This document shows positions 1 through 64,000 of a stretch of 64,000 bases of DNA, in pieces. Position 1 is the stretch's first letter; the number at the start of each line of letters is the position of its first letter. A program made the translations under genes and the position numbers. This DNA comes from Candidatus Thiothrix putei. Lineage in GTDB: Bacteria > Pseudomonadota > Gammaproteobacteria > Thiotrichales > Thiotrichaceae. The stretch is taken from assembly GCA_029972225.1 (NCBI GenBank), contig CP124756.1:1656001-1720000 (forward strand), read 5' to 3'. A model generated the notes under the pieces. It saw only the letters and a list, made by a program, of their open reading frames with translations. It ran no database searches and was not told where the DNA came from.

Positions 1-111
1 CATGGTTACTTCATGCCCGTGTTCAAGAAGTTTACGTGCCATTGCATAAGAACGAATGCCTGTTGAGCCTTTGGGAGTTGAGAAGTGTTGGTGAAAATAT
101 AAAACTTTCAT
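1..111 (-). CDS. Glycosyltransferase family 4, N-terminal fragment (runs off window start)
   Basis: Only the first 37 codons lie in the window. The peptide opens MKVLYFHQHFSTPKG and continues STGIRSYAMARKLLEHGHEV, the typical N-terminal beta-strand and glycine-rich turn of GT4 enzymes of the WbuB type, which transfer a sugar from a nucleotide donor to a lipid-linked glycan on the cytoplasmic membrane face. The start ATG overlaps the stop of the heparinase-like gene (ATGA, 108-111), so the two are translationally coupled and belong to the same polysaccharide operon. The catalytic C-terminal domain is outside the window, so donor specificity cannot be judged. Confidence 0.75.
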   Translation of the reverse strand, partial: MKVLYFHQHFSTPKGSTGIRSYAMARKLLEHGHEVTM

Positions 112-1934
112 GAGTTGAAATGATATTCCGTGGTTAGTTCACCCGCTTGGTGTATTTCAACTTCCAGTACGGGCAAGGTTGTTTTTTGTAAGTAGTAGCG
201 TGATTCCCAGCCTTGGGTGATTTCCATGCGAAGTATAGGGACAGAACTTCTTATGGTTATTCGATGATTACCATTGCTGATACCGGATTCATCTAAAACC
301 CAAGTACTAGGTTGAAGTCGCCAGCGCAACACGGCTTTATGCGTGAAGCCTGAAACAGTATCTTTAATGCTGAGTGTATTGATTGATAATGTAACTGTGC
401 GGTGATGAGCGGCTCCTTGGTAGTCACAATACCCCGCTGCTGTGCTGACGATGCCATGTTGTTCATGCACGGGAATAACATCGTTAGCTTTTAACCATTC
501 GCCAAACAAGAAGCGGCTTAATCGTGGCATTTGGTCGCGGTCATCAAACTGGATGGTGTTATGGCTGGCTGTTCCGCCAAAGTATTGGGTGGTTTCATCA
601 CCTGCGTTGTAGCTGTATGTACCTGCATCGCGTAACAAGTTTTGCCCAGCTACCCATAAATCGACATGTAGTGCATCTGCTTGACTGGGGCGGAATCGAA
701 AGCAAGGGAACCGTAGCAAGGCAAAGTGATTGCCCTGTCGCATTAAACTGTAACCACCATTGGCAAAATGAATGGATCGAGGTGGTTCTGTCAATGTTTG
801 TGGTATTGGGATGCCTAACCAGTGTAAAGGAGTCTTCAAATCGCCTTTACTCGAATAAACCCAACGATGACAAAACAAGGCCATTGCCAACTGCACGGCG
901 GGGCGGAAATCTCGGTAGTCAATGTCATTCAATGGTAATAGACGTGCGCCGTCATTTGCACCCAAGTTAGGGGCATCACCTGTTTCGGCTTGGGTCATTT
1001 GGTAAAGCCAGTTTGTTGCCCGTTGGAGTTGTTGGTAGAGTTGGGCAGAAAAGGTTGGCAGATTTAAGCATCTGCGCCAGTGTTCTGCCATGCTGTAGGT
1101 ATCGAGCATGACACGGTGATAATTGACAGAGTACTGGCTGAAGCTACCATCAACTTCGATCAGGCGTTTGGCACGGTTTTCCAGCCACTTGATGCCTAAC
1201 CGCTGCCATTTCTTGCCATCGCTATCACCTAAATAGTGTAACCAACTGCCACCAATAAACAAGGCGGCAGCTTCGGATGTGCCGTGATTGTTATCTTGGG
1301 CAATTGCATAGTGAATGGTTGGGGCAATGCGTTGCAGGTGTGCTTTGATGAGTGTTTGTAATGCTGGGCTGGCCTGCTGGTGTTGCTGCAAGAGTAGAGC
1401 AGCAAATGCGAGGTGCATGACGCGGATGGAAGTTTCTTGCCCGCATTTCCAATTAACCCCGTAGTAAGCTGGGTTGTGGGTACACCAGTCAGATAGCCAG
1501 TGGTTTAAGTTATCTAGTGCTGTTTCGTTACCTTGGAGGGCTTGTTGGGCAAAGTGTATAACCCAGTCAAAACGGGAGGCTTCCCAGACAGTTTTGATGT
1601 CGCCGAGTTTGGGATCGAAGTCGGGAATTTGCCACCAAGGTAGGTTCGCTTGCGCTGTTACGCTATTGAAGGAATTTTGATGCCAGTTTGGGGGGGCGCG
1701 GTGTTGGGTGGTGTGCCAGCCGAAGTAGGTGAGAGGATACTCTCCCCCATCCCCGACCCTTCCCCCGCGAGGGGTGAAGGGAGTGAAAAAGGTATCATCA
1801 ATCGGTAACTGTGCCCGTATACGTCTGACTGGGTTGATGCCCAGTTTTACGCTTAAACGATAACCTAAAACCCGTGATAGGTTGGGAATGCCCAACGCCA
1901 GTATGGTGCGGGCTTTGCTGCGTTGTGAGTTCAC
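108..1934 (-). CDS. Heparinase II/III-like (alginate-lyase-superfamily) protein
   Basis: A 608-residue protein with an alpha-helical toroid-like N-terminal half (including NNHGTSEAAALF near residue 217) and a C-terminal heparinase II/III-like beta domain (NGGYSLMRQG, the A-D-x-L-H-x-D-L-W stretch and FGGTASHNTIQ). Family members cleave or modify uronic-acid polysaccharides. Inside export operons they often accompany the bi-domain oxidoreductase found immediately upstream, with which it shares an ATGA overlap (1931-1934). No clear signal peptide is visible, so a cytoplasmic or undetected export route is possible. Residues 51-67 (TPFTPRGGRVGDGGEYP) are encoded by a G/C-rich interspersed repeat that also occurs between genes near 47580, so this segment looks like an in-frame repeat insertion. 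Lyase activity is inferred from family only. Confidence 0.8.
   Translation of the reverse strand: MNSQRSKARTILALGIPNLSRVLGYRLSVKLGINPVRRIRAQLPIDDTFFTPFTPRGGRVGDGGEYPLTYFGWHTTQHRAPPNWHQNSFNSVTAQANLPWWQIPDFDPKLGDIKTVWEASRFDWVIHFAQQALQGNETALDNLNHWLSDWCTHNPAYYGVNWKCGQETSIRVMHLAFAALLLQQHQQASPALQTLIKAHLQRIAPTIHYAIAQDNNHGTSEAAALFIGGSWLHYLGDSDGKKWQRLGIKWLENRAKRLIEVDGSFSQYSVNYHRVMLDTYSMAEHWRRCLNLPTFSAQLYQQLQRATNWLYQMTQAETGDAPNLGANDGARLLPLNDIDYRDFRPAVQLAMALFCHRWVYSSKGDLKTPLHWLGIPIPQTLTEPPRSIHFANGGYSLMRQGNHFALLRFPCFRFRPSQADALHVDLWVAGQNLLRDAGTYSYNAGDETTQYFGGTASHNTIQFDDRDQMPRLSRFLFGEWLKANDVIPVHEQHGIVSTAAGYCDYQGAAHHRTVTLSINTLSIKDTVSGFTHKAVLRWRLQPSTWVLDESGISNGNHRITIRSSVPILRMEITQGWESRYYLQKTTLPVLEVEIHQAGELTTEYHFNS
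1742..1788. repeat. G/C-rich interspersed repeat inside the heparinase-like gene
   Basis: About 45 bp reading CTCCCCCATCCCCGACCC then TTCCCCCGCGAGGGGTGAAG on the plus strand. Nearly the same sequence occurs in opposite orientation between sdhE and sdhB (47578-47622). Here it lies in frame inside a coding region and adds about 17 residues. Confidence 0.75.
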
Positions 1935-4069
1935 TGATTGCGTAGTTGTTCAGTGGCTTCGATAGTGATGCGGGCGACTTCAAAAATCTCTGCTGCTGGA
2001 ATCGGTGTAGCTTGACCGGATTCAATCGCATTGAGGAAAGCAGCGGCGCAGGCGTTTTGACCTTTATCCTGTTTCCAGAGATTCATCTTTTTGAAGTTTG
2101 ACCAACCGTAGCCTTTGAGCTTGATGAAGTTGTCGAGTTGCAGCACTTTGCCAGCAGCAAAGGCTTCGATACGTTCTTTGGGGAAGCTGGCTGCACCGTT
2201 GGCAAGGTAGTTGATCGTGCCGAAAGAGCCATCAGCGAAGCCGAGGATGAATGCAGCTTTGTCTTCCGTAACGGCAACACCGGGGGCATCACCCATGCGG
2301 CGTGCTTGTACGGAAACGATTTCATGGCCCGCTAGATAGCGCATCAGGTCAATGTAGTGACAGGCTTCACCAATAATGCGCCCGCCACCGACTTGCAGGT
2401 CTTGTGTCCAGTGATCGGCGGGGATAGCACCTGCATTCATGGTCATCATGAAAGACTTGGGTTCGTTGATACTATCCAGTAGTTCTTTCATTTTCTGGAT
2501 TTGTGGGGAGAAGCGGCGGTTGAAACCGACCATCAGGTGAAGTTTTCGCCCGGCTTGATGGGCTTCATGATAAGCCGTTTCTACTTCCTGAAGTTCTTCT
2601 AGGGTGATAGCTAGGGGTTTTTCGACAAAGGCGTGTTTGCCTGCTTTGAGGGTTTGGGCGACAAAGCGGGCGTGGGTGTTGTGGCGGGTGACAATCGCAA
2701 CGGTATTGGTGTTGGTGTCTGCCAGCATGGCTTCGATGTCGGTGGAAGCTTCAGCAAAGCCTGCTTTTTCACCGTGGATGACACCGTTAACTCCGCCAGA
2801 GGTGACAATGCTGTTGAATTGTGCACCTGCTGCTTTGAAGGCGGGGATGAGCATACGTGAGGCGTAATTGCCTGCACCAATAAAGCTCATCACGGCTTTT
2901 TGGGGGTTAAAGCGGCTGTCGCTGTTGAGTTTGACTGTGCTTTGCAGACGGCTTTCAACCGGGCTTTCGTATTGAAGCAAGATACCCAAGGCTGATTTAT
3001 CACTGGTCAGCAGGTCATAGGCAGCGGGGGAATTTTCAAACTTGAAGCGGTGGCTGATGAGTGGTTTAACGTTGAGTTGACCACTTGCCATCATGTCGAG
3101 GATGGCTTCAAAGTTGCGTTGTTCTGTCCAGCGAACATAGGCAAGAGGATAATCTTGTCCTTTGTCTTCGTAGTTGGGGTCATAGCGACCGGGGCCATAA
3201 GCGCAGGAGACTTGGAAGCTTAGCTCTTTGTCGTAGAAGTCGGCACGGCTGAGTTCTAGCCCTGTGACACCGACCAGAATAATGCGCCCGCGTTTGCGGG
3301 ACATTCGCGCTGCTTGGGTGACAGGATCGTTGGATTTGGTGGAGGCGGTGATAATGACAGCATCGACACCTTTACCACGACTGAACGCCATACCCGCTGC
3401 GATGGGGTCTTCGCCATTGCCTGGGTTGCAAATGTCTGCGCCGAATTGTTTGGCGAGGTTGAGTTTGGCTGGGTCATAGTCGATGGCTAAGACGCGGCAA
3501 CCGTGGGCGCGGAGCATTTGCACGGTTAGAAGCCCGATCAGACCAACCCCCGTGACCACGATACTTTCACCGATGGTGGGGGCGGCGAGGCGGATACCTT
3601 GTAAGCCGATGCTGGCTATGACGGTGAAAGCGGCTGATTCATCGTCTACATTGTCGGGGATTTTTGCGCACAGGTTTTTGGGGACGCGCACGATGTCAGC
3701 GTGGGAGCCGTTGGAGACTACGCGGTCTCCGGCTTTGAAGCCTTCGACGTTTTTACCAGCTTCAACGACTGTACCGACGTTGCAGTAGCCCAAGGGGATG
3801 GGTTGGGCTAATTTGGATTGTACTGCCTCAATCGTGGTGGCTAGACCATCAGTTTTGACTTTTTCCAGTACCATTTTTACTTTGTCTGGTTGCTGCCGTG
3901 CTTTGTCAAGCATAGAAGATTTTCCGAAGTCCACTAACATTCGCTCGGTACCGGCGGAGATCAGTGACACTGTTGTAGCAATGTTAATGGCATTAGCTGA
4001 AAGGGATGGGGCAGGGGAGAGGGTCACAGTTGTACCACCTTTTGCCATGTCTTGGAGAATTTGTTTCAT
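1931..4069 (-). CDS. Bi-domain oxidoreductase (MDR-type dehydrogenase fused to Gfo/Idh/MocA domain)
   Basis: A 712-residue fusion. Roughly residues 1-365 form a zinc-type medium-chain dehydrogenase fold, with the Rossmann motif GVGLIGLLTVQML near residue 173 and a KELSFQVSCAYGPGRYD segment typical of this fused family. From about residue 393 a Gfo/Idh/MocA domain begins (SFIGAGNYASRMLIPAF), with the conserved EKPLAIT lysine motif and a C-terminal alpha/beta domain containing GGGRIIGEACHYIDL. Such fusions sit in polysaccharide clusters beside heparinase-like genes and are thought to oxidise or epimerise sugar intermediates; the substrate is unknown. It overlaps the heparinase-like gene by 4 bp and is separated from the upstream NHL gene by a strong terminator, so it may have its own promoter. 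Confidence 0.85.
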   Translation of the reverse strand: MKQILQDMAKGGTTVTLSPAPSLSANAINIATTVSLISAGTERMLVDFGKSSMLDKARQQPDKVKMVLEKVKTDGLATTIEAVQSKLAQPIPLGYCNVGTVVEAGKNVEGFKAGDRVVSNGSHADIVRVPKNLCAKIPDNVDDESAAFTVIASIGLQGIRLAAPTIGESIVVTGVGLIGLLTVQMLRAHGCRVLAIDYDPAKLNLAKQFGADICNPGNGEDPIAAGMAFSRGKGVDAVIITASTKSNDPVTQAARMSRKRGRIILVGVTGLELSRADFYDKELSFQVSCAYGPGRYDPNYEDKGQDYPLAYVRWTEQRNFEAILDMMASGQLNVKPLISHRFKFENSPAAYDLLTSDKSALGILLQYESPVESRLQSTVKLNSDSRFNPQKAVMSFIGAGNYASRMLIPAFKAAGAQFNSIVTSGGVNGVIHGEKAGFAEASTDIEAMLADTNTNTVAIVTRHNTHARFVAQTLKAGKHAFVEKPLAITLEELQEVETAYHEAHQAGRKLHLMVGFNRRFSPQIQKMKELLDSINEPKSFMMTMNAGAIPADHWTQDLQVGGGRIIGEACHYIDLMRYLAGHEIVSVQARRMGDAPGVAVTEDKAAFILGFADGSFGTINYLANGAASFPKERIEAFAAGKVLQLDNFIKLKGYGWSNFKKMNLWKQDKGQNACAAAFLNAIESGQATPIPAAEIFEVARITIEATEQLRNQ

Positions 4070-4128
4070 AAATATAATATTAAGTTTAATGGGTAAGTTA
4101 GCTAAATAAAAGTATCTTGTAAAATAAG

Positions 4129-4156
4129 AAACGGGTAGATTTAAATCTACCCGTTT
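4129..4156 (-). terminator. Rho-independent terminator after the NHL/FN3 gene
   Basis: A perfect inverted repeat (AAACGGGTAGATTT / AAATCTACCCGTTT) with T-rich sequence on both sides. It sits just past the stop of the minus-strand NHL gene and before the oxidoreductase gene. The symmetry would let it work in both directions. Confidence 0.8.
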
Positions 4157-4195
4157 TTTATATCTCTGAATAATTACTCAGTTTTAACTTTATAA

Positions 4196-6733
4196 CTAAG
4201 GAATTGTAACACTTAATGTATCTGAGTATTCAGAGTAATCAGCTTTGCGGACAGCTCTAACCCTATAATAGTAAGAATTGCCCGAAGTGAGAGAAGGCGG
4301 AATAATCACAAGAGATAATGTATTTCCAGTCCCTGATTTTGCTTTGCTTGAAAGAGTCTGAGCGACTGTATTGCATGTAGAGTCTAAGCAGCGCTCTATT
4401 TTAAACCCTGTTTCATCGCTACTATTATCCATCCAAGTTAATTGGATTTTTTGGTTGCTCATGAATGCTGCATCTAATAACGTTGGCTTTGCTGGAAGAG
4501 GTAACGTGGTTGCAGTTTCCACATTAGAATATGCTGAAGAATTGATATTGCTTCCCACTGCTTTCAGCGCTTGTACCCTATAACGATAAGTTGTATTCGG
4601 CGTTGCCGTCGGATCAGTAAAGGTTGCTAGTGATCCAACACCTGTTTTTGCAGTCACTGATTTTATGACGTTAAAGGTGCAATTTGTATCAAGACACCGT
4701 TCAATCATAAATTTTGTTTCGTTATCACTATTGTCTTGCCATTGTAAACTAATCCTACTACTGCTTACTACCGTCGCTGTCAATAAACTAGGAGCTGCTA
4801 CTAAAGGAACAGTTATTGTCGTTGCATTAGAATATTCTGAGTAAATGGAAGATTTAATAGCTCTTATACGATAATGATAAGTCACACTGGTTTGTAATCC
4901 AGTATCGGTATAATTACTGATATCTTGATTTACGTCAGCAACTTTTGAAAAGTTGTCACAATCTTGTCCGGCACAGCGTTCAATCTCAATATTTGCTCCA
5001 TTATTATTATTTTGCCATGTTAAAGTAACTTGAGTGCCGTTGGTAAGAGCTGCTGAAAGTTCACTAGGTGCAGTAGGTTTATAGGAGAAAACCTGAATTC
5101 TATGGTTATAAGTGTCAGCCACATAAAGAACATTGCCTGTATTGTTTACTTTAATATCAAAAGGGCTGTTAAATTGACCATTATCAGATCCAAGTGTCCC
5201 CCATTGACTTAAAAATTGTAATTCTTTACTAAACTTTTGTATTCTGTTATTTTCTGTATCTGCGATATAAATTATTCCATTTATATCGATGTCAATACCT
5301 CTTGGAGAGTTGAATAAACCATTATCAGATCCAAGCGTTCCCCATTTTGACAGAAAGCGACCTTCGCTATCAAATTTCTGCACTCTATTATTTCCTGTAT
5401 CTACTACATAGATAAATCCTGTTGACTCATCTATTGCAATACCTTGAGGGTCTTTAAATCTTCCATTATTAGTTCCAGCACCACCAAACTTACTTAGAAA
5501 TACACCATCTTTATCAAACTTTTGAATGCGATTATTATAAGTGTCTACAATAAAAATATTTCCACTTGAGTCAATTGCAAGAGCACGAGGTGAGTTAAAT
5601 AGCCCATTTTCTTTACCTCTACTTCCCCATATAGTTATGGCATTTCCTTGGCTATCAAATTTTTGAACTCTATGGTTATATGTATCAACAACATAAGTAT
5701 TACCTTCTTTATCTGAATCTACAGCATAAGGATAATTCAATTGATTATTAGAGCCAAATTGTGTTTGATTATTTGAAGTAGTATTAATTTTTTGAATGCG
5801 GTGATTATGAGAGTCAGCAACGTAAATAGAATTTTCATCAACAGGATTACTTATTCCATATGGAAAAACGAAATGCCCATTTTCTTTTGAACTAATAATA
5901 TGTTCAATAAAATTACCTTGATTGCTTAATTTTTGAATTCGATGGTTATATGTATCAGCTATATATATATTGCCATAAGTATCTAGTGCTATCGTTTGTG
6001 GATAGGAAAATTCTTTATCATCGCTACCATTACTCCCCACGCTACTTAATAGATTTCCTTGGTTATTAAACTTTTGAATTCTATGATTGTTAGTATCGCT
6101 TACGTAAATATTACCTTCTGAGTCTAGAGCAATTCCCTTAGGTGTGTTTAATTGTTGGTCATTATTGCCAAGACTTCCCCATTTGATTAGAAAACTTCCT
6201 GAGCTATCAAATTTTTGAATTCTATGATTGCCTGTGTCTACAACGTAGATATTACCACTTAAATCTAGTGCAATACCTTGAGGTGAGCTTAATTGGCCAT
6301 CACTATTACCATTTGAACCAAATGAGCTGAGGAAACTACCTTGAGGATCAAATTTTTGAACTCTATGATTATTAGTATCTGCCACATAAACATTACTATT
6401 TGAATCTACTGTGATAGCTCGTGGATAAACAAACTCTCCTTGTCCGTTACCGTGAGAACCCCATGAAATTAAGAAGTTACCTTGAGGATCAAATTTTTGA
6501 ATTCTATGATTAGGTGAGTCAGCTACATAAATATTATTGGCTGCATCTAAAATAACCGAGTTAGGACGGGCAATGGAATACTTATTTCCAATAATGTAGT
6601 CAAAGTGCGGTAAGTTATTATCAGCATGTACACTTGAAATGAAAATAGTATTCATCAATATTGTTAATAATAAGAAAATCTTAAAATTCTCTATAAGTTG
6701 AAGAATCGTTGATTTACCTGTCTTTATGTTCAT
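4196..6733 (-). CDS. Secreted NHL-repeat / fibronectin type III protein
   Basis: From the chosen ATG the protein is 845 residues. It starts MNIKTGKS with a hydrophobic segment (FKIFLLLTILMNTIFISS) ending at VHADN, a plausible signal peptide. An in-frame ATG 36 codons upstream (6841) would overlap the previous gene and place the signal peptide internally; the downstream ATG is preceded by a GGGGG stretch. Eleven NHL repeats follow, each about 47 residues with the pattern NIYVADTxNHRIQKF, predicting one or two beta-propellers. Then come three fibronectin type III domains, each with a paired-cysteine segment such as IERCLDTNCTF. Family knowledge suggests extracellular glycan or protein binding rather than catalysis. 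Its place in the polysaccharide cluster suggests a role at the cell surface; the ligand is unknown. Confidence 0.82.
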   Translation of the reverse strand: MNIKTGKSTILQLIENFKIFLLLTILMNTIFISSVHADNNLPHFDYIIGNKYSIARPNSVILDAANNIYVADSPNHRIQKFDPQGNFLISWGSHGNGQGEFVYPRAITVDSNSNVYVADTNNHRVQKFDPQGSFLSSFGSNGNSDGQLSSPQGIALDLSGNIYVVDTGNHRIQKFDSSGSFLIKWGSLGNNDQQLNTPKGIALDSEGNIYVSDTNNHRIQKFNNQGNLLSSVGSNGSDDKEFSYPQTIALDTYGNIYIADTYNHRIQKLSNQGNFIEHIISSKENGHFVFPYGISNPVDENSIYVADSHNHRIQKINTTSNNQTQFGSNNQLNYPYAVDSDKEGNTYVVDTYNHRVQKFDSQGNAITIWGSRGKENGLFNSPRALAIDSSGNIFIVDTYNNRIQKFDKDGVFLSKFGGAGTNNGRFKDPQGIAIDESTGFIYVVDTGNNRVQKFDSEGRFLSKWGTLGSDNGLFNSPRGIDIDINGIIYIADTENNRIQKFSKELQFLSQWGTLGSDNGQFNSPFDIKVNNTGNVLYVADTYNHRIQVFSYKPTAPSELSAALTNGTQVTLTWQNNNNGANIEIERCAGQDCDNFSKVADVNQDISNYTDTGLQTSVTYHYRIRAIKSSIYSEYSNATTITVPLVAAPSLLTATVVSSSRISLQWQDNSDNETKFMIERCLDTNCTFNVIKSVTAKTGVGSLATFTDPTATPNTTYRYRVQALKAVGSNINSSAYSNVETATTLPLPAKPTLLDAAFMSNQKIQLTWMDNSSDETGFKIERCLDSTCNTVAQTLSSKAKSGTGNTLSLVIIPPSLTSGNSYYYRVRAVRKADYSEYSDTLSVTIP

Positions 6734-6812
6734 GCGGTATTTACCCCCAGTAAATTGATGTTTAAGAGTCGTAGCATAGATAATGCTATTGTTGGAGCCA
6801 TTGGAATTTAAG

Positions 6813-7694
6813 TTAGGTGATGCTGCTCGGTATTTTTCCATATCTTGATCTCAATCCGTGATATAGCCCTATAATAATAAACTTAACTTTTTTTATTTTT
6901 TTGTCATCAAATAACAATATTTTTATAAATGTCAATAATAACATTATCCAAACTTTGGTTACAAGTTTGGGGAAATAAGTGAAATGGCGCGATGTAAACT
7001 TTATAGAATTTCTGTAATGATAGTAAAGACGAAATGCTGGGTGTGAATGTGATTCGATATTCTTCCCTAAAAACTTTATAATTTGTGAGTTTCCTAATGT
7101 GTGATTCATATCAATATAATTAAGAATGAAAACTTTGCTTTTATTCTTTCTGGCTCTTAAACAAAAGTCAAAATCCACCATGTCAATAAAAAAACGTTCA
7201 TCAAATCCGTTTATTGAGTTAAACAATGATGCCGAAAATAAACAACCTGATGTTATTGTTGTCATTTTTTCGTAAAGTTCATTATCTTTTAAATCTTTTC
7301 TGTAATGTGATGGTCTAGCTAATGAGAATAAATTTTTTTCTTTTTGGGGGATATTAGAGTTGTTAGCTTCTTTCATTAATCGACAAATTGAATCTGTTTT
7401 TATTGTTGTATCATCATCGAATGTGATAAACCACATATATCCAGATTTTTCTGCTGCTCTAATGGCAACATTTAAACTTGCGGCAATACCAATATTAAAA
7501 ATATTATGAATTAATATAATATTTTCATTATCAGAAAACGTTGATTCTAACCATTCTTTTTTATTATTGTCGCCACTGTCATTAATTATAAAAACTTTAT
7601 TAACTTGGGGGGATATGATTTTAACATTGGTTACAATATTTCTATTGGGTGAAAATGTTGTAATAACAGCACATGTGTTTTCTATTTTAATCAT
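6813..7694 (-). CDS. Glycosyltransferase family 2 (GT-A fold)
   Basis: A 293-residue enzyme with the GT2 N-terminal strand (CAVITTFSPNR) and the metal/nucleotide-binding acidic motif FDDDTT at residues 92-97. Further conserved pieces are TSGCLFSASLF and GFDERFFIDMVDFDFCLR, where the ED-type acidic residues of rhamnosyltransferase-like GT2 enzymes lie. A C-terminal hydrophobic stretch (VWIMLLLTFIKILLF) may anchor it to the membrane. It should add one sugar to the growing lipid-linked repeat unit; the rfb genes in the cluster make dTDP-rhamnose a reasonable donor guess. The coding sequence is very AT-rich compared with the flanking housekeeping genes. The following NHL gene begins about 80 bp downstream. 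Confidence 0.85.
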   Translation of the reverse strand: MIKIENTCAVITTFSPNRNIVTNVKIISPQVNKVFIINDSGDNNKKEWLESTFSDNENIILIHNIFNIGIAASLNVAIRAAEKSGYMWFITFDDDTTIKTDSICRLMKEANNSNIPQKEKNLFSLARPSHYRKDLKDNELYEKMTTITSGCLFSASLFNSINGFDERFFIDMVDFDFCLRARKNKSKVFILNYIDMNHTLGNSQIIKFLGKNIESHSHPAFRLYYHYRNSIKFTSRHFTYFPKLVTKVWIMLLLTFIKILLFDDKKIKKVKFIIIGLYHGLRSRYGKIPSSIT

Positions 7695-7705
7695 AGCTTT
7701 ATATA

Positions 7706-7740
7706 AAATTGAGTCAGAATATTTAATCCTGACTCAATTT
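7706..7740 (-). terminator. Terminator after the small secreted protein gene
   Basis: Stem AAATTGAGTCAG / CTGACTCAATTT with an 11-nt loop, followed by T-rich sequence on the minus strand. It lies between the stop of the small secreted protein gene and the start of the GT2 gene. Confidence 0.7.
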
Positions 7741-7753
7741 TTAATGTAGATTA

Positions 7754-8263
7754 TTAAACGCCAGTTTGAACGCCGATTTTAATCAATTGATCACCTCTTG
7801 TTCTGGTAGGAGCCAAGCAGTCAAGCATAACAGAATTATTGGAATCTGCAGCCTGAGGTGGCAAATTGATTGAAATTGTTTCAGGAGCACCTGTTCCTGT
7901 ACTAATGTTAGTGCCACGTAGCATATCGCCGCCAGCAATTACTGCTCCGTTAGCATCAGTGGTACGCATTACACAATCCCATGTACCAGTACTCAGGCTG
8001 CTATCTTGTACCACGATGTTAGCAACGTTTGCTCCCGGTGTAGCAGCAATAGCAGTATCAAGTGGGCAAATAAAGCGTAAGCCTGTACTAAAACTGCCAG
8101 TATTGATATGACCGTAAGGGTGATATGCATAACCAGCCCCTTTTTTAACAGTTATTGTTGCATTTTCATACAAAGCACAGGTTGTACCTGGCAACATCTC
8201 TGCTTGTGCAACAGATACGTTAAGTGCAGCAAGAGCTGCGAGTGAGATGATAAGTTTCTTCAT
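7754..8263 (-). CDS. Small secreted protein of unknown function
   Basis: A 169-residue protein with a clear Sec signal peptide (MKKLIISLAALAALNVSVAQA, cleavage likely after AQA). The mature part has three cysteines (TTCALYENA, RFICPLDT and a later DCVMRTT) plus another in LDCLAP, so it may form disulfides in the periplasm or outside. No family was recognised. It is isolated by a terminator downstream and by about 200 bp and an IS630 element upstream, so it is probably transcribed alone. Its base composition is closer to the genome average than the AT-rich glycosyltransferases beside it. An extracellular structural or adhesive role is only a guess. Confidence 0.65.
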   Translation of the reverse strand: MKKLIISLAALAALNVSVAQAEMLPGTTCALYENATITVKKGAGYAYHPYGHINTGSFSTGLRFICPLDTAIAATPGANVANIVVQDSSLSTGTWDCVMRTTDANGAVIAGGDMLRGTNISTGTGAPETISINLPPQAADSNNSVMLDCLAPTRTRGDQLIKIGVQTGV

Positions 8264-8462
8264 GATTTGATAACCCTATGGTTTATAAAGGATAGTAGGC
8301 GTGATACCGTAAACGTTTCAATAAGAACCACACCTAATAGGTATTATACATAATAAATTTAAATTATTCAATTAATTTTATGTTAAATGACTAATGATTT
8401 ATGGCTTGAGTTTGATATGACACAATTTAAGTCGCTTCTTGCTCTTTTAGGAAACTTATACC

Positions 8463-8972
8463 TTACAGCGTCAAGACCTGAACATTTTTAAAGGTTTGAA
8501 AATTTGTTGTCATCAACTGGGTCAGTTCTTTCTTGTGATCGGTATCCAGCTTGTCGAGACAGTTGGTGATGGCCGCCTTGAAAGCGGGAAACTTATCATA
8601 GTATTTCGAGTACAAGCATTTTTTCTTGACGAACTTCCACAACCGTTCAATCAGATTGAGGTTGGGTGAATAGGTCGGTAAAAATAATAGTTCAATATTG
8701 AGCCTTTTCGCACAGGCAAACACGGCTTCACAGCGTTGATACTTGGCATTATCCAAGACCAAAGTGATCGGTATTTTGAGTGCTAACGCTGCAATTTTTT
8801 CCAATAATTCACACACGCTGTTAGCGTTGATATAGGAGTCGTTAGTGATCGTGATGAGTTGTAGCGTTATCGCATTGAGTGCGCCCAATACGTTGTAGCG
8901 TTGTCGACCACAGGGGGCTTTGATGAATACGCGGGAAAATGACCACAAAAACCCCAGAAACGGTGCTAACAC
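8463..8972 (-). CDS. IS630 transposase, catalytic (DDE) part, frame B
   Basis: This frame carries most of the DDE superfamily catalytic domain: FLGFLWSFSRVF, LVLDNAKYQRC with the second aspartate, and FLPTYSPNLNLIERLWKFVKK with the final acidic residue. The first catalytic aspartate (FFVDAAHF) lies upstream of the listed start and is reached only if ribosomes move from frame A to frame B at the seven-T run on the minus strand (8991-8997 on plus). The nominal start codon is therefore probably not used; expression is expected as an AB fusion. The frame ends inside the left terminal sequence of the element. Confidence 0.85.
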   Translation of the reverse strand: MLAPFLGFLWSFSRVFIKAPCGRQRYNVLGALNAITLQLITITNDSYINANSVCELLEKIAALALKIPITLVLDNAKYQRCEAVFACAKRLNIELLFLPTYSPNLNLIERLWKFVKKKCLYSKYYDKFPAFKAAITNCLDKLDTDHKKELTQLMTTNFQTFKNVQVLTL

Positions 8973-9511
8973 GAAGTGGGCGGCATCGACAAAAAAAGGG
9001 CGCGTTTGCCCTCCTTAGCCTCCTGAATGCGCGGTTTTAGTTCATTTTCCAGGAACTTTTCTTGTGCTTCCACATCAGCTTTGGCGGGTATCATCCCCAC
9101 TTTATGGATGTCCATCCCTATTTTCTTCATAAAGACACGTACCCTGTCCTCACTGCGTTTGATGCCTGTCAGCTCCTCAATCTTAGCGGCTGCCGCCTTG
9201 CTGGTTGCGGGGGGATATTCACGAAAATAGGCTTCAATCTTGTCTTTATATGCCATCAAATCACTCTGTGGTTTATTGAATCGTATTTCTTTAAGAGCTT
9301 CTAAACCGTTAGGTTGTAGGTAGGCGTTTAGGTAGGCAAGCAGCGTGGCTTCTGTAATCCTTTCCAATCGTTTGATTTCCTTATGCGTCAACTGTTGGGA
9401 TTTCAGGTACAGCACGGACATTTTCTTACGGACTCTGGGATGAGGATGGCGCTCCTTCCAGTAGAACAGCTCCGCTATCTCATCCTCAGTGAAAGTGATT
9501 TTTAATGTCAT
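8966..9511 (-). CDS. IS630 transposase, N-terminal DNA-binding part, frame A
   Basis: Contains the helix-turn-helix region of IS630 transposases (KEIKRLERITEATLLAYLN and the RSEDRVRVFMKKIGM segment) and the conserved VGMIPAKAD motif. It runs through EGKRALF and then leaves the family frame, ending as LSMPPTSC. At the CTTTTTTTG sequence a -1 shift would continue as FFVDAAHF into frame B, which is the usual organisation of this IS family. The start ATG lies about 83 bp inside the right end. Confidence 0.85.
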   Translation of the reverse strand: MTLKITFTEDEIAELFYWKERHPHPRVRKKMSVLYLKSQQLTHKEIKRLERITEATLLAYLNAYLQPNGLEALKEIRFNKPQSDLMAYKDKIEAYFREYPPATSKAAAAKIEELTGIKRSEDRVRVFMKKIGMDIHKVGMIPAKADVEAQEKFLENELKPRIQEAKEGKRALFLSMPPTSC

Positions 9512-9597
9512 ACATTACTCATGGCTGCTTTTGTTACCAGTCATCTAACCATATTTCCCTGATCAAAAAAACTATTTTATGGCACGGACTGGTATAC

Positions 9598-10212
9598 CTA
9601 CAAAATGGACGAATGAATTGCCACTCTATCCATATAATTTCCTGACTTATTTAATCCAGATAGAAATATATGATAGCCAAGGTTTGACAATTTTTCTTCG
9701 CAGGTATTATTTGTATGTGTATTTTTTTCCCAAAAAAATACTTTTGGTATTAAATTAGACTGATCAGTATGAAGAATAGATTCAATAATTATTTCATCGT
9801 ATCCTTCAGCGTCTATTTTGATGAAATCAACTTCTTTAAGATTTTGTATGCTACATAATTCATTATATGATATACAATTAACATTTATTTTTATTTTATT
9901 ATTGTGTTTTAAAATAGAGCGTATTTTCCCAATAAGTGATTGAGGTCTTTTAAAAAAAGAAGAGTTTTTCCCTTCTTTTCCTGAAATTTCCAGTTCCCTT
10001 GTTTCTGTTCTTTCAGTAATTGCATTGTTAACAAATGCTATTTGATTCTTATGTTGAGAGTAATTTTTTTTTAGCTCAGTAAAAACACTTGGTATGGGTT
10101 CAACTAGAACTGCTTGCCAATATGGATTAGTAAGTAAAAAATCAAAAATAAAATCTTTGCCACTTTCTTTTGAATATTCATATTTACCATCATTTGCACC
10201 TATTTGAATCAT
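9598..10212 (-). CDS. FkbM-family methyltransferase (possibly frame-shifted N-terminus)
   Basis: A 204-residue SAM-dependent methyltransferase: IQIGANDGKYEYS is the SAM-binding glycine motif, followed by VLVEPIPSVF, AITERTETRELEIS and VDFIKIDAEGYDE, the hallmark of FkbM enzymes that O-methylate sugars. The listed ATG sits unusually close to the SAM motif. Immediately upstream in another frame is a 22-codon open stretch (10280-10212) with a good ribosome site whose peptide looks like the missing N-terminus. The two frames are joined by a TAATG overlap beside a run of seven A. One extra A would fuse them. The copy is therefore either coupled, phase-variable or frame-shifted. Its 3' end is intact although an IS630 element inserted right after the stop. 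Confidence 0.8.
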   Translation of the reverse strand: MIQIGANDGKYEYSKESGKDFIFDFLLTNPYWQAVLVEPIPSVFTELKKNYSQHKNQIAFVNNAITERTETRELEISGKEGKNSSFFKRPQSLIGKIRSILKHNNKIKINVNCISYNELCSIQNLKEVDFIKIDAEGYDEIIIESILHTDQSNLIPKVFFWEKNTHTNNTCEEKLSNLGYHIFLSGLNKSGNYMDRVAIHSSIL

Positions 10213-10280
10213 TATAGGATTTTTTTATTAATATTTTTTAAATATAGGTTAATTAAATCAGGTTCTTCTAAGATTTTCAT
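10212..10280 (-). CDS. Short leader frame upstream of FkbM (probable true N-terminus, other frame)
   Basis: ATG at 10280 is preceded by GGAG with a 6-nt spacer, a much better ribosome site than that of the FkbM ATG. The frame encodes MKILEEPDLINLYLKN then INKKIL before a TAA that overlaps the FkbM start (TAATG). Inserting one base in the seven-A run (10220-10226) would give an uninterrupted protein reading NINKKNPIMIQIGANDG, a natural-looking FkbM beginning. Upstream of this ATG the frame stays open into the end of the sulfotransferase gene without another ATG. Whether this is coupling, slippage or a sequencing error cannot be settled from one sequence. Confidence 0.5.
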   Translation of the reverse strand: MKILEEPDLINLYLKNINKKIL

Positions 10281-10392
10281 TTTTAACTCCGTGATAGATT
10301 GTAAAAAAACCAATAATGAGAATATCGTTTTTAATTTAAAATTGATTGAATTTTTGTTTTCTAGATGAAGAAATATATTTTGAACTGAAGTT

Positions 10393-11214
10393 CTAATAAT
10401 AGGTTGTTTTTTCCCCCATAAGTTTTTCTATTTGCTTGATTTCTTCTTCTAGAACAGATTTTATCTGCATTCTTTGATCTTCTGATATTGAAAACGCTGG
10501 GGGTTTATTTTCTTTTGGCTTTAGAAATAATGAGCCAAATTTTAAAATTATTTTGTATTGTGCGGGACTGATTTTTTTTCTAATTGTACGTAAAGCCTGA
10601 AATAATAAATCATATTTTTTTGAAAATTTTATTTTATTTTTTGAGTTGTTTGAGTGAATATTAATGTAGTCTTTATTGAATTTAGAGTGATCAATGTTTA
10701 AAAACTTGGAAACTTCCTTTACTGTATTTTCTTTGTCATTAATTAAATCTTCAAATTTTAAAATTAATATATTATCACGTCCAAATTTTTCCACATAAGG
10801 CTTTATTTGTGAGTAATATTTAGTTATTTCAATGAGCGGTAAATAATTATTGAGTGCCGTGTTAAAAGAATAATCAATATAACCTCGCTCGTAAAAATGT
10901 TTGTAACTTGATGCAATCCGATCTATTGGGTTTCTTATTATATAAATGAATTTCATTGATGGGTTGTGTTCGTACATTAACTCTATGGCTTTGCCAGACA
11001 AATCTGTGGAAAAGGTGTATTTGGTTGAAGCTTCAAAAAAACAACTTTCTTGTTGTTTAGTGTCAAAATATTTTCCAAGGCTAATATTTTTTTTTAAAAA
11101 AATATCTGGCTCTTTAGGCTTTGATCCAATTAAATGAGGGTGGCTAGATAATATATCAAATAAAGTAGTAGTCCCAGATTTTTGTGAACCAACAATAATA
11201 AAGTTGATTTTCAT
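10393..11214 (-). CDS. Sulfotransferase (PAPS-dependent, sulfotransfer_1/3 type)
   Basis: A 273-residue enzyme with the 5'-phosphosulfate loop GSQKSGTTTL at residues 9-18 and the 3'-phosphate-binding motif IIRNPIDRIASSY at about 92-104, in the order and spacing typical of carbohydrate sulfotransferases. It should transfer sulfate from PAPS to a hydroxyl or amino group of the cluster's glycan. PAPS could be supplied by the APS kinase gene at the head of the same gene cluster. The start overlaps the flippase stop by 4 bp (ATGA), so it is cotranscribed with the assembly genes. The AT-rich coding sequence matches its neighbours. Confidence 0.85.
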   Translation of the reverse strand: MKINFIIVGSQKSGTTTLFDILSSHPHLIGSKPKEPDIFLKKNISLGKYFDTKQQESCFFEASTKYTFSTDLSGKAIELMYEHNPSMKFIYIIRNPIDRIASSYKHFYERGYIDYSFNTALNNYLPLIEITKYYSQIKPYVEKFGRDNILILKFEDLINDKENTVKEVSKFLNIDHSKFNKDYINIHSNNSKNKIKFSKKYDLLFQALRTIRKKISPAQYKIILKFGSLFLKPKENKPPAFSISEDQRMQIKSVLEEEIKQIEKLMGEKTTYY

Positions 11215-12449
11215 AGTTTTAAAACCAATTGAAATGATCTTGTGATCATGAAAATGTAAGGTAAAGAAGCAATAATGGCATAGGCTTTTACCGTATTTAC
11301 CAAGTCAAAGTTAAGGTATACCATTAATAGAATAATAAATGTTTTTATTGTTATGCTGAAAATCTCAAGCATTAATAAAAAGAATTGGTCTTTTTTCAAT
11401 ACCAAAACTCTTGCTGAAACAGGAGAGATAAACACAAAAAATAAATAAATAGAAAGTGAAGCTGCAATTTCTCCAGAAGTACTCCAGTTTGAACCAAATA
11501 TAAAAGAAAATATGTCTGTACTGAAAAAATAAAATATAGAAAATATAGGAGAGCTAATGATGGCTAAGTTAGATGTGAATTTAAATATGATTTTTTTTAA
11601 ATTCTTATTATTATTAATGTTTAATGCTATTATTGGTGTTGTTGCTTTATTAACAGATGCTGAAATTAAAGTAATGGGCATTTTTAATGCTCTTTCGGCT
11701 AAAGTAAAATAACCAATACTGGTTAAACCAAAAAAGTAAGTTAGTAAAATACTAGGCACTCCTTGAGATGATGCATTAAGTAATAATTGTGGTGTGCCGT
11801 ATTTTATAAATTCAGGATTTTTCTTAATAATAGCCACTGACTTTAATAGTTGATTTTTTTTTAGGTTAATGTCTATTTGTATTTCTTTTTTTGAAAATAA
11901 GAAATACATTAATGTTAATGCTATTTGTCCAAACAAGGCTGATATTATTAAGTTTTCATCATGGTAAAAAAATAAACCTAATAATATATTAATAGAGCCT
12001 ATCAATATAGCTTGAAGAAAAATGGGAAAAGCTAATGTCTTGAATTTGTGTTTTCTAATTAGCCATTGTTCATAACCTTTGGAATTAGCTAAAAAAAATG
12101 TATAAAAAACGACAAAAAAACCAATCATCACATGAGTATTATTAATATATTCAAATATTGATAATACAACTAAAATAAATATTGCTACAATTGATGAAAA
12201 TATTGAAAATAAATTAATTATTTTAGTTATGTCAATTGCCGTGCGATCAAGTGTGGGCAGATTTACTGCATTCTGATAAGTTAAAGTAAATAACGGCAAT
12301 AATATAATTGATGCGACATTGAATATATTCAAAACTCCAAAAGCATCGGGTGTATATATTCTGGTTAATACTGGCATTATTGAAATTGACAATATTTGCG
12401 CAGCTAACGTACCTCCGCCAATAATAAGAACATTTTTAATTGTTTGCAT
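11211..12449 (-). CDS. Wzx-type polysaccharide flippase / oligosaccharide transporter
   Basis: A 412-residue integral membrane protein of the MOP (polysaccharide transporter) superfamily with about 12 predicted hydrophobic helices. The N-terminus (NVLIIGGGTLAAQILSISI, MPVLTRIYTPDAFGVLNIF) is the characteristic first helix and the TRxYxPxxFG motif of Wzx-like flippases. It should move lipid-linked repeat units across the cytoplasmic membrane. Overlaps on both sides (14 bp with the GT4 gene, 4 bp with the sulfotransferase) place it inside a tightly packed operon. The presence of both Wzx-like and ligase/Wzy-like proteins argues for a Wzy-dependent rather than an ABC-transporter pathway. Confidence 0.85.
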   Translation of the reverse strand: MQTIKNVLIIGGGTLAAQILSISIMPVLTRIYTPDAFGVLNIFNVASIILLPLFTLTYQNAVNLPTLDRTAIDITKIINLFSIFSSIVAIFILVVLSIFEYINNTHVMIGFFVVFYTFFLANSKGYEQWLIRKHKFKTLAFPIFLQAILIGSINILLGLFFYHDENLIISALFGQIALTLMYFLFSKKEIQIDINLKKNQLLKSVAIIKKNPEFIKYGTPQLLLNASSQGVPSILLTYFFGLTSIGYFTLAERALKMPITLISASVNKATTPIIALNINNNKNLKKIIFKFTSNLAIISSPIFSIFYFFSTDIFSFIFGSNWSTSGEIAASLSIYLFFVFISPVSARVLVLKKDQFFLLMLEIFSITIKTFIILLMVYLNFDLVNTVKAYAIIASLPYIFMITRSFQLVLKL

Positions 12450-13710
12450 GTTTTTCTACAATATAAAGAAATTTTCTTTTTATTTCATCTGGATGATAAG
12501 TTCTAGGAACTAATGCACTATCTTGTAAACTAGACAGCTCTTTAATTTTTTCAATAGTCTTATTAATATTTGGTGATTCTATCTCATTAACAAATAACTG
12601 AGGTATTTCTTTTTCAAAAGAAAATAAAATGCTTTCTTTGGGAGATGTGGCAAATATTGGGCATTTTAATGTTATATACTCAAATAATTTGCTGGGTATA
12701 TTTGATATACTCATTGATGTCAGTAATAAAACATTTGACTGAGAAAGAAGATGGAAAAGCTCTTCTCTTTCTACTTCATCTTTTAATGTTATAGTTATAT
12801 TTTTTAAATTGTTGTTTTGTAACTTAATTGTGTCTATTTCTTCTAAATCTTCTTTTGTTAAACGTCCAATTATTTGAATAGTAAAGTGATAATTCGGTAA
12901 TTGGTAACCAGCTGAAATAATAGGAGAAATAAAATGATGTGCTCTCTGAGTACTTCGTGAACCTCTTATACGACCAGCATAAGTCATTATTATATTTTGG
13001 GACGGGTTTTTTTGTTTATTGCTATGTAGTTTATTTAGTAGTTCTTCTTCAATAACTGGATAGCCGTTCGTAATAACGTAAGATTTATTTTCTATGTTTT
13101 TATAACGATTAATCAGTAAACTCAACCACTTTGAACTGGATGTTAAAATTATTGCTGAGTTCTTCACAACTAACGCTTCTAGTTTTTTTTCTATCCAATA
13201 TCTGATGCCTTTAGAATGTAATGAATCTTTCAGTGATTCATCTAACCAACCATCACGCATATCAATAATATGTTTCTTTTTATATTTTTTTGATAAATAC
13301 ATCCCTAGTATATGCAATGATTCTGGAGGACTAGATGTTAAAATAAAATCACTATTTTTGATTTCTTCTTGAACCGCTGAGTCAAAAGCTACACTCCAAT
13401 TCCATAGTATAATAGGATCTGGAATTAAAAGATTGTTAACAATATATTTTCTTAATGTGTTTTCTTTTCTATGTGGAGAAAAGCTCAAATTGTTTTCTTT
13501 TTTTTGTTTTCTCCATGTATACAAATTAAATCGATCAAATACTTCAATTTGTTTTCCCCATGGCTTTTCTAAAATGGTATTTTTTTTCCCAGATGTAATC
13601 ATGGTAATATAAATGTTATTTTCTAAACACCAGTCAATGTATCTTTTTATTCGATAGTTACCAACATGTCCAGTTGCTTCCCAAAAAGGAGCAATAATTA
13701 CAATATTCAT
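12436..13710 (-). CDS. Glycosyltransferase family 4 (GT-B fold)
   Basis: A 424-residue GT-B enzyme. The N-terminus (NIVIIAPFWEATGHVGNYRIKRY) and the acceptor-domain segment DFILTSSPPESLHILG resemble GT4-like enzymes of exopolysaccharide loci. The C-terminal donor domain shows MTYAGRIRGSRSTQ, IQIIGRLTKEDL and SNIPSKLFEYITLKCPIFA, the last matching the E-x7-E region of GT4 enzymes. It should act on the cytoplasmic face. It overlaps the flippase start by 14 bp and the following GT2 by 4 bp. Donor sugar is not deducible. Confidence 0.8.
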   Translation of the reverse strand: MNIVIIAPFWEATGHVGNYRIKRYIDWCLENNIYITMITSGKKNTILEKPWGKQIEVFDRFNLYTWRKQKKENNLSFSPHRKENTLRKYIVNNLLIPDPIILWNWSVAFDSAVQEEIKNSDFILTSSPPESLHILGMYLSKKYKKKHIIDMRDGWLDESLKDSLHSKGIRYWIEKKLEALVVKNSAIILTSSSKWLSLLINRYKNIENKSYVITNGYPVIEEELLNKLHSNKQKNPSQNIIMTYAGRIRGSRSTQRAHHFISPIISAGYQLPNYHFTIQIIGRLTKEDLEEIDTIKLQNNNLKNITITLKDEVEREELFHLLSQSNVLLLTSMSISNIPSKLFEYITLKCPIFATSPKESILFSFEKEIPQLFVNEIESPNINKTIEKIKELSSLQDSALVPRTYHPDEIKRKFLYIVEKHANN

Positions 13711-14525
13711 TTATAAAATTTCTCATATATTAACTTGTTTGACGTAAGCATGAATTTGCTTTTTTTATATAATGATACTAATTTTGATGTTGAATGATTA
13801 TGATGGATAATTGTGTACTTTGTATTACAAACACTTTTAAGATTATGGCGATATAATTGTTCCCCTATATAAAGTTCTTCACTATATAGAAAGGGAGCAT
13901 CATGAATTATCCCACCTTTATCAAAGAAAGCTTTACTTAAAAAGAAAAATGAACCATGGGATGTATATATTAAATATTCTTTTTTTTCTTTGGGATCTTT
14001 TTTTATAGATAACTTATCTTTTATGTGGCTAAGATAAATATATAGTCCGCCAATCCAATGAAATGAGTGAATAAGAATTTGTTTTAAAAGAAATGCTTGA
14101 CTAGGTCTGTTTTTTAAATGTGGATTTTGTGCAGTACCTGTTTGTGTTTTTATTAAAGAAGATACTTGTCCAATATTTTCAATATTAGTATCAAGTATAT
14201 CTAAAATGTTTTTGTCTAATGTAAGATCTGTATTAGATACACATACCCATGATGGATTTTTGTTATAAGATTTTCTGTAAAAGTCAAGTCCATAACTACA
14301 ACCATTTAAATAGCCTAAATTATTTTTAGGATTTAAAAGCGTCACTCGATAAAAACTGTTTATGATTTCATGTTCTTTAAATGTTCCGATATTATCTGTT
14401 ATAACAATATCTATGTCATATTTTGTATTATTTAATGCGTCAATTTGTGTAATGTAGTTATTTACTTCATTTATATTGTTAAATCCTATTATTAGAAAAA
14501 CGATGTTGGGTTTTTTTTGATGCAT
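13707..14525 (-). CDS. Glycosyltransferase family 2
   Basis: A 272-residue GT2-like protein: IVFLIIGFNNINEV at the start, VVITDNIGTF, and the acidic VCVSNTDLTLDKNIL segment take the place of the usual DxD nucleotide-binding motif (here NTDLT). SHGSFFFLSKAFFDKGG and FLYSEELYIGEQL carry the downstream acceptor-side acidic residues (the EE in place of ED). It is coupled to the upstream ligase gene (2 bp gap) and overlaps the downstream GT4 by 4 bp. The DxD being reduced to T-D is a mild departure from the family, so activity is likely but unproven. Confidence 0.78.
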   Translation of the reverse strand: MHQKKPNIVFLIIGFNNINEVNNYITQIDALNNTKYDIDIVITDNIGTFKEHEIINSFYRVTLLNPKNNLGYLNGCSYGLDFYRKSYNKNPSWVCVSNTDLTLDKNILDILDTNIENIGQVSSLIKTQTGTAQNPHLKNRPSQAFLLKQILIHSFHWIGGLYIYLSHIKDKLSIKKDPKEKKEYLIYTSHGSFFFLSKAFFDKGGIIHDAPFLYSEELYIGEQLYRHNLKSVCNTKYTIIHHNHSTSKLVSLYKKSKFMLTSNKLIYEKFYK

Positions 14526-14526
14526 T

Positions 14527-15915
14527 TTAATATTTCCTAGAAAGCTTTTCTGTTTCTTTTGCAGCTAAATACATAATAAATAAAGTTATTGTAACTGATG
14601 AAGCTAAATATGGATTAAAAAATGAGGCTATACCTAGTGATAGTAATGTGAGTGCTATACTTAATTCTAATATTGTTACACTTGAATGTAATTTATTATT
14701 AATTTTAATTCTATAGCTTATGATTCTATATGCTAAGAAGAAAAATGGTAAAGTTACAATAAATAGTCCTACTATACCTGTTCTGTAAAGAACCATGGCA
14801 TATTGAACTTCTGCTGATAAACCAGAACCTCTATAATATCCTTCTAACGGAATTCCTACTCCTTTCCCTAAAAACGGAGCCTCAATCCATGCATCTAACA
14901 TTGCTTTTGTTTGAATAACTCTGGCTTCTTTTACATAATCTTCAAGAGTTGATGAGCTTTGTAATTCTATTAATTTATTTTCAGCTAATGGATTTTGCAG
15001 TAAAAAATATGAGCCAATTATAAATACCATAAGAATTGCAGGTGCTGTTTTTATTAAGGGAATAAGCTGTTTAGTGCTTTTTGCTTGTCCTGCAATAAAT
15101 AACATTGCACTGATAAATATCGAAAGTATTGGTCCTCTTAAGAAATTCAATATTATTGGTAATAAGTTTACTATGACTAATAATATGGATATGGTTTTTG
15201 ACTTTGAGCTTTTATTATAGATTAATAACAAACCGTAAAATAAGCCTATAAAGCCATAGAGTATAGATTCATAGCTTAATCTGATATAATTAATTTTTTT
15301 ATCCATATCTCTTCCTAGATAAACCCAGTTGTCAACTATTAAGATTCTGATTTCATCTGAACTAATATGAGCAAAAATAAATACTGAACTAAGAAGTAAT
15401 ACGGCTGTTAGTATCCAAGCTTTAATAAAAGGAAAATATCTGCTAAATAAATAATAAAGTGGATAAAATCCTAATAAACCAAAAAATCTTAATATATCTG
15501 ATAATGCATTGGAAATTTCAGCACCATTATATAATACTCCCCAGAAAAATAATAAACCAGGAAAAACAATGCTATAAAAAATTATAATTTTGTGTGTTTT
15601 GGGAGATATTTCTTGTAATGATTGCCTGAATTTACGATTCAATAAAAATGTTGATATTATGAAGAGTAATAATAATCCTCTTCCTGGTAGAAAACCAATT
15701 TTTAACCAAGCACCAGACATTCCAAATATTAATTCATTTAACCATATTATAATTAAAGAAATTGATAGGTTTCTGGTGAAAATATATGTTGTTATAAGGG
15801 GTAATAGTATTACTGATAGTAATACTATTAGTGGATTTGTCGGCGCAACTGTTAAACCAAAAACTGTTGAAAACCCTGATAGTAAAGCAACATATATTCC
15901 TTTATTTCTATTCAT
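14527..15915 (-). CDS. O-antigen ligase / Wzy-type polymerase, multi-spanning
   Basis: A 462-residue protein with roughly 11-12 hydrophobic segments and a large extracytoplasmic loop around residues 300-360 (QNPLAENKLIELQSSS to GKGVGIPLEGYYRGSG). The loop contains the short motif A-P-F-L-G-K-G-V-G, typical of the WaaL/Wzy superfamily. It should polymerise or ligate the repeat units in the periplasm. It is the only such protein seen in the cluster. It follows the second sulfotransferase by 4 bp and precedes GT2 by one base, so all are translated from the same message. Confidence 0.82.
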   Translation of the reverse strand: MNRNKGIYVALLSGFSTVFGLTVAPTNPLIVLLSVILLPLITTYIFTRNLSISLIIIWLNELIFGMSGAWLKIGFLPGRGLLLLFIISTFLLNRKFRQSLQEISPKTHKIIIFYSIVFPGLLFFWGVLYNGAEISNALSDILRFFGLLGFYPLYYLFSRYFPFIKAWILTAVLLLSSVFIFAHISSDEIRILIVDNWVYLGRDMDKKINYIRLSYESILYGFIGLFYGLLLIYNKSSKSKTISILLVIVNLLPIILNFLRGPILSIFISAMLFIAGQAKSTKQLIPLIKTAPAILMVFIIGSYFLLQNPLAENKLIELQSSSTLEDYVKEARVIQTKAMLDAWIEAPFLGKGVGIPLEGYYRGSGLSAEVQYAMVLYRTGIVGLFIVTLPFFFLAYRIISYRIKINNKLHSSVTILELSIALTLLSLGIASFFNPYLASSVTITLFIMYLAAKETEKLSRKY

Positions 15916-15919
15916 TTTA

Positions 15920-16693
15920 TTAATTGCTTTTTGCGATTTTTGTAAGTGGTTTATATATTATATTTCGTGTAAGTATATTAGCATAGTTATTGATTTGCTT
16001 ATTGTGATGCTTGTTATTGTTTTTATTAAATACGGTTGAATTTTTTTCATTTAATATGATCTCTTTGTATTTATTATAAATTATAATGTCTTCTTGGTTG
16101 TTTTCTTTAATTATACTGATTAATTTTTTACTGTTCATTATTTCTTTTTTTATTGTGTTGTCATAAGCTGTATTTCTGTTGGCATTTATTTGGGTTAATA
16201 TTTTTTCTCCGCTTAGCTTATTTAGCATTTCCATACAAAATTTAAAATCTTCTGTAATTCCAACAAAAAACATTTTTTTCTCAAGTGTTTCTAGAGCCTC
16301 TTTCGATTCTTTGTTTTCAGAGAAAAATCCAGTTTGTAAGTTTTGCATATCTGGCGATTTAATCCATTCTTCAAGAGGTATTGTGTCACCAGTGCGTTGT
16401 CTATGGTATTGATAATGAGATATACAACGATCAATAGGGTTTCGCAAAAAAGTATAATATTTGATATTAGGAATGCTGGAAGCTAAATCTGATAATGGAC
16501 TTAATTCATGCGAAGCTATGCTTTTGATGTTAAATGGCCATAGTTTTTTAGTTAGTTTGAAGTCATCACTGGAAAAAAACGTATTCTTCATATTCAAACG
16601 TTTTACATCACAGTGATGAATGCCGAAACTACTTCTTAGTATGAGATTAGTCGACGAACCCGCTGTTTTTGGAATGTGAACGAAAGCAAGCAT
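15920..16693 (-). CDS. Sulfotransferase family 2-like protein
   Basis: A 257-residue protein starting MLAFVHIPKTAGSS, in which HIPKTAGSS (residues 6-14) is the PAPS 5'-phosphosulfate loop of sulfotransfer_2 enzymes, followed by YTFLRNPIDRCISHYQYH with the 3'-phosphate arginine/serine motif. This ATG has GGAG six bases upstream; a frame extension to 16720 would begin at TTG inside a mobile repeat and is rejected. It is the second sulfotransferase of the cluster and likely uses PAPS made with the help of CysC. The C-terminal third is lysine/asparagine-rich and poorly conserved in appearance. Its 5' region is abutted by the 95-bp MITE-like repeat (16706-16800), so its leader or promoter has been remodelled by that repeat. 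Confidence 0.82.
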   Translation of the reverse strand: MLAFVHIPKTAGSSTNLILRSSFGIHHCDVKRLNMKNTFFSSDDFKLTKKLWPFNIKSIASHELSPLSDLASSIPNIKYYTFLRNPIDRCISHYQYHRQRTGDTIPLEEWIKSPDMQNLQTGFFSENKESKEALETLEKKMFFVGITEDFKFCMEMLNKLSGEKILTQINANRNTAYDNTIKKEIMNSKKLISIIKENNQEDIIIYNKYKEIILNEKNSTVFNKNNNKHHNKQINNYANILTRNIIYKPLTKIAKSN

Positions 16694-16705
16694 CTTTTCT
16701 CCATT

Positions 16706-16800
16706 TAAGTACTTATGCAAAAGTTTTTCGGAAAAACCACCCCTTACAAATCAATCGGTTACGATTGCAAAGTTCCGAGTAACTTATGCCTAAGTACTTA
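16706..16800. repeat. 95-bp MITE-like inverted-repeat element, copy 1
   Basis: Bounded at both ends by the palindrome TAAGTACTTA. The terminal 20 bases (TAAGTACTTATGCAAAAGTT) match the reverse complement of the other end (TAAGTACTTAGGCATAAGTT) at 18 of 20 positions. No open frame is inside. A second copy of identical length with 4 differences lies at 53746-53840. It sits 12 bp upstream of a sulfotransferase start codon. Confidence 0.8.
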
Positions 16801-16857
16801 TATATTTATAACTGGTTAAATAAAAAATAAACTAATTTCTAATATATTTAAATAACA

Positions 16858-17901
16858 TTAATTTTTTATTAGATTTTGAAAATCTGGATTTTTTAAATAC
16901 CATTCTAATGTTTTTATTAAACCAGAGTTAAATGTTTCAACGGGGATATAACCAAGGTCATGACGAATTTTTTTATTATCAATGGCATATCTTCTATCAT
17001 GTCCGAGTCTGTCTTTTACATACGTAATATATTGCTCATGTGGCACATTAAGTGAGTTAGAAAGATAAGAATCTAATAAGGCACATAATTCACGTATCAG
17101 ATTAATATTAGTTTGTTCATTATTGCCACCTATATTATAGGTTTCCCCAATTTTTCCTCTACGGATAATTAAATCAATTCCACGACTGTGATCATCAACA
17201 TACAACCAATCTCTGATTTGTTGGCCATCACCGTATATAGGAACGGTTTTTCCTTCCAATAAACATGATATAGCAAGTGGGATTAGCTTTTCAGGATATT
17301 GATAAGGACCATAATTGTTTGAACAGTTGCTAGTTGTGGTTTGTAACTTATAAGTGTGTTGATAGGCTCTGACAATATGATCAGAAGCTGCCTTACTTGC
17401 CGCATACGGTGAATTTGGTGCATACGATGTGGTTTCCGTAAATGCAGGATCAGTAGGAGAGAGTGTTCCATACACTTCATCTGTCGAAACATGATGGAAA
17501 CGATGTGCAATCCCCGGCTTTTCATCTAACCAAATTGTTTTTGCCGCTTTCAACAAGCTATGTGTGCCATCAATATTGGTTTTCAGGAAAGCATCAGGAC
17601 CATAAATAGAACGATCAACATGTGATTCAGCTGCAAAGTGTACTATCGTGTCAATATTTTCTTCACGAAGCAATTCAATCACTAAGGCTTGATCGAGAAT
17701 ATCACCATGCACAAAACGGAAATTACTTTTTCCATCATGAGCTTGTAGATTTTCGCGCCGTCCTGCATAGGTCAATGCATCTAGTACTACAATATGGGCA
17801 TCAGGGTATTGCTCAAACCAATAATGCACAAAATTCGTGCCTATAAAACCAGCTCCGCCAGTGATGAGTAAACGTTGAGGATTATGTGTAGCCGTTGTCA
17901 T
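16858..17901 (-). CDS. rfbB: dTDP-glucose 4,6-dehydratase
   Basis: A 347-residue extended SDR: GGAGFIGTNFVHYW is the NAD-binding TGxxGxxG motif, followed by LDALTYAGRRENL, HFAAESHVDRS and the catalytic YAASKAASDH (YxxxK), then SNNYGPYQYPEKLIPL, all diagnostic of RmlB/RfbB. It converts dTDP-glucose to dTDP-4-keto-6-deoxyglucose, the second step towards dTDP-L-rhamnose. It lies downstream of the IS-split rfbD and keeps an intact frame, so dTDP-4-keto-6-deoxyglucose can still be made for other deoxy-sugars even if rhamnose synthesis is blocked here. Confidence 0.95.
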   Translation of the reverse strand: MTTATHNPQRLLITGGAGFIGTNFVHYWFEQYPDAHIVVLDALTYAGRRENLQAHDGKSNFRFVHGDILDQALVIELLREENIDTIVHFAAESHVDRSIYGPDAFLKTNIDGTHSLLKAAKTIWLDEKPGIAHRFHHVSTDEVYGTLSPTDPAFTETTSYAPNSPYAASKAASDHIVRAYQHTYKLQTTTSNCSNNYGPYQYPEKLIPLAISCLLEGKTVPIYGDGQQIRDWLYVDDHSRGIDLIIRRGKIGETYNIGGNNEQTNINLIRELCALLDSYLSNSLNVPHEQYITYVKDRLGHDRRYAIDNKKIRHDLGYIPVETFNSGLIKTLEWYLKNPDFQNLIKN

Positions 17902-18550
17902 ATAAAGTTACTTTATGAATTTCTTTGTTTAAGTTCGCCCAGCATAGCACGTAAGCTGTCACGCCAATGGGGGAACGGTGTTTCTAATATACTTTCAGTT
18001 GTGCTTTTATCCATCACACTGAAAGTAGGTCGTTGTGCAGGTGTTGGGTAAGCTACGCTGCGAATAGGTTTAATCGGTATAGTATTTGTCAATATGCCTA
18101 AAGTTAAAGCTTCTGTTTGAATAGCGACTGCAAAGTCATACCAACTTGCTACTCCATTATCAGCACAGTGAAATATGCCTTGTGCTTGCTTGTCGACTAA
18201 TGCCCATAAAGTAATAGCTAACGTCCGTGCCCATGTCGGTGTACCTATTTGATCATACACTATGCTCAATTGTGGCTTGTCAGTCATGAGGCGCAACATT
18301 GTTTTTACAAAGTTATGTCCATGAGATGAATAAAGCCATGAAGTACGCACAATTAATGCTTCAGGTAGCAGCGTTTGTATTACTTGTTCGCCTGCTAATT
18401 TACTCGAACCATAAACACTGAGTGGTCTAGCTGGTGTATTAGGCAGATAGGGGGTTGTTTGTTGTCCGTCAAACACAAAGTCAGTGGAAATTTGCACCAG
18501 TTGAATGTTTTGACCATTAGCACAGCGTTCAGCGACAGCTTTTGCTAATA

Positions 18551-19932
18551 GAGCCACTTGCAAAATTACATTTTCAGCGTGAACCTTCCTTCATCTGAAG
18601 GAAAAAAGAAGTGTGGGCTGCCGTTTTCGGCGATAATAGAAGCATCAAAACAACCATTAAGCCCACGCTATGAATTCTACCGAACGCGCCCTGATTGCAC
18701 AACGCTGGAGTTTGCTGCAAATTGAAATACTGCCTTGCTTCAATGATGCCTTTGGCACATTGACCCCCAAGCTTGAAAAGCTCATTCACGTACTGGAGCT
18801 GACGCGCATTGAAGATTTTGTGCGCTCTTTTCGTGATGGGTCTGGACGGCCAGCGACGGAGCGATCTTGGTTTGCCAATGCTTTTGTCGCCAAAAGCGTG
18901 CTCAATATTGTCAATACGCGAGCACTCATTGACCGGCTGCAAAACGATCGCTCCCTGCGACGCATCTGCGGGTTTCCCCTGACCAAGAAACTGCCTTCCG
19001 AATCCACCTTTTCACGTGCCTTCGCTGAATTTGCTGAACAGCGTTTAGCGGAACGTGTGCATGAAACGTTGGTGAAAACGTATTTGGGCGATGCGCTGAT
19101 CGGCCACCTGTGTCGGGATTCAACAGCCATTGAGGCACGTGAACGGCCTGTTGCCGAGGAAAAGCCAAAGAAAAAACAAGGGCAAACACGGATTCAGCGC
19201 CAACGGGAACAGTCACTTCAGCAAGCACTCGATGAGATACCGGTTCAGTGTAACCGGGGGACGAAGAAGAATGCCCAAGGCTACAAGCACAGTTGGAACG
19301 GCTACAAACTGCATATCGATACCGCCGATTGTGGTGTCCCGATAGCAGCCATTCTGTCTTCCGCCTCCTTTCACGACAGCGGGGCAGCCATCCCACTCTC
19401 TCAAATCAGTGCCCAACGTGTCACCAGTCTCTACGACCTGATGGATGCGGCCTATTGCAGTGCTGATTTGCACGAATACAGCCGTCATCTGGGGCATGTC
19501 CCTCTGATTGATCACAATCCTCGCGGCGGACAGAAAGAAGCGTTTGAACCTGCTGATGCCGAGCGTTACAAAATTCGCAGCACCGTAGAACGAACCAATG
19601 CCCGCCTGAAGGATGAATTTGGTGGTCGGAATGTGTGGGTGCAAGGTGCGCAAAAAGTTTACAGCCACTTGATGTTTGGGATTTTGGTGTTGAGTGCTGA
19701 TCAACTGATGCGTGTCTTGTTATAAAGCGACTGGGTTTGAAAAAACACGGGAAGACTGACTGAAAAACAGGAGCAGTCGCATCGGTATGGGTGAAATTTA
19801 GCAAAAGTTACGGTAAAACTGAAAAAGCTCAGGTTTCGTTGGTCAAATTGAGTAAAAAATCGGCTGAATATGCGGCGTTCGGTCAATGCTGAAAATTGAG
19901 CAACTCAGTTTGTCGGATTTTGCAAGTCGCTC
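18551..19932 (+). mobile_element. IS5-like insertion sequence, copy 1 (intact), in rfbD
   Basis: 1382 bp with 16-bp terminal inverted repeats (GAGCCACTTGCAAAAT / GAGCGACTTGCAAAAT, one mismatch) and a 4-bp target duplication AATA (18547-18550 and 19933-19936). It encodes one DDE transposase. The copy inside tnpB at 34380-37357 has the same length after removing its own insertion and is nearly identical, so transposition is recent. Confidence 0.93.
18670..19725 (+). CDS. IS4/IS5-superfamily DDE transposase
   Basis: A 351-residue transposase with an N-terminal helical domain (SFRDGSGRPATERSWFANAF, DUF772-like) and a catalytic domain: RDSTAIEARE with the first aspartate, LYDLMDAAYCSADL with the second, and RSTVERTNARLKDEFGGR with the final glutamate in the Y/R-x-E arrangement of IS5-type enzymes. 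A basic lysine-rich loop (EEKPKKKQGQTR) separates the first two. The frame is complete and flanked by intact terminal repeats, so the element is probably active. It differs from the interrupted copy at residue 20 (Ile here, Val there). Confidence 0.9.
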   Translation: MNSTERALIAQRWSLLQIEILPCFNDAFGTLTPKLEKLIHVLELTRIEDFVRSFRDGSGRPATERSWFANAFVAKSVLNIVNTRALIDRLQNDRSLRRICGFPLTKKLPSESTFSRAFAEFAEQRLAERVHETLVKTYLGDALIGHLCRDSTAIEARERPVAEEKPKKKQGQTRIQRQREQSLQQALDEIPVQCNRGTKKNAQGYKHSWNGYKLHIDTADCGVPIAAILSSASFHDSGAAIPLSQISAQRVTSLYDLMDAAYCSADLHEYSRHLGHVPLIDHNPRGGQKEAFEPADAERYKIRSTVERTNARLKDEFGGRNVWVQGAQKVYSHLMFGILVLSADQLMRVLL

Positions 19933-20215
19933 AATAGTTCAGGAGCTGTGGCATTAATACGCCATGCATTAACTTGATCAGTTTCGGCTTTATCGACTGC
20001 TGTGTAAGCGGCTGCGTTGACGATAATGTCAGGTTTGTATTTATTCAGTGCAGCCTCAATTTGTAGCGGTTGGGTAATGTCCAGTATATCTGCATCGGTC
20101 GCTATCAGCATGTATTTGGAGGGACAGGTAGCTTTTAATTCAAAACCCAGTTGTCCATTTGCACCCGTCACCAGAACCTTGATTAGAGATTCATTTCTTG
20201 GTAGAAATTGATGAT

Positions 20216-20764
20216 TCATGCAAATTTATCCGCTTCATGCCAGTATTTACCTGCCGCATCTTTCGCAGAGAGTTGCGGCATTTCTCCATTAACCAACGGC
20301 CACTGGATACCAATTGTAGAATCATTCCAATGTAGGCAACGATCGTATTGTGGCGCATACGGCTCAGTGCATTTATACAAAAAATCAGCAGATTCACTTA
20401 ACACATAAAAGCCATGTGCAAAACCGGGTGGAATCCACAGCATACGATGATTATCCGCGCTGAGTTCAATACCAAACCACTGCCCAAATGTTGGTGATGA
20501 TTGGCGTAGGTCAACAGCGACATCAAAGACTGCCCCGGTAGTTACTCTTACCAATTTTCCTTGGGTTTGCTGAAGCTGATAATGCAGGCCACGTAAGATA
20601 CCTTGCCCAGAACGGCTATGGTTATCCTGTACAAAGGTGAGATTTAAACCTAATGAGACAAGTGTTTCGCTATTCCACGTTTCCATGAAAAAACCACGCG
20701 CATCCCCAAAAACAGTAGGTTCGATGATTTTGACATCGGGGATATGTGTTGGAATCAGTTTCAT
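20216..20764 (-). CDS. rfbC: dTDP-4-dehydrorhamnose 3,5-epimerase
   Basis: A 182-residue cupin-fold epimerase: [34 protein letters not shown] with the catalytic histidine of the LRGLHYQ motif, [19 protein letters not shown], and [15 protein letters not shown] are all family signatures. It acts between RfbB and RfbD in dTDP-L-rhamnose synthesis. It overlaps rfbA upstream and the broken rfbD downstream, each by 4 bp (ATGA type), so the three were a coupled unit before the IS insertion. Confidence 0.95.
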
Positions 20765-21645
20765 GCTACTAATCCTATAAGGTAATCGCCATAGCCACTT
20801 TTCTTCAAGGGTTCTGCTAATCTGAAGAGTTGTTCTTGATCAATAAAGCCCATTCGCCAGGCAATTTCTTCAGGGCAAGCAATTTTTAACCCTTGTCTTT
20901 CTTCAATTACACGAATGTAATTAGATGCATCCAGTAATGAGGCATGTGTACCCGTATCTAACCAAGCTGTGCCTCGTTTTAGCATTTCAACCTGTAATTG
21001 CCCTGCTTCAAGATACATTTGATTAAGAGTGGTGATTTCCAATTCGCCACGAGGCGAAGGTCGTACCTCACGTGCCATATTTACGACTTGGTTATCGTAA
21101 AAATACAAGCCAGTCACAGCATAGTGTGAGCGTGGTTTAGCAGGTTTTTCTTCAATGCTCAATGCCTTACCCTGGGGGTCAAAATCCACTACGCCGTAGC
21201 GTTCAGGATCTTTAACATAATAAGCAAACACTGTTGCTCCATTTTTTTGTTGGGAAACGGTTTGTAAGCGTTGTGAAAGCCCTTCTCCGTAGTAAATGTT
21301 GTCACCTAAAATTAAAGTGGTCGGTGCATTTCCTACAAAGTCTGCTCCGATTAGAAATGCTTGTGCTAGTCCTTCTGGTTTTGGTTGTACCGCATATTCA
21401 ATATTTAAACCCCACTGTGAGCCATCAGCTAATAATTGTTGGAACTGGCTAGAGTCTTCAGGTGTCGTGATGATCAGAATATCTCGGATATCGGAAAGCA
21501 TCAGCACCGTCAGGGGGTAGTATATCATAGGTTTATCATAAACAGGCATAAGCTGTTTGCTAACTGCTTTCGTTAGTGGGTACAAGCGTGTACCACTCCC
21601 TCCTGCAAGAATAATACCTTTGCGTTTACTTAATAGAGTTGACAT
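20761..21645 (-). CDS. rfbA: Glucose-1-phosphate thymidylyltransferase
   Basis: A 294-residue nucleotidyltransferase with the pyrophosphorylase signature [16 protein letters not shown], then [28 protein letters not shown] and [13 protein letters not shown]. It makes dTDP-glucose from dTTP and glucose-1-phosphate, the first committed step to dTDP-rhamnose. It starts 14 bp after wecC and overlaps rfbC, so regulation is presumably that of the whole cluster. Confidence 0.95.
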
Positions 21646-21659
21646 TTTTTTACTCTCTA

Positions 21660-22922
21660 CTATTGAATAACACCGCAGAAATCGAAAAGATTGACGAGTC
21701 GTATTTGAGTCGTCTTAAATTCTTTGTGAGCGACTAATAACATGAAAATATCAGCTTTTTTTAGAGAATCTTCAAGCGATGCGAGTTTGAAAGAGCTGGT
21801 GTTTATACCCAACTCATGGGGATTGATTAAGAGGTCGATATTTGGTTCTACAGCAATAATACTTAAATTTTCCTGACTTAACTTCTGTACAATATGTAAA
21901 GCAGGTGATTCGCGTAAGTCATCAATATCTGGTTTGAATGCTAAGCCAAGACAAGCAATCACTGGTTTTCTGCCGTTATCACGTTCAAAAATCAGTGCGG
22001 AATTTTTAATTTTCTCAATAACCCACTCAGTCTTATAGTTATTGACTTCCCGTGCAGTACGAATCAGAGGTGACTCATCTGGTGTCTTGCTAACAATAAA
22101 CCAAGGATCTACAGCAATACAATGCCCACCAACCCCCGGCCCTGGTTGTAGAATATTCACCCGTGGATGACGGTTGGCCAGTTTAATTAACTCCCAAACA
22201 TTAATATCCAGCTTGTCACAAATAATAGAAAGTTCATTAGCAAACGCAATATTCACATCGCGGAAGCTGTTTTCTGTCAGTTTACACATTTCTGCGGTGC
22301 GTGCGGTGGTTGAGATGCACTCACCTTTCACAAAGGTCTGATATAATTCAATGGCACGTTCAGAACAGTGTGGGGTCATGCCGCCAATAACACGATCATT
22401 GTTCACCAGTTCTTGCATAATTTTGCCCGGTAACACGCGTTCAGGGCAGTAGGCGAGGTTGATGTTTAATATTGGGTTTTGGATATTGAATGGGTGAGGG
22501 ACAAGATCAGGGCGTTCTTCCGATAACCATTGGGCGACATCCTCAGTGGTACCAACAGGAGAAGTCGATTCCAGTATCACTAAATCACCCTGTTTCAACA
22601 CTGGGGCAATAGAGCGTACCGCCGCTTCTACATAACTCACATCTGGCTGATGATCACCTTTGAAAGGCGTTGGTACAGCAATCAAAAACGCATCCGCTGG
22701 CTCTGGTACAGTCGTCGCACGCAAATAGCCGGTAGTTACAGCAGTTTTCACTACATCATCTAAATCAGGTTCGACAATATGAATCTTGCCCTGATTAATC
22801 GTATCAACTGCTATTTGGTTTATATCAACCCCAATAACTTTCTTGCCAGCAGAAGCAAATGCCGCAGCAGTAGGCAGACCGATATAGCCCATACCGATAG
22901 TGGAAATGGTTTTAAAAGCCAT
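21660..22922 (-). CDS. wecC: UDP-N-acetyl-D-mannosamine dehydrogenase
   Basis: A 420-residue UDP-sugar dehydrogenase: [20 protein letters not shown] is the NAD-binding motif, ESTSPVGTT lies before the substrate-binding region, [21 protein letters not shown] is typical of WecC rather than Ugd, and [16 protein letters not shown] holds the catalytic cysteine. The C-terminal domain has [17 protein letters not shown]. It oxidises UDP-ManNAc to UDP-ManNAcA. The partner epimerase wecB is 19 bp upstream. Together they supply an acidic amino sugar for the polysaccharide. Confidence 0.92.
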
Positions 22923-22941
22923 AATTTATTCCCAATCCTGA

Positions 22942-24063
22942 TTAATTCTTGTTTAGCAGTGTTTGCACAATCCGTTGACAGGCTTTGCCATCGCCATATG
23001 GATTGTGTGCAAAGCCCATCGTTTCATAGGTGTGGCGATCATCCAGCAAAATGCTGGCTTCCTGTACAATCTTATCGGCATCCGTTCCCACCAGTTTTAC
23101 CGTGCCTGCCTGTACAGCTTCTGGGCGTTCGGTAGTGTCACGCATCACTAATACCGGCTTACCGAGTGAGGGGGCTTCTTCCTGAATTCCGCCAGAATCG
23201 GTCAAAATCAAGTAAGCCCGATTCATGAGGTATACAAAGGGTAGGTAGTCTTGTGGGTCAATCAAGTGAATGTTGCTGTTGTGACTCAGTAAACGATTCA
23301 CTGGCTCATGGACATTTGGGTTCAAGTGCACTGGGTACACAATCTCCAAATCATCCCGCTGGGCAAGCTGTGCCAGTGCCTGACAAATACGCTCAAACCC
23401 ATCCCCAAAACTTTCTCGCCGATGCCCTGTCACCAGTAGCAATTTCTTCGTGGGATGTAAAAAACGGAATTGACTCGCTAACTGGTCTTCCAGTGTGGAG
23501 TTTTGTTGAATCCGCTGGATAACCTCTAGTAGTGCATCAATAACGGTATTGCCTGTAATGATAATTTGTTCAGACGCAACATTTTCTGTCTTCAAGTTCT
23601 CCGCAGCCAATGCTGTTGGAGCAAAATGCAGGTCGGTAATTGCACCACTCAGCTTACGATTAATCTCTTCTGGCCAAGGGGAGTAAATGTTGCCAGTACG
23701 TAACCCTGCTTCTACGTGTCCAACTGGGATTTTCTGATAATATGCCGCCAAACTTGCGGCAAATGTTGTTGTTGTGTCGCCATGTACGAGAATCCGGTTA
23801 GGCTGGAAAGTTGTCAATACACCCCGTAACTCGGTAAGTACGCGACAAGTAATATCGGTTAAATCTTGCCCTGGTTGCATGATGTTCAGATCGTATTCCG
23901 GCACGATATCGAACAATTCTAATACTTGATCCAGCATTTGGCGGTGCTGCGCGGTAACACACACTCGAGCATCAAAAGCAGGGTTGGCTTGCAATGCTTT
24001 TACTAAAGGAGCCATTTTGATGGCTTCTGGGCGTGTGCCAAAAACGATGAGGATTTTTTTCAT
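22942..24063 (-). CDS. wecB: UDP-N-acetylglucosamine 2-epimerase (non-hydrolysing)
   Basis: A 373-residue GT-B-fold epimerase: [18 protein letters not shown] at the N-terminus, [36 protein letters not shown] and [20 protein letters not shown] are the conserved WecB motifs. It interconverts UDP-GlcNAc and UDP-ManNAc, the substrate of the next gene product WecC. It lies 4 bp after ugd. The protein is of normal family length with no visible lesions. Confidence 0.95.
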
Positions 24064-24067
24064 TTAG

Positions 24068-25234
24068 TTAGTCACTCCCAAACACATCTCGCGTATAGAC
24101 TTTTGCAGCGACATCCCGAATATCATCGGTTACACGATTCGCCACAATCACATCACTCATCTGCTTAAATGCTTCCACATTACGTATTACTGCCGAGCGG
24201 AAAAACGTTTCTTCGCCCAACACTGGCTCATACACCACCACATCAATCCCCTTTGCTTTGATACGTTTCATAATCCCCTGAATCGAAGAGGCTCGAAAGT
24301 TATCCGACCCCGCCTTCATAATCAGCCGGTAAATCCCCACTACCCTTGGGTTACGACGGATAATGTCATCCGCGATGAAATCCTTACGGGTGCGGTTAGC
24401 TTCCACTATCGCATTGATTAGGTTTTGCGGCACTTGGTTGTAGTTCGCCAACAACTGTTTGGTGTCTTTTGGTAAGCAATAACCGCCATAACCAAACGAC
24501 GGATTGTTATAATGGTTGCCAATACGCGGGTCGAGACACACTCCGTCAATAATCTGGCGCGTATTTAGTCCATGTGTCGCCGCATACGTATCCAACTCAT
24601 TAAAATACGCCACCCGCATCGCTAGATAAGTATTAGCAAACAGCTTGATTGCCTCTGCTTCGGTCGAATCGGTGAACAGGGTAGGGATGTCCCGCTTGAT
24701 TGCCCCTTGCTGCAACAATTCGGCAAAAGTTGCTGCCCGCTGGGAACGTTCGCCTATCACAATCCGCGCCGGGTAGAGGTTGTCATACAAGGCTTTGCCT
24801 TCGCGCAAAAATTCCGGCGAAAACAAAATGTTGTCGCTACCAGTGTCTTGTCGCAGCCGTGCTGTATAGCCCACTGGCACGGTAGACTTGATTACTATTA
24901 CCGCCTCTGGGTTGATAGCCATCACATCCCGCACCACCATTTCCACTGAACGGGTATTGAAGGTGTTGGTTTGCGTGTCGTAATCGGTTGGTGTGGCAAT
25001 AATCACAAACGCAGCCTCACGGTAGGCATCTGCCTTATCCAATGTGGCACGAAATTGCAGATCCTGCCGTTGCAAGAACGTCTCAATTTCGGTATCCACA
25101 ATTGGCGATTGCCGTGCATTTAATTGCGCCACTTTTTCTGGCACGATGTCCAACGCCACGACTTCATGGTGTTGTGCCAATAACAAAGCATTGGAAAGTC
25201 CGACGTAGCCCGTCCCGGCGATAGCGATTTTCAT
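24068..25234 (-). CDS. ugd: UDP-glucose 6-dehydrogenase
   Basis: A 388-residue dehydrogenase with [18 protein letters not shown] (NAD-binding), [30 protein letters not shown] and [19 protein letters not shown], in which the cysteine of GGYCLPKD is catalytic. This is the short class of Ugd seen in E. coli-type polysaccharide loci. It makes UDP-glucuronate from UDP-glucose with two NAD+. Glucuronate in the polymer fits with the heparinase-like gene at the end of the cluster. It is placed between cysC and wecB with short gaps. Confidence 0.94.
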
Positions 25235-25279
25235 GGTTTTTAGAAATACTTAGAGTTGAAAATAGTGAGAATTTTAGCG

Positions 25280-25927
25280 CTATACAAGCGACAATACTTT
25301 CCGTTGTTCACTAAGCCGAATATTTCCATGCTGAATAAGATAAGACACAATGCGTTCTACTTCTTCATGGATTGATACATCAGGTGTTGCGGTCAGTTCT
25401 GGTGCCAGAGGTGCTTCATACGGTGAATCAATGCCGGTAAAATACTTGATTTGTCCAGCCCGCGCTTTTTGGTACAAGCCCTTGGGATCACGTTCTTCAC
25501 AGATTTCTAGGGGGACATCCATATACAACTCCATGAACTCACCAGGCTCCAACATATCGCGCACCATCTGCCGATCTGCCCGAAAGGGAGAAATAAATGC
25601 TGTAATCACAATCAGTCCAGCATCCACCATCAACTTAGCAGCCTCACCAATTCTGCGGATGTTTTCTACCCGATCTGCATCACTAAATCCTAAATCTTTA
25701 CTCAAGCCGTGGCGTACATTGTCACCGTCTAACAAGTAAGTGCGAAATCCCATTTCATACAAACGGCATTCTAACGCATCAGCCAACGTTGATTTGCCTG
25801 AACCACTTAAGCCTGTGAGCCACAATACAAATGGCTTTTGTCCATTCATACGAATGCGTTCTGCTTTAGAAAGTCGATGGGAGTGCCATGTAAGATTGTT
25901 TTTCATAAAGTTAGACTCTGTATTCAT
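25280..25927 (-). CDS. cysC: Adenylylsulfate (APS) kinase
   Basis: A 215-residue P-loop kinase: [18 protein letters not shown] (Walker A at residues 39-46), [18 protein letters not shown] and [15 protein letters not shown] are diagnostic for CysC. It phosphorylates APS to PAPS. It is the first gene of the minus-strand polysaccharide cluster, not part of a sulfate-assimilation operon, and the cluster contains two PAPS-dependent sulfotransferases, so its likely job is sulfate activation for glycan sulfation. The first ATG has AAGG only 2 bases away; an alternative ATG lies 7 codons in (25906). APS supply must come from an ATP sulfurylase (or from reverse dissimilatory sulfur oxidation) outside the window. 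Confidence 0.94.
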
Positions 25928-26125
25928 TACCTTCTTGCGAGAATTACAATAAAAAAATATTGTCGCTGTTGAGGAAGGTGATTTCCGTGTAGATGGTTAT
26001 TATACTGATTAGGTTTAATAAGCCGCTAGATGCGCTACCGCCCTACCTTGTATTGCCCGGTATGGTTTCGGTTTGGTATTCCTAATTGATGAGCGATAGC
26101 TTAACTCGAAAAGCCGATGAATGGT

Positions 26126-26141
26126 TGTGATGACGGTCACA
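26126..26141. promoter_or_regulatory. CRP/Vfr-type binding site
   Basis: TGTGATGACGGTCACA matches the TGTGA-N6-TCACA consensus of CRP-family cAMP receptors at all ten conserved positions. It lies between the divergent cysC and pta operons, about 200 bp from each start codon, so it could serve either one. The regulator itself is not in the window. Confidence 0.6.
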
Positions 26142-26295
26142 CGTGTCTGAATAAAGTGACGATCACCCTAAGAAGTAAACAATATAATGCAACGACGTTC
26201 ATCGGATTGCCACAAAACGCCATTGGCAGCCACCCCTTGATCCGGTATGATAATTGCTGCAATGCACAAAATCATCCAATAGACATACTTCTTGC

Positions 26296-26340
26296 TCCCA
26301 TCGCCCCTTGAGGGAGAGGGGCAGGGGGTGAGGGGTAAAC
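26296..26340. repeat. G/C-rich interspersed repeat abutting pta
   Basis: Reads GCTCCCATCGCCCCTTGAGG then GAGAGGGGCAGGGGGTGAGG. It belongs to the same broad family as the repeats at 1742, 29656 and 47578. Its last bases supply an in-frame TAA and a GAGGGG stretch 9 bases before the pta GTG start. Confidence 0.65.
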
Positions 26341-26344
26341 ACTC

Positions 26345-28435
26345 GTGTTTCACAGCATCTACATAGCCGGGGCAGAACCCCACAGCGGTAAATCCATCAT
26401 CGTGCTGGGCATGATGGAAATGCTCCGTGCCATGACACCCAAAGTGGGGTTTTTCCGCCCCGTCATCCGCGAAAATAACGGGCGTGACCCGCTCATTCAC
26501 CTGATTTCCAAACGTTATGACTTGGATATGGCAGGCAGCGAACGCTACGGCGTGACGCAAGAGGTTGCCCGCAAAATGGTGGCAGCAGGTAACCATGACG
26601 AATTGCTCAAACTGATTCTCGCCAAATACCGCGCTGTACAAGAAAAAATGGACATCGTGGTATGTGTAGGCACCGATTTTACGGGGGCAAGTTCTGCGCT
26701 AGAACTTGATTTCAATGCCAGCCTCGCCAATCACTTCGGTTGCTTGTTCATGCCCGTGATCAAAGGGCATGGGCGCACCGCCGGTGAAATTGCCGATGCG
26801 GTGCGCATGTTGGAAGAGCATTTGGAAGCAGGGCAACACTGCGAGTTGCTGGCAGCCTTCGCTAACCGCGTTCCCCCCAATGAAGTGGATGAGCTGTCCA
26901 GCTTATTAAAAGGGTCGCGATTCCCATTTTATGTCTTGCCCGAAAAAAGTTCGTTGGAACGCCCCACTGTGGGTGAAATTGCCCGCGCTTTGCACTTCGA
27001 TTGCCTCTACGGTACGCCACAGTCGCTGAACCATGAAGTTTCGCGCTACAAAGTGGCGGCGATGCAGGTGCAAGATTTCCTCGGTCATTTGGAAAATTGT
27101 ACGCTGATTATTACCCCCGGCGACCGTTCCGACATTATTCTCGGCAGTCTGGCGGCGGATGCGTCCAGCAATTACCCGCTGATTGCGGGGTTGGTGCTGA
27201 CGGGGGGGCAACAACCCGCGCCGCAAGTCAGCAAGCTGCTGGAAGGCATGAATCCGTTGCGTTTGCCGATTTTGTCGTCACCGCTGGATACTTTCGAGAC
27301 AGCACTCAAAGTGAATGAAGTGGAGGGCAGTATTTTGCCTTCTGACGAACGCAAGATCGCGGTGGCCTTGGGCTTGATGGAATCGTGTGTGGATATGCAC
27401 CAGTTGCGCCAATTGATTATCCAGAACGTGGGGCAGCGTATGACCCCGCTAATGTTTGAATACGAACTGATCCAGCGTGCTAAAGCACAGCGCAAGCACA
27501 TTGTGTTGCCAGAAAGTAATGATGAGCGCGTGTTGCGAGCAGCAGAAATCCTGTCCTTGCGTGATGTGGTGAAAGTGAGTTTGCTGGGTGTTGAAGCTGA
27601 AGTGCGTGCGAAAGCCTCGCATTTGGGACTGAAATTGCGTGATGTGGCGATTATTGATCCGCGTCAATCGCCGTTGCGCCGCGAGTTTGCCGATGCGTAT
27701 TTCGAGCTGCGCAAGCACAAATGCCTTGCCCCAGAATTCGCGTGGGACACGATGGCGGATGTGAGTTATTTCGGCACGATGATGGTGCAGTTGGGCTATG
27801 CCGATGGGATGGTTTCCGGTGCGGCGCACACCACTCAGCACACGATTCGCCCCGCGTTTGAAATCATTAAGACCAAACCGGGGTGTTCACTGGTTTCCAG
27901 CGTGTTTTTCATGTGTTTGGAAGATCGGGTGTTGGTGTATGGCGATTGCGCGGTTAACCCCAACCCGAACGCGGCGCAATTGGCGGACATCGCGGTAACG
28001 TCTTCCGACACGGCGCGAATGTTTGGGATTGAGCCACGTACCGCGTTGCTATCGTATTCGTCGGGCGAATCCGGCAAAGGTGATGATGTGGAAATGGTGC
28101 GCATGGCGGTGCAGCTTGCTCATGAGAGCCGCCCTGATCTGAAACTCGATGGCCCGATCCAATACGATGCGGCAGTGGATGCCGAAGTGGGCAGTTCCAA
28201 AATGCCCAATAGCGACGTGGCAGGCAAGGCAACCGTGTTTATTTTCCCCGACCTCAATACCGGCAATAACACCTACAAAGCGGTGCAACGTTCCGCCAAT
28301 GCTGTCGCCATCGGCCCTGTCTTGCAAGGTTTGAACAAGCCGGTGAACGATCTTAGCCGTGGCTGTACGGTAGCGGATATTGTGAATACCGTGGTGATTA
28401 CCGCGATTCAGGCGCAACAGGAGACGGCAGCATGA
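26345..28435 (+). CDS. pta: Phosphate acetyltransferase (long form)
   Basis: A 696-residue Pta with three domains: an N-terminal P-loop dethiobiotin-synthetase-like domain (IAGAEPHSGKSIIVLGMM), a central DRTGG domain, and the C-terminal catalytic PTA_PTB domain (from about residue 375: RKHIVLPESNDERVLRAAEIL, YADGMVSGAAHTTQHTIRPA, YGDCAVNPNPNAAQLADIA, LSYSSGESGKGDDVEMV). It interconverts acetyl-CoA and acetyl phosphate. The GTG at 26345 is the first start after a TAA located in a G/C-rich repeat, and the only ribosome-site-like sequence (GAGGGG) comes from that repeat. The stop overlaps the ackA start (ATGA), so Pta and AckA are translationally coupled. Confidence 0.95.
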   Translation: MFHSIYIAGAEPHSGKSIIVLGMMEMLRAMTPKVGFFRPVIRENNGRDPLIHLISKRYDLDMAGSERYGVTQEVARKMVAAGNHDELLKLILAKYRAVQEKMDIVVCVGTDFTGASSALELDFNASLANHFGCLFMPVIKGHGRTAGEIADAVRMLEEHLEAGQHCELLAAFANRVPPNEVDELSSLLKGSRFPFYVLPEKSSLERPTVGEIARALHFDCLYGTPQSLNHEVSRYKVAAMQVQDFLGHLENCTLIITPGDRSDIILGSLAADASSNYPLIAGLVLTGGQQPAPQVSKLLEGMNPLRLPILSSPLDTFETALKVNEVEGSILPSDERKIAVALGLMESCVDMHQLRQLIIQNVGQRMTPLMFEYELIQRAKAQRKHIVLPESNDERVLRAAEILSLRDVVKVSLLGVEAEVRAKASHLGLKLRDVAIIDPRQSPLRREFADAYFELRKHKCLAPEFAWDTMADVSYFGTMMVQLGYADGMVSGAAHTTQHTIRPAFEIIKTKPGCSLVSSVFFMCLEDRVLVYGDCAVNPNPNAAQLADIAVTSSDTARMFGIEPRTALLSYSSGESGKGDDVEMVRMAVQLAHESRPDLKLDGPIQYDAAVDAEVGSSKMPNSDVAGKATVFIFPDLNTGNNTYKAVQRSANAVAIGPVLQGLNKPVNDLSRGCTVADIVNTVVITAIQAQQETAA

Positions 28436-29571
28436 AAATATTGGTGCTGAATGCGGGCAGTTCGTCGATCAAATACCAAGTGTTTGGCATGGAAGACCAG
28501 CAGGTGTTGGTCGGTGGGCTGCTTGACCGTATCGGTGAGGCGGGCAGTGAAATGGCTTCTCACGATGAGGCGTTGGCACGCATTATTCTGCATTTGCAGG
28601 CGGCAGGCATTACCGACATTGACGCGATTGGGCATCGGGTGGTGCATGGTGGCGAACAGTTTAAGCAGCCTGCGCTGATTGATGCGGCGGTGGTAGATGC
28701 TATCCGCGCCATGATTCCGTTAGCGCCGTTGCACAATCCGGCGAATTTGGCGGGGATTGAAGTGGCGCAACGGCTGTTTCCGGGGATTCCGCAAGTAGCT
28801 GTATTTGATACCGCATTCCACCAGACCATGCCGCCGGTGGCGTTCCGTTATGCGGTGCCAGTTGAGTTGTATCGGGAACACAAAGTGCGGCGTTACGGTT
28901 TTCACGGCACGTCGCATCATTACGTGGCGCAACAGGCGGCAGCGTATTTGCAACGTGAGTTAGCCGACCTCAATTTGATTACCCTGCATCTAGGGAATGG
29001 GTGTAGTGCAACAGCGATTGCGCGTGGCAAAAGCGTCGATACGTCAATGGGCATGACTCCGATGGAAGGCTTGGTGATGGGAACCCGTTGCGGTGATATT
29101 GACCCTGCGCTGCATTTTTACTTGCAACGCGAAACGGGCTTGTCGCCGGATGCTGTGGAAAGCCTGTTCAACAAACAAAGCGGGCTGAAAGGCTTGTGTG
29201 GTGTGGGTGATATGCGTGAAGTGCAGGCATTGGCGGATACGGGCGATACCGATGCGCAATTGGCTGAGGCGATGTTTGCTTACCGTGTGAAAAAATACAT
29301 CGGCGCATACAGTGCCGTGTTGGGACAGGTCGATGCGGTGATTTTCACCGGCGGCATTGGCGAACACTCGGCACGTATTCGGGCGCAAGTGTGTGCAAAT
29401 TTGCAAGTATTCGGCGTATACCCCGATCTTGCTAAAAATGCAGTGCATACCGCAGGCATTATGGCGTTTCAGCAGGAAACTGCTACCCTCAAGCTTTTGG
29501 TTATCCCGACCAATGAGGAGCTTGAAATTGCCCGCAGTACCGCCCAACAATTGTTTTTACGCCGGTCTTGA
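28432..29571 (+). CDS. ackA: Acetate kinase
   Basis: A 379-residue ASKHA-fold kinase: VLNAGSSSIKYQVF, GHRVVHGGEQF, VAVFDTAFHQTMPP, YRYGFHGTSH-type motif (RRYGFHGTSHHYV), HLGNGCSATAI, MTPMEGLVMGTRCGDIDP and FTGGIGEHSARIR are all present. It makes acetate and ATP from acetyl phosphate, or the reverse. It is coupled to pta and its 3' end overlaps the start of the FGGY kinase gene by about 44 bp, indicating one operon. Slightly shorter than the common 395-400 residues but without a missing motif. Confidence 0.95.
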   Translation: MKILVLNAGSSSIKYQVFGMEDQQVLVGGLLDRIGEAGSEMASHDEALARIILHLQAAGITDIDAIGHRVVHGGEQFKQPALIDAAVVDAIRAMIPLAPLHNPANLAGIEVAQRLFPGIPQVAVFDTAFHQTMPPVAFRYAVPVELYREHKVRRYGFHGTSHHYVAQQAAAYLQRELADLNLITLHLGNGCSATAIARGKSVDTSMGMTPMEGLVMGTRCGDIDPALHFYLQRETGLSPDAVESLFNKQSGLKGLCGVGDMREVQALADTGDTDAQLAEAMFAYRVKKYIGAYSAVLGQVDAVIFTGGIGEHSARIRAQVCANLQVFGVYPDLAKNAVHTAGIMAFQQETATLKLLVIPTNEELEIARSTAQQLFLRRS

Positions 29572-30862
29572 TTTAGGCACATCCGGTTGCCGGTTGATCG
29601 TTATTGATGGCAATCAGGCGGTGCGGGCAGAAGCGCGGGTGGTTTATCCAGAAGAACCCTCACCCCCGTCCCCTCTCCCAGAGGTAGAGGGGGGAAAGAC
29701 GGCGTTGTGGTGGGATGCTGTGCAGCAAGTCATGGCTGAAATCCCTGAGACTATTCGCACTACGCTGCAAGGAATTGCGGTGGATGGTACCTCTGGGACT
29801 ATTTTGCTGGCGGATGCGAATGGCAACCCGACTACGCCCGCGTTGATGTATAACGATGCGCGCGCACTGGAACAATCGCGCCGGATTGCCGCCATTGCAC
29901 CGCGAGACAGTGGGGCGCATGGCGCAACCAGCAGCCTCGCCAAACTGCTGTGGTTGCTGGAACACTACCCGGATCAGCCGCACGCTTACGTCCTGCACCA
30001 AGCCGATTGGATCGCCGGAAAACTCGCAGGGCAATTCGGTTTCAGCGACGAAAACAATTGCCTGAAGTTGGGCTATGACCCGGTAAAGCGCGAATGGCCT
30101 GCATGGGTGAAAGCGCTGGTTCCTGAGCACTTACTGCCTAGGGTTTTAGTGCCTGGGGAGAAAATCCCCCCCGCCCCCCCTTTTGCAAAGGGGGGAATAG
30201 GAACGGCGGCAGGTTCTCTTACTCCCCCCTTTGCAAAAGGGGGGCTAGGGGGGATTTTTCTTCACGCCGGAACCACCGATAGCATCGCCGCTTTTATCGC
30301 GACGGGGGCGAGTGAGTTTGGGGATGCGGTGACTTCTCTCGGCAGTTCCATTGCTCTTAAAATCATCAGTGACAAGCCTGTCTTTGCGCCTGAGTTTGGT
30401 ATTTACAGCCATCGTTTGGGGGATAAGTGGTTGGCGGGCGGGGCATCTAATAGCGGCGGGGCGGTATTGTTGCAGCACTTTTCCCGCGATGATTTACAGC
30501 GTTTGACGCCGCAACTTCAGCCAGATAAGCCGACGGGATTGGATTACTACCCGTTGAGCAAACTGGGCGAACGTTTTCCCCATGCCGATCCGCAATGGCT
30601 ACCGCGTTTAAGCCCGCGTCCGGCGGATGATGTGCAGTTTCTGCAAGCGATGCTTGAAGGGATGAGCCGGATTGAGAGGGAAGGCTGGCAACGTTTGCAT
30701 GAGCTGGGTGCGCCTTATCCGCGTACCTTGCGGACGGTTGGGGGCGGCAGTCGCAATCCCGCATGGATGCAAATGCGGGAAAGGCTAATCGGTGTGCCGT
30801 TTGTACCGTCCTTGCATGATGAAGCGGCGTTTGGGGCGGCATTATTGGCGTGTGGCGATTAA
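29528..30862 (+). CDS. FGGY-family carbohydrate kinase
   Basis: About 444 residues from a TTG at 29528, which has GAGGAG seven bases upstream; the open frame continues further upstream through ackA but that part is only a shadow. YAGLDLGTSGCRLIVIDGN is the N-terminal phosphate-1 motif, AVDGTSGTILLAD, HQADWIAGKLAG and the C-terminal TVGGGSRNPAWMQ are FGGY signatures of xylulokinase/ribulokinase-type enzymes. It should phosphorylate a pentulose or polyol. Two segments do not belong to the family: PSPPSPLPEVEGG and a longer PPAPPFAKGG ... PPFAKGGLGG stretch. Both are encoded by G/C-rich interspersed repeats inserted in frame, and the second falls in the ATP/substrate domain linker. Function may be retained or impaired. 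Confidence 0.85.
   Translation: MPAVPPNNCFYAGLDLGTSGCRLIVIDGNQAVRAEARVVYPEEPSPPSPLPEVEGGKTALWWDAVQQVMAEIPETIRTTLQGIAVDGTSGTILLADANGNPTTPALMYNDARALEQSRRIAAIAPRDSGAHGATSSLAKLLWLLEHYPDQPHAYVLHQADWIAGKLAGQFGFSDENNCLKLGYDPVKREWPAWVKALVPEHLLPRVLVPGEKIPPAPPFAKGGIGTAAGSLTPPFAKGGLGGIFLHAGTTDSIAAFIATGASEFGDAVTSLGSSIALKIISDKPVFAPEFGIYSHRLGDKWLAGGASNSGGAVLLQHFSRDDLQRLTPQLQPDKPTGLDYYPLSKLGERFPHADPQWLPRLSPRPADDVQFLQAMLEGMSRIEREGWQRLHELGAPYPRTLRTVGGGSRNPAWMQMRERLIGVPFVPSLHDEAAFGAALLACGD
29656..29697. repeat. G/C-rich repeat inside the FGGY kinase gene (first)
   Basis: Reads AACCCTCACCCCCGTCCCCT then CTCCCAGAGGTAGAGGGGGG. It encodes the proline-rich PSPPSPLPEVEGG, which is foreign to the kinase family, and is in frame. 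Confidence 0.65.
30160..30259. repeat. Head-to-head palindromic repeat inside the FGGY kinase gene (second)
   Basis: Two arms of about 38 bp face each other: AAAATCCCCC ... TTTTGCAAAGGGGGG on the left and CCCCCCTTTGCAAAAGG ... GGGGGGATTTTT on the right, separated by a short spacer. Each arm contains its own CCCCCC(T)TTGCAAA(A)GGGGGG palindrome. It encodes KIPPAPPFAKGG and TPPFAKGGLGGIF, keeping the frame open. Confidence 0.8.
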
Positions 30863-32241
30863 TTCAACTGCACCCGCGTCCCCCACGGCACGGGCGACTT
30901 GCCTTTCACCAACCAAATCACCGGATAATTCGGTTGCACTTTGGGGAAATACCCCTGTGCATCCGTGAAATACACCAAAATATCCGGTTGCTGATCTTGG
31001 GTTTGCACCCACTCAAACACAGGGCGGAAATCGGTTGAACCACCACCGGGCATGGCTTGCGGTAACGTCGCTTCTTCCCACGGCTCAAAGCGGCGCGGAA
31101 AACCTTCTACCACTTCGGAATCACACGCGAGCAAGGTAACAGCAGCGCGAACCTGCCCTTTGATCACATTAATTTCTGATAAACAGTCCTGCAATTCCTT
31201 GTCATTCACCGAGCCACTCACATCCAGCGCGACGACGGCGTTGATTTGATAGCTTTTCAGCGTCGGGAATATCGCGGGGTCGCCGCGCCGTGACGAGGGG
31301 CGGGCGTAGCTGTAATCATCGCGTGCTACGGCGGTCATGTAGTGCGCCAGCAAGGTACGCCAGGGCAAGCGGGGTTGCAGCAGTTCTTCCACCAAGCGTT
31401 TCATGACGCCGCTGAGTTTTCCGGCTTGTTGCGCTTGTTGGGCGGCTCCGGCAAGGCGTTGTTGCCATTGTACGCTGAGGTCTTCGGCTTCTTGCTGGTT
31501 CAGTGGGGGCGGTGGGGGTTCGCCATCTTCGCTGGGTTCATCGGGGGATTGTTGTTGGGTGTTGCCGTCGCCTTCGTTGGCATCTTGCGGTTGGGATTCG
31601 GCTTCGCCGGATTCGCCCGCGTCTTGTGCGTCAGGTTGCTGCGGTGGGGTGTCGTTATCGGGTTCGGTATCCGTATCGGATTCTTCGGGGGTGTCATCCG
31701 CGTTGGTCGGGTTGTCTTGCTTGTCGCGGTTATCCAGCGGGTTTTCGCTTTTGTCGCTGCTGCCTTCGTTGGGGTTGGTTTCCTTGTCGTACAGGTGCTG
31801 ATCCATCGTTTCGGTCATGTCGTTATCGTCGAGGAGCGGGTAAATCTCCTCGGCACTCATGCCGACGTATTCCTTCATCATAATCATGCCGGGTGGCGGT
31901 TTGAGGCCGTCGGCAATCAGGATGGGGTTGATGGCGTAATCACAGGCCAGATCCCAGCGGTGTTTGACGCGGTGGGCGCGGCGGGCGAAATGCGACAAGG
32001 CGCAATGCAGGGCTTCGTGGGCGAGGACGAATTGCGCTTCGTCGGTGCGTAATTCCTGCACGTATTCGGGGTTGTAGTAGAACTTGCGGGCATCCGTGCC
32101 GGTCGTCGGACACCATGCCGGATTCGCAATTTGTAACGGCAGACGCAGCACGAGTGCACCCAGAAACGGTTTATCCAGAATCAGTTTGGTGCGGGCGGCA
32201 ACCAGTTTGTCTTCAATGGCTTTGATGTCGATGTCAGGCAT
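30859..32241 (-). CDS. DUF2201-type putative metallopeptidase with VWA-like domain
   Basis: A 460-residue cytoplasmic protein. Residues about 1-135 form the metallopeptidase-like domain with VLAHEALHCALSH (HExxH) and the CDYAINPIL motif that follows in this family. Residues about 150-250 are a highly acidic, proline/glutamine-rich linker. The C-terminus is VWA-like with VALDVSGSVND (MIDAS DxSxS) and GGGSTDFRPVFEWV. Family members are commonly paired with a MoxR-type AAA ATPase, proposed to act as a chaperone or metal-insertion pair; no such ATPase is adjacent here. It converges on the FGGY kinase with a 4-bp overlap. The molecular role is unproven. Confidence 0.85.
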   Translation of the reverse strand: MPDIDIKAIEDKLVAARTKLILDKPFLGALVLRLPLQIANPAWCPTTGTDARKFYYNPEYVQELRTDEAQFVLAHEALHCALSHFARRAHRVKHRWDLACDYAINPILIADGLKPPPGMIMMKEYVGMSAEEIYPLLDDNDMTETMDQHLYDKETNPNEGSSDKSENPLDNRDKQDNPTNADDTPEESDTDTEPDNDTPPQQPDAQDAGESGEAESQPQDANEGDGNTQQQSPDEPSEDGEPPPPPLNQQEAEDLSVQWQQRLAGAAQQAQQAGKLSGVMKRLVEELLQPRLPWRTLLAHYMTAVARDDYSYARPSSRRGDPAIFPTLKSYQINAVVALDVSGSVNDKELQDCLSEINVIKGQVRAAVTLLACDSEVVEGFPRRFEPWEEATLPQAMPGGGSTDFRPVFEWVQTQDQQPDILVYFTDAQGYFPKVQPNYPVIWLVKGKSPVPWGTRVQLN

Positions 32242-32321
32242 GTTGGACGGCAGTTGTTGGGGAAAAATGCCATGGTAGGGGGAGCGGGGGTAATGTGCAA
32301 ATGGGCATACACAAAGCCAAT

Positions 32322-32350
32322 AAAAAGCCTCTTCCGAGTGGAAGAGGCTC
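32322..32350 (-). terminator. Rho-independent terminator after the ppdK remnant
   Basis: Stem GCCTCTTCC / GGAAGAGGC with a 4-nt loop, followed on the minus strand by TTTTT. It sits 9 bp past the last stop of the PPDK remnant, so the ancestral gene's own terminator is preserved. Confidence 0.88.
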
Positions 32351-32358
32351 GTGGGGCG

Positions 32359-33864
32359 CTATGCTGCTTTGTCAGTGACCGCTTTTTCCTTGCCCAGCAG
32401 TATTTGGGCATGAGCCGCAGCCAAGCGTGCAATCGGCACACGCGGCCCAGAACAAGACACGTAGTTCAACCCGATTTCATCACAGAAACGGATGGAAGCC
32501 GGATGCCCCCCATGTTCGCCGCAAATACCAACCTTGAGGGTAGGGTGCGTGCTGCGTCCCCAGCCAACTGCCAGTCCCATCAAGCGCCCGACGCCTTTCA
32601 CGTCCAGCACCTCGAAGGGGTTGTCCTGCAAGATTTCGCGTTCGTTGTACATCGGCAGGAACTTGTTCTCGGCATCTTCACGCGAGAATGAGAAGGTGGC
32701 TTGGGTCAGGTCGTTGGTGCCGAAGGAGAAGAATTGCGCTTCTTCCGCCAGACTTTCGGCCCGCATACAGGCACGCACCACTTCCATCATGCTGCCAAAC
32801 TGGTAGCTGACCTTGACGCCGAAAGTGGCTTCGACCTGTTGATGCACCGATTGCACCAGCTTTTTGACGTGCTTAAGCTCTTCGGCGGTACAAACTTGCG
32901 GAACCATGATTTCGGGGGAAACCGGGATGCCCGCCTTGGTGCAGTCAGCCGCCGCTTCCAGCACCGCGCGGATTTGCATGGTGTAGCCTTGCACCGATAA
33001 ACGCAGGTGGCGCAATTACTCCAGCTCATCGACCAGTTGCTGTTCGGAGGGCAGGAATTCGTGGATTGGCGGGTCGAGCAGGCGCACCGTGACCGGGCGC
33101 GGCGACATGGTTTTGAACACTTCCTTGAAATCGGCACGCTGGATCGGCAACAGCTTGTCGAGTGCCGCTTGGCGTTGTTCAGCAGTGTCCGCCACGATCA
33201 TGTCGATGACGATGGGCAGGCGTTCGGCGGCGTTGAACATGCGTTCGGTGCGGCACAGGCCGATGCCCATTGCGCCGTATTTGAGGGCGCGGGCGGCATC
33301 ATTGGGGGTGTCGGCGTTGGCCATCACTTTGAGGCGGGCAGCTTTGTCTGCCCAGCCGAGCAGGGTGATGAGTTCATCCGAGAAGTCCGCTTCGACTTTG
33401 GGTACAGCGCCAAGGTAAATGCTGCCGCTAGTGCCGTCGAGGGTGATGACATCGCCTTCCTTGATGATGGTGTTGCCGACGAATGCCTTGCGTAATTGCA
33501 CTTCAACGTGGATGTCTTCTGCCCCGGCGACGCAAGGTTTGCCCATGCCGCGTGCTACTACCGCCGCGTGCGAAGATTGGATGAAACGGCGGTAGGAGTC
33601 GTAGCCGAAGCGTTCGTTACGGGTGTGGGCAATCAGCCCAACCAGTGTTTGCGAATTCAGCCCAAGGTTGAGGATGGTATCCATCATGCCGGGCATTGAC
33701 ATGGCTGAGCCGGAACGTACCGAAACCAGCAAGGGGTCTGTGGCGCTACCAAAGCGCTTGCCAGTGGCGGCTTCCAGCATTCCCATCTGGTCACGGGTTT
33801 GTGCCATGACGCCATCGGGCAACTGGTGTTCAGGTTGAGCTAAGGGGTTTGAAACAGTTACCAT
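32359..33864 (-). pseudogene. ppdK: Pyruvate, phosphate dikinase remnant with internal deletions
   Basis: Two abutting minus-strand frames (33864-33016 and 33015-32359) give about 500 residues against roughly 870-900 for PPDK. Retained pieces, in family order: LEAATGKRFG and SVRSGSAMSMPGMMDTILNLGLN (nucleotide domain), SSHAAVVARGMGKPC (the phospho-histidine loop), GIGLCRTERMF, PVTVRLLDPPIHEFLP, FSFGTNDLTQATFSFSRED and GICGEHGGHP (PEP domain with the catalytic cysteine). Missing are the N-terminal start, most of the ATP-grasp domain between YDSYRRFIQ and SSHAAV, and the NPMLGHRG arginine loop. A TAA at 33016-33018 separates the frames. ATP-dependent function is not possible from this copy. The surviving segments remain well conserved, which suggests recent collapse. 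Confidence 0.75.
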
Positions 33865-33952
33865 AAAATCTATCTAAATCTATTCAAACTTTATCATTTT
33901 GGTTAGGTTTATAAAAGCGTAGTGCCGTTTATCCGTAAAAGATAGCAGCAAA

Positions 33953-33986
33953 AGCACGGATGACTAGACAACTATCACACCGTGCT
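33953..33986. repeat. Hairpin upstream of tnpB (probable left end of an IS605/IS1341-type element)
   Basis: Stem AGCACGG / CCGTGCT with a 20-nt loop, 15 bp before the tnpB start. Subterminal hairpins recognised as single strands are the usual ends of this IS class. Weak, similar sequences (TCTATCTAAATCTATT near 33870 and the complement of AGATTTGGGTAGG near 38205) may mark the outer limits, but no exact boundary can be called. Confidence 0.4.
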
Positions 33987-34780
33987 GCATTCTGTTTGCC
34001 ATGATCATCAGCCACAAAATCCGCCTTGACCCCAACCATAAGCAAGCGACGTACTTGGCGAAAGCCGCTGGTACAGCACGGTTCGCCTACAACTGGGCGT
34101 TGGCAGAATGGCAAACCCAATACGCCGCATGGAAAGACGATAACACCCAGCCAAAACCCAACCAAATGGGCTTGCGCCGCCAATTGAACGCCATCAAACG
34201 CGAACAATTCCCCTGGATGCTGGAAGTCACCAAAAACGCCCCGCAAATGGCGATTATCCAACTCGGTGCAGCTTTCAAGAACTTCTTTGCGGGGCGAGCC
34301 AAGTACCCGCAATTCAAAAAGAAAGGCAAAAGCCGCGACAGTTTCACCCTCACCAACGACCAGTTCAGCCTTGACGGTTGAGCCACTTGCAAAATTACAT
34401 TTTCAGCGTGAACCTTCCTTCATCTGAAGGAAAAAAGAAGTGTGGGCTGCCGTTTTCGGCGATAATAGAAGCATCAAAACAACCATTAAGCCCACGCTAT
34501 GAATTCTACCGAACGCGCCCTGATTGCACAACGCTGGAGTTTGCTGCAAATTGAAGTACTGCCTTGCTTCAATGATGCCTTTGGCACATTGACCCCCAAG
34601 CTTGAAAAGCTCATTCACGTACTGGAGCTGACGCGCATTGAAGATTTTGTGCGCTCTTTTCGTGATGGGTCTGGACGGCCAGCGACGGAGCGATCTTGGT
34701 TTGCCAATGCTTTTGTCGCCAAAAGCGTGCTCAATATTGTCAATACGCGAGCACTCATTGACCGGCTGCAAAACGATCGC

Positions 34781-36367
34781 GTAACTGTTCACGGAACAGC
34801 TCCCCTTAAGCGGCAAGAAATCCAGTAACCGGATTCAGTACTTGCGGTGGAGGAATCGGCAAACGCACCGTCACTGGTTTTTTGGTCAGTGCCTGCTGGC
34901 ACGCCTGGCGGATAATTCGGTAAGCACTGACACCTAGGCGTTTGCAGGTTTCCACGATAGTCAGTATTAACGGGCGGAATTGGTCGCCCCGGAAAGATTG
35001 GCTGAAAAAACTGGTCTTACGCCAGATGACATAGGGGCGGATGGCACGTTCGGCGGCATTATTGGTCAGAGGAACACCGGGATGACGCAGAAATGTCCAT
35101 AACATAAGCTCATCATCCAGTAAACGTTGGCACTGGTTGGCGGTTTTAGTGGGCTTATCAGGATGTTGTGCTTGCCGTAAGCCGCTACCTGCCAACAATG
35201 TCTGGCGGAAGGCTTCGCGGAGTTTATCCATGCGTTGCCGGTAGAGTCTGTCAGCGTAAGCGCCTGCGAGCCTGCGGTTATGTAAGTGGACAATCAGGCG
35301 TGCCAGACGCAGTAAACGTTTCCCTAAGATGCCTGCACGCCCGTAACGTTGTGCCATTTTTTTGAACTTGCGGATGATATGCGCCCAGCACAGTTGCCGC
35401 CGTTCAGTGGGGTGGTGGTTATAGCCGCCGTGCTGGTCGGTCACGAGTATGCCATCGAATGCACCCAACAATTCATCCGCTGCGCCTTTGCCGCGTGAGT
35501 AATGCGTCATGAAGTACACCACCTGTGGCGAACACATCACCCACAACCATTCACGTTCGCGCCCACGGTAGTGACTGGTTTCGTCCGCGTTTACCACCGG
35601 GCTGCTACGCACCGCTTCACCCGCCTGCGCATATAAAGGCGCTAACCAACCGCTGACGGGTGCAGTCGCTTCACTGATCGCACCGCTACTGAAGGATAAC
35701 TGCCATTGTTCTTCCAGCAGTAACTGGATTTGCCGCGTGGATAGGCGGCAAGCCCCGTTCATCAGGGTAATCCAACTGATCAATCCTGCTCCCATCTGCC
35801 CACTGGGGACGTCTTCGGGCAACTCAGCTACCTGACGTTTCCCACAGCAAGTACACGTACCCGCATACAGGCGGTGTTCCGTTACATGGTAAGCGACTTC
35901 CGGCAGGTCAAACACCTGATGACGCTGGCTCGGTGTGGTTTCCATCGCCAGATGACCCCCACAACGGCAACAGCCTTCAGGATAATAGTGCTGGATAGCG
36001 TCCAGCCGCGATTCCTCCACTAAGGCACGTTCATGTTTGCTGTGCCCCGGCTGACCGCCGCGTTTTAGCGCGCTTTTAGGTTTGCGTTCGCGCTGGGCGC
36101 GTTGTTCGGGCGTGTCCCGTGAGGGTGGGTTAGAGGAGTTACTGGAGGAGTCATTCAGGCGTTCTTTTAGTTCTGTCAGTTCCGCTTCCAGTCGTTTGAC
36201 CCGTGCTTGCAAAGCAACCACCAACGTCAGCAGATCACGGTTAAGCTGCTGGGAGGCTGCCAAATCGGTGGGCAACGCAATGTCGGTAAAATCGGTGGTG
36301 ATGGTCAGATCGTTCATTCATCAAGCATAGCTCAAGCTGTGGCAGTTGCAAGCTCGTGAACAGTTAC
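34781..36367 (-). mobile_element. IS66-like insertion sequence (single-gene type)
   Basis: 1587 bp with 13-bp inverted repeats GTAACTGTTCACG at both ends and a direct repeat AACGATCGC flanking it (34772-34780 and 36368-36376), close to the 8-bp duplication usual in IS66. Only the TnpC transposase gene is present; the accessory tnpA and tnpB genes of classical IS66 are absent. Confidence 0.9.
34806..36317 (-). CDS. tnpC: IS66-family transposase (TnpC)
   Basis: A 503-residue transposase. N-terminal coiled coil (LQARVKRLEAELTELKERL) followed by a serine/asparagine-rich NPPSRD linker, a basic region, a zinc-finger-like part (EGCCRCGG and GTCTCCGK), and the catalytic domain: VVNADETSHYRG with the first Asp, LVTDQHGGYNH with the second, and PLTNNAAERAIRP with the glutamate, all IS66 hallmarks. 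The frame is complete and the element has intact ends, so it is probably active. It was the last of the three nested insertions to arrive. Confidence 0.93.
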   Translation of the reverse strand: MNDLTITTDFTDIALPTDLAASQQLNRDLLTLVVALQARVKRLEAELTELKERLNDSSSNSSNPPSRDTPEQRAQRERKPKSALKRGGQPGHSKHERALVEESRLDAIQHYYPEGCCRCGGHLAMETTPSQRHQVFDLPEVAYHVTEHRLYAGTCTCCGKRQVAELPEDVPSGQMGAGLISWITLMNGACRLSTRQIQLLLEEQWQLSFSSGAISEATAPVSGWLAPLYAQAGEAVRSSPVVNADETSHYRGREREWLWVMCSPQVVYFMTHYSRGKGAADELLGAFDGILVTDQHGGYNHHPTERRQLCWAHIIRKFKKMAQRYGRAGILGKRLLRLARLIVHLHNRRLAGAYADRLYRQRMDKLREAFRQTLLAGSGLRQAQHPDKPTKTANQCQRLLDDELMLWTFLRHPGVPLTNNAAERAIRPYVIWRKTSFFSQSFRGDQFRPLILTIVETCKRLGVSAYRIIRQACQQALTKKPVTVRLPIPPPQVLNPVTGFLAA

Positions 36368-38247
36368 AACGATCGCTCCCTGCGACGCATCTGCGGGTTT
36401 CCCCTGACCAAGAAACTGCCTTCCGAATCCACCTTTTCACGTGCCTTCGCTGAATTTGCTGAACAGCGTTTAGCGGAACGTGTGCATGAAACGTTGGTGA
36501 AAACGTATTTGGGCGATGCGCTGATCGGCCACCTGTGTCGGGATTCAACAGCCATTGAGGCACGTGAACGGCCTGTTGCCGAGGAAAAGCCAAAGAAAAA
36601 ACAAGGGCAAACACGGATTCAGCGCCAACGGGAACAGTCACTTCAGCAAGCACTCGATGAGATACCGGTTCAGTGTAACCGGGGGACGAAGAAGAATGCC
36701 CAAGGCTACAAGCACAGTTGGAACGGCTACAAACTGCATATCGATACCGCCGATTGTGGTGTCCCGATAGCAGCCATTCTGTCTTCCGCCTCCTTTCACG
36801 ACAGCGGGGCAGCCATCCCACTCTCTCAAATCAGTGCCCAACGTGTCACCAGTCTCTACGACCTGATGGATGCGGCCTATTGCAGTGCTGATTTGCACGA
36901 ATACAGCCGTCATCTGGGGCATGTCCCTCTGATTGATCACAATCCTCGCGGCGGACAGAAAGAAGCGTTTGAACCTGCTGATGCCGAGCGTTACAAAATT
37001 CGCAGCACCGTAGAACGAACCAATGCCCGCCTGAAGGATGAATTTGGTGGTCGGAATGTGTGGGTGCAAGGTGCGCAAAAAGTTTACAGCCACTTGATGT
37101 TTGGGATTTTGGTGTTGAGTGCTGATCAACTGATGCGTGTCTTGTTATAAAGCGACTGGGTTTGAAAAAACACGGGAAGACTGACTGAAAAACAGGAGCA
37201 GTCGCATCGGTATGGGTGAAATTTAGCAAAAGTTACGGTAAAACTGAAAAAGCTCAGGTTTCGTTGGTCAAATTGAGTAAAAAATCGGCTGAATATGCGG
37301 CGTTCGGTCAATGCTGAAAATTGAGCAACTCAGTTTGTCGGATTTTGCAAGTCGCTCGGTTGCCGCATCCGCATTCCCAACCTTGGGTTAGTGCGGATGC
37401 GGGAAACGTTACGCTTTTCCGGCAAAATCCTCTCTGCCACGATTTCCCGCACCGCTGACCAGTGGTTCGCCAGCATCACCGTGGACACCACCTCAAACCA
37501 CCTCCCGCCTGCCAAAAACCAAGGCACGGTAGGGGTGGATTTGGGCGTATCTGCACTGGCAACCCTATCAACGGGGGAAAAAGTGGTTGGGGCAAAGCCG
37601 CATAAAGCCTTGCTTTCCCGCCTAAAACGGCTCTCGCGCAGCCTGTCCCGCAAGGTCAAAAGCAGTGCCAACCGCCACAAGGCGAAGCAGAAGCTGGCAA
37701 AACTTCACGCACGTATTGCCAACATTCGCCAAGACAGTTTGCACCAACTCACCACGGATTTGACCCGCCGATTCCACACCATCGGCATTGAAGATTTGAA
37801 CGTATCGGGCATGGTGAAAAACCGTCATTTATCCCGTGCCATCAGTGACATGGGATTCTTCGAGTTCCGGCGGCAACTGGAATACAAGGCGGAAATGCGG
37901 GGTGCGGTGGTCGTGGTGGCTGATCGGTTTTTTGCTTCGAGCAAGACGTGTTCTGCTGCTGGCTGTGAGCATAAAGTGGAGAAGCTGCCACTGTCGGTAC
38001 GTGAATGGACTTGCCCCGTTTGCGGTGCAGTCCATGACCGTGACGTAAATGCCGCCAAGAATTTAGAAGAATACGCCGTGAGTTACACGGTGTCTGCCTG
38101 TGGAGGGGAAGACTCTGGTCTTGGGCGCAAGCCGAAGACGAAACCAGCCCCCGTGAAGCAGGAATTCAACACCATGACTACTTTTAGTTAGCTATAGGTA
38201 GATTTGGGTAGGTTTGAAATAACGGTGATTCATCACGCCCTTACAGT

Positions 38248-39456
38248 TTAGTTGAGCGGTGCTTGCACAATACCTGTACCTACGTCATCTTCTTCACTGT
38301 CTGGGTCAAGGGCGGCGTAAGTACCACTGGCGATGAGTTGTGCCATCAAGCTTTGGCTTTCGACACGCCCGGTCATTTCCAATTGGCGTTGCGCCCACAG
38401 TGCGGCAACCCCGGCTGCATGGGGTGTTGCCATGCTCGTGCCATCCATGCTGGTCAATTTATCGCTTCCCGCTTCAGCAGAGAGAATGTCAACCCCTGGA
38501 GCGCTAATATCGGCTTGGTTATTGGAGAATTCAGCAATCTTCAAGCCTTTGTCGGATTCGCCAAGCGCCCCAACCGCGATAATGCCAGTGCCTGCGGCAG
38601 GTGGTGCCACTGAAATTTCGTATTTGGGGCGATTGCTTTCATTACCGGAGGCCGCAACAATGATTGCGCCCTGTCCGAACGTGCTGTATGCCTGTACGAA
38701 ACGTGCCAGTTCGGTGAATAAGTTAACGTTGGCCCGGTATTCTTCCAGTGCCATGGAGGTGGCAGGGTTAACGTTCATGTTTTCCTGTTGAACCAGCCAG
38801 TCCACATAACCGGGGAAGTCGATTCCGACCGACATTGAAATGACGTGTGCCCCTTCGTGCAGTGCCCATTGGATCGCTTTTGCAAGAGTAGCTGAGGTGC
38901 CACCGCCTTCACCCAGCACTTTGCCGATCAATGCACGTTCGATATTGCGGGCAATGCCAATGCGCGTACCGTTAACGTCCTGTCCAAAAATGGTTCCGGC
39001 GCAGTGTGTGCCATGGCCATTGAGGTCGTTGGGTTCTTCGGTGGTGAAGTTTTGCTGTACCAGTGCCATGCCTGCAAAAGCAGGGTGATGTGGGTCGATA
39101 CCCGTATCCAGCACCGCCACGCTGATGCCAGTGCCGTCAAAACGTGATTCGGGAGCACGCACCGCTTTGACTCCCCACGTTGCGGTGGTGTCAAGGGGAG
39201 GGGAGGGAGGTGTGTCCGTAGCCTGCCGTCTGACCGGGGCAATGAGTTTGAGCGGCATTGGCATCGCAATCGCACGGGTACGCGGGTCACGGCGTAGATC
39301 GTTGCGTTCCCGTTTGGTCAGATCGGCTTCTTCCAGTTTGATGGTGGCAGGTGGGCGGGAAAAGGTATTCACCCCTGCGCCCCGCGTTCCCATATCGCCA
39401 CGGGTGGGTGAAGAGATTTCCCGGCTACGTAAAATAATGTATTTTTCTGTACTCAT
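38248..39456 (-). CDS. Subtilisin-like serine protease (S8 family)
   Basis: A 402-residue S8 peptidase with the full triad: VAVLDTGIDPHHPAF (Asp), LNGHGTHCAGTIFG (His) and the serine in DGTSMATPHAAGVAALWA; the oxyanion asparagine is in IIVAASGNESNRP. There is no signal peptide, and the N-terminal 110 residues (MSTEKYIILRSREISSP onward) look like a propeptide or regulatory extension rather than an export signal, so it may act inside the cell or be exported another way. GGGG lies 8 bases before the ATG. It stands alone between the tnpB region and uvrC. A short proline-rich DTPPSPPLD stretch may be another G/C repeat remnant. Confidence 0.9.
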   Translation of the reverse strand: MSTEKYIILRSREISSPTRGDMGTRGAGVNTFSRPPATIKLEEADLTKRERNDLRRDPRTRAIAMPMPLKLIAPVRRQATDTPPSPPLDTTATWGVKAVRAPESRFDGTGISVAVLDTGIDPHHPAFAGMALVQQNFTTEEPNDLNGHGTHCAGTIFGQDVNGTRIGIARNIERALIGKVLGEGGGTSATLAKAIQWALHEGAHVISMSVGIDFPGYVDWLVQQENMNVNPATSMALEEYRANVNLFTELARFVQAYSTFGQGAIIVAASGNESNRPKYEISVAPPAAGTGIIAVGALGESDKGLKIAEFSNNQADISAPGVDILSAEAGSDKLTSMDGTSMATPHAAGVAALWAQRQLEMTGRVESQSLMAQLIASGTYAALDPDSEEDDVGTGIVQAPLN

Positions 39457-39596
39457 TGTAATTTCCCCGCTTGTTCTGAGTGTGATGCAGAATACCTACT
39501 AACTATAGTCGGCTTTGGGATTGCCAGCCTGTAATTTTTATGCAGTCTGAGTAACTTCAACAGCAACTTACTGTGTGCTGTGGCAAAATAGCAACT

Positions 39597-41429
39597 ATGC
39601 AAACCGAATTGCCCAATTTTGATCCCAAAGACTTCCTCAAGACCGCCCCCCACAAACCGGGCGTATATCGGATGCTGGGTAAAGATGGCGCAGTGCTTTA
39701 CGTTGGTAAGGCCAAAGACCTGAAAAACCGCCTGTCGAGCTACTTTCGCGGTACGCTGACCAATTCGCGCATTTTTGCAATGGTAAAGCAAATTTGTCAG
39801 GTGGAAATTGCTATTACCAACACCGAAGCCGAAGCGTTGTTGTTGGAAAGCAACCTGATCAAACAACATTCGCCGCGCTACAATATTTTGCTAAAAGACG
39901 GTAAGGGCTATCCCTACATTCACATTACCGCAGGCGAATACCCCCGCATTGAATTTTATCGTGGGTCACGTAAACAACCGGGGCAATATTTTGGCCCTTA
40001 CCCTAGCGTGGGGGCGGTGCGTCAAACCATGCATTTAATGAAAAAATTGTTTAAAGCACGCCAGTGTGAAGACAGTTATTTCGCCAATCGTTCACGTCCG
40101 TGCCTGGAATACCAAATCAAGCGTTGTAGTGCGCCATGTGTGGGTTTGATTGATAAGTCGGACTATGCACAAAGCATTCGTCATGCGGTGCAATTTCTGC
40201 AAGGGCGTACCCAAGAGGTGATTGACGAGCTGGTGCAAAAAATGGAAAGCGCCGCCATGACCCTGAATTTTGAGAAAGCAGCGGAATACCGTGATTTGAT
40301 TGAAAGTTTGCGGCACATTTCCCAACAGCAATACGTCAGCGGTAGCAATGGTAATGTCGATGTGGTGTCGATTTGTTTAGGCTCAGGTGTTGCCAGTGTG
40401 CAGGTATTTACGGTGCGTAATGGTAATAATCTCGGCAACCGCAACTTTTTCCCCAAACTGCCCGATGATGAGGCGCATAGTGCTGAAATTCTAAGCTCAT
40501 TTTTAGCGCAGTATTACCTGAACCATGATGTTCCGGGTGAAGTTTTAGTGTCGGAAATGCCCGATGATGCGGATGTGTTAGCGGATATGCTGACCCTCAA
40601 GCAAGGGCGTAAAGTGGTCATTCGCCAACCGCAACGGGGTGAACGGAGTAAGTGGGTGGAGTTGGCGCAGCGTAATGCTGAACAGGCGTTGCAAATGCAA
40701 GTGCTTTCCCGTGCCGGGATGCAGCAACGATTGTTTGCGGTGCAAGAAGCGCTGGGCATGACAGCCTTACCCGCCCGCATGGAATGTTTCGACATCAGTC
40801 ACACGATGGGGGAGGCGACTGTCGCCTCTTGTGTCGTGTTCGACCTGAATGGTCCACTAAAGTCAGAATATCGGCGTTATAATATCGAAGGTATTCAACC
40901 TGGAGATGATTATGCAGCGATGCGTCAGGCATTGACCCGTCGGTTTCGTCGAGCGGTTGAGCAGGAAGGTAAACTCCCTGATATTCTGTTCATTGACGGT
41001 GGCAAAGGTCAGGTCACGCAAGCTTTGGATGTATTGCGTGAATTACACGTGCAGGGTGTTGAAGTTGTTGGTGTGGCAAAAGGCGAGGGGCGCAAACCGG
41101 GGTTAGAAACCTTGATTATCGAACAGGGCAAGGAACGCTTGGTATTGCCAGAACATTCGGCAGCTTTGCACCTGATCCAGCAAATTCGTGATGAAGCCCA
41201 CCGTTTTGCGATTACGGGGCATCGTGCCCGGCGGCAAAAAGCACGCACACAGTCACCTTTAGAGCAAATTGAAGGTCTGGGGGCGAAACGGCGGCAAGTG
41301 TTGCTGCAACAGTTTGGTGGTCTGAAAGCGATTGAACGTGCCAGCGTGGAAGAGTTGACGAAAGTGTCGGGAATTAGCCCCGTATTGGCACGTAAAATTT
41401 ATGATTTCTTTAACGGAGAAGAGAGTTGA
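39597..41429 (+). CDS. uvrC: Excinuclease ABC subunit C
   Basis: A 610-residue UvrC: N-terminal GIY-YIG nuclease (HKPGVYRMLGKDG, LYVGKAKDLKNRLSSYF), a Cys-rich stretch RPCLEYQIKRCSAPCVGLI, the UVR domain (ALQ-type helix with EKAAEYRDLIESL), the RNase H-like nuclease domain (ECFDISHTMGEATVASCVVF, FIDGGKGQV) and C-terminal tandem HhH (IEGLGAKRRQVLLQQFGGL, VSGISPVLARKIYDFF). It makes the dual incisions of nucleotide excision repair with UvrAB. The ATG of MQTELPNFD is chosen; an 8-codon upstream extension has no support. pgsA starts 2 bp after its stop. Confidence 0.97.
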   Translation: MQTELPNFDPKDFLKTAPHKPGVYRMLGKDGAVLYVGKAKDLKNRLSSYFRGTLTNSRIFAMVKQICQVEIAITNTEAEALLLESNLIKQHSPRYNILLKDGKGYPYIHITAGEYPRIEFYRGSRKQPGQYFGPYPSVGAVRQTMHLMKKLFKARQCEDSYFANRSRPCLEYQIKRCSAPCVGLIDKSDYAQSIRHAVQFLQGRTQEVIDELVQKMESAAMTLNFEKAAEYRDLIESLRHISQQQYVSGSNGNVDVVSICLGSGVASVQVFTVRNGNNLGNRNFFPKLPDDEAHSAEILSSFLAQYYLNHDVPGEVLVSEMPDDADVLADMLTLKQGRKVVIRQPQRGERSKWVELAQRNAEQALQMQVLSRAGMQQRLFAVQEALGMTALPARMECFDISHTMGEATVASCVVFDLNGPLKSEYRRYNIEGIQPGDDYAAMRQALTRRFRRAVEQEGKLPDILFIDGGKGQVTQALDVLRELHVQGVEVVGVAKGEGRKPGLETLIIEQGKERLVLPEHSAALHLIQQIRDEAHRFAITGHRARRQKARTQSPLEQIEGLGAKRRQVLLQQFGGLKAIERASVEELTKVSGISPVLARKIYDFFNGEES

Positions 41430-41430
41430 T

Positions 41431-41979
41431 ATGGTGTTCAACCTGCCGGTGTTGCTGACGTGGTTGCGGATTGCATTTATTCCGCTGCTAGTGTTCCTGT
41501 TTTATTTGGATCAGCCTTGGGCGCCATTGGCGGCAGCTACCTTGTTCGGGGTGGCGGGTTTGACTGACTGGGCGGATGGCTATTTGGCACGGTTGTGGCA
41601 ACAGGAATCACGTTTCGGGGCTTTTCTTGATCCCGTTGCGGATAAATTAATCGTGGCTGTGGCTTTGATCTTGTTGGTGGAACGCGAAGTCAATGTTTGG
41701 ATCACTTTGGCAACCGTCGTTATTATTGGGCGGGAAATTGTGATTTCAGCCTTGCGCGAATGGATGGCGGAGTCCGGCAACCGTTCCAAAGTAGCGGTGG
41801 CTTTCATTGGTAAGCTGAAAACCACCGCGCAAATGATTGCCTTGATTTGTTTATTGTATAACCAAGACCTATTCGGGGTGTTGCCCCTGCGGGAAATTGG
41901 CTTGGTGGCATTGGTCATTGCGACGATACTGACCGTTTGGTCAATGGTGCAGTACCTACGCAGTGCGTTTAGCTCATAA
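41431..41979 (+). CDS. pgsA: CDP-diacylglycerol-glycerol-3-phosphate 3-phosphatidyltransferase
   Basis: A 182-residue membrane enzyme with the CDP-alcohol phosphatidyltransferase motif DWADGYLAR ... GAFLDPVADK (D-x2-D-G-x2-A-R-x8-G-x3-D-x3-D), and about five hydrophobic segments. It makes phosphatidylglycerophosphate. The ATG at 41431 has GAGAG upstream; the longer frame starting at 41401 lies inside uvrC. The uvrC-pgsA pair is a common gammaproteobacterial arrangement. It converges with the minus-strand TM-HhH gene (6-bp overlap). Confidence 0.95.
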   Translation: MVFNLPVLLTWLRIAFIPLLVFLFYLDQPWAPLAAATLFGVAGLTDWADGYLARLWQQESRFGAFLDPVADKLIVAVALILLVEREVNVWITLATVVIIGREIVISALREWMAESGNRSKVAVAFIGKLKTTAQMIALICLLYNQDLFGVLPLREIGLVALVIATILTVWSMVQYLRSAFSS

Positions 41980-43461
41980 ACTTTCTTGGTAGGCTTTGAG
42001 TTGTTCCCATTCACCTTGTGCGGCAAGCGCTGCTTGTTTAGGCCAGCTTGAGGTGTCGTGCTGGCTGAATTGCTCATCTTCCACAATCAGTAGTGCTTGC
42101 AGTTTTTGCGGAGAGGTTTCTGCTAATTGCTGATAAGTGTGGATGCCTGCACGGTGCAGGATGGAGGTAAACGTTGGGCCAATCCCGGTAAGTTTCTGTA
42201 AATCGTCTTGCTTGATTGACAAGTTGCTGGTGAGCTTTTCAGTCAGTTCTTTGGCACTGGCTGCGAGTGCCGCGAGCGTGGAACTACCTTTTGCCAAGGT
42301 TTCAGAACCGATGGTATTCCCTTTAGAACTGAAGTCGTTGCCAAGTTCTTTAGCTTTGTGCAGCCAGTCGTTGCTAACGGGTGCTGCCTTTTCTTTTAGA
42401 TGTTCCACGCTGTCTTTGGCCTTGTGCAGCCAGTCGTTGCTGACAGGCGTTGCTTTTTCTTTGAGATGTTCTACGCTGTCTTTGGCCTTGTGTAGCCACT
42501 CATTGGCAGCAGGTGTGGCCTTTTCGGTGAGATGTTCCACACTTTCTTTGGCTTTGTGTAGCCAGTCGTTAAACATGCCTAGTGTGTTGTCTTTACTTGT
42601 TGGGTTGCTGGTTGCATCTGGCATATCAGGTAAGTCAACAATCGGTTTGTGCGGGTCAATCGCATCGAGTAATGAGTCGGTTTTCATTGTTTCTAATTCA
42701 TCGGGTGGATCAATAATCGGTTTATGTGGGTCAATAGCGAGTAGCAACGGGTCGAGGCTACTGGTCTCCTGCATATCAGGCGGGTCAATAATGGGTTTGT
42801 GCGGGTCGATAGCAAGTAATAGCGGGTCAAGGCTGCTTGTTTCCAGTATATCTATATCGGGTGGGTCGATAATCGGTTTGTGCGGGTCGATTGAAGCTAA
42901 CAGGGGGGCGGGTTCCCATGTCTCTGCTGGTTGTGAGGTGTTGTGCATGGTGGCTTCCTCCGGTACAACATTGAGTTCTGTATCTGGTATGTCGATAATC
43001 GGTTTATGTGGGTCGATAGCGGCAAGCAATGGATCAATTTCTGGTAACGGTGGCAATTCGAGCGTGACTTCTGGTGTTGCGTTAGTGCTTACTACGAATT
43101 CCGCATTAGTTTCTGGTGTTACTTCCGGCAGCGTAAGCGTGGGTTTGTCTTGAACTTTGGGAACATACACATCAGTGACAGCTTGCTTGTGAGGCAATTG
43201 TGGTAGTTCAAGTTCAGGACTGGATGCGACAGGGTTGGTGCGAAGGTTTGGGGTGTGAATGTCGAAGTCACGGGTGTGATATTTGCCTGCTGGCACTGGT
43301 GTTATACCAATTGGGATAGTTTTTTTCTTAGGGCGACAACAAATACCCATTTGACGTAATAGGCGGCAGAGTAATATCCCCACGACAAAGCTCAGTAACA
43401 ATAATGAGATAATTTCCCCTGTTGCCATGCCAAATGTATAAGGGGGGGGGGCAGTATTCAT
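41974..43461 (-). CDS. Membrane-anchored repeat protein with C-terminal HhH domain (TM-HhH paralogue 1)
   Basis: About 495 residues, no known family for the whole. One transmembrane helix near the N-terminus (EIISLLLLSFVVGILLCRLL) precedes GICCRPKKK. The middle has five copies of LLxAIDPHKPIIDPPD (residues about 145-280) and four copies of a charged helical NDWLHKAKDSVEHLKEKA unit (about 298-376). The C-terminus is a helix-hairpin-helix-like domain (LQKLTGIGPTFTSILHRAGI) ending SSWPKQAALAAQGEWEQL, shared with the next gene. The start used here (MNTAPPPYTFG) aligns with the paralogue and has AAGGA at 9 bases; an ATG three codons earlier is possible. Codons 4-7 contain a C10 tract, so expression may be phase-variable. 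Confidence 0.75.
   Translation of the reverse strand: MNTAPPPYTFGMATGEIISLLLLSFVVGILLCRLLRQMGICCRPKKKTIPIGITPVPAGKYHTRDFDIHTPNLRTNPVASSPELELPQLPHKQAVTDVYVPKVQDKPTLTLPEVTPETNAEFVVSTNATPEVTLELPPLPEIDPLLAAIDPHKPIIDIPDTELNVVPEEATMHNTSQPAETWEPAPLLASIDPHKPIIDPPDIDILETSSLDPLLLAIDPHKPIIDPPDMQETSSLDPLLLAIDPHKPIIDPPDELETMKTDSLLDAIDPHKPIVDLPDMPDATSNPTSKDNTLGMFNDWLHKAKESVEHLTEKATPAANEWLHKAKDSVEHLKEKATPVSNDWLHKAKDSVEHLKEKAAPVSNDWLHKAKELGNDFSSKGNTIGSETLAKGSSTLAALAASAKELTEKLTSNLSIKQDDLQKLTGIGPTFTSILHRAGIHTYQQLAETSPQKLQALLIVEDEQFSQHDTSSWPKQAALAAQGEWEQLKAYQESL
43442..43451. repeat. Homopolymeric G10/C10 tract at the start of TM-HhH paralogue 1
   Basis: Ten consecutive G on the plus strand, read as GCC CCC CCC CCT in codons 4-7 of the minus-strand gene. 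A tract this long directly after a start codon is prone to slipped-strand mispairing, and any change of one or two bases would shift the frame. The paralogue at 43559-44206 has non-repetitive codons at the same place. Confidence 0.8.
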
Positions 43462-43519
43462 GATTGGCATTCCTTATTCAATGCATGAGAAAGATGGATT
43501 AAACTAGCATCCTGCTAGC

Positions 43520-43544
43520 AAAAACCGGCAACTTGCCGGTTTTT
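43520..43544 (-). terminator. Terminator between the two TM-HhH genes
   Basis: Stem AAAAACCGGCAA / TTGCCGGTTTTT with a 1-base centre and T-run on the minus strand. It ends transcription of the ompA-like operon, so paralogue 1 downstream needs its own promoter. Confidence 0.85.
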
Positions 43545-43558
43545 GTGGAGCTTATTAT

Positions 43559-44206
43559 CTAGACTCGTCCGCTGATAAGCAGGTTTTGGTATTCCTTGAG
43601 ACGTTCCCATTCACCTTTGTTAGCCAATTCTGCTTGGTAAGGCCAGCTTTTGGGGTCGTGCATCTTGAACTGATTGCCAGCAGCTTCCAGTATCGGTTTG
43701 ATTTCTTCCGGTGTCATGGAAGCGAGTTGTGCGAAATTACGTACTCCCGCTGCATTGAGCACTTGCTCCAGTTTGGGACCGATACCCTCCAGTTTTTTCA
43801 GGTCGTCTTTGTGACCTTGTCCCGTGGTGGTAAAGCTGGGAGGGATGCTGCTAACGCGAGCAGTACCCACATCACTGACATCATAGTCAGAGGGGAGCGA
43901 TGATGTGCTTGGCACGCTAGGTTCAGGGGTGCGCAATAAGCTGTTAATGTCGGCCGTATAGCCGCCACCTTGAAGATCTTTACCCGGAAATTCGCGTGGG
44001 GTGCGCTGCCCTTCGCGTGTGATGCTGGCATGACTGGTGTGACCCAAGGAAGACTCTCTGGTGTTAATTGCATGGCTGGTACAGCAAATGCCTAATTTGC
44101 GCAACAGCCAGCACAGCAGCATACCCAGCAAAAACATGCCGAGCAGTAACAAGACGATTTCCAGACTGGCAATGCCAAAGGTGTAGTCAGCACTTGTTTG
44201 CTTCAT
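43559..44206 (-). CDS. Membrane-anchored HhH protein (TM-HhH paralogue 2)
   Basis: A 215-residue protein with the same plan as paralogue 1 but without the repeats: an N-terminal membrane helix (ASLEIVLLLLGMFLLGMLLCWLL), then RKLGICC, a low-complexity linker of about 90 residues, and a C-terminal helix-hairpin-helix-like domain (LKKLEGIGPKLEQVLNAAGV, then PKSWPYQAELANKGEWERL). The HhH fold usually binds DNA or acts as a protein-docking module; here it would project into the cytoplasm or periplasm depending on topology, which the sequence does not settle. GAGGAG lies 6 bases before the ATG, inside the end of the preceding 43-residue gene, so the two are coupled. Confidence 0.75.
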   Translation of the reverse strand: MKQTSADYTFGIASLEIVLLLLGMFLLGMLLCWLLRKLGICCTSHAINTRESSLGHTSHASITREGQRTPREFPGKDLQGGGYTADINSLLRTPEPSVPSTSSLPSDYDVSDVGTARVSSIPPSFTTTGQGHKDDLKKLEGIGPKLEQVLNAAGVRNFAQLASMTPEEIKPILEAAGNQFKMHDPKSWPYQAELANKGEWERLKEYQNLLISGRV

Positions 44207-44209
44207 GAA

Positions 44210-44341
44210 TTACTCCTCATGGCTTGAGCGGTTGCGGAAATAGCAGAACAGGAATCCCAATAGGAATGCGCCCGCGAGCATGAGGATGACATCCAGACTG
44301 GCGCTGGTCATGTCGTAACGGCTTGTAATGTCTTTAAACAT
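44210..44341 (-). CDS. 43-residue single-pass membrane protein
   Basis: Reads MFKDITSRYDMTSASLDVIL then MLAGAFLLGFLFCYFRNRSS and HEE. GGAG sits 8 bases before the ATG and its own 3' end carries the ribosome site of the next gene. Its membrane segment aligns with those of the two TM-HhH proteins (ASLxxxLxLxGxFLLGxLxC), so it looks like a stand-alone version of their anchor. It lies between the OmpA-like gene and paralogue 2 in one operon. No function is known; a membrane partner or assembly subunit of the neighbouring proteins is a guess. Confidence 0.65.
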   Translation of the reverse strand: MFKDITSRYDMTSASLDVILMLAGAFLLGFLFCYFRNRSSHEE

Positions 44342-44359
44342 GGTAACAACTCCAATCGT

Positions 44360-45370
44360 TTATTTTACAGGGGTGATTTCAACACGGCGGTTTTTCTTGC
44401 GACCTTCTTCCGTATTGTTGTCAGCAATCGGTTTGTTAGCACCTTCAGAAGATGCAGATACACGATCTTTAGGAGCGCCAAGATCAACCAATGTTTTTTG
44501 GAGCATTTCAGCACGTTTCAAACCGAGGGCTTTGTTTTTTGCGGGATCACCTTTGTTATCGGTGTGACCGATAATGGTGACTTTCGCACTGCTATTGTCT
44601 TTGAGGAATTGTGCCACTTTTTTAAAATATTCCTTGGTGCTATCAGCTAATTGTGGATTAGCAGAGCCAGTTGGGAAGGTGAGGGTGGCTGGGCCAATGT
44701 CGCCGTTTTGATTGGTGTTCGCCGTTTCCATCGTGACTTTATCGGCGTCGGCTTTGGCTTTTTCCTCAGCAGCGGCTTTATCGGCGTCGGCTTTGGCTTT
44801 TGCGTCAGTAGCGGCTTTATCAGAATCAGCTTTATCAGCGTCAGTTTTTCTTGCATCGGCTGTTTTGGAGGAATCACCACCATTGGCTGCTGGGTCAAGG
44901 TAGTCTGCCAGTTGGTTATTGTTGGTATCGCTTGCATCATCAACGTTGCCATCGCCATTAGGGTCGGCATTTTCCTTAATGGTTAGGATACCATCGCCAT
45001 CGTCGTCATCATCCAGTGCATCAATTTTGCCGTTCCCGTCGGTGTCTTGTGGGTCACGGGCGAGTTCGATGAAATCAGAAATACCGTCGCCATCGCTATC
45101 TTCTTTGCTGGGGTCAAGACCTAAGTCTTTTTCTTTCGCATCGGGGATGCCGTCACCGTCGGTATCGGTCATGTCATCGCTTGATTTGTCGCCAGCATCT
45201 GAAGCCGCGCCAGACAGTGCCGCAGCGCCTGTTGCCGCTGTGCCTGCTGCAATTTGCGCCGAGTTTGTCTCAGCACCACAGAATCCCTTCACTTTGCAGG
45301 TATACCACCACCAGCTACCTACTCCCCAAATACCGGCTAACAGTAGCACGATTAATGATTTTGCTTTCAT
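44360..45370 (-). CDS. OmpA-family protein with thrombospondin type 3 calcium repeats
   Basis: A 336-residue protein starting MKAKSLIVLLLAGIWGVGS, with a hydrophobic anchor followed by WWWYTCKVKGFCG. Residues about 60-150 are Asp-rich TSP3-like calcium-binding repeats (DTDGDGIPDAKE, DSDGDGISDFIE, DTDGNGKIDALD). Then an Ala/Lys/Asp-rich helical spacer, and a C-terminal OmpA peptidoglycan-binding domain (VTIIGHTDNKGDPAKNKALG and LKRAEMLQKTLVDLGAP, ending KNRRVEI). The start at 45370 has AAGGAG upstream and gives a proper anchor; an ATG 9 codons upstream is less likely. It heads the operon that contains the 43-residue membrane protein and TM-HhH paralogue 2. Confidence 0.85.
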   Translation of the reverse strand: MKAKSLIVLLLAGIWGVGSWWWYTCKVKGFCGAETNSAQIAAGTAATGAAALSGAASDAGDKSSDDMTDTDGDGIPDAKEKDLGLDPSKEDSDGDGISDFIELARDPQDTDGNGKIDALDDDDDGDGILTIKENADPNGDGNVDDASDTNNNQLADYLDPAANGGDSSKTADARKTDADKADSDKAATDAKAKADADKAAAEEKAKADADKVTMETANTNQNGDIGPATLTFPTGSANPQLADSTKEYFKKVAQFLKDNSSAKVTIIGHTDNKGDPAKNKALGLKRAEMLQKTLVDLGAPKDRVSASSEGANKPIADNNTEEGRKKNRRVEITPVK

Positions 45371-45749
45371 GCAGGCGAAACTCCTTTCCTGGAACATTCT
45401 TGAATAACGTTATGAGACACACTTTTTATAGTATGCAATAGCTTGAATTACAACCGAGTTATTGTTCGCATGAAAATAGCATGAACGGTGGAAATTTGCT
45501 GACTTCAGCATTGCTCCCACGGTAAACCGTGAAAACGCCAGCCACCTAGCGTGCCCCGGTGATGATTAGCATCACGTTCGCCTTCAAAGCCTTCGTCGAT
45601 GTGCATAACATGCTGGAAACCCGCGACCAGTAATGCGCTGGCAGCTTCGCGTGAACGTTTACCACTGCGGCAAATTAACACTATCTGTGCTTCTTTGGGG
45701 GGGATTTCTTTAAAACGGGTCGTGAGTATTTGTTCGATTTCGCTATACT

Positions 45750-46340
45750 TCAACCGCCCATAATTGCAGATTCCTCAAAGGTCTGAAAGTTGAGAGTCAG
45801 CAAGGAGTCCAAGGCTTTTTTATGCGTAGTGTGGGTTTGTGCCAAACAGGCATCAATGGCCTGCGCAAACGCGGTAAAGTTTTCATGGTAACGTGAATAC
45901 AGGCATTCCTTCTTCACAAACTTCCAGAGGCGCTCAATCAGGTTCAGGTTGGGGGAATAAGCGGGTAGGAACAACAGTTCGATCCCGAGTGTTTGGGCGA
46001 ATGTTTGTACCAGGCTACAGCGCTGGTAACGGGCATTGTCCATCACCAAGGTCACCGGGACATCCAGGGCCAATGCCTTGATTTGCCGAAGCAACTGACA
46101 AACACTTTGGGAGTTGATGTAACTGTCATTGGTCACGGTGACCAGTTCATGGGTGACTGCATTCAACGCACCGAGGACATTGTAGCGCTGGCGTCCGGCA
46201 GGGGCGCGGATGAACAGCCGGGTGAAACACCACAGGAACCCCAGAAACGGGGCCAGGACAAAATGGGCGGCGTCGACAAAGAAAACGGCGCGTTTTCCGG
46301 CCTTGGCCTCCTCAAGACGCGGCTCCAGCTCTTTTTTTAA
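45750..46340 (-). CDS. IS630 transposase, catalytic part (second type)
   Basis: The frame open from about 46340 encodes KKELEPRLEEAK, then FFVDAAHFVLAPFLGF with the first catalytic Asp, LVMDNARYQRC with the second and YSPNLNLIERLWKF with the Glu. The first ATG is at 46166, beyond the first catalytic Asp, so a useful protein again needs entry from the upstream frame. Entry would occur at the T4A7 sequence on the minus strand (46332-46342 on plus). Unlike copy A, the shift needed is +1 or equivalent to two lost bases, so this element may be inactivated rather than programmed. Confidence 0.8.
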   Translation of the reverse strand, partial: LKKELEPRLEEAKAGKRAVFFVDAAHFVLAPFLGFLWCFTRLFIRAPAGRQRYNVLGALNAVTHELVTVTNDSYINSQSVCQLLRQIKALALDVPVTLVMDNARYQRCSLVQTFAQTLGIELLFLPAYSPNLNLIERLWKFVKKECLYSRYHENFTAFAQAIDACLAQTHTTHKKALDSLLTLNFQTFEESAIMGG

Positions 46341-46791
46341 AAGTCTCCTGGGCAGCAGGGTCGGCTTTCGCCGGTATCATCCCCACCTTCCTGACGGACA
46401 AACCCAAGTCATGCAGGAATAGCCGCACGGCTTCCCGCTTGAGTTCAAGGCCGGTTAAGCGCTGTATATCAGCGATCGCCTGACTGATCCGGGTCGGTGG
46501 ATGCTTCTCAAAATGTTTCTTCAGGGGCTCACGGAAAGGTTCCAACCGGCGGGTTGGGCGACGGAAATCCAGTTGTTCCAAGGCAGCGATCCCACCTTGT
46601 TGGTAACGTTTCAAATAACGGGTGACCGTCGTTGAACTCACCTGTGCCAGCCGTTCAATGTCCCCATGCGCCATTCCCTGGCTTTTTAGCCACAACACTT
46701 CCATCCGTTGGCGGACGCGAGGGTGGGCATGGCGGTAACGCCCCTCATTCAAGGCGGTTTGATCGGATTCGCTGAAGTCTATCTGGATCAT
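46312..46791 (-). CDS. IS630 transposase, N-terminal part (second type)
   Basis: Starts MIQIDFSESDQ and carries the helix-turn-helix region (HGDIERLAQVSSTTVTRYL) and GLSVRKVGMIPAKADPAAQ, the domain that precedes the DDE region in this family. It then leaves the family frame as ETFKKRAGAAS. The ATG at 46791 lies 82 bp inside the right end; a frame extension of 18 codons upstream starts in the terminal region and is not used. Confidence 0.82.
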   Translation of the reverse strand: MIQIDFSESDQTALNEGRYRHAHPRVRQRMEVLWLKSQGMAHGDIERLAQVSSTTVTRYLKRYQQGGIAALEQLDFRRPTRRLEPFREPLKKHFEKHPPTRISQAIADIQRLTGLELKREAVRLFLHDLGLSVRKVGMIPAKADPAAQETFKKRAGAAS

Positions 46792-47057
46792 GGAAAGGAC
46801 GACCGGTTGCCAATAACAGCCGTACTTTGCTTGAGGGCTTCTCATTATTCAACAGCTATTCACGGGCAAAGTATAATAAAATTGGGATTAATCTCCCAAT
46901 CGGGTTCGTCAATCCACGCAATGTGCACAGCCCCGACCGGATGACCCACAAACAAATATTCCATCGCGGAACGGATGTCGATCAAAATACTGTTTGGGGT
47001 GGTTTGCAATAAATCGTAGGCGGCAGTAGGGGAAAGGTCGTGTAATTCAGGCATGGA

Positions 47058-47330
47058 CTATTCTCCGGCGGTGTTGTCATGGTGTTGGCGTACTTTTTCA
47101 ATAATAGCGCACATACCTGCGTCTCTGGGTTGGCGATTGCCAATTAACCAATCCAGAATTTCCTGATCTTTGGATTTTAATAAACGCTCGAACGCAAATT
47201 GTTCACCCATATCGAGATGCTGGAAACAATCACGCAAGAAATTTCCCAAGGGGCGATCCAATGCTTGCAAGGTGCGTCGACATGCCCAGCGCAAGCGCAC
47301 CAGCCGTTCGGCTTGTTGTTGTTCAGTCAT
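47058..47330 (-). CDS. SdhE-like protein with degenerate flavinylation motif
   Basis: A 90-residue helical protein (from MTEQQQAERLVRLRW) of the SdhE/Sdh5 (succinate dehydrogenase assembly factor 2) fold: LRWACRRTLQALDRPLGNFL aligns with the canonical RRGxxELDxxxxxFL region, and EQFAFERLLKSKDQEILDWL with the second helix. The RGxxE motif needed for covalent flavinylation reads RTLQA, so both the Gly and Glu are replaced. It overlaps the canonical sdhE by 8 bp and is probably a tandem duplicate. It may act as a structural or regulatory partner rather than a flavinylation factor. The following gene is the split rhodanese. Confidence 0.7.
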   Translation of the reverse strand: MTEQQQAERLVRLRWACRRTLQALDRPLGNFLRDCFQHLDMGEQFAFERLLKSKDQEILDWLIGNRQPRDAGMCAIIEKVRQHHDNTAGE

Positions 47331-47559
47331 TGACAACACGCAACTTAGCAATCAGGTCGGCGTACTGGTCGGGGAAGGGAGTTGCATCTAATAACATGTC
47401 CCAGATGAGCGGGTCTTGCATTGCCAGTAATTCGTCTAAGCGTTGCAATTCTGTGGGACTAGCGCTGCTGTAATGGCGCTCCAAATAGTGCTGGAAAATC
47501 ACATCCAGCTCTTTCAAACCACGCCGACAGCGCATTTTTACGCGAGAAAGTTCACTCAT
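47323..47559 (-). CDS. sdhE: FAD assembly factor SdhE
   Basis: A 78-residue protein with the canonical motif MRCRRGLKELDVIFQHYLERHY (R-G-x-x-E-L-D) followed by ELQRLDELLAMQDPLIWDML. SdhE binds SdhA and promotes covalent attachment of FAD to the flavoprotein subunit. It directly follows sdhB in the sdh operon after a 66-bp gap that contains a G/C-rich repeat. A second, degenerate copy overlaps its 3' end. Confidence 0.9.
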   Translation of the reverse strand: MSELSRVKMRCRRGLKELDVIFQHYLERHYSSASPTELQRLDELLAMQDPLIWDMLLDATPFPDQYADLIAKLRVVND

Positions 47560-47577
47560 GGTGCTGGTGTCCTCTTG

Positions 47578-47622
47578 CTCCCTTCACCCCTTGCGGGGGA
47601 AGGGTCGGGGATGGGGGGAAAC
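47578..47622. repeat. G/C-rich interspersed repeat between sdhB and sdhE
   Basis: Reads CTCCCTTCACCCCTTGCGGG then GGAAGGGTCGGGGATGGGGG; about 40 bp match the reverse complement of the repeat inside the heparinase-like gene at 1742-1788. It lies in the sdhB-sdhE spacer, where its hairpin potential could affect mRNA stability. Confidence 0.75.
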
Positions 47623-47625
47623 GGC

Positions 47626-48405
47626 TTACCGCCGTTCGATCATCTTTTTCTTCAACTCGGCAATGGATTTCGCCGGGTTTAAACCCTTAGGGCAAGTATT
47701 GGTACAGTTCATAATGGTGTGGCAACGGTAAAGTTTGAACGGGTCTTCCAAATTGTCCAGACGTTCGCCCGTGGCTTCATCACGGCTATCCACTACCCAA
47801 CGATTGGCTTGCAGCAATACCGCCGGTCCCAAATAACGGTCACTGTTCCACCAGTAGCTAGGGCAAGAGGTGGAGCAGCACGCGCACAGAATGCACTCGT
47901 AGTGATTGTCGAGCTTCTTGCGGTCTTCCGGTGATTGCAGGCGTTCGCGATCCGGTGGCGCAGGCGTTTGGGTTTGCATCCAGGGTTTAATCGAGGCGTA
48001 TTGCGCGTAGAAGTGAGTCAAATCGGGGATCAAATCCTTGACCACTTCCATGTGCGGCAAGGGGCTGATTTGCACATCGCCCTCGCAAGCGTCAATCGCT
48101 TTAATGCACGCCAGTGTGTTAGTGCCGTCGATATTCATCGAACATGAGCCGCAAATCCCTTCACGGCAAGAGCGGCGGAAGCTCAAGGTCGGGTCAATCT
48201 CGTTCTTGATCTTCAGCAAAGCATCCAACACCATCGGCCCGCATTGGTCGAGGTCGATTTCGTAGGTATCCCAACGCGGATTTTCACCGCTGTCCGGGTC
48301 GTAGCGGTAAACCCGGAAATTTTTCACGCGGGTCGCACCGGCAGGGGCAGCCCAGGTTTTGCCACTCTTGATGATCGAGTTGGCAGGTAAGTTAAATTCA
48401 GCCAT
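47626..48405 (-). CDS. sdhB: Succinate dehydrogenase iron-sulfur subunit
   Basis: A 259-residue iron-sulfur protein: [2Fe-2S] ligands in [17 protein letters not shown] with a later TLAC, [4Fe-4S] ligands in [12 protein letters not shown] and [3Fe-4S] ligands in [17 protein letters not shown]. It carries electrons from the flavin in SdhA to the quinone site in SdhCD. It follows sdhA by about 14 bp in the order C-D-A-B usual for gammaproteobacteria. Confidence 0.96.
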
Positions 48406-48419
48406 GACAATGCTCCCTG

Positions 48420-50207
48420 TTAGTAAACCCGTTTCTTCGGTGCGATGTACTCGATTTCATCCGTCAAGGTGTAAGTGTGGACGGGGCGGTAGTCGATGGA
48501 TACCTTGCCAGCCTCATCGACCCACGCGATGGAGTGTTTCATCCACTGCTCATCGTTACGATCCGGGAAGTCTTCGCGGGCATGTGCGCCCCGGCTTTCT
48601 TCACGGTTTAACGCGCATTGAATCGAGGTTTGGGCGCAATCCAGCAAATTGGCTAACTCGAAGGTTTCCATCAAGTCAGAGTTCCACACCAAGCTGCGGT
48701 CTGTTACCGCGACATCATTGAAGCTGGCGTAAATCTCATTCATTTTCTCGACACCTTCCTGCAAGGTTTCCGCAGTGCGGAAGACCGCCGCGTGTTTTTG
48801 CATGGTGTGCTGCATGGCTTCACGAATTTGCGCGGTGCTGGTGTTGCCATTGCCGTGATGGATGCGCTTGAAACGCTCCAACACTTTTGCCACGCCTGCT
48901 TCAGGAAGCGCCGGTTGAGTAGCGCTAGGGGTAACGGTTTCCGCACAACGGTTGGCGGCGGCGCGTCCGAATACCACGATGTCCAGCAAGGAGTTGGAGC
49001 CGAGGCGGTTCGCACCGTGCACCGAGACGCAAGCGCATTCGCCAATCGCCATCAAGCCGGGAACCACGCTATCAGGTTCGCCGTCTTTCAGCGTGACCAC
49101 TTCGCCCTGGTAGTTGGTGGGAATGCCGCCCATGTTGTAATGCACGGTTGGCAGTACCGGAATCGGCTGTTTGGTCACATCCACACCGGCAAAGATACGC
49201 GCACTTTCCGCGATTCCCGGCAGACGTTCGTGAATCACTTCCGGGCCTAAGTGTTCCAGATGCAGATGAATATGGTCTTGCTTGGGACCAACGCCACGCC
49301 CTTCATTGATTTCAATGGTCATGGAACGACTCACCACGTCACGCGAAGCAAGGTCTTTGGCATTCGGGGCGTAACGTTCCATAAAACGTTCACCCTTGGC
49401 ATTGGTCAGGTAGCCGCCTTCGCCACGCACGCCTTCGGTAATCAAACAGCCCGCGCCGTAAATACCGGTGGGGTGGAACTGGGTAAATTCCATGTCTTGC
49501 AAGGGCAAACCTGCCCGCGTCACCATGCCATTACCGTCACCGGTACAGGTATGCGCCGAAGTGGCAGAGAAGTACGCCCGCCCGTAACCGCCCGTTGCCA
49601 ACACGACTTTTTGCGCCCGGAAAATACGCAGAATGCCGTTAGCTAAATCCCACGCCAGTACCCCACGGCACACGCCTTCCTCATCCATAATCAGGTCAGT
49701 CGCGAAATGCTCAATGAAAAATACCGCATCGTGACGCAAGGATTGCTGATACAGCGTGTGCAAAATCGCGTGTCCGGTGCGGTCAGCCGCTGCACAGGTG
49801 CGGTGCGCAATGCCTTTACCGAATTCGGTGGTCATCCCGCCGAACGGACGCTGGTAAATACGACCTTCTTCCGTGCGTGAAAACGGTACACCTTGGTGTT
49901 CGAGTTCGATCACTGCCGGAATCGCTTCGCGGCACATGTATTCAATGGCGTCTTGGTCGCCCAGCCAGTCCGAGCCTTTTACGGTGTCGTACATGTGCCA
50001 TTGCCATTTATCCGGCCCCATATTACCGAGTGCGGCGGACATCCCGCCTTGCGCTGCCACGGTATGGCTGCGGGTCGGGAATACTTTGGTAATACATGCC
50101 GTGGACAAGCCTTTTACTGCCATCCCGAAAGTAGCCCGCAAACCCGCGCCACCTGCGCCTACGACCACGACATCGTAGGTATGATGTTCAATTTTGTATT
50201 CAGTCAT
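48420..50207 (-). CDS. sdhA: Succinate dehydrogenase flavoprotein subunit
   Basis: A 595-residue flavoprotein: [17 protein letters not shown] (FAD-binding), [22 protein letters not shown] with the histidine that carries covalent [34 protein letters not shown], and [17 protein letters not shown]. It oxidises succinate to fumarate in the TCA cycle. The substrate-binding arginine region is intact. Together with sdhB, C, D and two sdhE-type genes it forms a complete complex II operon. Confidence 0.97.
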
Positions 50208-50229
50208 TGTGTGATCAACCTCTGTGTCA

Positions 50230-50607
50230 TTAGCCCGCGAATGCGACCCGTAAAATGCTCAAAATGCTGCTCGTTCCCAGCAATACCAGTACCAGTTTCA
50301 TGCCAATCAACGCGGCAAGTTTGATGCCCTCGTGATGCACATAATCTTCAATTACCACGGTTAACCCCAGACTGGCATGAAAGAACGCGGTGAACACAAA
50401 CAAGGTCAGCATGGTAGTGGTGAATGGCTGCGCAAACCACGCTGCAACGCTGGCATAGTCATCGCCAGTATGGGCAGCCAGGGAAAAGACCAGCCACAGT
50501 GTCAAGGGAATCAGCGCAATGGCAGTGACGCGCTGTATCCACCAATGGCTAACCCCGCTGGTCGTTCCCAGCCCGCTGGCACGTTTAAAAGGTGTCAATA
50601 AACTCAT
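50230..50607 (-). CDS. sdhD: Succinate dehydrogenase membrane anchor subunit
   Basis: A 125-residue protein from [16 protein letters not shown] with three hydrophobic helices ([61 protein letters not shown]). The histidine in [20 protein letters not shown] is the expected haem ligand, and EDYVH is a family motif. The ATG at 50607 has GAGGAA upstream; a 13-codon extension overlapping sdhC is unlikely. It anchors the complex and forms part of the quinone site with SdhC. Confidence 0.93.
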
Positions 50608-50630
50608 GTGTAGCAGTTCCTCAACAGGGG

Positions 50631-51008
50631 CTAGGCAATCAGCCAAAGCAGGATAGTCAGCGCCAACGACGCGCCCACCACGATTTTGCCGCTTAAATAA
50701 ACGCTAGGCAGATCGAAGCCATGCCCGCTGTCCCACACCAAATGGCGGATACCGTTAGATAAGTGGTAAAACAGCGCCCAAGACCAACCAAACAACACCA
50801 GTTTGCCGAACCATGAGCCAAGAATAGCGTTGGCATTCGCAAAAGATTCCGCACCCCCGGCAATGGCAGCCAGCCAATACGTCACTAACAGCGTGCCGAT
50901 AGCCAACACCACCCCCGTGCCTCGGTGCATGATGGATAGCACCGACGTGAGTTGCGGCTTATACACCTGCAAGTGGGGTGAAAGCGGTCGTTTGTTCGCG
51001 GTCTTCAT
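50631..51008 (-). CDS. sdhC: Succinate dehydrogenase cytochrome b556 subunit
   Basis: A 125-residue membrane protein: RPLSPHLQVYKPQLTSVLSI and MHRGTGVVLAIG form the family signature, and YHLSNGIRHLVWDSGHG holds the haem-ligand histidine in the second helix. Three membrane spans. It is the first structural gene of the sdh operon and lies only 42 bp after the gntR-type regulator on the same strand, so the regulator is probably the first gene of the operon. Confidence 0.95.
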   Translation of the reverse strand: MKTANKRPLSPHLQVYKPQLTSVLSIMHRGTGVVLAIGTLLVTYWLAAIAGGAESFANANAILGSWFGKLVLFGWSWALFYHLSNGIRHLVWDSGHGFDLPSVYLSGKIVVGASLALTILLWLIA

Positions 51009-51050
51009 GGAGTATCCCCGTTAATAAAAAGCTAGAAAACGTGTACGCGG

Positions 51051-51740
51051 TTACGTGTCTGAAGTCGGCATCTGTTCCAATAGCTTGCAGGCATAATCCC
51101 GCGAAGCCCGGATATGATGGCGCATCAGCGTTTCCGCCATTTCCCCATCGCGCCGCTCAATGGCTGACACGATCAGGTTGTGTTCCTGAAAGGCTTGTTC
51201 GCTGCGACTAAACCCGGACTTGAGGCGGAAACGGTAGAAGCGTACCAAGTCATACAAGTCCTGACATAACATGCGAATCAGGCGTTTATTTTTGCTGCCT
51301 TGAATAATCGAAAAGTGAAAATCCAAGTCAACGTCATGTTGCGAATAGCTTTGGTGTTGCGCAATTTCGGCTTGGTGACGTTCCAAAATTTTGCGCAAAT
51401 GTACCAATTCCTCTGCCGTCATGTGTTCGGCGGCGAGTCGTGCTGCCATACCTTCGGTGGCTTCGCGTATTTGGTAAATTTCCAACAGTTGTGCTGTGGA
51501 AAAATCAATGATGCGTGCACCAATATTGGGCTTGCGCGTCACCAAATTACAGTTTTCCAGTTTACCAATCGCTTCACGTAAGGAACCTCGACTGACGCCA
51601 TAAGCGGCTGCCAACTCTGGCTCACTAATTTTTTTCCCAGCGGGGATTTCACCCACCAAAATGGCACGCCGCAAATCAAGAAATAACTTGTCTGCAATCG
51701 TTACCGGATCCTGCAATTTGCAAGCAGTCAGAAAGGCCAT
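51051..51740 (-). CDS. GntR-family (FadR/FCD subfamily) transcriptional regulator
   Basis: A 229-residue regulator from MAFLTACKLQ (GAGGT 7 bases upstream; an 8-codon upstream extension is less likely). N-terminal winged helix: ADKLFLDLRRAILVGEIPAG, then ELAAAYGVSRGSLREAIGKL. C-terminal all-helical FCD ligand-binding domain with the metal/ligand residues in HDVDLDFHFSIIQGS and the histidine pair MRHHIRAS. It is encoded 42 bp before sdhC and likely controls it. Five TGTCGACA or TGTTGACA palindromes lie just upstream (51756-51933), as expected for an autoregulating FCD-type repressor. The ligand is unknown, possibly a TCA-cycle or propionate-pathway acid. Confidence 0.88.
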   Translation of the reverse strand: MAFLTACKLQDPVTIADKLFLDLRRAILVGEIPAGKKISEPELAAAYGVSRGSLREAIGKLENCNLVTRKPNIGARIIDFSTAQLLEIYQIREATEGMAARLAAEHMTAEELVHLRKILERHQAEIAQHQSYSQHDVDLDFHFSIIQGSKNKRLIRMLCQDLYDLVRFYRFRLKSGFSRSEQAFQEHNLIVSAIERRDGEMAETLMRHHIRASRDYACKLLEQMPTSDT

Positions 51741-51755
51741 GGTGCTACCTCGTTT

Positions 51756-51933
51756 TGTCGACATCTTGTCTGTTGTGTTGACAATAATACCGCGAAACTG
51801 CCATTTTTCAAGAAAAACATCCTGACATTGTTGACACTTTAAAGCTATAATGTCGACACTATAACCAAGAAATGACAGTGTTTACCCCGAATACGTGGGT
51901 AGCAGCGCACCTTAAGACACTAAGATGTCGACA
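51756..51933. promoter_or_regulatory. Cluster of five TGTYGACA operators, probable GntR-regulator binding sites
   Basis: TGTCGACA at 51756-51763, 51851-51858 and 51926-51933; TGTTGACA at 51776-51783 and 51829-51836. The first is a perfect palindrome. They flank the start of the gntR gene and overlap the divergent plus-strand promoter. Such clusters of one palindrome beside a FadR-type gene are usually the regulator's own operators. Confidence 0.7.
51822..51851 (+). promoter_or_regulatory. Sigma-70-type promoter reading toward the sucA remnant and zapE
   Basis: CTGACA (51822-51827) and TATAAT (51846-51851) with an 18-bp spacer. Two of the TGTYGACA operators (51829 and 51851) overlap it, one in the spacer and one at the -10/start region, which would allow repression. 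Confidence 0.55.
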
Positions 51934-51968
51934 ATGCACTAGTTTGTTGCACTGCGTCAAGTCGGAAA

Positions 51969-52597
51969 TGTTTGATATTTACCATCTTCGACAAAGCAGC
52001 GAAGGGGTTATTACGGCGGAAGATGCGCAAGAACGGGTGCAACGTTGCCGCCAGCAATTTGCGGTATTCCATAAGCAGGAAAGTGGCGCAACCGTCATTT
52101 GGGAGGCACAATTCGGCGACTTCGCTAACTGTGCGCAAGTGGTCATTGACCAGTTCATCAGCTCCGGTGAACAGAAATGGGGGTGCTTGTGCGGGCTGGT
52201 GATGCTATTGCCACACGGCTTTGAAGGGCAGGGGCCGGAGCACTCTTCGGCGCGGTTGGAACGATACTTGCAGTTGTGCGCCCAGAAGTCAGATGGTGCG
52301 TGATTACCGCGCCCCGCTGATTGTGATGACCCCGAAAAGCTTGGTGCGTATTGAACAGATTTATTGGATCGTTACCCGAACATCGCGGTGAATGTCTGGT
52401 GTCAGGAAGAGCCGTTGAATCAAGGCGCATGGTTAAGCATTCAGGCCGCGTTGCGGCTCGTATTGGGTGGCATGGCGCGTTTGGATGTGGTAAGCCGCCC
52501 CGCTTCAGCGTCGCCTGCGGTGGGTAGCGCCAAAGTTCATGCTGCACAGCAGCAAGAATTGGTGAATAATGCCTTAGGAATCAGGGTCGAGTCATGA
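51969..52597 (+). pseudogene. sucA: 2-oxoglutarate dehydrogenase E1 remnant
   Basis: Pieces of SucA in correct order but in three frames. First [20 protein letters not shown], then [20 protein letters not shown] and [20 protein letters not shown] (to about 52290). Then [16 protein letters not shown] and VRIEQIY in another frame. Finally VWCQEEPLNQGAWLSIQAAL and SRPASASPAVGSAKVHAAQQ to the stop at 52597. The N-terminal two-thirds, with the thiamine-diphosphate site, is gone, and a large piece between TPKSL and VRIEQ is deleted. The family's conserved FANGAQ reads FANCAQ. It cannot code for an active enzyme. Its place next to sdhCDAB matches the ancestral sdh-suc arrangement. Confidence 0.88.
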
Positions 52598-52611
52598 AAG
52601 AAGGAAACGTT

Positions 52612-53724
52612 ATGCCGCTATTGAAGCATTACCAGGACGCCATCAAGGAGGGTGCGATCCAACACGATCCCGCCCAACTCGAAGGTATCAAGGTCTTGCA
52701 AGAGGTGTGGAATGGCTTGCTCAAACCGCGTGAAACGGCTCGCGTGGCACGTTCGCGGGGTTTGTTGGCGGTATTTTCCAAGCGGCATAATGTGGTGATC
52801 GAGCCAGTGCGCGGCGCTTACCTGTGGGGTGGCGTCGGGCGTGGCAAGACCTGGTTGATGGATATGTTTTATTCACGTCTGCCGCTGACGGAAAAGCGGC
52901 GGATGCATTACCACCATTTCATGTTCTTCATTCATGAGGAACTGAAACGGCTGGCGCACCATCGTAGCCCATTGGAGGCATTGGCGGCGCAATTGGCACA
53001 AGAAGTGCGCCTGTTGTGCATCGACGAATTCCACGTCATGGACATTGTGGATGCGATGTTGCTGCACGGTTTGCTGGAGGCGATGTGCAAACACGGCATT
53101 ACCTTGGTAACGACGTCTAATCGTCCGCCGGATGATTTGTATTTGAACGGTTTGCAGCGCGAACGGTTCTTGCCTGCGATTGCGTTACTGAAAAAGCACA
53201 CGCATGTGGTGGAGTTGGATAATCAGATTGACTACCGCATGTTGAAACACGTCAGCCAAGATAGCTTTTTGGAAGACGACGATGCGGTGTTGGTGGAACA
53301 CGAGCTGGAAAAGTGTTTCGCGGAACTCGCGACCGGTGCGATTGAGGTCGGGCAGGATATTGAGGTGCAAGGGCGTTGTTTGCCGACACATCGCCTGTCT
53401 GAAAATATTGTGTGGTTTGATTTCAAAACCTTATGTGAAACGGCGCGTTCTACCCGCGATTACATCGAGTTGGCGGAACGCTTTGATTACATCGTATTAT
53501 CGGGTTTGCATGTGTTGACCGAGGAACACGAATCGGCGGCACGGCGTTTTCTTAACCTGATTGACGAGTTATATGACCGGCAGGTGCAGTTCATTTTTTC
53601 CACGACGATTGCGCTGGATAATCTGTATCAGGGTGAAAAGTTGCGCTTTGAGTTTCAGCGGGCGTTGAGCCGCTTGAATGAGATGAAGGGCGATGATTAT
53701 CAGCAGGTTAAGTTTAGCGGTTGA
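52612..53724 (+). CDS. zapE: Cell division protein ZapE / AFG1-like ATPase
   Basis: A 370-residue P-loop ATPase: YLWGGVGRGKTWLMDMFY (Walker A), VRLLCIDEFHVMDIVDAMLL (Walker B and following), VTTSNRPPDDLYLNGLQRERF and the C-terminal FDYIVLSGLHVLTEE region typical of the AFG1/ZapE family. In E. coli it binds FtsZ and is needed for division under stress; mitochondrial homologues act in protein quality control. The ATG at 52612 has AAGGAA six bases upstream; an ATG six codons earlier overlaps the sucA remnant. It lies directly downstream of the sucA remnant and probably shares its promoter. Confidence 0.93.
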   Translation: MPLLKHYQDAIKEGAIQHDPAQLEGIKVLQEVWNGLLKPRETARVARSRGLLAVFSKRHNVVIEPVRGAYLWGGVGRGKTWLMDMFYSRLPLTEKRRMHYHHFMFFIHEELKRLAHHRSPLEALAAQLAQEVRLLCIDEFHVMDIVDAMLLHGLLEAMCKHGITLVTTSNRPPDDLYLNGLQRERFLPAIALLKKHTHVVELDNQIDYRMLKHVSQDSFLEDDDAVLVEHELEKCFAELATGAIEVGQDIEVQGRCLPTHRLSENIVWFDFKTLCETARSTRDYIELAERFDYIVLSGLHVLTEEHESAARRFLNLIDELYDRQVQFIFSTTIALDNLYQGEKLRFEFQRALSRLNEMKGDDYQQVKFSG

Positions 53725-53745
53725 GTTAGACTGGTGTGTAAGGTG

Positions 53746-53840
53746 TAAGTACTCATGCAAAAGTTTTTCAGAAAAACAACCACTTACAAATCAATCGGTT
53801 ACGATTGCAAAGTTCCGAGTAACTTATGCCTAAGTACTTA
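53746..53840. repeat. 95-bp MITE-like inverted-repeat element, copy 2
   Basis: Same length and orientation as copy 1 (16706-16800) with 4 substitutions in 95 bp. It begins TAAGTACTCATGCAAAAGTT and ends AACTTATGCCTAAGTACTTA. It lies 22 bp after the zapE stop. Both copies keep their 10-bp palindromic ends, so these belong to the element and are not a target duplication. Confidence 0.82.
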
Positions 53841-54037
53841 GTTAATTAGGTCTAGAAGATACTTCCCATTATCAATACTAAAATTATTCTTGATTGATCA
53901 AAGATCAATATTTCTAATATGGTAGCATCTGCAAGCCATTTGCTTGTTAAATGCGCAATATTTTTCAGATGAACGGCATAATTTTTCATGTGATTCATGC
54001 GAGCGTTAGCTAGGCAATCCGTGTGGAATGTGACAAA

Positions 54038-54060
54038 CTGTACTCACAAGGTAAGTACAG
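54038..54060. promoter_or_regulatory. Probable autoregulatory operator of the TacA/TacT pair
   Basis: CTGTACT and AGTACAG form a 7-bp inverted repeat with a 9-bp spacer, ending 6 bases before the antitoxin ATG and overlapping the ribosome site. Ribbon-helix-helix antitoxins of this family repress their own promoter through such sites. Confidence 0.5.
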
Positions 54061-54066
54061 GAGTTT

Positions 54067-54342
54067 ATGGTTATGTTGGCACTATCAGAACGCATCAATC
54101 TACGCACTAATGCGGAAACCAAAAGCTTGTTGACGCGAGCCGCCTCTTTTCGTGGTTTGTCGTTGAGCAATTTTCTGTTGGAAGCTGCTCAAAAAATGGC
54201 GCAAGAAGTCTTGAAAGGGCAGGAGCAAATCCTGTTATCTGAACGGGATTGGGAGCGGTTTGCGCTGATTCTCGATGATGATTCTCCGCCAAATGCCAAA
54301 TTACAAAAAGCCATGAGCAAGTTTAAGGCTACCCAAGCATGA
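54067..54342 (+). CDS. tacA: DUF1778 antitoxin (TacA family)
   Basis: A 91-residue protein with an N-terminal ribbon-helix-helix DNA-binding domain (ERINLRTNAETKSLLTRAAS, FRGLSLSNFLLEAA) and a C-terminal toxin-binding tail (LLSERDWERFALILDDDSPP). DUF1778 antitoxins bind and neutralise GNAT toxins and autorepress the operon. A second ATG two codons downstream fits AGGAG spacing better (9 rather than 3 bases) and may be the true start. It overlaps the toxin by 4 bp. It follows an intergenic palindrome likely to be its operator. Confidence 0.9.
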   Translation: MVMLALSERINLRTNAETKSLLTRAASFRGLSLSNFLLEAAQKMAQEVLKGQEQILLSERDWERFALILDDDSPPNAKLQKAMSKFKATQA

Positions 54343-54839
54343 GCCGCTGGGTAATTGAACCGTTCCATAAGCATTCGGGGCGTGATGGGTTTGCCTGCGG
54401 CGAACCAGCGTTAGATGCTTATTTGGCAATATATGCAGGACAGCATGAGCAAGCGGGCGTTGCGCGAACATTTCTAGCCGTTGACCCACAAGATCAAGGC
54501 TTGGTGGGTTATTACAGCCTGAGCATGAGCAGTATCCCCCGTGATAATTTGCCGGATGCGTTGCACAAGCGGTTTCCGGCGTTTCCTATTCCGGTGGCAC
54601 GTTTGGTCAGGTTGGCGATTGATCGCAGCCGTCAAGGGCAAGGTGCAGGTGAATTTCTGTTCATGGATGCCTTGCAACGCTGCCATAAACTGGCCAAAGA
54701 AATCGGTATGGTGGCGGTGGTAGTGGATGCGAAACACGACAAAGCTGCGGCGTTTTACCGCCAATACGGGTTTGAAAGTTTGCCAGACCAGCCCTTGTTG
54801 TTGTGGTTGACGAGCAAGAAGCTGGGTAAATTGTTTTAA
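54339..54839 (+). CDS. tacT: GNAT-family toxin (TacT)
   Basis: A 166-residue N-acetyltransferase: GRDGFACGEPALDAYLAIYA (the conserved FxCGxxxLDxYL motif of TacT-type toxins), GLVGYYSLSMSSI, the acetyl-CoA loop DRSRQGQGAGEFLFMDAL (Q/RxxGxG/A), and VVVDAKHDKAAAFYRQYGF. TacT toxins acetylate the amino group of charged tRNAs and stop translation. Coupled to the antitoxin by an ATGA overlap. All motifs are intact, so the pair is likely functional. Confidence 0.92.
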   Translation: MSRWVIEPFHKHSGRDGFACGEPALDAYLAIYAGQHEQAGVARTFLAVDPQDQGLVGYYSLSMSSIPRDNLPDALHKRFPAFPIPVARLVRLAIDRSRQGQGAGEFLFMDALQRCHKLAKEIGMVAVVVDAKHDKAAAFYRQYGFESLPDQPLLLWLTSKKLGKLF

Positions 54840-54900
54840 GAAATCGTGCGTTTAAACGGGTAAACGGACGTATGGCATTAACCCCGTCAGCGTGACGAAA

Positions 54901-55464
54901 TCAGCACTTCATGCTTTTGTTCGGGTAGAATCGGGGCATCGACAAAAAAAGGGCGCGTTTGCCCTCCTTAGCCTCCTGAATGCGCGGTTTTAGTTCATTT
55001 TCCAGGAACTTTTCTTGTGCTTTCACATCAGCTTTGGCGGGTATCATCCCCACTTTACGGATGTCCATCCCTATTTTCTTCATAAAGACACGTACCCTGT
55101 CCTCACTGCGTTTGATGCCTGTCAGCTCCTCAATCTTAGCGGCTGCCGCCTTGCTGGTTGCGGGGGGATATTCACGAAAATAGGCTTCAATCTTGTCTTT
55201 ATATGCCATCAAATCACTCTGTGGTTTATTGAATCGTATTTCTTTAAGAGCTTCTAAACCGTTAGGTTGTAGGTAGGCGTTTAGGTAGGCAAGCAGCGTG
55301 GCTTCTGTAATCCTTTCCAATCGTTTGATTTCCTTATGCGTCAACTGTTGGGATTTCAGGTACAGCACGGACATTTTCTTACGGACTCTGGGATGAGGAT
55401 GGCGCTCCTTCCAGTAGAACAGCTCCGCTATCTCATCCTCAGTGAAAGTGATTTTTAATGTCAT
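54901..55464 (-). pseudogene. Truncated IS630 transposase (frame A only)
   Basis: Matches frame A of copy A (VGMIPAKADVKAQ, RIQEAKEGKRALF) and then runs into unrelated sequence as RFYPNKSMKC. Without frame B there are no catalytic residues. It might still make a DNA-binding fragment. Confidence 0.85.
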
Positions 55465-55547
55465 ACATTACTCATGGCTGCTTTTGTTACCAGTCATCTA
55501 ACCATATTTCCCTGATCAAAAAAACTATTTTATGGCACGGACTGGTA
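54935..55547 (-). mobile_element. IS630 copy B, left-truncated remnant
   Basis: 613 bp nearly identical to the right part of copy A (8982-9594), ending with the same GGTA and TA. The left boundary is at GGCATCGAC, exactly at the frameshift region, so the whole catalytic part is missing. The T7 slippery run survives. It lies about 50 bp upstream of the Pho box of the betaine-lipid operon. Confidence 0.88.
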
Positions 55548-55598
55548 TAGCAGGTAAGCAAACAGGTTGCGCACAGGTACGCGAAACCCATAACACAA

Positions 55599-55627
55599 CG
55601 GTCATATAACCGTCATTTTGCCGTCAT
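55599..55627 (+). promoter_or_regulatory. Pho box: three direct repeats upstream of btaA
   Basis: CGGTCAT, CCGTCAT and CCGTCAT start at 55599, 55610 and 55621, an exact 11-bp period with 4-bp spacers (ATAA, TTTG). This is the PhoB-binding layout (CTGTCAT-N4-CTGTCAT), here with one repeat more than the minimum. It ends 51 bp before the btaA ATG, so the operon should be switched on by phosphate starvation. Confidence 0.85.
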
Positions 55628-55678
55628 TCCCAAGCCTTAGCCTCAAGCCCACGATTAGATTTTGTTAGCGAGAGTTTC

Positions 55679-56893
55679 ATGGCAGGTATTTCCGACGCAA
55701 TGCGCGATGCTGTGCATCAACATGCCCCCACGTCCTTGATGGGGATGCAGCAACGTTTGTTCAGCTTTTGGTTCAATAGCTTCATCTACAACCAGATTTG
55801 GGAAGACCCCACGGTGGATATGCAAACCTTGCAACTGACTTCGGAAAGCCGGGTGCTGACGATTGCTTCGGGCGGTTGTAACGTGTTGAATTACCTGACC
55901 GCAAGCCCCGCGCATATCACCGCGATTGACCTGAACCCCTACCATTTGTCCCTGACGCGCCTGAAACTGGCAGCGATGAAACATTTGCCGGATCACGCCA
56001 CCTTCTACGATTTCTTTGGTTACGCTGACCGCGACACCAATCCGGCGCATTACGAGCAATACATCCGCCCGCATTTGGATGATGCATTGGATGGATTCTG
56101 GCAAGGCCGCAGCATTTTGGGGCAAAAGCGCATTCATATGTTCCGTGACGGGCTGTATCGGCAAACGCGCTTCGGCTATTTCATGCGCTTCTTGCACTGG
56201 ATTGCTCGCCGCACCAATTACCACCCTGAAAAGCTCCTCACTGCCACCAGTTTGTACGAACAGAAAGCGATTTTTAACCAACACATCGCACCGTTTTTCG
56301 ACAATAAGTTGGTGAAGTTTTTGGGCAAATTGCCAATGTCGGTGTTCAGCCTTGGCATTCCGCCGCAGCAATATAAGGCGATGAAAGAGCAGGGCAATCT
56401 GATCGAGCAATACCGCGAGCGTGTCGAACGTTTGGCGTGTGATACCCCGATTCAGAACAATTATTTCGCATGGCAAGGTTTTAGCCACAGCTACGATCAC
56501 GAAAAGCGTCAGGCGATTCCTGATTACCTGAAAGCGGAAAATTACGACAATATCCGCCAGCAATTGGGCAAAGTGGATACGCACCTGGGCTCCATGATCG
56601 ACTTCCTTGAGCAGCAAGCTCCGCACAGTTACGACCGTTTCGTGTTCCTTGATGCGCAAGACTGGATGACGGATGAAGTCCTCACCCAGTTGTGGACGCA
56701 AGTTGCCCGCGTGGGCAAGCCGGGGACGCGGATTATCTTCCGTACCGCCGCCGCCGAATCACCGTTGGAAACCGCGTTGCCAGCCGAATTACGCAGCCAG
56801 TTTGTGTACGAAGCTGAAGCTTCCGCGCAACTGTTCCAGCAAGACCGTTCGGCGATTTACGGTGGTTTTCACCTCTACCGCAAGGCCGATTGA
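55679..56893 (+). CDS. btaA: S-adenosylmethionine:diacylglycerol 3-amino-3-carboxypropyltransferase
   Basis: A 404-residue DUF3419/BtaA-type enzyme: FNSFIYNQIWEDPTVDMQTL, VLTIASGGCNVLNYLT (SAM-binding), ITAIDLNPYHLSLTRLKLAA, and the later GLYRQTRFGYFMRFLHWIA and FVFLDAQDWMTDEVL are typical. It transfers the aminocarboxypropyl group from SAM to diacylglycerol, making diacylglycerylhomoserine, the first step to the betaine lipid DGTS, a phosphorus-free membrane lipid. A triple Pho box precedes it. The stop overlaps the region of the btaB start. btaA and btaB are separate genes here, as in Rhodobacter, not the fused eukaryotic form. Confidence 0.93.
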   Translation: MAGISDAMRDAVHQHAPTSLMGMQQRLFSFWFNSFIYNQIWEDPTVDMQTLQLTSESRVLTIASGGCNVLNYLTASPAHITAIDLNPYHLSLTRLKLAAMKHLPDHATFYDFFGYADRDTNPAHYEQYIRPHLDDALDGFWQGRSILGQKRIHMFRDGLYRQTRFGYFMRFLHWIARRTNYHPEKLLTATSLYEQKAIFNQHIAPFFDNKLVKFLGKLPMSVFSLGIPPQQYKAMKEQGNLIEQYRERVERLACDTPIQNNYFAWQGFSHSYDHEKRQAIPDYLKAENYDNIRQQLGKVDTHLGSMIDFLEQQAPHSYDRFVFLDAQDWMTDEVLTQLWTQVARVGKPGTRIIFRTAAAESPLETALPAELRSQFVYEAEASAQLFQQDRSAIYGGFHLYRKAD

Positions 56894-56895
56894 CG

Positions 56896-57594
56896 ATGGA
56901 TGCCGCACAGAAAATGGATCAGCAGTACCGTTACCAGCGGTACGTTTACGACTGGTCGCGCAAGTATTATTTGTTGGGGCGCGATGCCTTGCTGGCGGAA
57001 ATCCCGTTGCAGTCGGGCGAAACCTTGCTGGAAATCGGCTGTGGCACGGGGCGTAATTTAACCAAGTTGGCTTATCGCCATCCGCACGCCAAACTTTACG
57101 GTATGGATGCGTCGGCGATGATGCTCGATACTGCCCGTGACAATTTGCGTAACACTTTGTATGCGCAACAAATTACTTTGCAGCAAGGCTTGGCGGGGCA
57201 GGTTGATCACACCACCTTCGGGCTGGAAAAACCGTTTGATCATATTGTGTTTTCGTATGTGCTGTCGATGATCCCCAGTTGGCAGGATGCGTTGGAACAT
57301 GCCTTGAGCATCCTCAAACCCGGTGGTTGTTTGCACGTGGTGGATTTTTCCGACCAGCAAACCATGCCTACCTGGTTTCGCAAGCTGCTGTTGCAGTGGC
57401 TGGATTGGTTCAATGTCCACCCTGATCCGGCAGTCCCGGCGTATTTGGAGCAAATGGCAGCCCGTCATCACGACCAATTGCGTATTCGTCACCTGAGTGG
57501 GCGTTACGCAGTGCTTGCGCATTACCAGAAAGGGGGGATTCCCAATGACCATCAACCAGAACTTCCGCAAATATCGCAGTATCTGGATTTCTGA
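56896..57594 (+). CDS. btaB: Diacylglycerylhomoserine N-methyltransferase
   Basis: A 232-residue class I methyltransferase: YVYDWSRKYYLLGRDALLAE at the N-terminus, ETLLEIGCGTGRNLTKLA (SAM-binding), LYGMDASAMMLDTAR and LSMIPSWQDALEHAL with PGGCLHVVDFSDQ. It should methylate the homoserine head group three times to give DGTS. The ATG at 56896 is used; a TTG two codons earlier overlaps the btaA stop. The downstream gene starts inside its 3' end (50-bp overlap), tying the three genes in one operon. Confidence 0.9.
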   Translation: MDAAQKMDQQYRYQRYVYDWSRKYYLLGRDALLAEIPLQSGETLLEIGCGTGRNLTKLAYRHPHAKLYGMDASAMMLDTARDNLRNTLYAQQITLQQGLAGQVDHTTFGLEKPFDHIVFSYVLSMIPSWQDALEHALSILKPGGCLHVVDFSDQQTMPTWFRKLLLQWLDWFNVHPDPAVPAYLEQMAARHHDQLRIRHLSGRYAVLAHYQKGGIPNDHQPELPQISQYLDF

Positions 57595-58354
57595 TACGCA
57601 CCTCGGTTCGCGCGGGTGCAAAGCCGAGTTTCTGCTCGATTTCCTGCAACACAATCAAGCCGATCATTTGTATCTGGTCGGCGATATTATCGACGGCTGG
57701 GCATTACGCAAACGCTGGTATTGGGATACGTTCCACGACCAGATTTTGCACTTGCTGTTTGAACGGGCGCAACGCGGGTCGCAAGTGACCTACGTCAGCG
57801 GCAATCATGATGAGTTTTTGCGTCCATTTATCCATCACCGCATTACCGCGATCAGTTTGGAAGACGAGGTGGTGCATACCACCGCTGATGGGCGCAAGTT
57901 TTTGGTGCTGCACGGCGACCAGTTTGATGGCGTGATGCAGTTTGCGCGGTGGCTGGCAATCTTGGGTGATTGGATTTACGAGCGTTTGCTGGTGGTGAAT
58001 AATGTGTACAACCGGCTGCGGCGGCGCATGGGTTATCCGTATTGGTCACTCTCGGCTTACCTCAAGCACAAAACCAAGTCGGCGGTGAATTTCATCTCGG
58101 CATTCGAGGAAACGCTGGCGAAAGAAGCGAAAAAGCGTCAGTTGGATGGGATTATTTGCGGGCATATTCACCATGCCGAAATCCGCGAGATTGACGGGGT
58201 ATTGTATTGCAATGATGGCGATTGGGTAGAAAGTTGCACCGCACTGGTGGAAGAGTGGGATGGGAGTTTGCACGTGGTGCGCTGGACAGAAGCTAAAAAT
58301 GCCGCTGTGGAAGTATGCTTGCCCAGCGTAACGCCTGAACCGTTAGCTGCTTAA
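57545..58354 (+). CDS. plcP: PlcP-type phospholipase C (metallophosphoesterase, LpxH-like)
   Basis: A 269-residue calcineurin-like phosphoesterase with all metal-binding motifs: WISDTHLGSRG, LVGDIIDGWAL, YVSGNHDEFLR, LHGDQFDGV and ICGHIHHAEI. General annotation would be UDP-2,3-diacylglucosamine diphosphatase, but its place after btaAB matches PlcP, the phospholipase that cuts phosphatidylglycerol or phosphatidylethanolamine to diacylglycerol for phosphorus-free lipid synthesis. GGGGGG lies 7 bases before the chosen ATG; the longer frame into btaB is not used. The Pho box upstream of btaA should control all three. PlcP versus LpxH is inferred from context. Confidence 0.82.
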   Translation: MTINQNFRKYRSIWISDTHLGSRGCKAEFLLDFLQHNQADHLYLVGDIIDGWALRKRWYWDTFHDQILHLLFERAQRGSQVTYVSGNHDEFLRPFIHHRITAISLEDEVVHTTADGRKFLVLHGDQFDGVMQFARWLAILGDWIYERLLVVNNVYNRLRRRMGYPYWSLSAYLKHKTKSAVNFISAFEETLAKEAKKRQLDGIICGHIHHAEIREIDGVLYCNDGDWVESCTALVEEWDGSLHVVRWTEAKNAAVEVCLPSVTPEPLAA

Positions 58355-58375
58355 CGCTATTTCAGAACAACAAGC

Positions 58376-58412
58376 ATAAAAAAAGGGAGCATCCGTGCTC
58401 CCTTAATCTTTT
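58376..58412. terminator. Bidirectional terminator between plcP and pstS
   Basis: Stem AAGGGAGCA / TGCTCCCTT (58383-58404) with a 4-nt loop, preceded by an A-run and followed by TTAATCTTTTT. It can end both convergent transcripts. Confidence 0.88.
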
Positions 58413-58472
58413 TGAATCTTTAGTTATCGCTTAGATCGGCTTATTTTTTATGATTGTCTAGAGAGAGTTTGA

Positions 58473-59516
58473 TTACTTCAGTGCGTTTACTGACACTGGC
58501 TTCAGTGCGTTAGCAGCAGCAACTGTTTCAGCTTTTTGGCTATCCGGTAATGCAACCAGACCTTTGTCAGCCAAGTAGCCGTCTTTGCTCAGCGCTTCTT
58601 CGCTAGTGAATTCAGCGATGAATTCTTTGATACCAGGTACTTGACCAACGTGGCTGTTTTTCACGTAGAAGAACAGTGGGCGTGACAGTGGGTAAGCACC
58701 GCTAGAGATGTTCTCGTAGCTGATTTCTTTGCCGTCGATAGTGGCAGCTTTCAGGGAGTCCATGTTTTGCTCAAGGAAGCTGTAACCGAAGATGCCGACT
58801 GCATCACGGTTAGCTTGCAGCTTTTGTACGATCAGGTTGTCATTTTCGCCCGCTTCGATGTAGTGACCGTCTTCACGCACGGTGGTGCAAGCGGCTTTGA
58901 ATGCTTTCTCGTCTTTCTTTTTCAGCTCTGGCATACCTTGGAACAACAGGCAACCTTTTTCCATGCCCAGTTCAGCCAATGCGTCACGTGTGCCAGATGT
59001 AGGTGGCGGGCCCATGACTTCGATTTTCACGTCAGCCATGTCGGGGTTGATTTGCTTCCAAGTGGTGTAAGTGTTGGGTTGCAATTCACCGTTAGGGCCA
59101 GTTGGAACGTCTTTTGCCAGTGCCAGATACAGTTCGCGGCGAGACAGTTTGACGGGTGCAGCATCCTTGGCTTGAGCTACAGCGATACCGTCGAAGCCGA
59201 TTTTGACTTCAGTGACTTCGTTAACGCCGTTTTTGATGCAGCTTTCCATCTCGCTCTTTTTCATGCGGCGGGAAGCGTTGGTGATGTCTGGGGTTTCAAT
59301 GCCAGCGCCTGAACAGAACAATTTCATACCGCCGCCAGTGCCGGTGGATTCAACCTTAGGAGCAGCCATGCCTGTTTTCTTGGCAAACTGTTCAGCAACA
59401 GCCGTCGAGAAAGGGTATACAGTAGAGGAGCCAACGATTTCGATATTATCGCGTGCTTGTGCAACGCCAGAGGCAGCAACCAAGCCCAGTACAACTGCCA
59501 GAGTGAGTTTTTTCAT
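58473..59516 (-). CDS. pstS: Phosphate ABC transporter substrate-binding protein
   Basis: A 347-residue periplasmic binding protein with a Sec signal peptide (MKKLTLAVVLGLVAASGVAQA) and the PstS motifs IVGSSTVYPFSTAVAEQFAK, GTGGGMKLFCSGAGIETPDI, SRRMKKSEMESC and PPPTSGTRDALAELG, where the serine/threonine residues grip phosphate. It captures phosphate for PstABC, which are not adjacent. It converges on the betaine-lipid operon, so phosphate uptake and phospholipid replacement sit side by side. No convincing Pho box was found in the 118 bp upstream. Confidence 0.93.
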   Translation of the reverse strand: MKKLTLAVVLGLVAASGVAQARDNIEIVGSSTVYPFSTAVAEQFAKKTGMAAPKVESTGTGGGMKLFCSGAGIETPDITNASRRMKKSEMESCIKNGVNEVTEVKIGFDGIAVAQAKDAAPVKLSRRELYLALAKDVPTGPNGELQPNTYTTWKQINPDMADVKIEVMGPPPTSGTRDALAELGMEKGCLLFQGMPELKKKDEKAFKAACTTVREDGHYIEAGENDNLIVQKLQANRDAVGIFGYSFLEQNMDSLKAATIDGKEISYENISSGAYPLSRPLFFYVKNSHVGQVPGIKEFIAEFTSEEALSKDGYLADKGLVALPDSQKAETVAAANALKPVSVNALK

Positions 59517-59697
59517 TGCGAGTTTCCTTCAAACAAAAAGAATCCAAGGCGGATTTGCGCGAATCTTAAGGGGTATTCAATGAAGGTTTTATGGCAGATA
59601 TATTAAGAAAGGATGACAACGACTGTTTGCTCAGGTGTCATCAAGCTGCAATAACGGCGGCGTAGCATGGGTAAACCCCCAAAATGGAATCAAGCCA

Positions 59698-61533
59698 ATG
59701 GACAATAACGTGTTACTAACCCGTTTGTGGCAATTGCGTGAACAGGCAGTGGACTTCGCGGCACAACACCCTGATGTAGACAACATTCACCCTAATCATG
59801 CCGTTTCTGCGCAAAATTTATTGCATTATCTTGGTTTACGCAGCCATGAATTGCGTGAGGTACAACTGGCTTTGATTGAACGGGGATTAAGTTCTCTGGG
59901 GATTCTTGAGGCGCATACGCTGGCAACGCTCAACCGGGTGATTGCGGCTTTGGAATGTTTGAGTGGGTGCGCTCCCTCACCAGAACCGAACGCCCCGATT
60001 CAGGTTGCTGAGAGCCAGCATTTATTGGCGCATGCCAGCCATGCACTGTTTGGCGAACGCCCCACCCAGCGTGAAGCCCGTATTATGGTCACGATGCCGA
60101 CGGAAGCGGCTGAAGGCTATGCATTCCTCAGTGAGTTGTTGGCAGCAGGCATGGAGGTGATGCGCATTAATTGTGCTCACGATGATACGGATGCTTGGCA
60201 ACAGATGATTACCAATCTGCGTTTGGCAGAGTCACTCACCCATAAACGCTGTAAAACCCAATTGGATTTGGCAGGTCCTAAACTGCGCACGGGTACGCTT
60301 GGCGTGGTTGGGCGAGTCATTAAACTTAAACCAGTACGTGATGTGTTTGGTCATGTGTATTTGCCGGGGCGACTCTGGTTGATACCGCAAGGCGAAGTGG
60401 TGGTAGTCTCTGATCTTCCTGCCTTAGAAGTCGAAGGCGCGGATTTTAATGGGACACAGGTGGGTGATTACATTGTACTGACGGATGCCCGTGGCTCTCT
60501 GCGTCAATTACGTATTGCTGCAAAACATCAGCACGCCCGCTTGGTAACGACTGAGCACACGGTGTATCTGCAAGAAAATACCCAACTGGTGTTTGAGCGC
60601 AGTGGCAAAGCGTTTGGCACGGGTTCATTGGTCAATGTGCATGAAGTAACGCCTCCGTTGGTACTGTCAGTGGGCGATGCCTTGATTTTAACCCGTGACG
60701 ATCAACCGGGTGTATCTGCCAAGCAGGCGACCGATGGCACACAAACCGAACCCGCCCGCATTCATTGTACGTTGGAGGAGGCTTTCGTTGTGGTACGAGC
60801 AGGGCAACACGTGTGGCTTGATGATGGCAAAATCAGCGGGATAGTCGAACAGAATGATGGCGCTGAAATCAGGTTGCGTATTACCCAAACACCCCCCGGT
60901 GGTGCGAAATTGCGTGCAGAAAAAGGTATCAACTTTCCCGACGCGGCGTTTGATTCATCCGCTTTAACCGAGAAAGATGTAGCCGATTTGGAAGCCATGG
61001 CGGGCAAAGTGGATATGGTGGCGTTGTCGTTTGTGCGCTCCCCGCAAGATGTGGCGAATTTGCAAGGACATTTGCAGCGTTTAGGCATCCCGGAAACGGG
61101 GATTATTCTGAAAATTGAAAACCGTGCGGCCTTTGAAAATTTGCCTGCGATTTTGCTGATGGCGATGCGCTCACCCAATATCGGGGTCATGATTGCACGG
61201 GGTGATTTGGCGGTAGAGGTAGGGTTTGAGCGTTTGTCAGAGGTGCAGGAAGAAATCCTCTGGTTATGTGAGGCTGCACATATTCCAGTGATTTGGGCGA
61301 CGCAAATTCTGGAGGGAATGGCGAAAAAAGGTGCGCCATCCCGTGCTGAAGTGTCGGATGCTGCCATGAGTATTCGCGCCGAATGTGTGATGCTGAATAA
61401 AGGGCCTAATATCGTCGAAACGGTACGTTTTCTGGATGGTATTTTGCAGCGCATGGAAGGCCATTACCACAAGCGGCGTTTGATGATGCGCCCGTTGAGC
61501 GTGTGTCAGCATTCTTTACAACTCAATAATTAG
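59698..61533 (+). CDS. Pyruvate kinase-like protein with N-terminal extension
   Basis: A 611-residue protein (from MDNNVLLTRLWQL). About 130 N-terminal residues of unknown helical structure precede the pyruvate kinase barrel: ARIMVTMPTEAAEG, CKTQLDLAGPKLRTG, KGINFPDAAFDSSALTEKD, VALSFVRSPQDV, IILKIENRAAFENL with the catalytic lysine, GVMIARGDLAVEVG and VIWATQILEGMAKKGAPSRAE. The C-terminal regulatory domain of ordinary pyruvate kinases is absent: the protein stops soon after the barrel. The opening motif TKIVCTLGPAS is reduced to ARIMVTMPTEA. It probably converts PEP to pyruvate but lacks normal allostery. An upstream start at 59635 is possible. Confidence 0.8.
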   Translation: MDNNVLLTRLWQLREQAVDFAAQHPDVDNIHPNHAVSAQNLLHYLGLRSHELREVQLALIERGLSSLGILEAHTLATLNRVIAALECLSGCAPSPEPNAPIQVAESQHLLAHASHALFGERPTQREARIMVTMPTEAAEGYAFLSELLAAGMEVMRINCAHDDTDAWQQMITNLRLAESLTHKRCKTQLDLAGPKLRTGTLGVVGRVIKLKPVRDVFGHVYLPGRLWLIPQGEVVVVSDLPALEVEGADFNGTQVGDYIVLTDARGSLRQLRIAAKHQHARLVTTEHTVYLQENTQLVFERSGKAFGTGSLVNVHEVTPPLVLSVGDALILTRDDQPGVSAKQATDGTQTEPARIHCTLEEAFVVVRAGQHVWLDDGKISGIVEQNDGAEIRLRITQTPPGGAKLRAEKGINFPDAAFDSSALTEKDVADLEAMAGKVDMVALSFVRSPQDVANLQGHLQRLGIPETGIILKIENRAAFENLPAILLMAMRSPNIGVMIARGDLAVEVGFERLSEVQEEILWLCEAAHIPVIWATQILEGMAKKGAPSRAEVSDAAMSIRAECVMLNKGPNIVETVRFLDGILQRMEGHYHKRRLMMRPLSVCQHSLQLNN

Positions 61534-61548
61534 TTAAGGACATTAGCC

Positions 61549-62304
61549 ATGTCTGGATTAACAGATGCAAATGCCTGTTATCGACGTTTAGAAGTTGATC
61601 GAATCAAACAAACGACTGAGCATTTATGCCTGCGGATACACGAACGTTTTCCGCACGCTAATTTGCTTAAGGTGTGTCATGAGCTGGATCATCAGGTGGA
61701 TGCACTCAAAGCCAAAGCGTGTTGGATCGCTTGCCCCAATTGGTGGTTGCGGGGAGTGATGTTGCTATCGGCTATGCTGGTGCTTGGTGTGGTGCTGTGG
61801 TTTACGTTTGCACCACTCAAAGAGTTGTTATTGAACCGTGTTGAAGCGCCGGGCGATTTCTTGCAGGCAGTGGAGGCGGTGCTGAGTGGTGTGTTTTTAC
61901 TAGGGCTATGGATACTGTTTTTGTTTACCTTAGAGCAACGTTTTAAGCGTAGTCGGGCGCTAACGGCTATCCACGAATTACGCGCTTTAGCGCATGTCGT
62001 GGATATGCACCAGTTGACCAAAGACCCCAGTTACATTCTCAATAAGGCTGCCCGCACTGCGTCATCACCACCGCGCAATCTGGGGGCGTTTGAGTTGATT
62101 CGTTACTTGGATTATTGCAGTGAAATGCTTTCAATTATCGGCAAGCTGGCGGCGTATTACGCACAGAATTTCAATGATTCGGTATTGTACGATGCGGTCA
62201 ACGACGTGGAATCGTTGACCAATGATTTGTCGCGCAAGATTTGGCAAAAAATTGCGGTATTGCACGAATACCAGCAAGAGCAAGACGAGAACGCCACTGA
62301 TTAA
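61549..62304 (+). CDS. Two-span membrane protein of unknown function
   Basis: A 251-residue protein, no family recognised. An N-terminal helical cytoplasmic stretch (about 60 residues, IHERFPHANLLKVCHELDHQ) is followed by two hydrophobic helices (GVMLLSAMLVLGVVLWFTFA and VLSGVFLLGLWILFLFTLEQ) and a long helical C-terminal part with ELIRYLDYCSEMLSIIGKLA and DAVNDVESLTNDLSRKIWQK. It starts 15 bp after the pyruvate kinase gene and is probably cotranscribed. The helical tail looks like a dimerisation or scaffold region. It converges with the SMR gene (4-bp overlap). Confidence 0.7.
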   Translation: MSGLTDANACYRRLEVDRIKQTTEHLCLRIHERFPHANLLKVCHELDHQVDALKAKACWIACPNWWLRGVMLLSAMLVLGVVLWFTFAPLKELLLNRVEAPGDFLQAVEAVLSGVFLLGLWILFLFTLEQRFKRSRALTAIHELRALAHVVDMHQLTKDPSYILNKAARTASSPPRNLGAFELIRYLDYCSEMLSIIGKLAAYYAQNFNDSVLYDAVNDVESLTNDLSRKIWQKIAVLHEYQQEQDENATD

Positions 62305-62630
62305 TGTTTCACGATTTTTGAAAACATCTGGATGATGACGACGCCCGCAATGATCATGCCCATGCCAAGCACGGCGGGTAAATCCAAGCGTTCATCGTAC
62401 ATAATAATGCCGATGATGCTGATCAGCACAATCCCCAGCCCTGACCACACCGCGTAGGTAAACCCCAAGGGCAGGGTGCGTAACGCGAGCGTCATAAAAT
62501 AAAACGCAAACCCGTAACCCACGATCATGATCAGGGTAGGGATGGGCTTGGTAAATTCTTCAGTCGCCCGTAATGAACTGGTGGCAATGACTTCAGCGAT
62601 GATGGCAAGCGCAAGGTAAAAATAAGACAT
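62301..62630 (-). CDS. Small multidrug resistance (SMR) transporter
   Basis: A 109-residue protein with four hydrophobic helices: YLALAIIAEVIATSSLRATE with the membrane-embedded glutamate of the IAEVIATS motif, PIPTLIMIVGYGFAFYFMTL, LPLGFTYAVWSGLGIVLISI and VLGMGMIIAGVVIIQMFS. The AYAxWxGxG-type signature (TYAVWSGLG) marks the EmrE group of proton-coupled drug exporters, not the SugE/Gdx group. It would function as a dimer. Single gene with its own upstream region. Confidence 0.92.
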   Translation of the reverse strand: MSYFYLALAIIAEVIATSSLRATEEFTKPIPTLIMIVGYGFAFYFMTLALRTLPLGFTYAVWSGLGIVLISIIGIIMYDERLDLPAVLGMGMIIAGVVIIQMFSKIVKH

Positions 62631-62787
62631 AAGTTAGGGTTTTGGTTTTACACAACAAAGGACTGGTATCATAAACGGAATGCGAGTGTTATGGCATTGG
62701 ATTCTTGCCAATTATCGTCTTGTCATCAATCCGTATTAGCGTTTTGTTATATTCCAGCATGACAAAACTCCACAGAGCGACTTTAAG

Positions 62788-63231
62788 ATGAATGATAAAA
62801 AACATTGTGCAATGGATACCCGTGATTTAGTCACGCTATTGGCTGACTTAGCCGAGCAAATTGAAACCTTGATTGGCAAAAAAGGTGCGGTCAGCGTGTT
62901 CCGCTATGCAGGCAAGCAAATGGGCAAACGTTTAGGTGCTGGGCAGTCCGGCGATGCGGAGCAGGCACGCGGGATTGTGGCAAAATTTTTCCAAGACAAA
63001 GAATTCATGGATGGCGTGACGCTGGAAGGTAATGGCGCAGAACTGAGCGGTTGCCGTATCGGTTTGGTATTGCGTGATCGGGGCGTGCAAGCCGGTTCAC
63101 ATGCACTGTGCCATTTCGGGTTTGGCTTGATTGATGGTGTTACAGAAGCAGTAACAGGGCGCAAGATTATTACCCTGCATGTGGCTTCGGAATACCAGGA
63201 TGACGGCATTACTTGCCATGAAACCTGGTAA
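62788..63231 (+). CDS. Small protein of unknown function, possibly V4R-like
   Basis: A 147-residue soluble protein (MNDKKHCAMDTRDLV). It has a predicted alpha/beta body (KKGAVSVFRYAGKQMGKRL) and a C-terminal segment GSHALCHFGFGLIDGVTEAV, then YQDDGITCHETW. The conserved-looking cysteines and the CHFGFGLIDG arrangement recall the V4R (vinyl-4-reductase, small-molecule-binding) fold, but this is a weak resemblance. An upstream AT-rich region separates it from the SMR gene; the esterase-like gene follows after 5 bp, so they are likely cotranscribed. Confidence 0.6.
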   Translation: MNDKKHCAMDTRDLVTLLADLAEQIETLIGKKGAVSVFRYAGKQMGKRLGAGQSGDAEQARGIVAKFFQDKEFMDGVTLEGNGAELSGCRIGLVLRDRGVQAGSHALCHFGFGLIDGVTEAVTGRKIITLHVASEYQDDGITCHETW

Positions 63232-63236
63232 CGCGG

Positions 63237-64000
63237 ATGTCTGTTAGTTTTGCCCATGGTTTTGCCTTTGACCCCAGCTATGGCTATTCGCTGGATGATT
63301 TGTTGGCGGTTGGATCGCCGACTATACCCGCCGACTTTGCGGCTTTTTGGCAAGCACGCTATGCCCGCGCTATGCAGGTGCATCCTTGCCCGCGCATCAG
63401 GCACACGGGGACGGCACACGCGGGTTATGAAGTTTATAGCCTGCGTTACTTTTCTACTGACCATGTGGTTATCCGGGGGTGGGTACTGATTCCGCAGGAT
63501 CAGCCGGTGACGCAGGGCATAGTATTTGGGCATGGCTACGGTGGTTGTGATGGGCCAGATTACCGTTTGCACCCAGCGGGTACGGCGTTGTTGTTCCCGT
63601 GTTTTCGGGGGTTGGCGCGTAGCCAGCATCCGCCCGTTTCCAGTAATCCTGCTTTCCATGTCTTGCATGACATCGACAAGCCGCAACAGTACATTATTGG
63701 TGGCTGTGTGGATGATTTATGGCTGGCGGTATCGTCCATGCAGATGTTGTTCCCGGCAACGAAAGGGCATATTGGCTATTCGGGTATCAGTTTTGGGGGC
63801 GGAATCGGTGCTTTGGCAATGCCGTGGGATGCGCGGATTCAGCGTGCGCATTTGAATGTGCCGACGTTTGGCAATCAGCCCTTGCGCTTGCAATTGCCGA
63901 CGATTGGTAGTGGTGCGGCGGTGCAGCGTTATCAGCAGCAACACGGTAATGTGTTGGACACCTTACAGTATTACGATGCGGCAAGTGCCGCACAGTCGAT
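63237..64000 (+). CDS. Acetylxylan esterase / cephalosporin-C deacetylase-like hydrolase, partial
   Basis: The frame from ATG at 63237 is open to the window end (254 codons). It reads MSVSFAHGFAFDPSYGYSLD at the start, followed by PADFAAFWQARY, IRGWVLIPQ, GIVFGHGYGG and the nucleophile elbow GYSGISFGGGIG, then AMPWDARIQRAHLNVPTFGN. These match the AXE1 (CE7-like) alpha/beta-hydrolase family, which removes acetyl groups from carbohydrates. No signal peptide is seen, so it is probably cytoplasmic. The catalytic Asp and His lie beyond the window. It starts 5 bp after the previous gene. Confidence 0.82.
   Translation, partial: MSVSFAHGFAFDPSYGYSLDDLLAVGSPTIPADFAAFWQARYARAMQVHPCPRIRHTGTAHAGYEVYSLRYFSTDHVVIRGWVLIPQDQPVTQGIVFGHGYGGCDGPDYRLHPAGTALLFPCFRGLARSQHPPVSSNPAFHVLHDIDKPQQYIIGGCVDDLWLAVSSMQMLFPATKGHIGYSGISFGGGIGALAMPWDARIQRAHLNVPTFGNQPLRLQLPTIGSGAAVQRYQQQHGNVLDTLQYYDAASAAQS

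Follow-up and report, generated by a model that had tools for sequence, protein, structure and literature searches.

Gene clusters that encode PlcP together with BtaA and BtaB and carry Pho boxes were described in 2015 in marine bacteria including Phaeobacter sp. MED193, and lipid data back remodelling to betaine lipid by systems of this type (PMC4796936). PlcP-Agt systems are also known, with Pho boxes in Pseudomonas aeruginosa (PMC8528852) and with ornithine lipids in Methylosinus (PMC9239053). The Pho box is laid out as an 11-bp direct repeat, CTGTCATNNNNCTGTCAT (quoted in PMC8528852). Our literature search found nothing on betaine lipids in Thiothrix, and a broader search on polar lipids likewise gave nothing useful.

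Here we analysed a window of 64,000 nucleotides (the whole stretch of DNA under study) from the genome of Candidatus Thiothrix putei. It contains a btaA-btaB-plcP operon, which, judged from its sequence, is very likely a Pho-regulated lipid-remodelling operon. The features of the locus are given below in window positions.

54935-55549, minus strand: truncated copy of an IS630-family element upstream of btaA, 99.7% identical to a copy beside olsB at 2.89 Mb of the genome
55599-55627, plus strand: Pho-box-like direct repeat of three units, (CG/CC)GTCAT x3, with a period of 11 bp, identified by its repeat structure, uniqueness and conservation
55638-55643, plus strand: candidate -10 element TAGCCT, read from the sequence, 10 bp past the last repeat unit
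55679-56893, plus strand: btaA, 404 aa, PF11899/DUF3419, by open reading frame and family match
56896-57594, plus strand: btaB, S-adenosylmethionine (SAM) methyltransferase of 232 aa, by open reading frame and homology
57545-58354, plus strand: plcP, metallophosphoesterase of 269 aa with a GNHD motif, sharing 50 bp with the end of btaB
58473-59516, minus strand: pstS, phosphate-binding protein of 347 aa, convergent with the operon
59580-59617, minus strand: Pho-box-like array of four units (GTCAT/TTAAT/GCCAT/TTCAT) with a period of 11 bp, upstream of pstS

The operon and the repeat array upstream of btaA

The original prediction placed a triple GTCAT repeat with an exact 11-bp period ahead of btaA, followed by btaA, btaB and a metallophosphoesterase gene in this order, with pstS facing the operon. 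All of these elements were confirmed. The array of pstS, the ancestral linkage with olsB-pst-phoBR and a probably redundant supply of diacylglycerol, which are treated below, go beyond that prediction. The GTCAT units occupy positions 55601-55605, 55612-55616 and 55623-55627, and the ATG of btaA lies 56 bp past the start of the third unit. The gene order was borne out by open reading frames and homology, and pstS is indeed convergent with the operon.

BtaA matches PF11899 over its full length (351 bits, residues 29-402) and has a btaB-type methyltransferase gene next to it. BtaB is 43% identical to the methyltransferase encoded beside S. meliloti btaA. These matches support the identities of both proteins. 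The btaA gene was found in all of the 16 genus genomes, and in only 4 of 47 genomes of the order outside the genus. Among the best 80 BtaA relatives, those outside Thiotrichales were nearly all alphaproteobacterial, with identities of 43-48%. The btaA-btaB-plcP order was also found in Leucothrix and one relative.

The array upstream of btaA consists of three direct repeats of the CTGTCAT type with an 11-bp period, the arrangement of a Pho promoter. Its units read (C/G)GTCAT, and the T of CTGTCAT is missing. In the whole 4.28-Mb genome, this three-unit pattern occurred only once, and all other sites carried two mismatches. Within the 150 bp upstream of btaA the best triple score was 15/15, a value that did not come up in 2000 Markov shuffles. 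When 13 lineages were added together, the period of 11 bp totalled 169, compared with 108-123 for periods of 8-10 and 12-14 bp. The 11-bp phase was preserved across the genus and its sister genera, with some units changed to GTCAC, GTAAC or ATCAT, whereas several species differ from one another in the DNA around the array. A similar array is present in Leucothrix. In most of the relatives a TANNNT hexamer lies 10 bp past the last unit, and it is plausible that the hexamer serves as the -10 element, with the array replacing the -35 element.

The relaxed two-unit pattern GTCAY-N6-GTCAY showed no genome-wide enrichment (28 matches versus 69 for the reversed control). Genome-wide two-unit matches were dropped as regulon evidence, since their count was not above the control, and the evidential weight is thus on the triple and its conservation.

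Two side observations concern other loci. At 54067-54839 of the window, a gene for a TacA1-type antitoxin is followed by a gene for a GNAT acetyltransferase, which resembles a TacA-TacT toxin-antitoxin pair. Repeated TTTCTAAGCCACCAATACGGCGGTTAAT units, looking like a CRISPR array, were seen near position 1782110 of the genome.

Identity of the phosphoesterase and supply of diacylglycerol

PlcP and LpxH belong to one superfamily, so that similarity of fold would be of little use in telling one from the other. Against the LpxH models, the phosphoesterase scored 43.5 bits (cut-off 190 bits, TIGR01854) and 47.6 bits (cut-off 134 bits, NF003743), far under the curated cut-offs. A separate true LpxH, with GNRD and 279 bits against the cut-off of 190, is encoded elsewhere in the genome. 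The metallophosphoesterase motifs expected of PlcP are all present in the protein: D-x-H (DTHL), GD (GDIIDGW), GNHD, H-G-D (LHGD) and GHxH (GHIH). All PlcP-type proteins examined carried GNHD, whereas all four LpxH proteins carried GNRD. In a tree of 27 proteins, the phosphoesterase fell on the PlcP side with the S. meliloti and P. aeruginosa homologues. The split from LpxH had a support of 96, but the branch is very long, and the tree should be read for this separation only. The gene of the S. meliloti protein in the tree lies beside genes for a LuxR-type regulator and an acyl-homoserine-lactone synthase, a neighbourhood that we take to be that of SMc00171. The gene of the P. aeruginosa protein is followed by a glycosyltransferase gene, as in PA3219-PA3218. 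The Thiothrix protein is 57.5% identical to a copy encoded on a P. aeruginosa plasmid ahead of a glycosyltransferase gene.

The phosphoesterase might still be an LpxH of lipid A synthesis that came to lie beside btaAB by chance. Public records of its homologues bear the name LpxH, the solved structures of its sequence relatives are LpxH only, and weak matches to the LpxH models (43-48 bits) do exist. However, we rejected this identity on the score, the motif, the tree and the second LpxH gene, and consider it extremely improbable. The original prediction of a PlcP-type enzyme thus held: the protein groups with PlcP rather than LpxH, and the genome has another lpxH. Its clade, the GNHD motif and the separate LpxH support the assignment as PlcP, for which phospholipid hydrolysis is predicted.

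Plasmid records of PlcP-type proteins are annotated as UDP-2,3-diacylglucosamine diphosphatase (LpxH), and those that we read have GNHD, not GNRD. Since LpxH proteins have GNRD and PlcP proteins GNHD, this motif would be of use in correcting the misannotation of many public records.

The plcP gene was kept in the operon in 14 of the 16 genus genomes, as well as in Leucothrix and one relative. It is absent in G003 and deleted in G006, and btaAB remain intact in both, so the btaA-btaB-plcP trio is not obligatory. In G006, an 18-residue plcP match was rejected as a gene stump. Most of it lies within the btaB-plcP overlap, and it shows only that plcP was removed after btaB. In G003, genes for a GT4 glycosyltransferase and a PAP2 protein follow btaAB in the place of plcP. 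All 16 genomes have a PAP2 gene, which is broken in one of them.

These losses suggest that the supply of diacylglycerol may be redundant, with PAP2 as a second source. The betaine lipid could then be made mostly from diacylglycerol of another origin, for example from the PAP2 protein encoded beside a Pho-box-linked GT4 gene, with PlcP as an auxiliary enzyme. The gene content of G003 and G006 and the wide presence of PAP2 fit this explanation, as does the P. aeruginosa plcP mutant, which still made some GADG (PMC8528852). Retention of plcP in most of the operons speaks against it. The substrate of PAP2 is also uncertain, because its best match was an undecaprenyl-diphosphatase model, below the cut-off. 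We therefore hold an auxiliary role to be rather unlikely, and PlcP is probably the main, not the sole, source of diacylglycerol. The natural plcP losses make the origin of diacylglycerol directly testable.

Three CDP-alcohol phosphotransferases were found in the genome, two of them PgsA-like and one PssA-like, which makes phosphatidylcholine synthesis through the Pcs route unlikely.

The phosphate island and its split

The genome encodes PstC, PstA, PstB, PhoU, PhoB and PhoR as one run after an OlsB-like gene with a Pho-like array (genome positions 2890500-2901000). PhoB and PhoR both scored above their cut-offs. The OlsB-like protein matched L-ornithine N-acyltransferase models best, at 168 of the 350 bits of the NCBIfam equivalog cut-off, and the OlsA candidate reached 148 of 300 bits. 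Both are under the equivalog cut-offs, so we name them OlsB-like and OlsA-like only. The OlsA-like acyltransferase gene and a second pstS are divergently oriented (genome positions about 1886100-1888300), and this pstS has a Pho-like site of two units. A Pho array was looked for upstream of the OlsA candidate and was not found.

In five relatives (G001, G004, G012, G014 and G015), pstS is convergent with plcP-btaB-btaA, and plcP-btaB-btaA is in turn divergent from olsB-pstC-pstA-pstB-phoU. Next come phoB and phoR, wherever the sequence examined was long enough to include them. The island of G006 shows this order with plcP missing, and the divergent btaA|olsB pair is retained in G003, G008 and G010. 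The btaA|olsB intergenic region of the relatives contains two arrays in opposite orientations.

In the T. putei genome this island is in two parts, with the btaA half at 1.71 Mb and the olsB half at 2.89 Mb. IS630-family copies adjoin both halves and are 99.7% identical over 615 bp, which suggests an IS-associated rearrangement. The truncated copy upstream of btaA probably marks the event that split the ancestral island. Within the window, the same element is present as a full-length copy (8457-9596) and the truncated one (54935-55549), which are also 99.7% identical.

The four-unit array upstream of pstS was recognisable at 13 loci in the genus, and shorter Pho-like arrays were found upstream of olsB, the second pstS and a GT4 glycosyltransferase gene. 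The betaine lipid could nevertheless be constitutive or respond to another signal, with the GTCAT repeats bound by a different OmpR/PhoB-type regulator. The genome encodes many such response regulators, including two PhoB-class proteins over the cut-off, and the lack of two-unit enrichment described above would agree with this. However, the same type of array precedes pstS, olsB and the second pstS, and Pho boxes have been described with just this layout of direct repeats every 11 bp (PMC8528852). In the relatives, moreover, phoBR belong to the same island as the operon. Control by another regulator or signal is thus unlikely, and we retain PhoB as the predicted regulator.

The second PhoB-class regulator (335 bits, over the cut-off) is encoded between two GT4 glycosyltransferase genes at genome positions 2081000-2085500. 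The second of these GT4 genes has a two-unit Pho-like site before it and a PAP2 gene behind it, forming a candidate glycolipid unit.

Predicted response and comparison with known systems

Under Pho control, low phosphate would lead PhoR to phosphorylate PhoB. PhoB would then bind the three-unit array in place of a -35 element and turn on btaA-btaB-plcP. PlcP is expected to convert membrane phospholipids, likely phosphatidylethanolamine (PE) and phosphatidylglycerol (PG), into diacylglycerol. BtaA would transfer the aminocarboxypropyl group of S-adenosylmethionine to diacylglycerol, and three methylations of its product by BtaB would give the betaine lipid DGTS. In this way, membrane phosphate would be released and the bilayer retained. 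Phosphate uptake would rise simultaneously through pstS under its own array. Since the module and olsB-pstCAB-phoU-phoBR formed one ancestral island, this response probably includes the synthesis of ornithine lipids.

A broader scheme, to which we give about an even chance, is that the Pho-controlled island of Thiothrix couples phosphate uptake and PhoB/PhoR to both a betaine-lipid pathway (btaAB-plcP) and an ornithine-lipid pathway (the divergent olsB). Glycolipids could come from the further Pho-box-linked glycosyltransferase-PAP2 unit, which could also provide diacylglycerol in genomes that have lost plcP, and the Pcs route is probably missing, so PlcP would act on PE and PG.

PlcP-BtaAB lipid remodelling would thus be extended to Thiothrix, which are filamentous sulfur-oxidising bacteria. 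If this is true, algae or alphaproteobacteria need not be the source when sulfidic mats or activated sludge contain betaine lipids.

The closest described system is the Type 1 plcP cluster of Phaeobacter sp. MED193 and other marine bacteria, which likewise combines the PlcP, BtaA and BtaB genes with Pho boxes (PMC4796936). In that cluster btaA and btaB are downstream of plcP, whereas plcP comes last in Thiothrix. The Thiothrix locus also differs in its gammaproteobacterial host, in the pstS facing the operon, and in the olsB-pst-phoBR genes adjacent to it in the relatives. The plcP-agt1 pair of P. aeruginosa (PA3219-PA3218) resembles it in the PlcP homologue, the Pho box control, the parallel ornithine lipids and the PE/PG membranes, but its surrogate lipids are glycolipids, not betaine lipids (PMC8528852). 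The S. meliloti proteins are 41% (BtaA), 43% (BtaB) and 47% (PlcP) identical to those of Thiothrix, but plcP is far from btaAB in S. meliloti and together with them in Thiothrix. In conclusion, PlcP-BtaAB under Pho boxes is already known, and what is less expected is that the operon is linked with olsB, pst and phoBR in Thiothrix.
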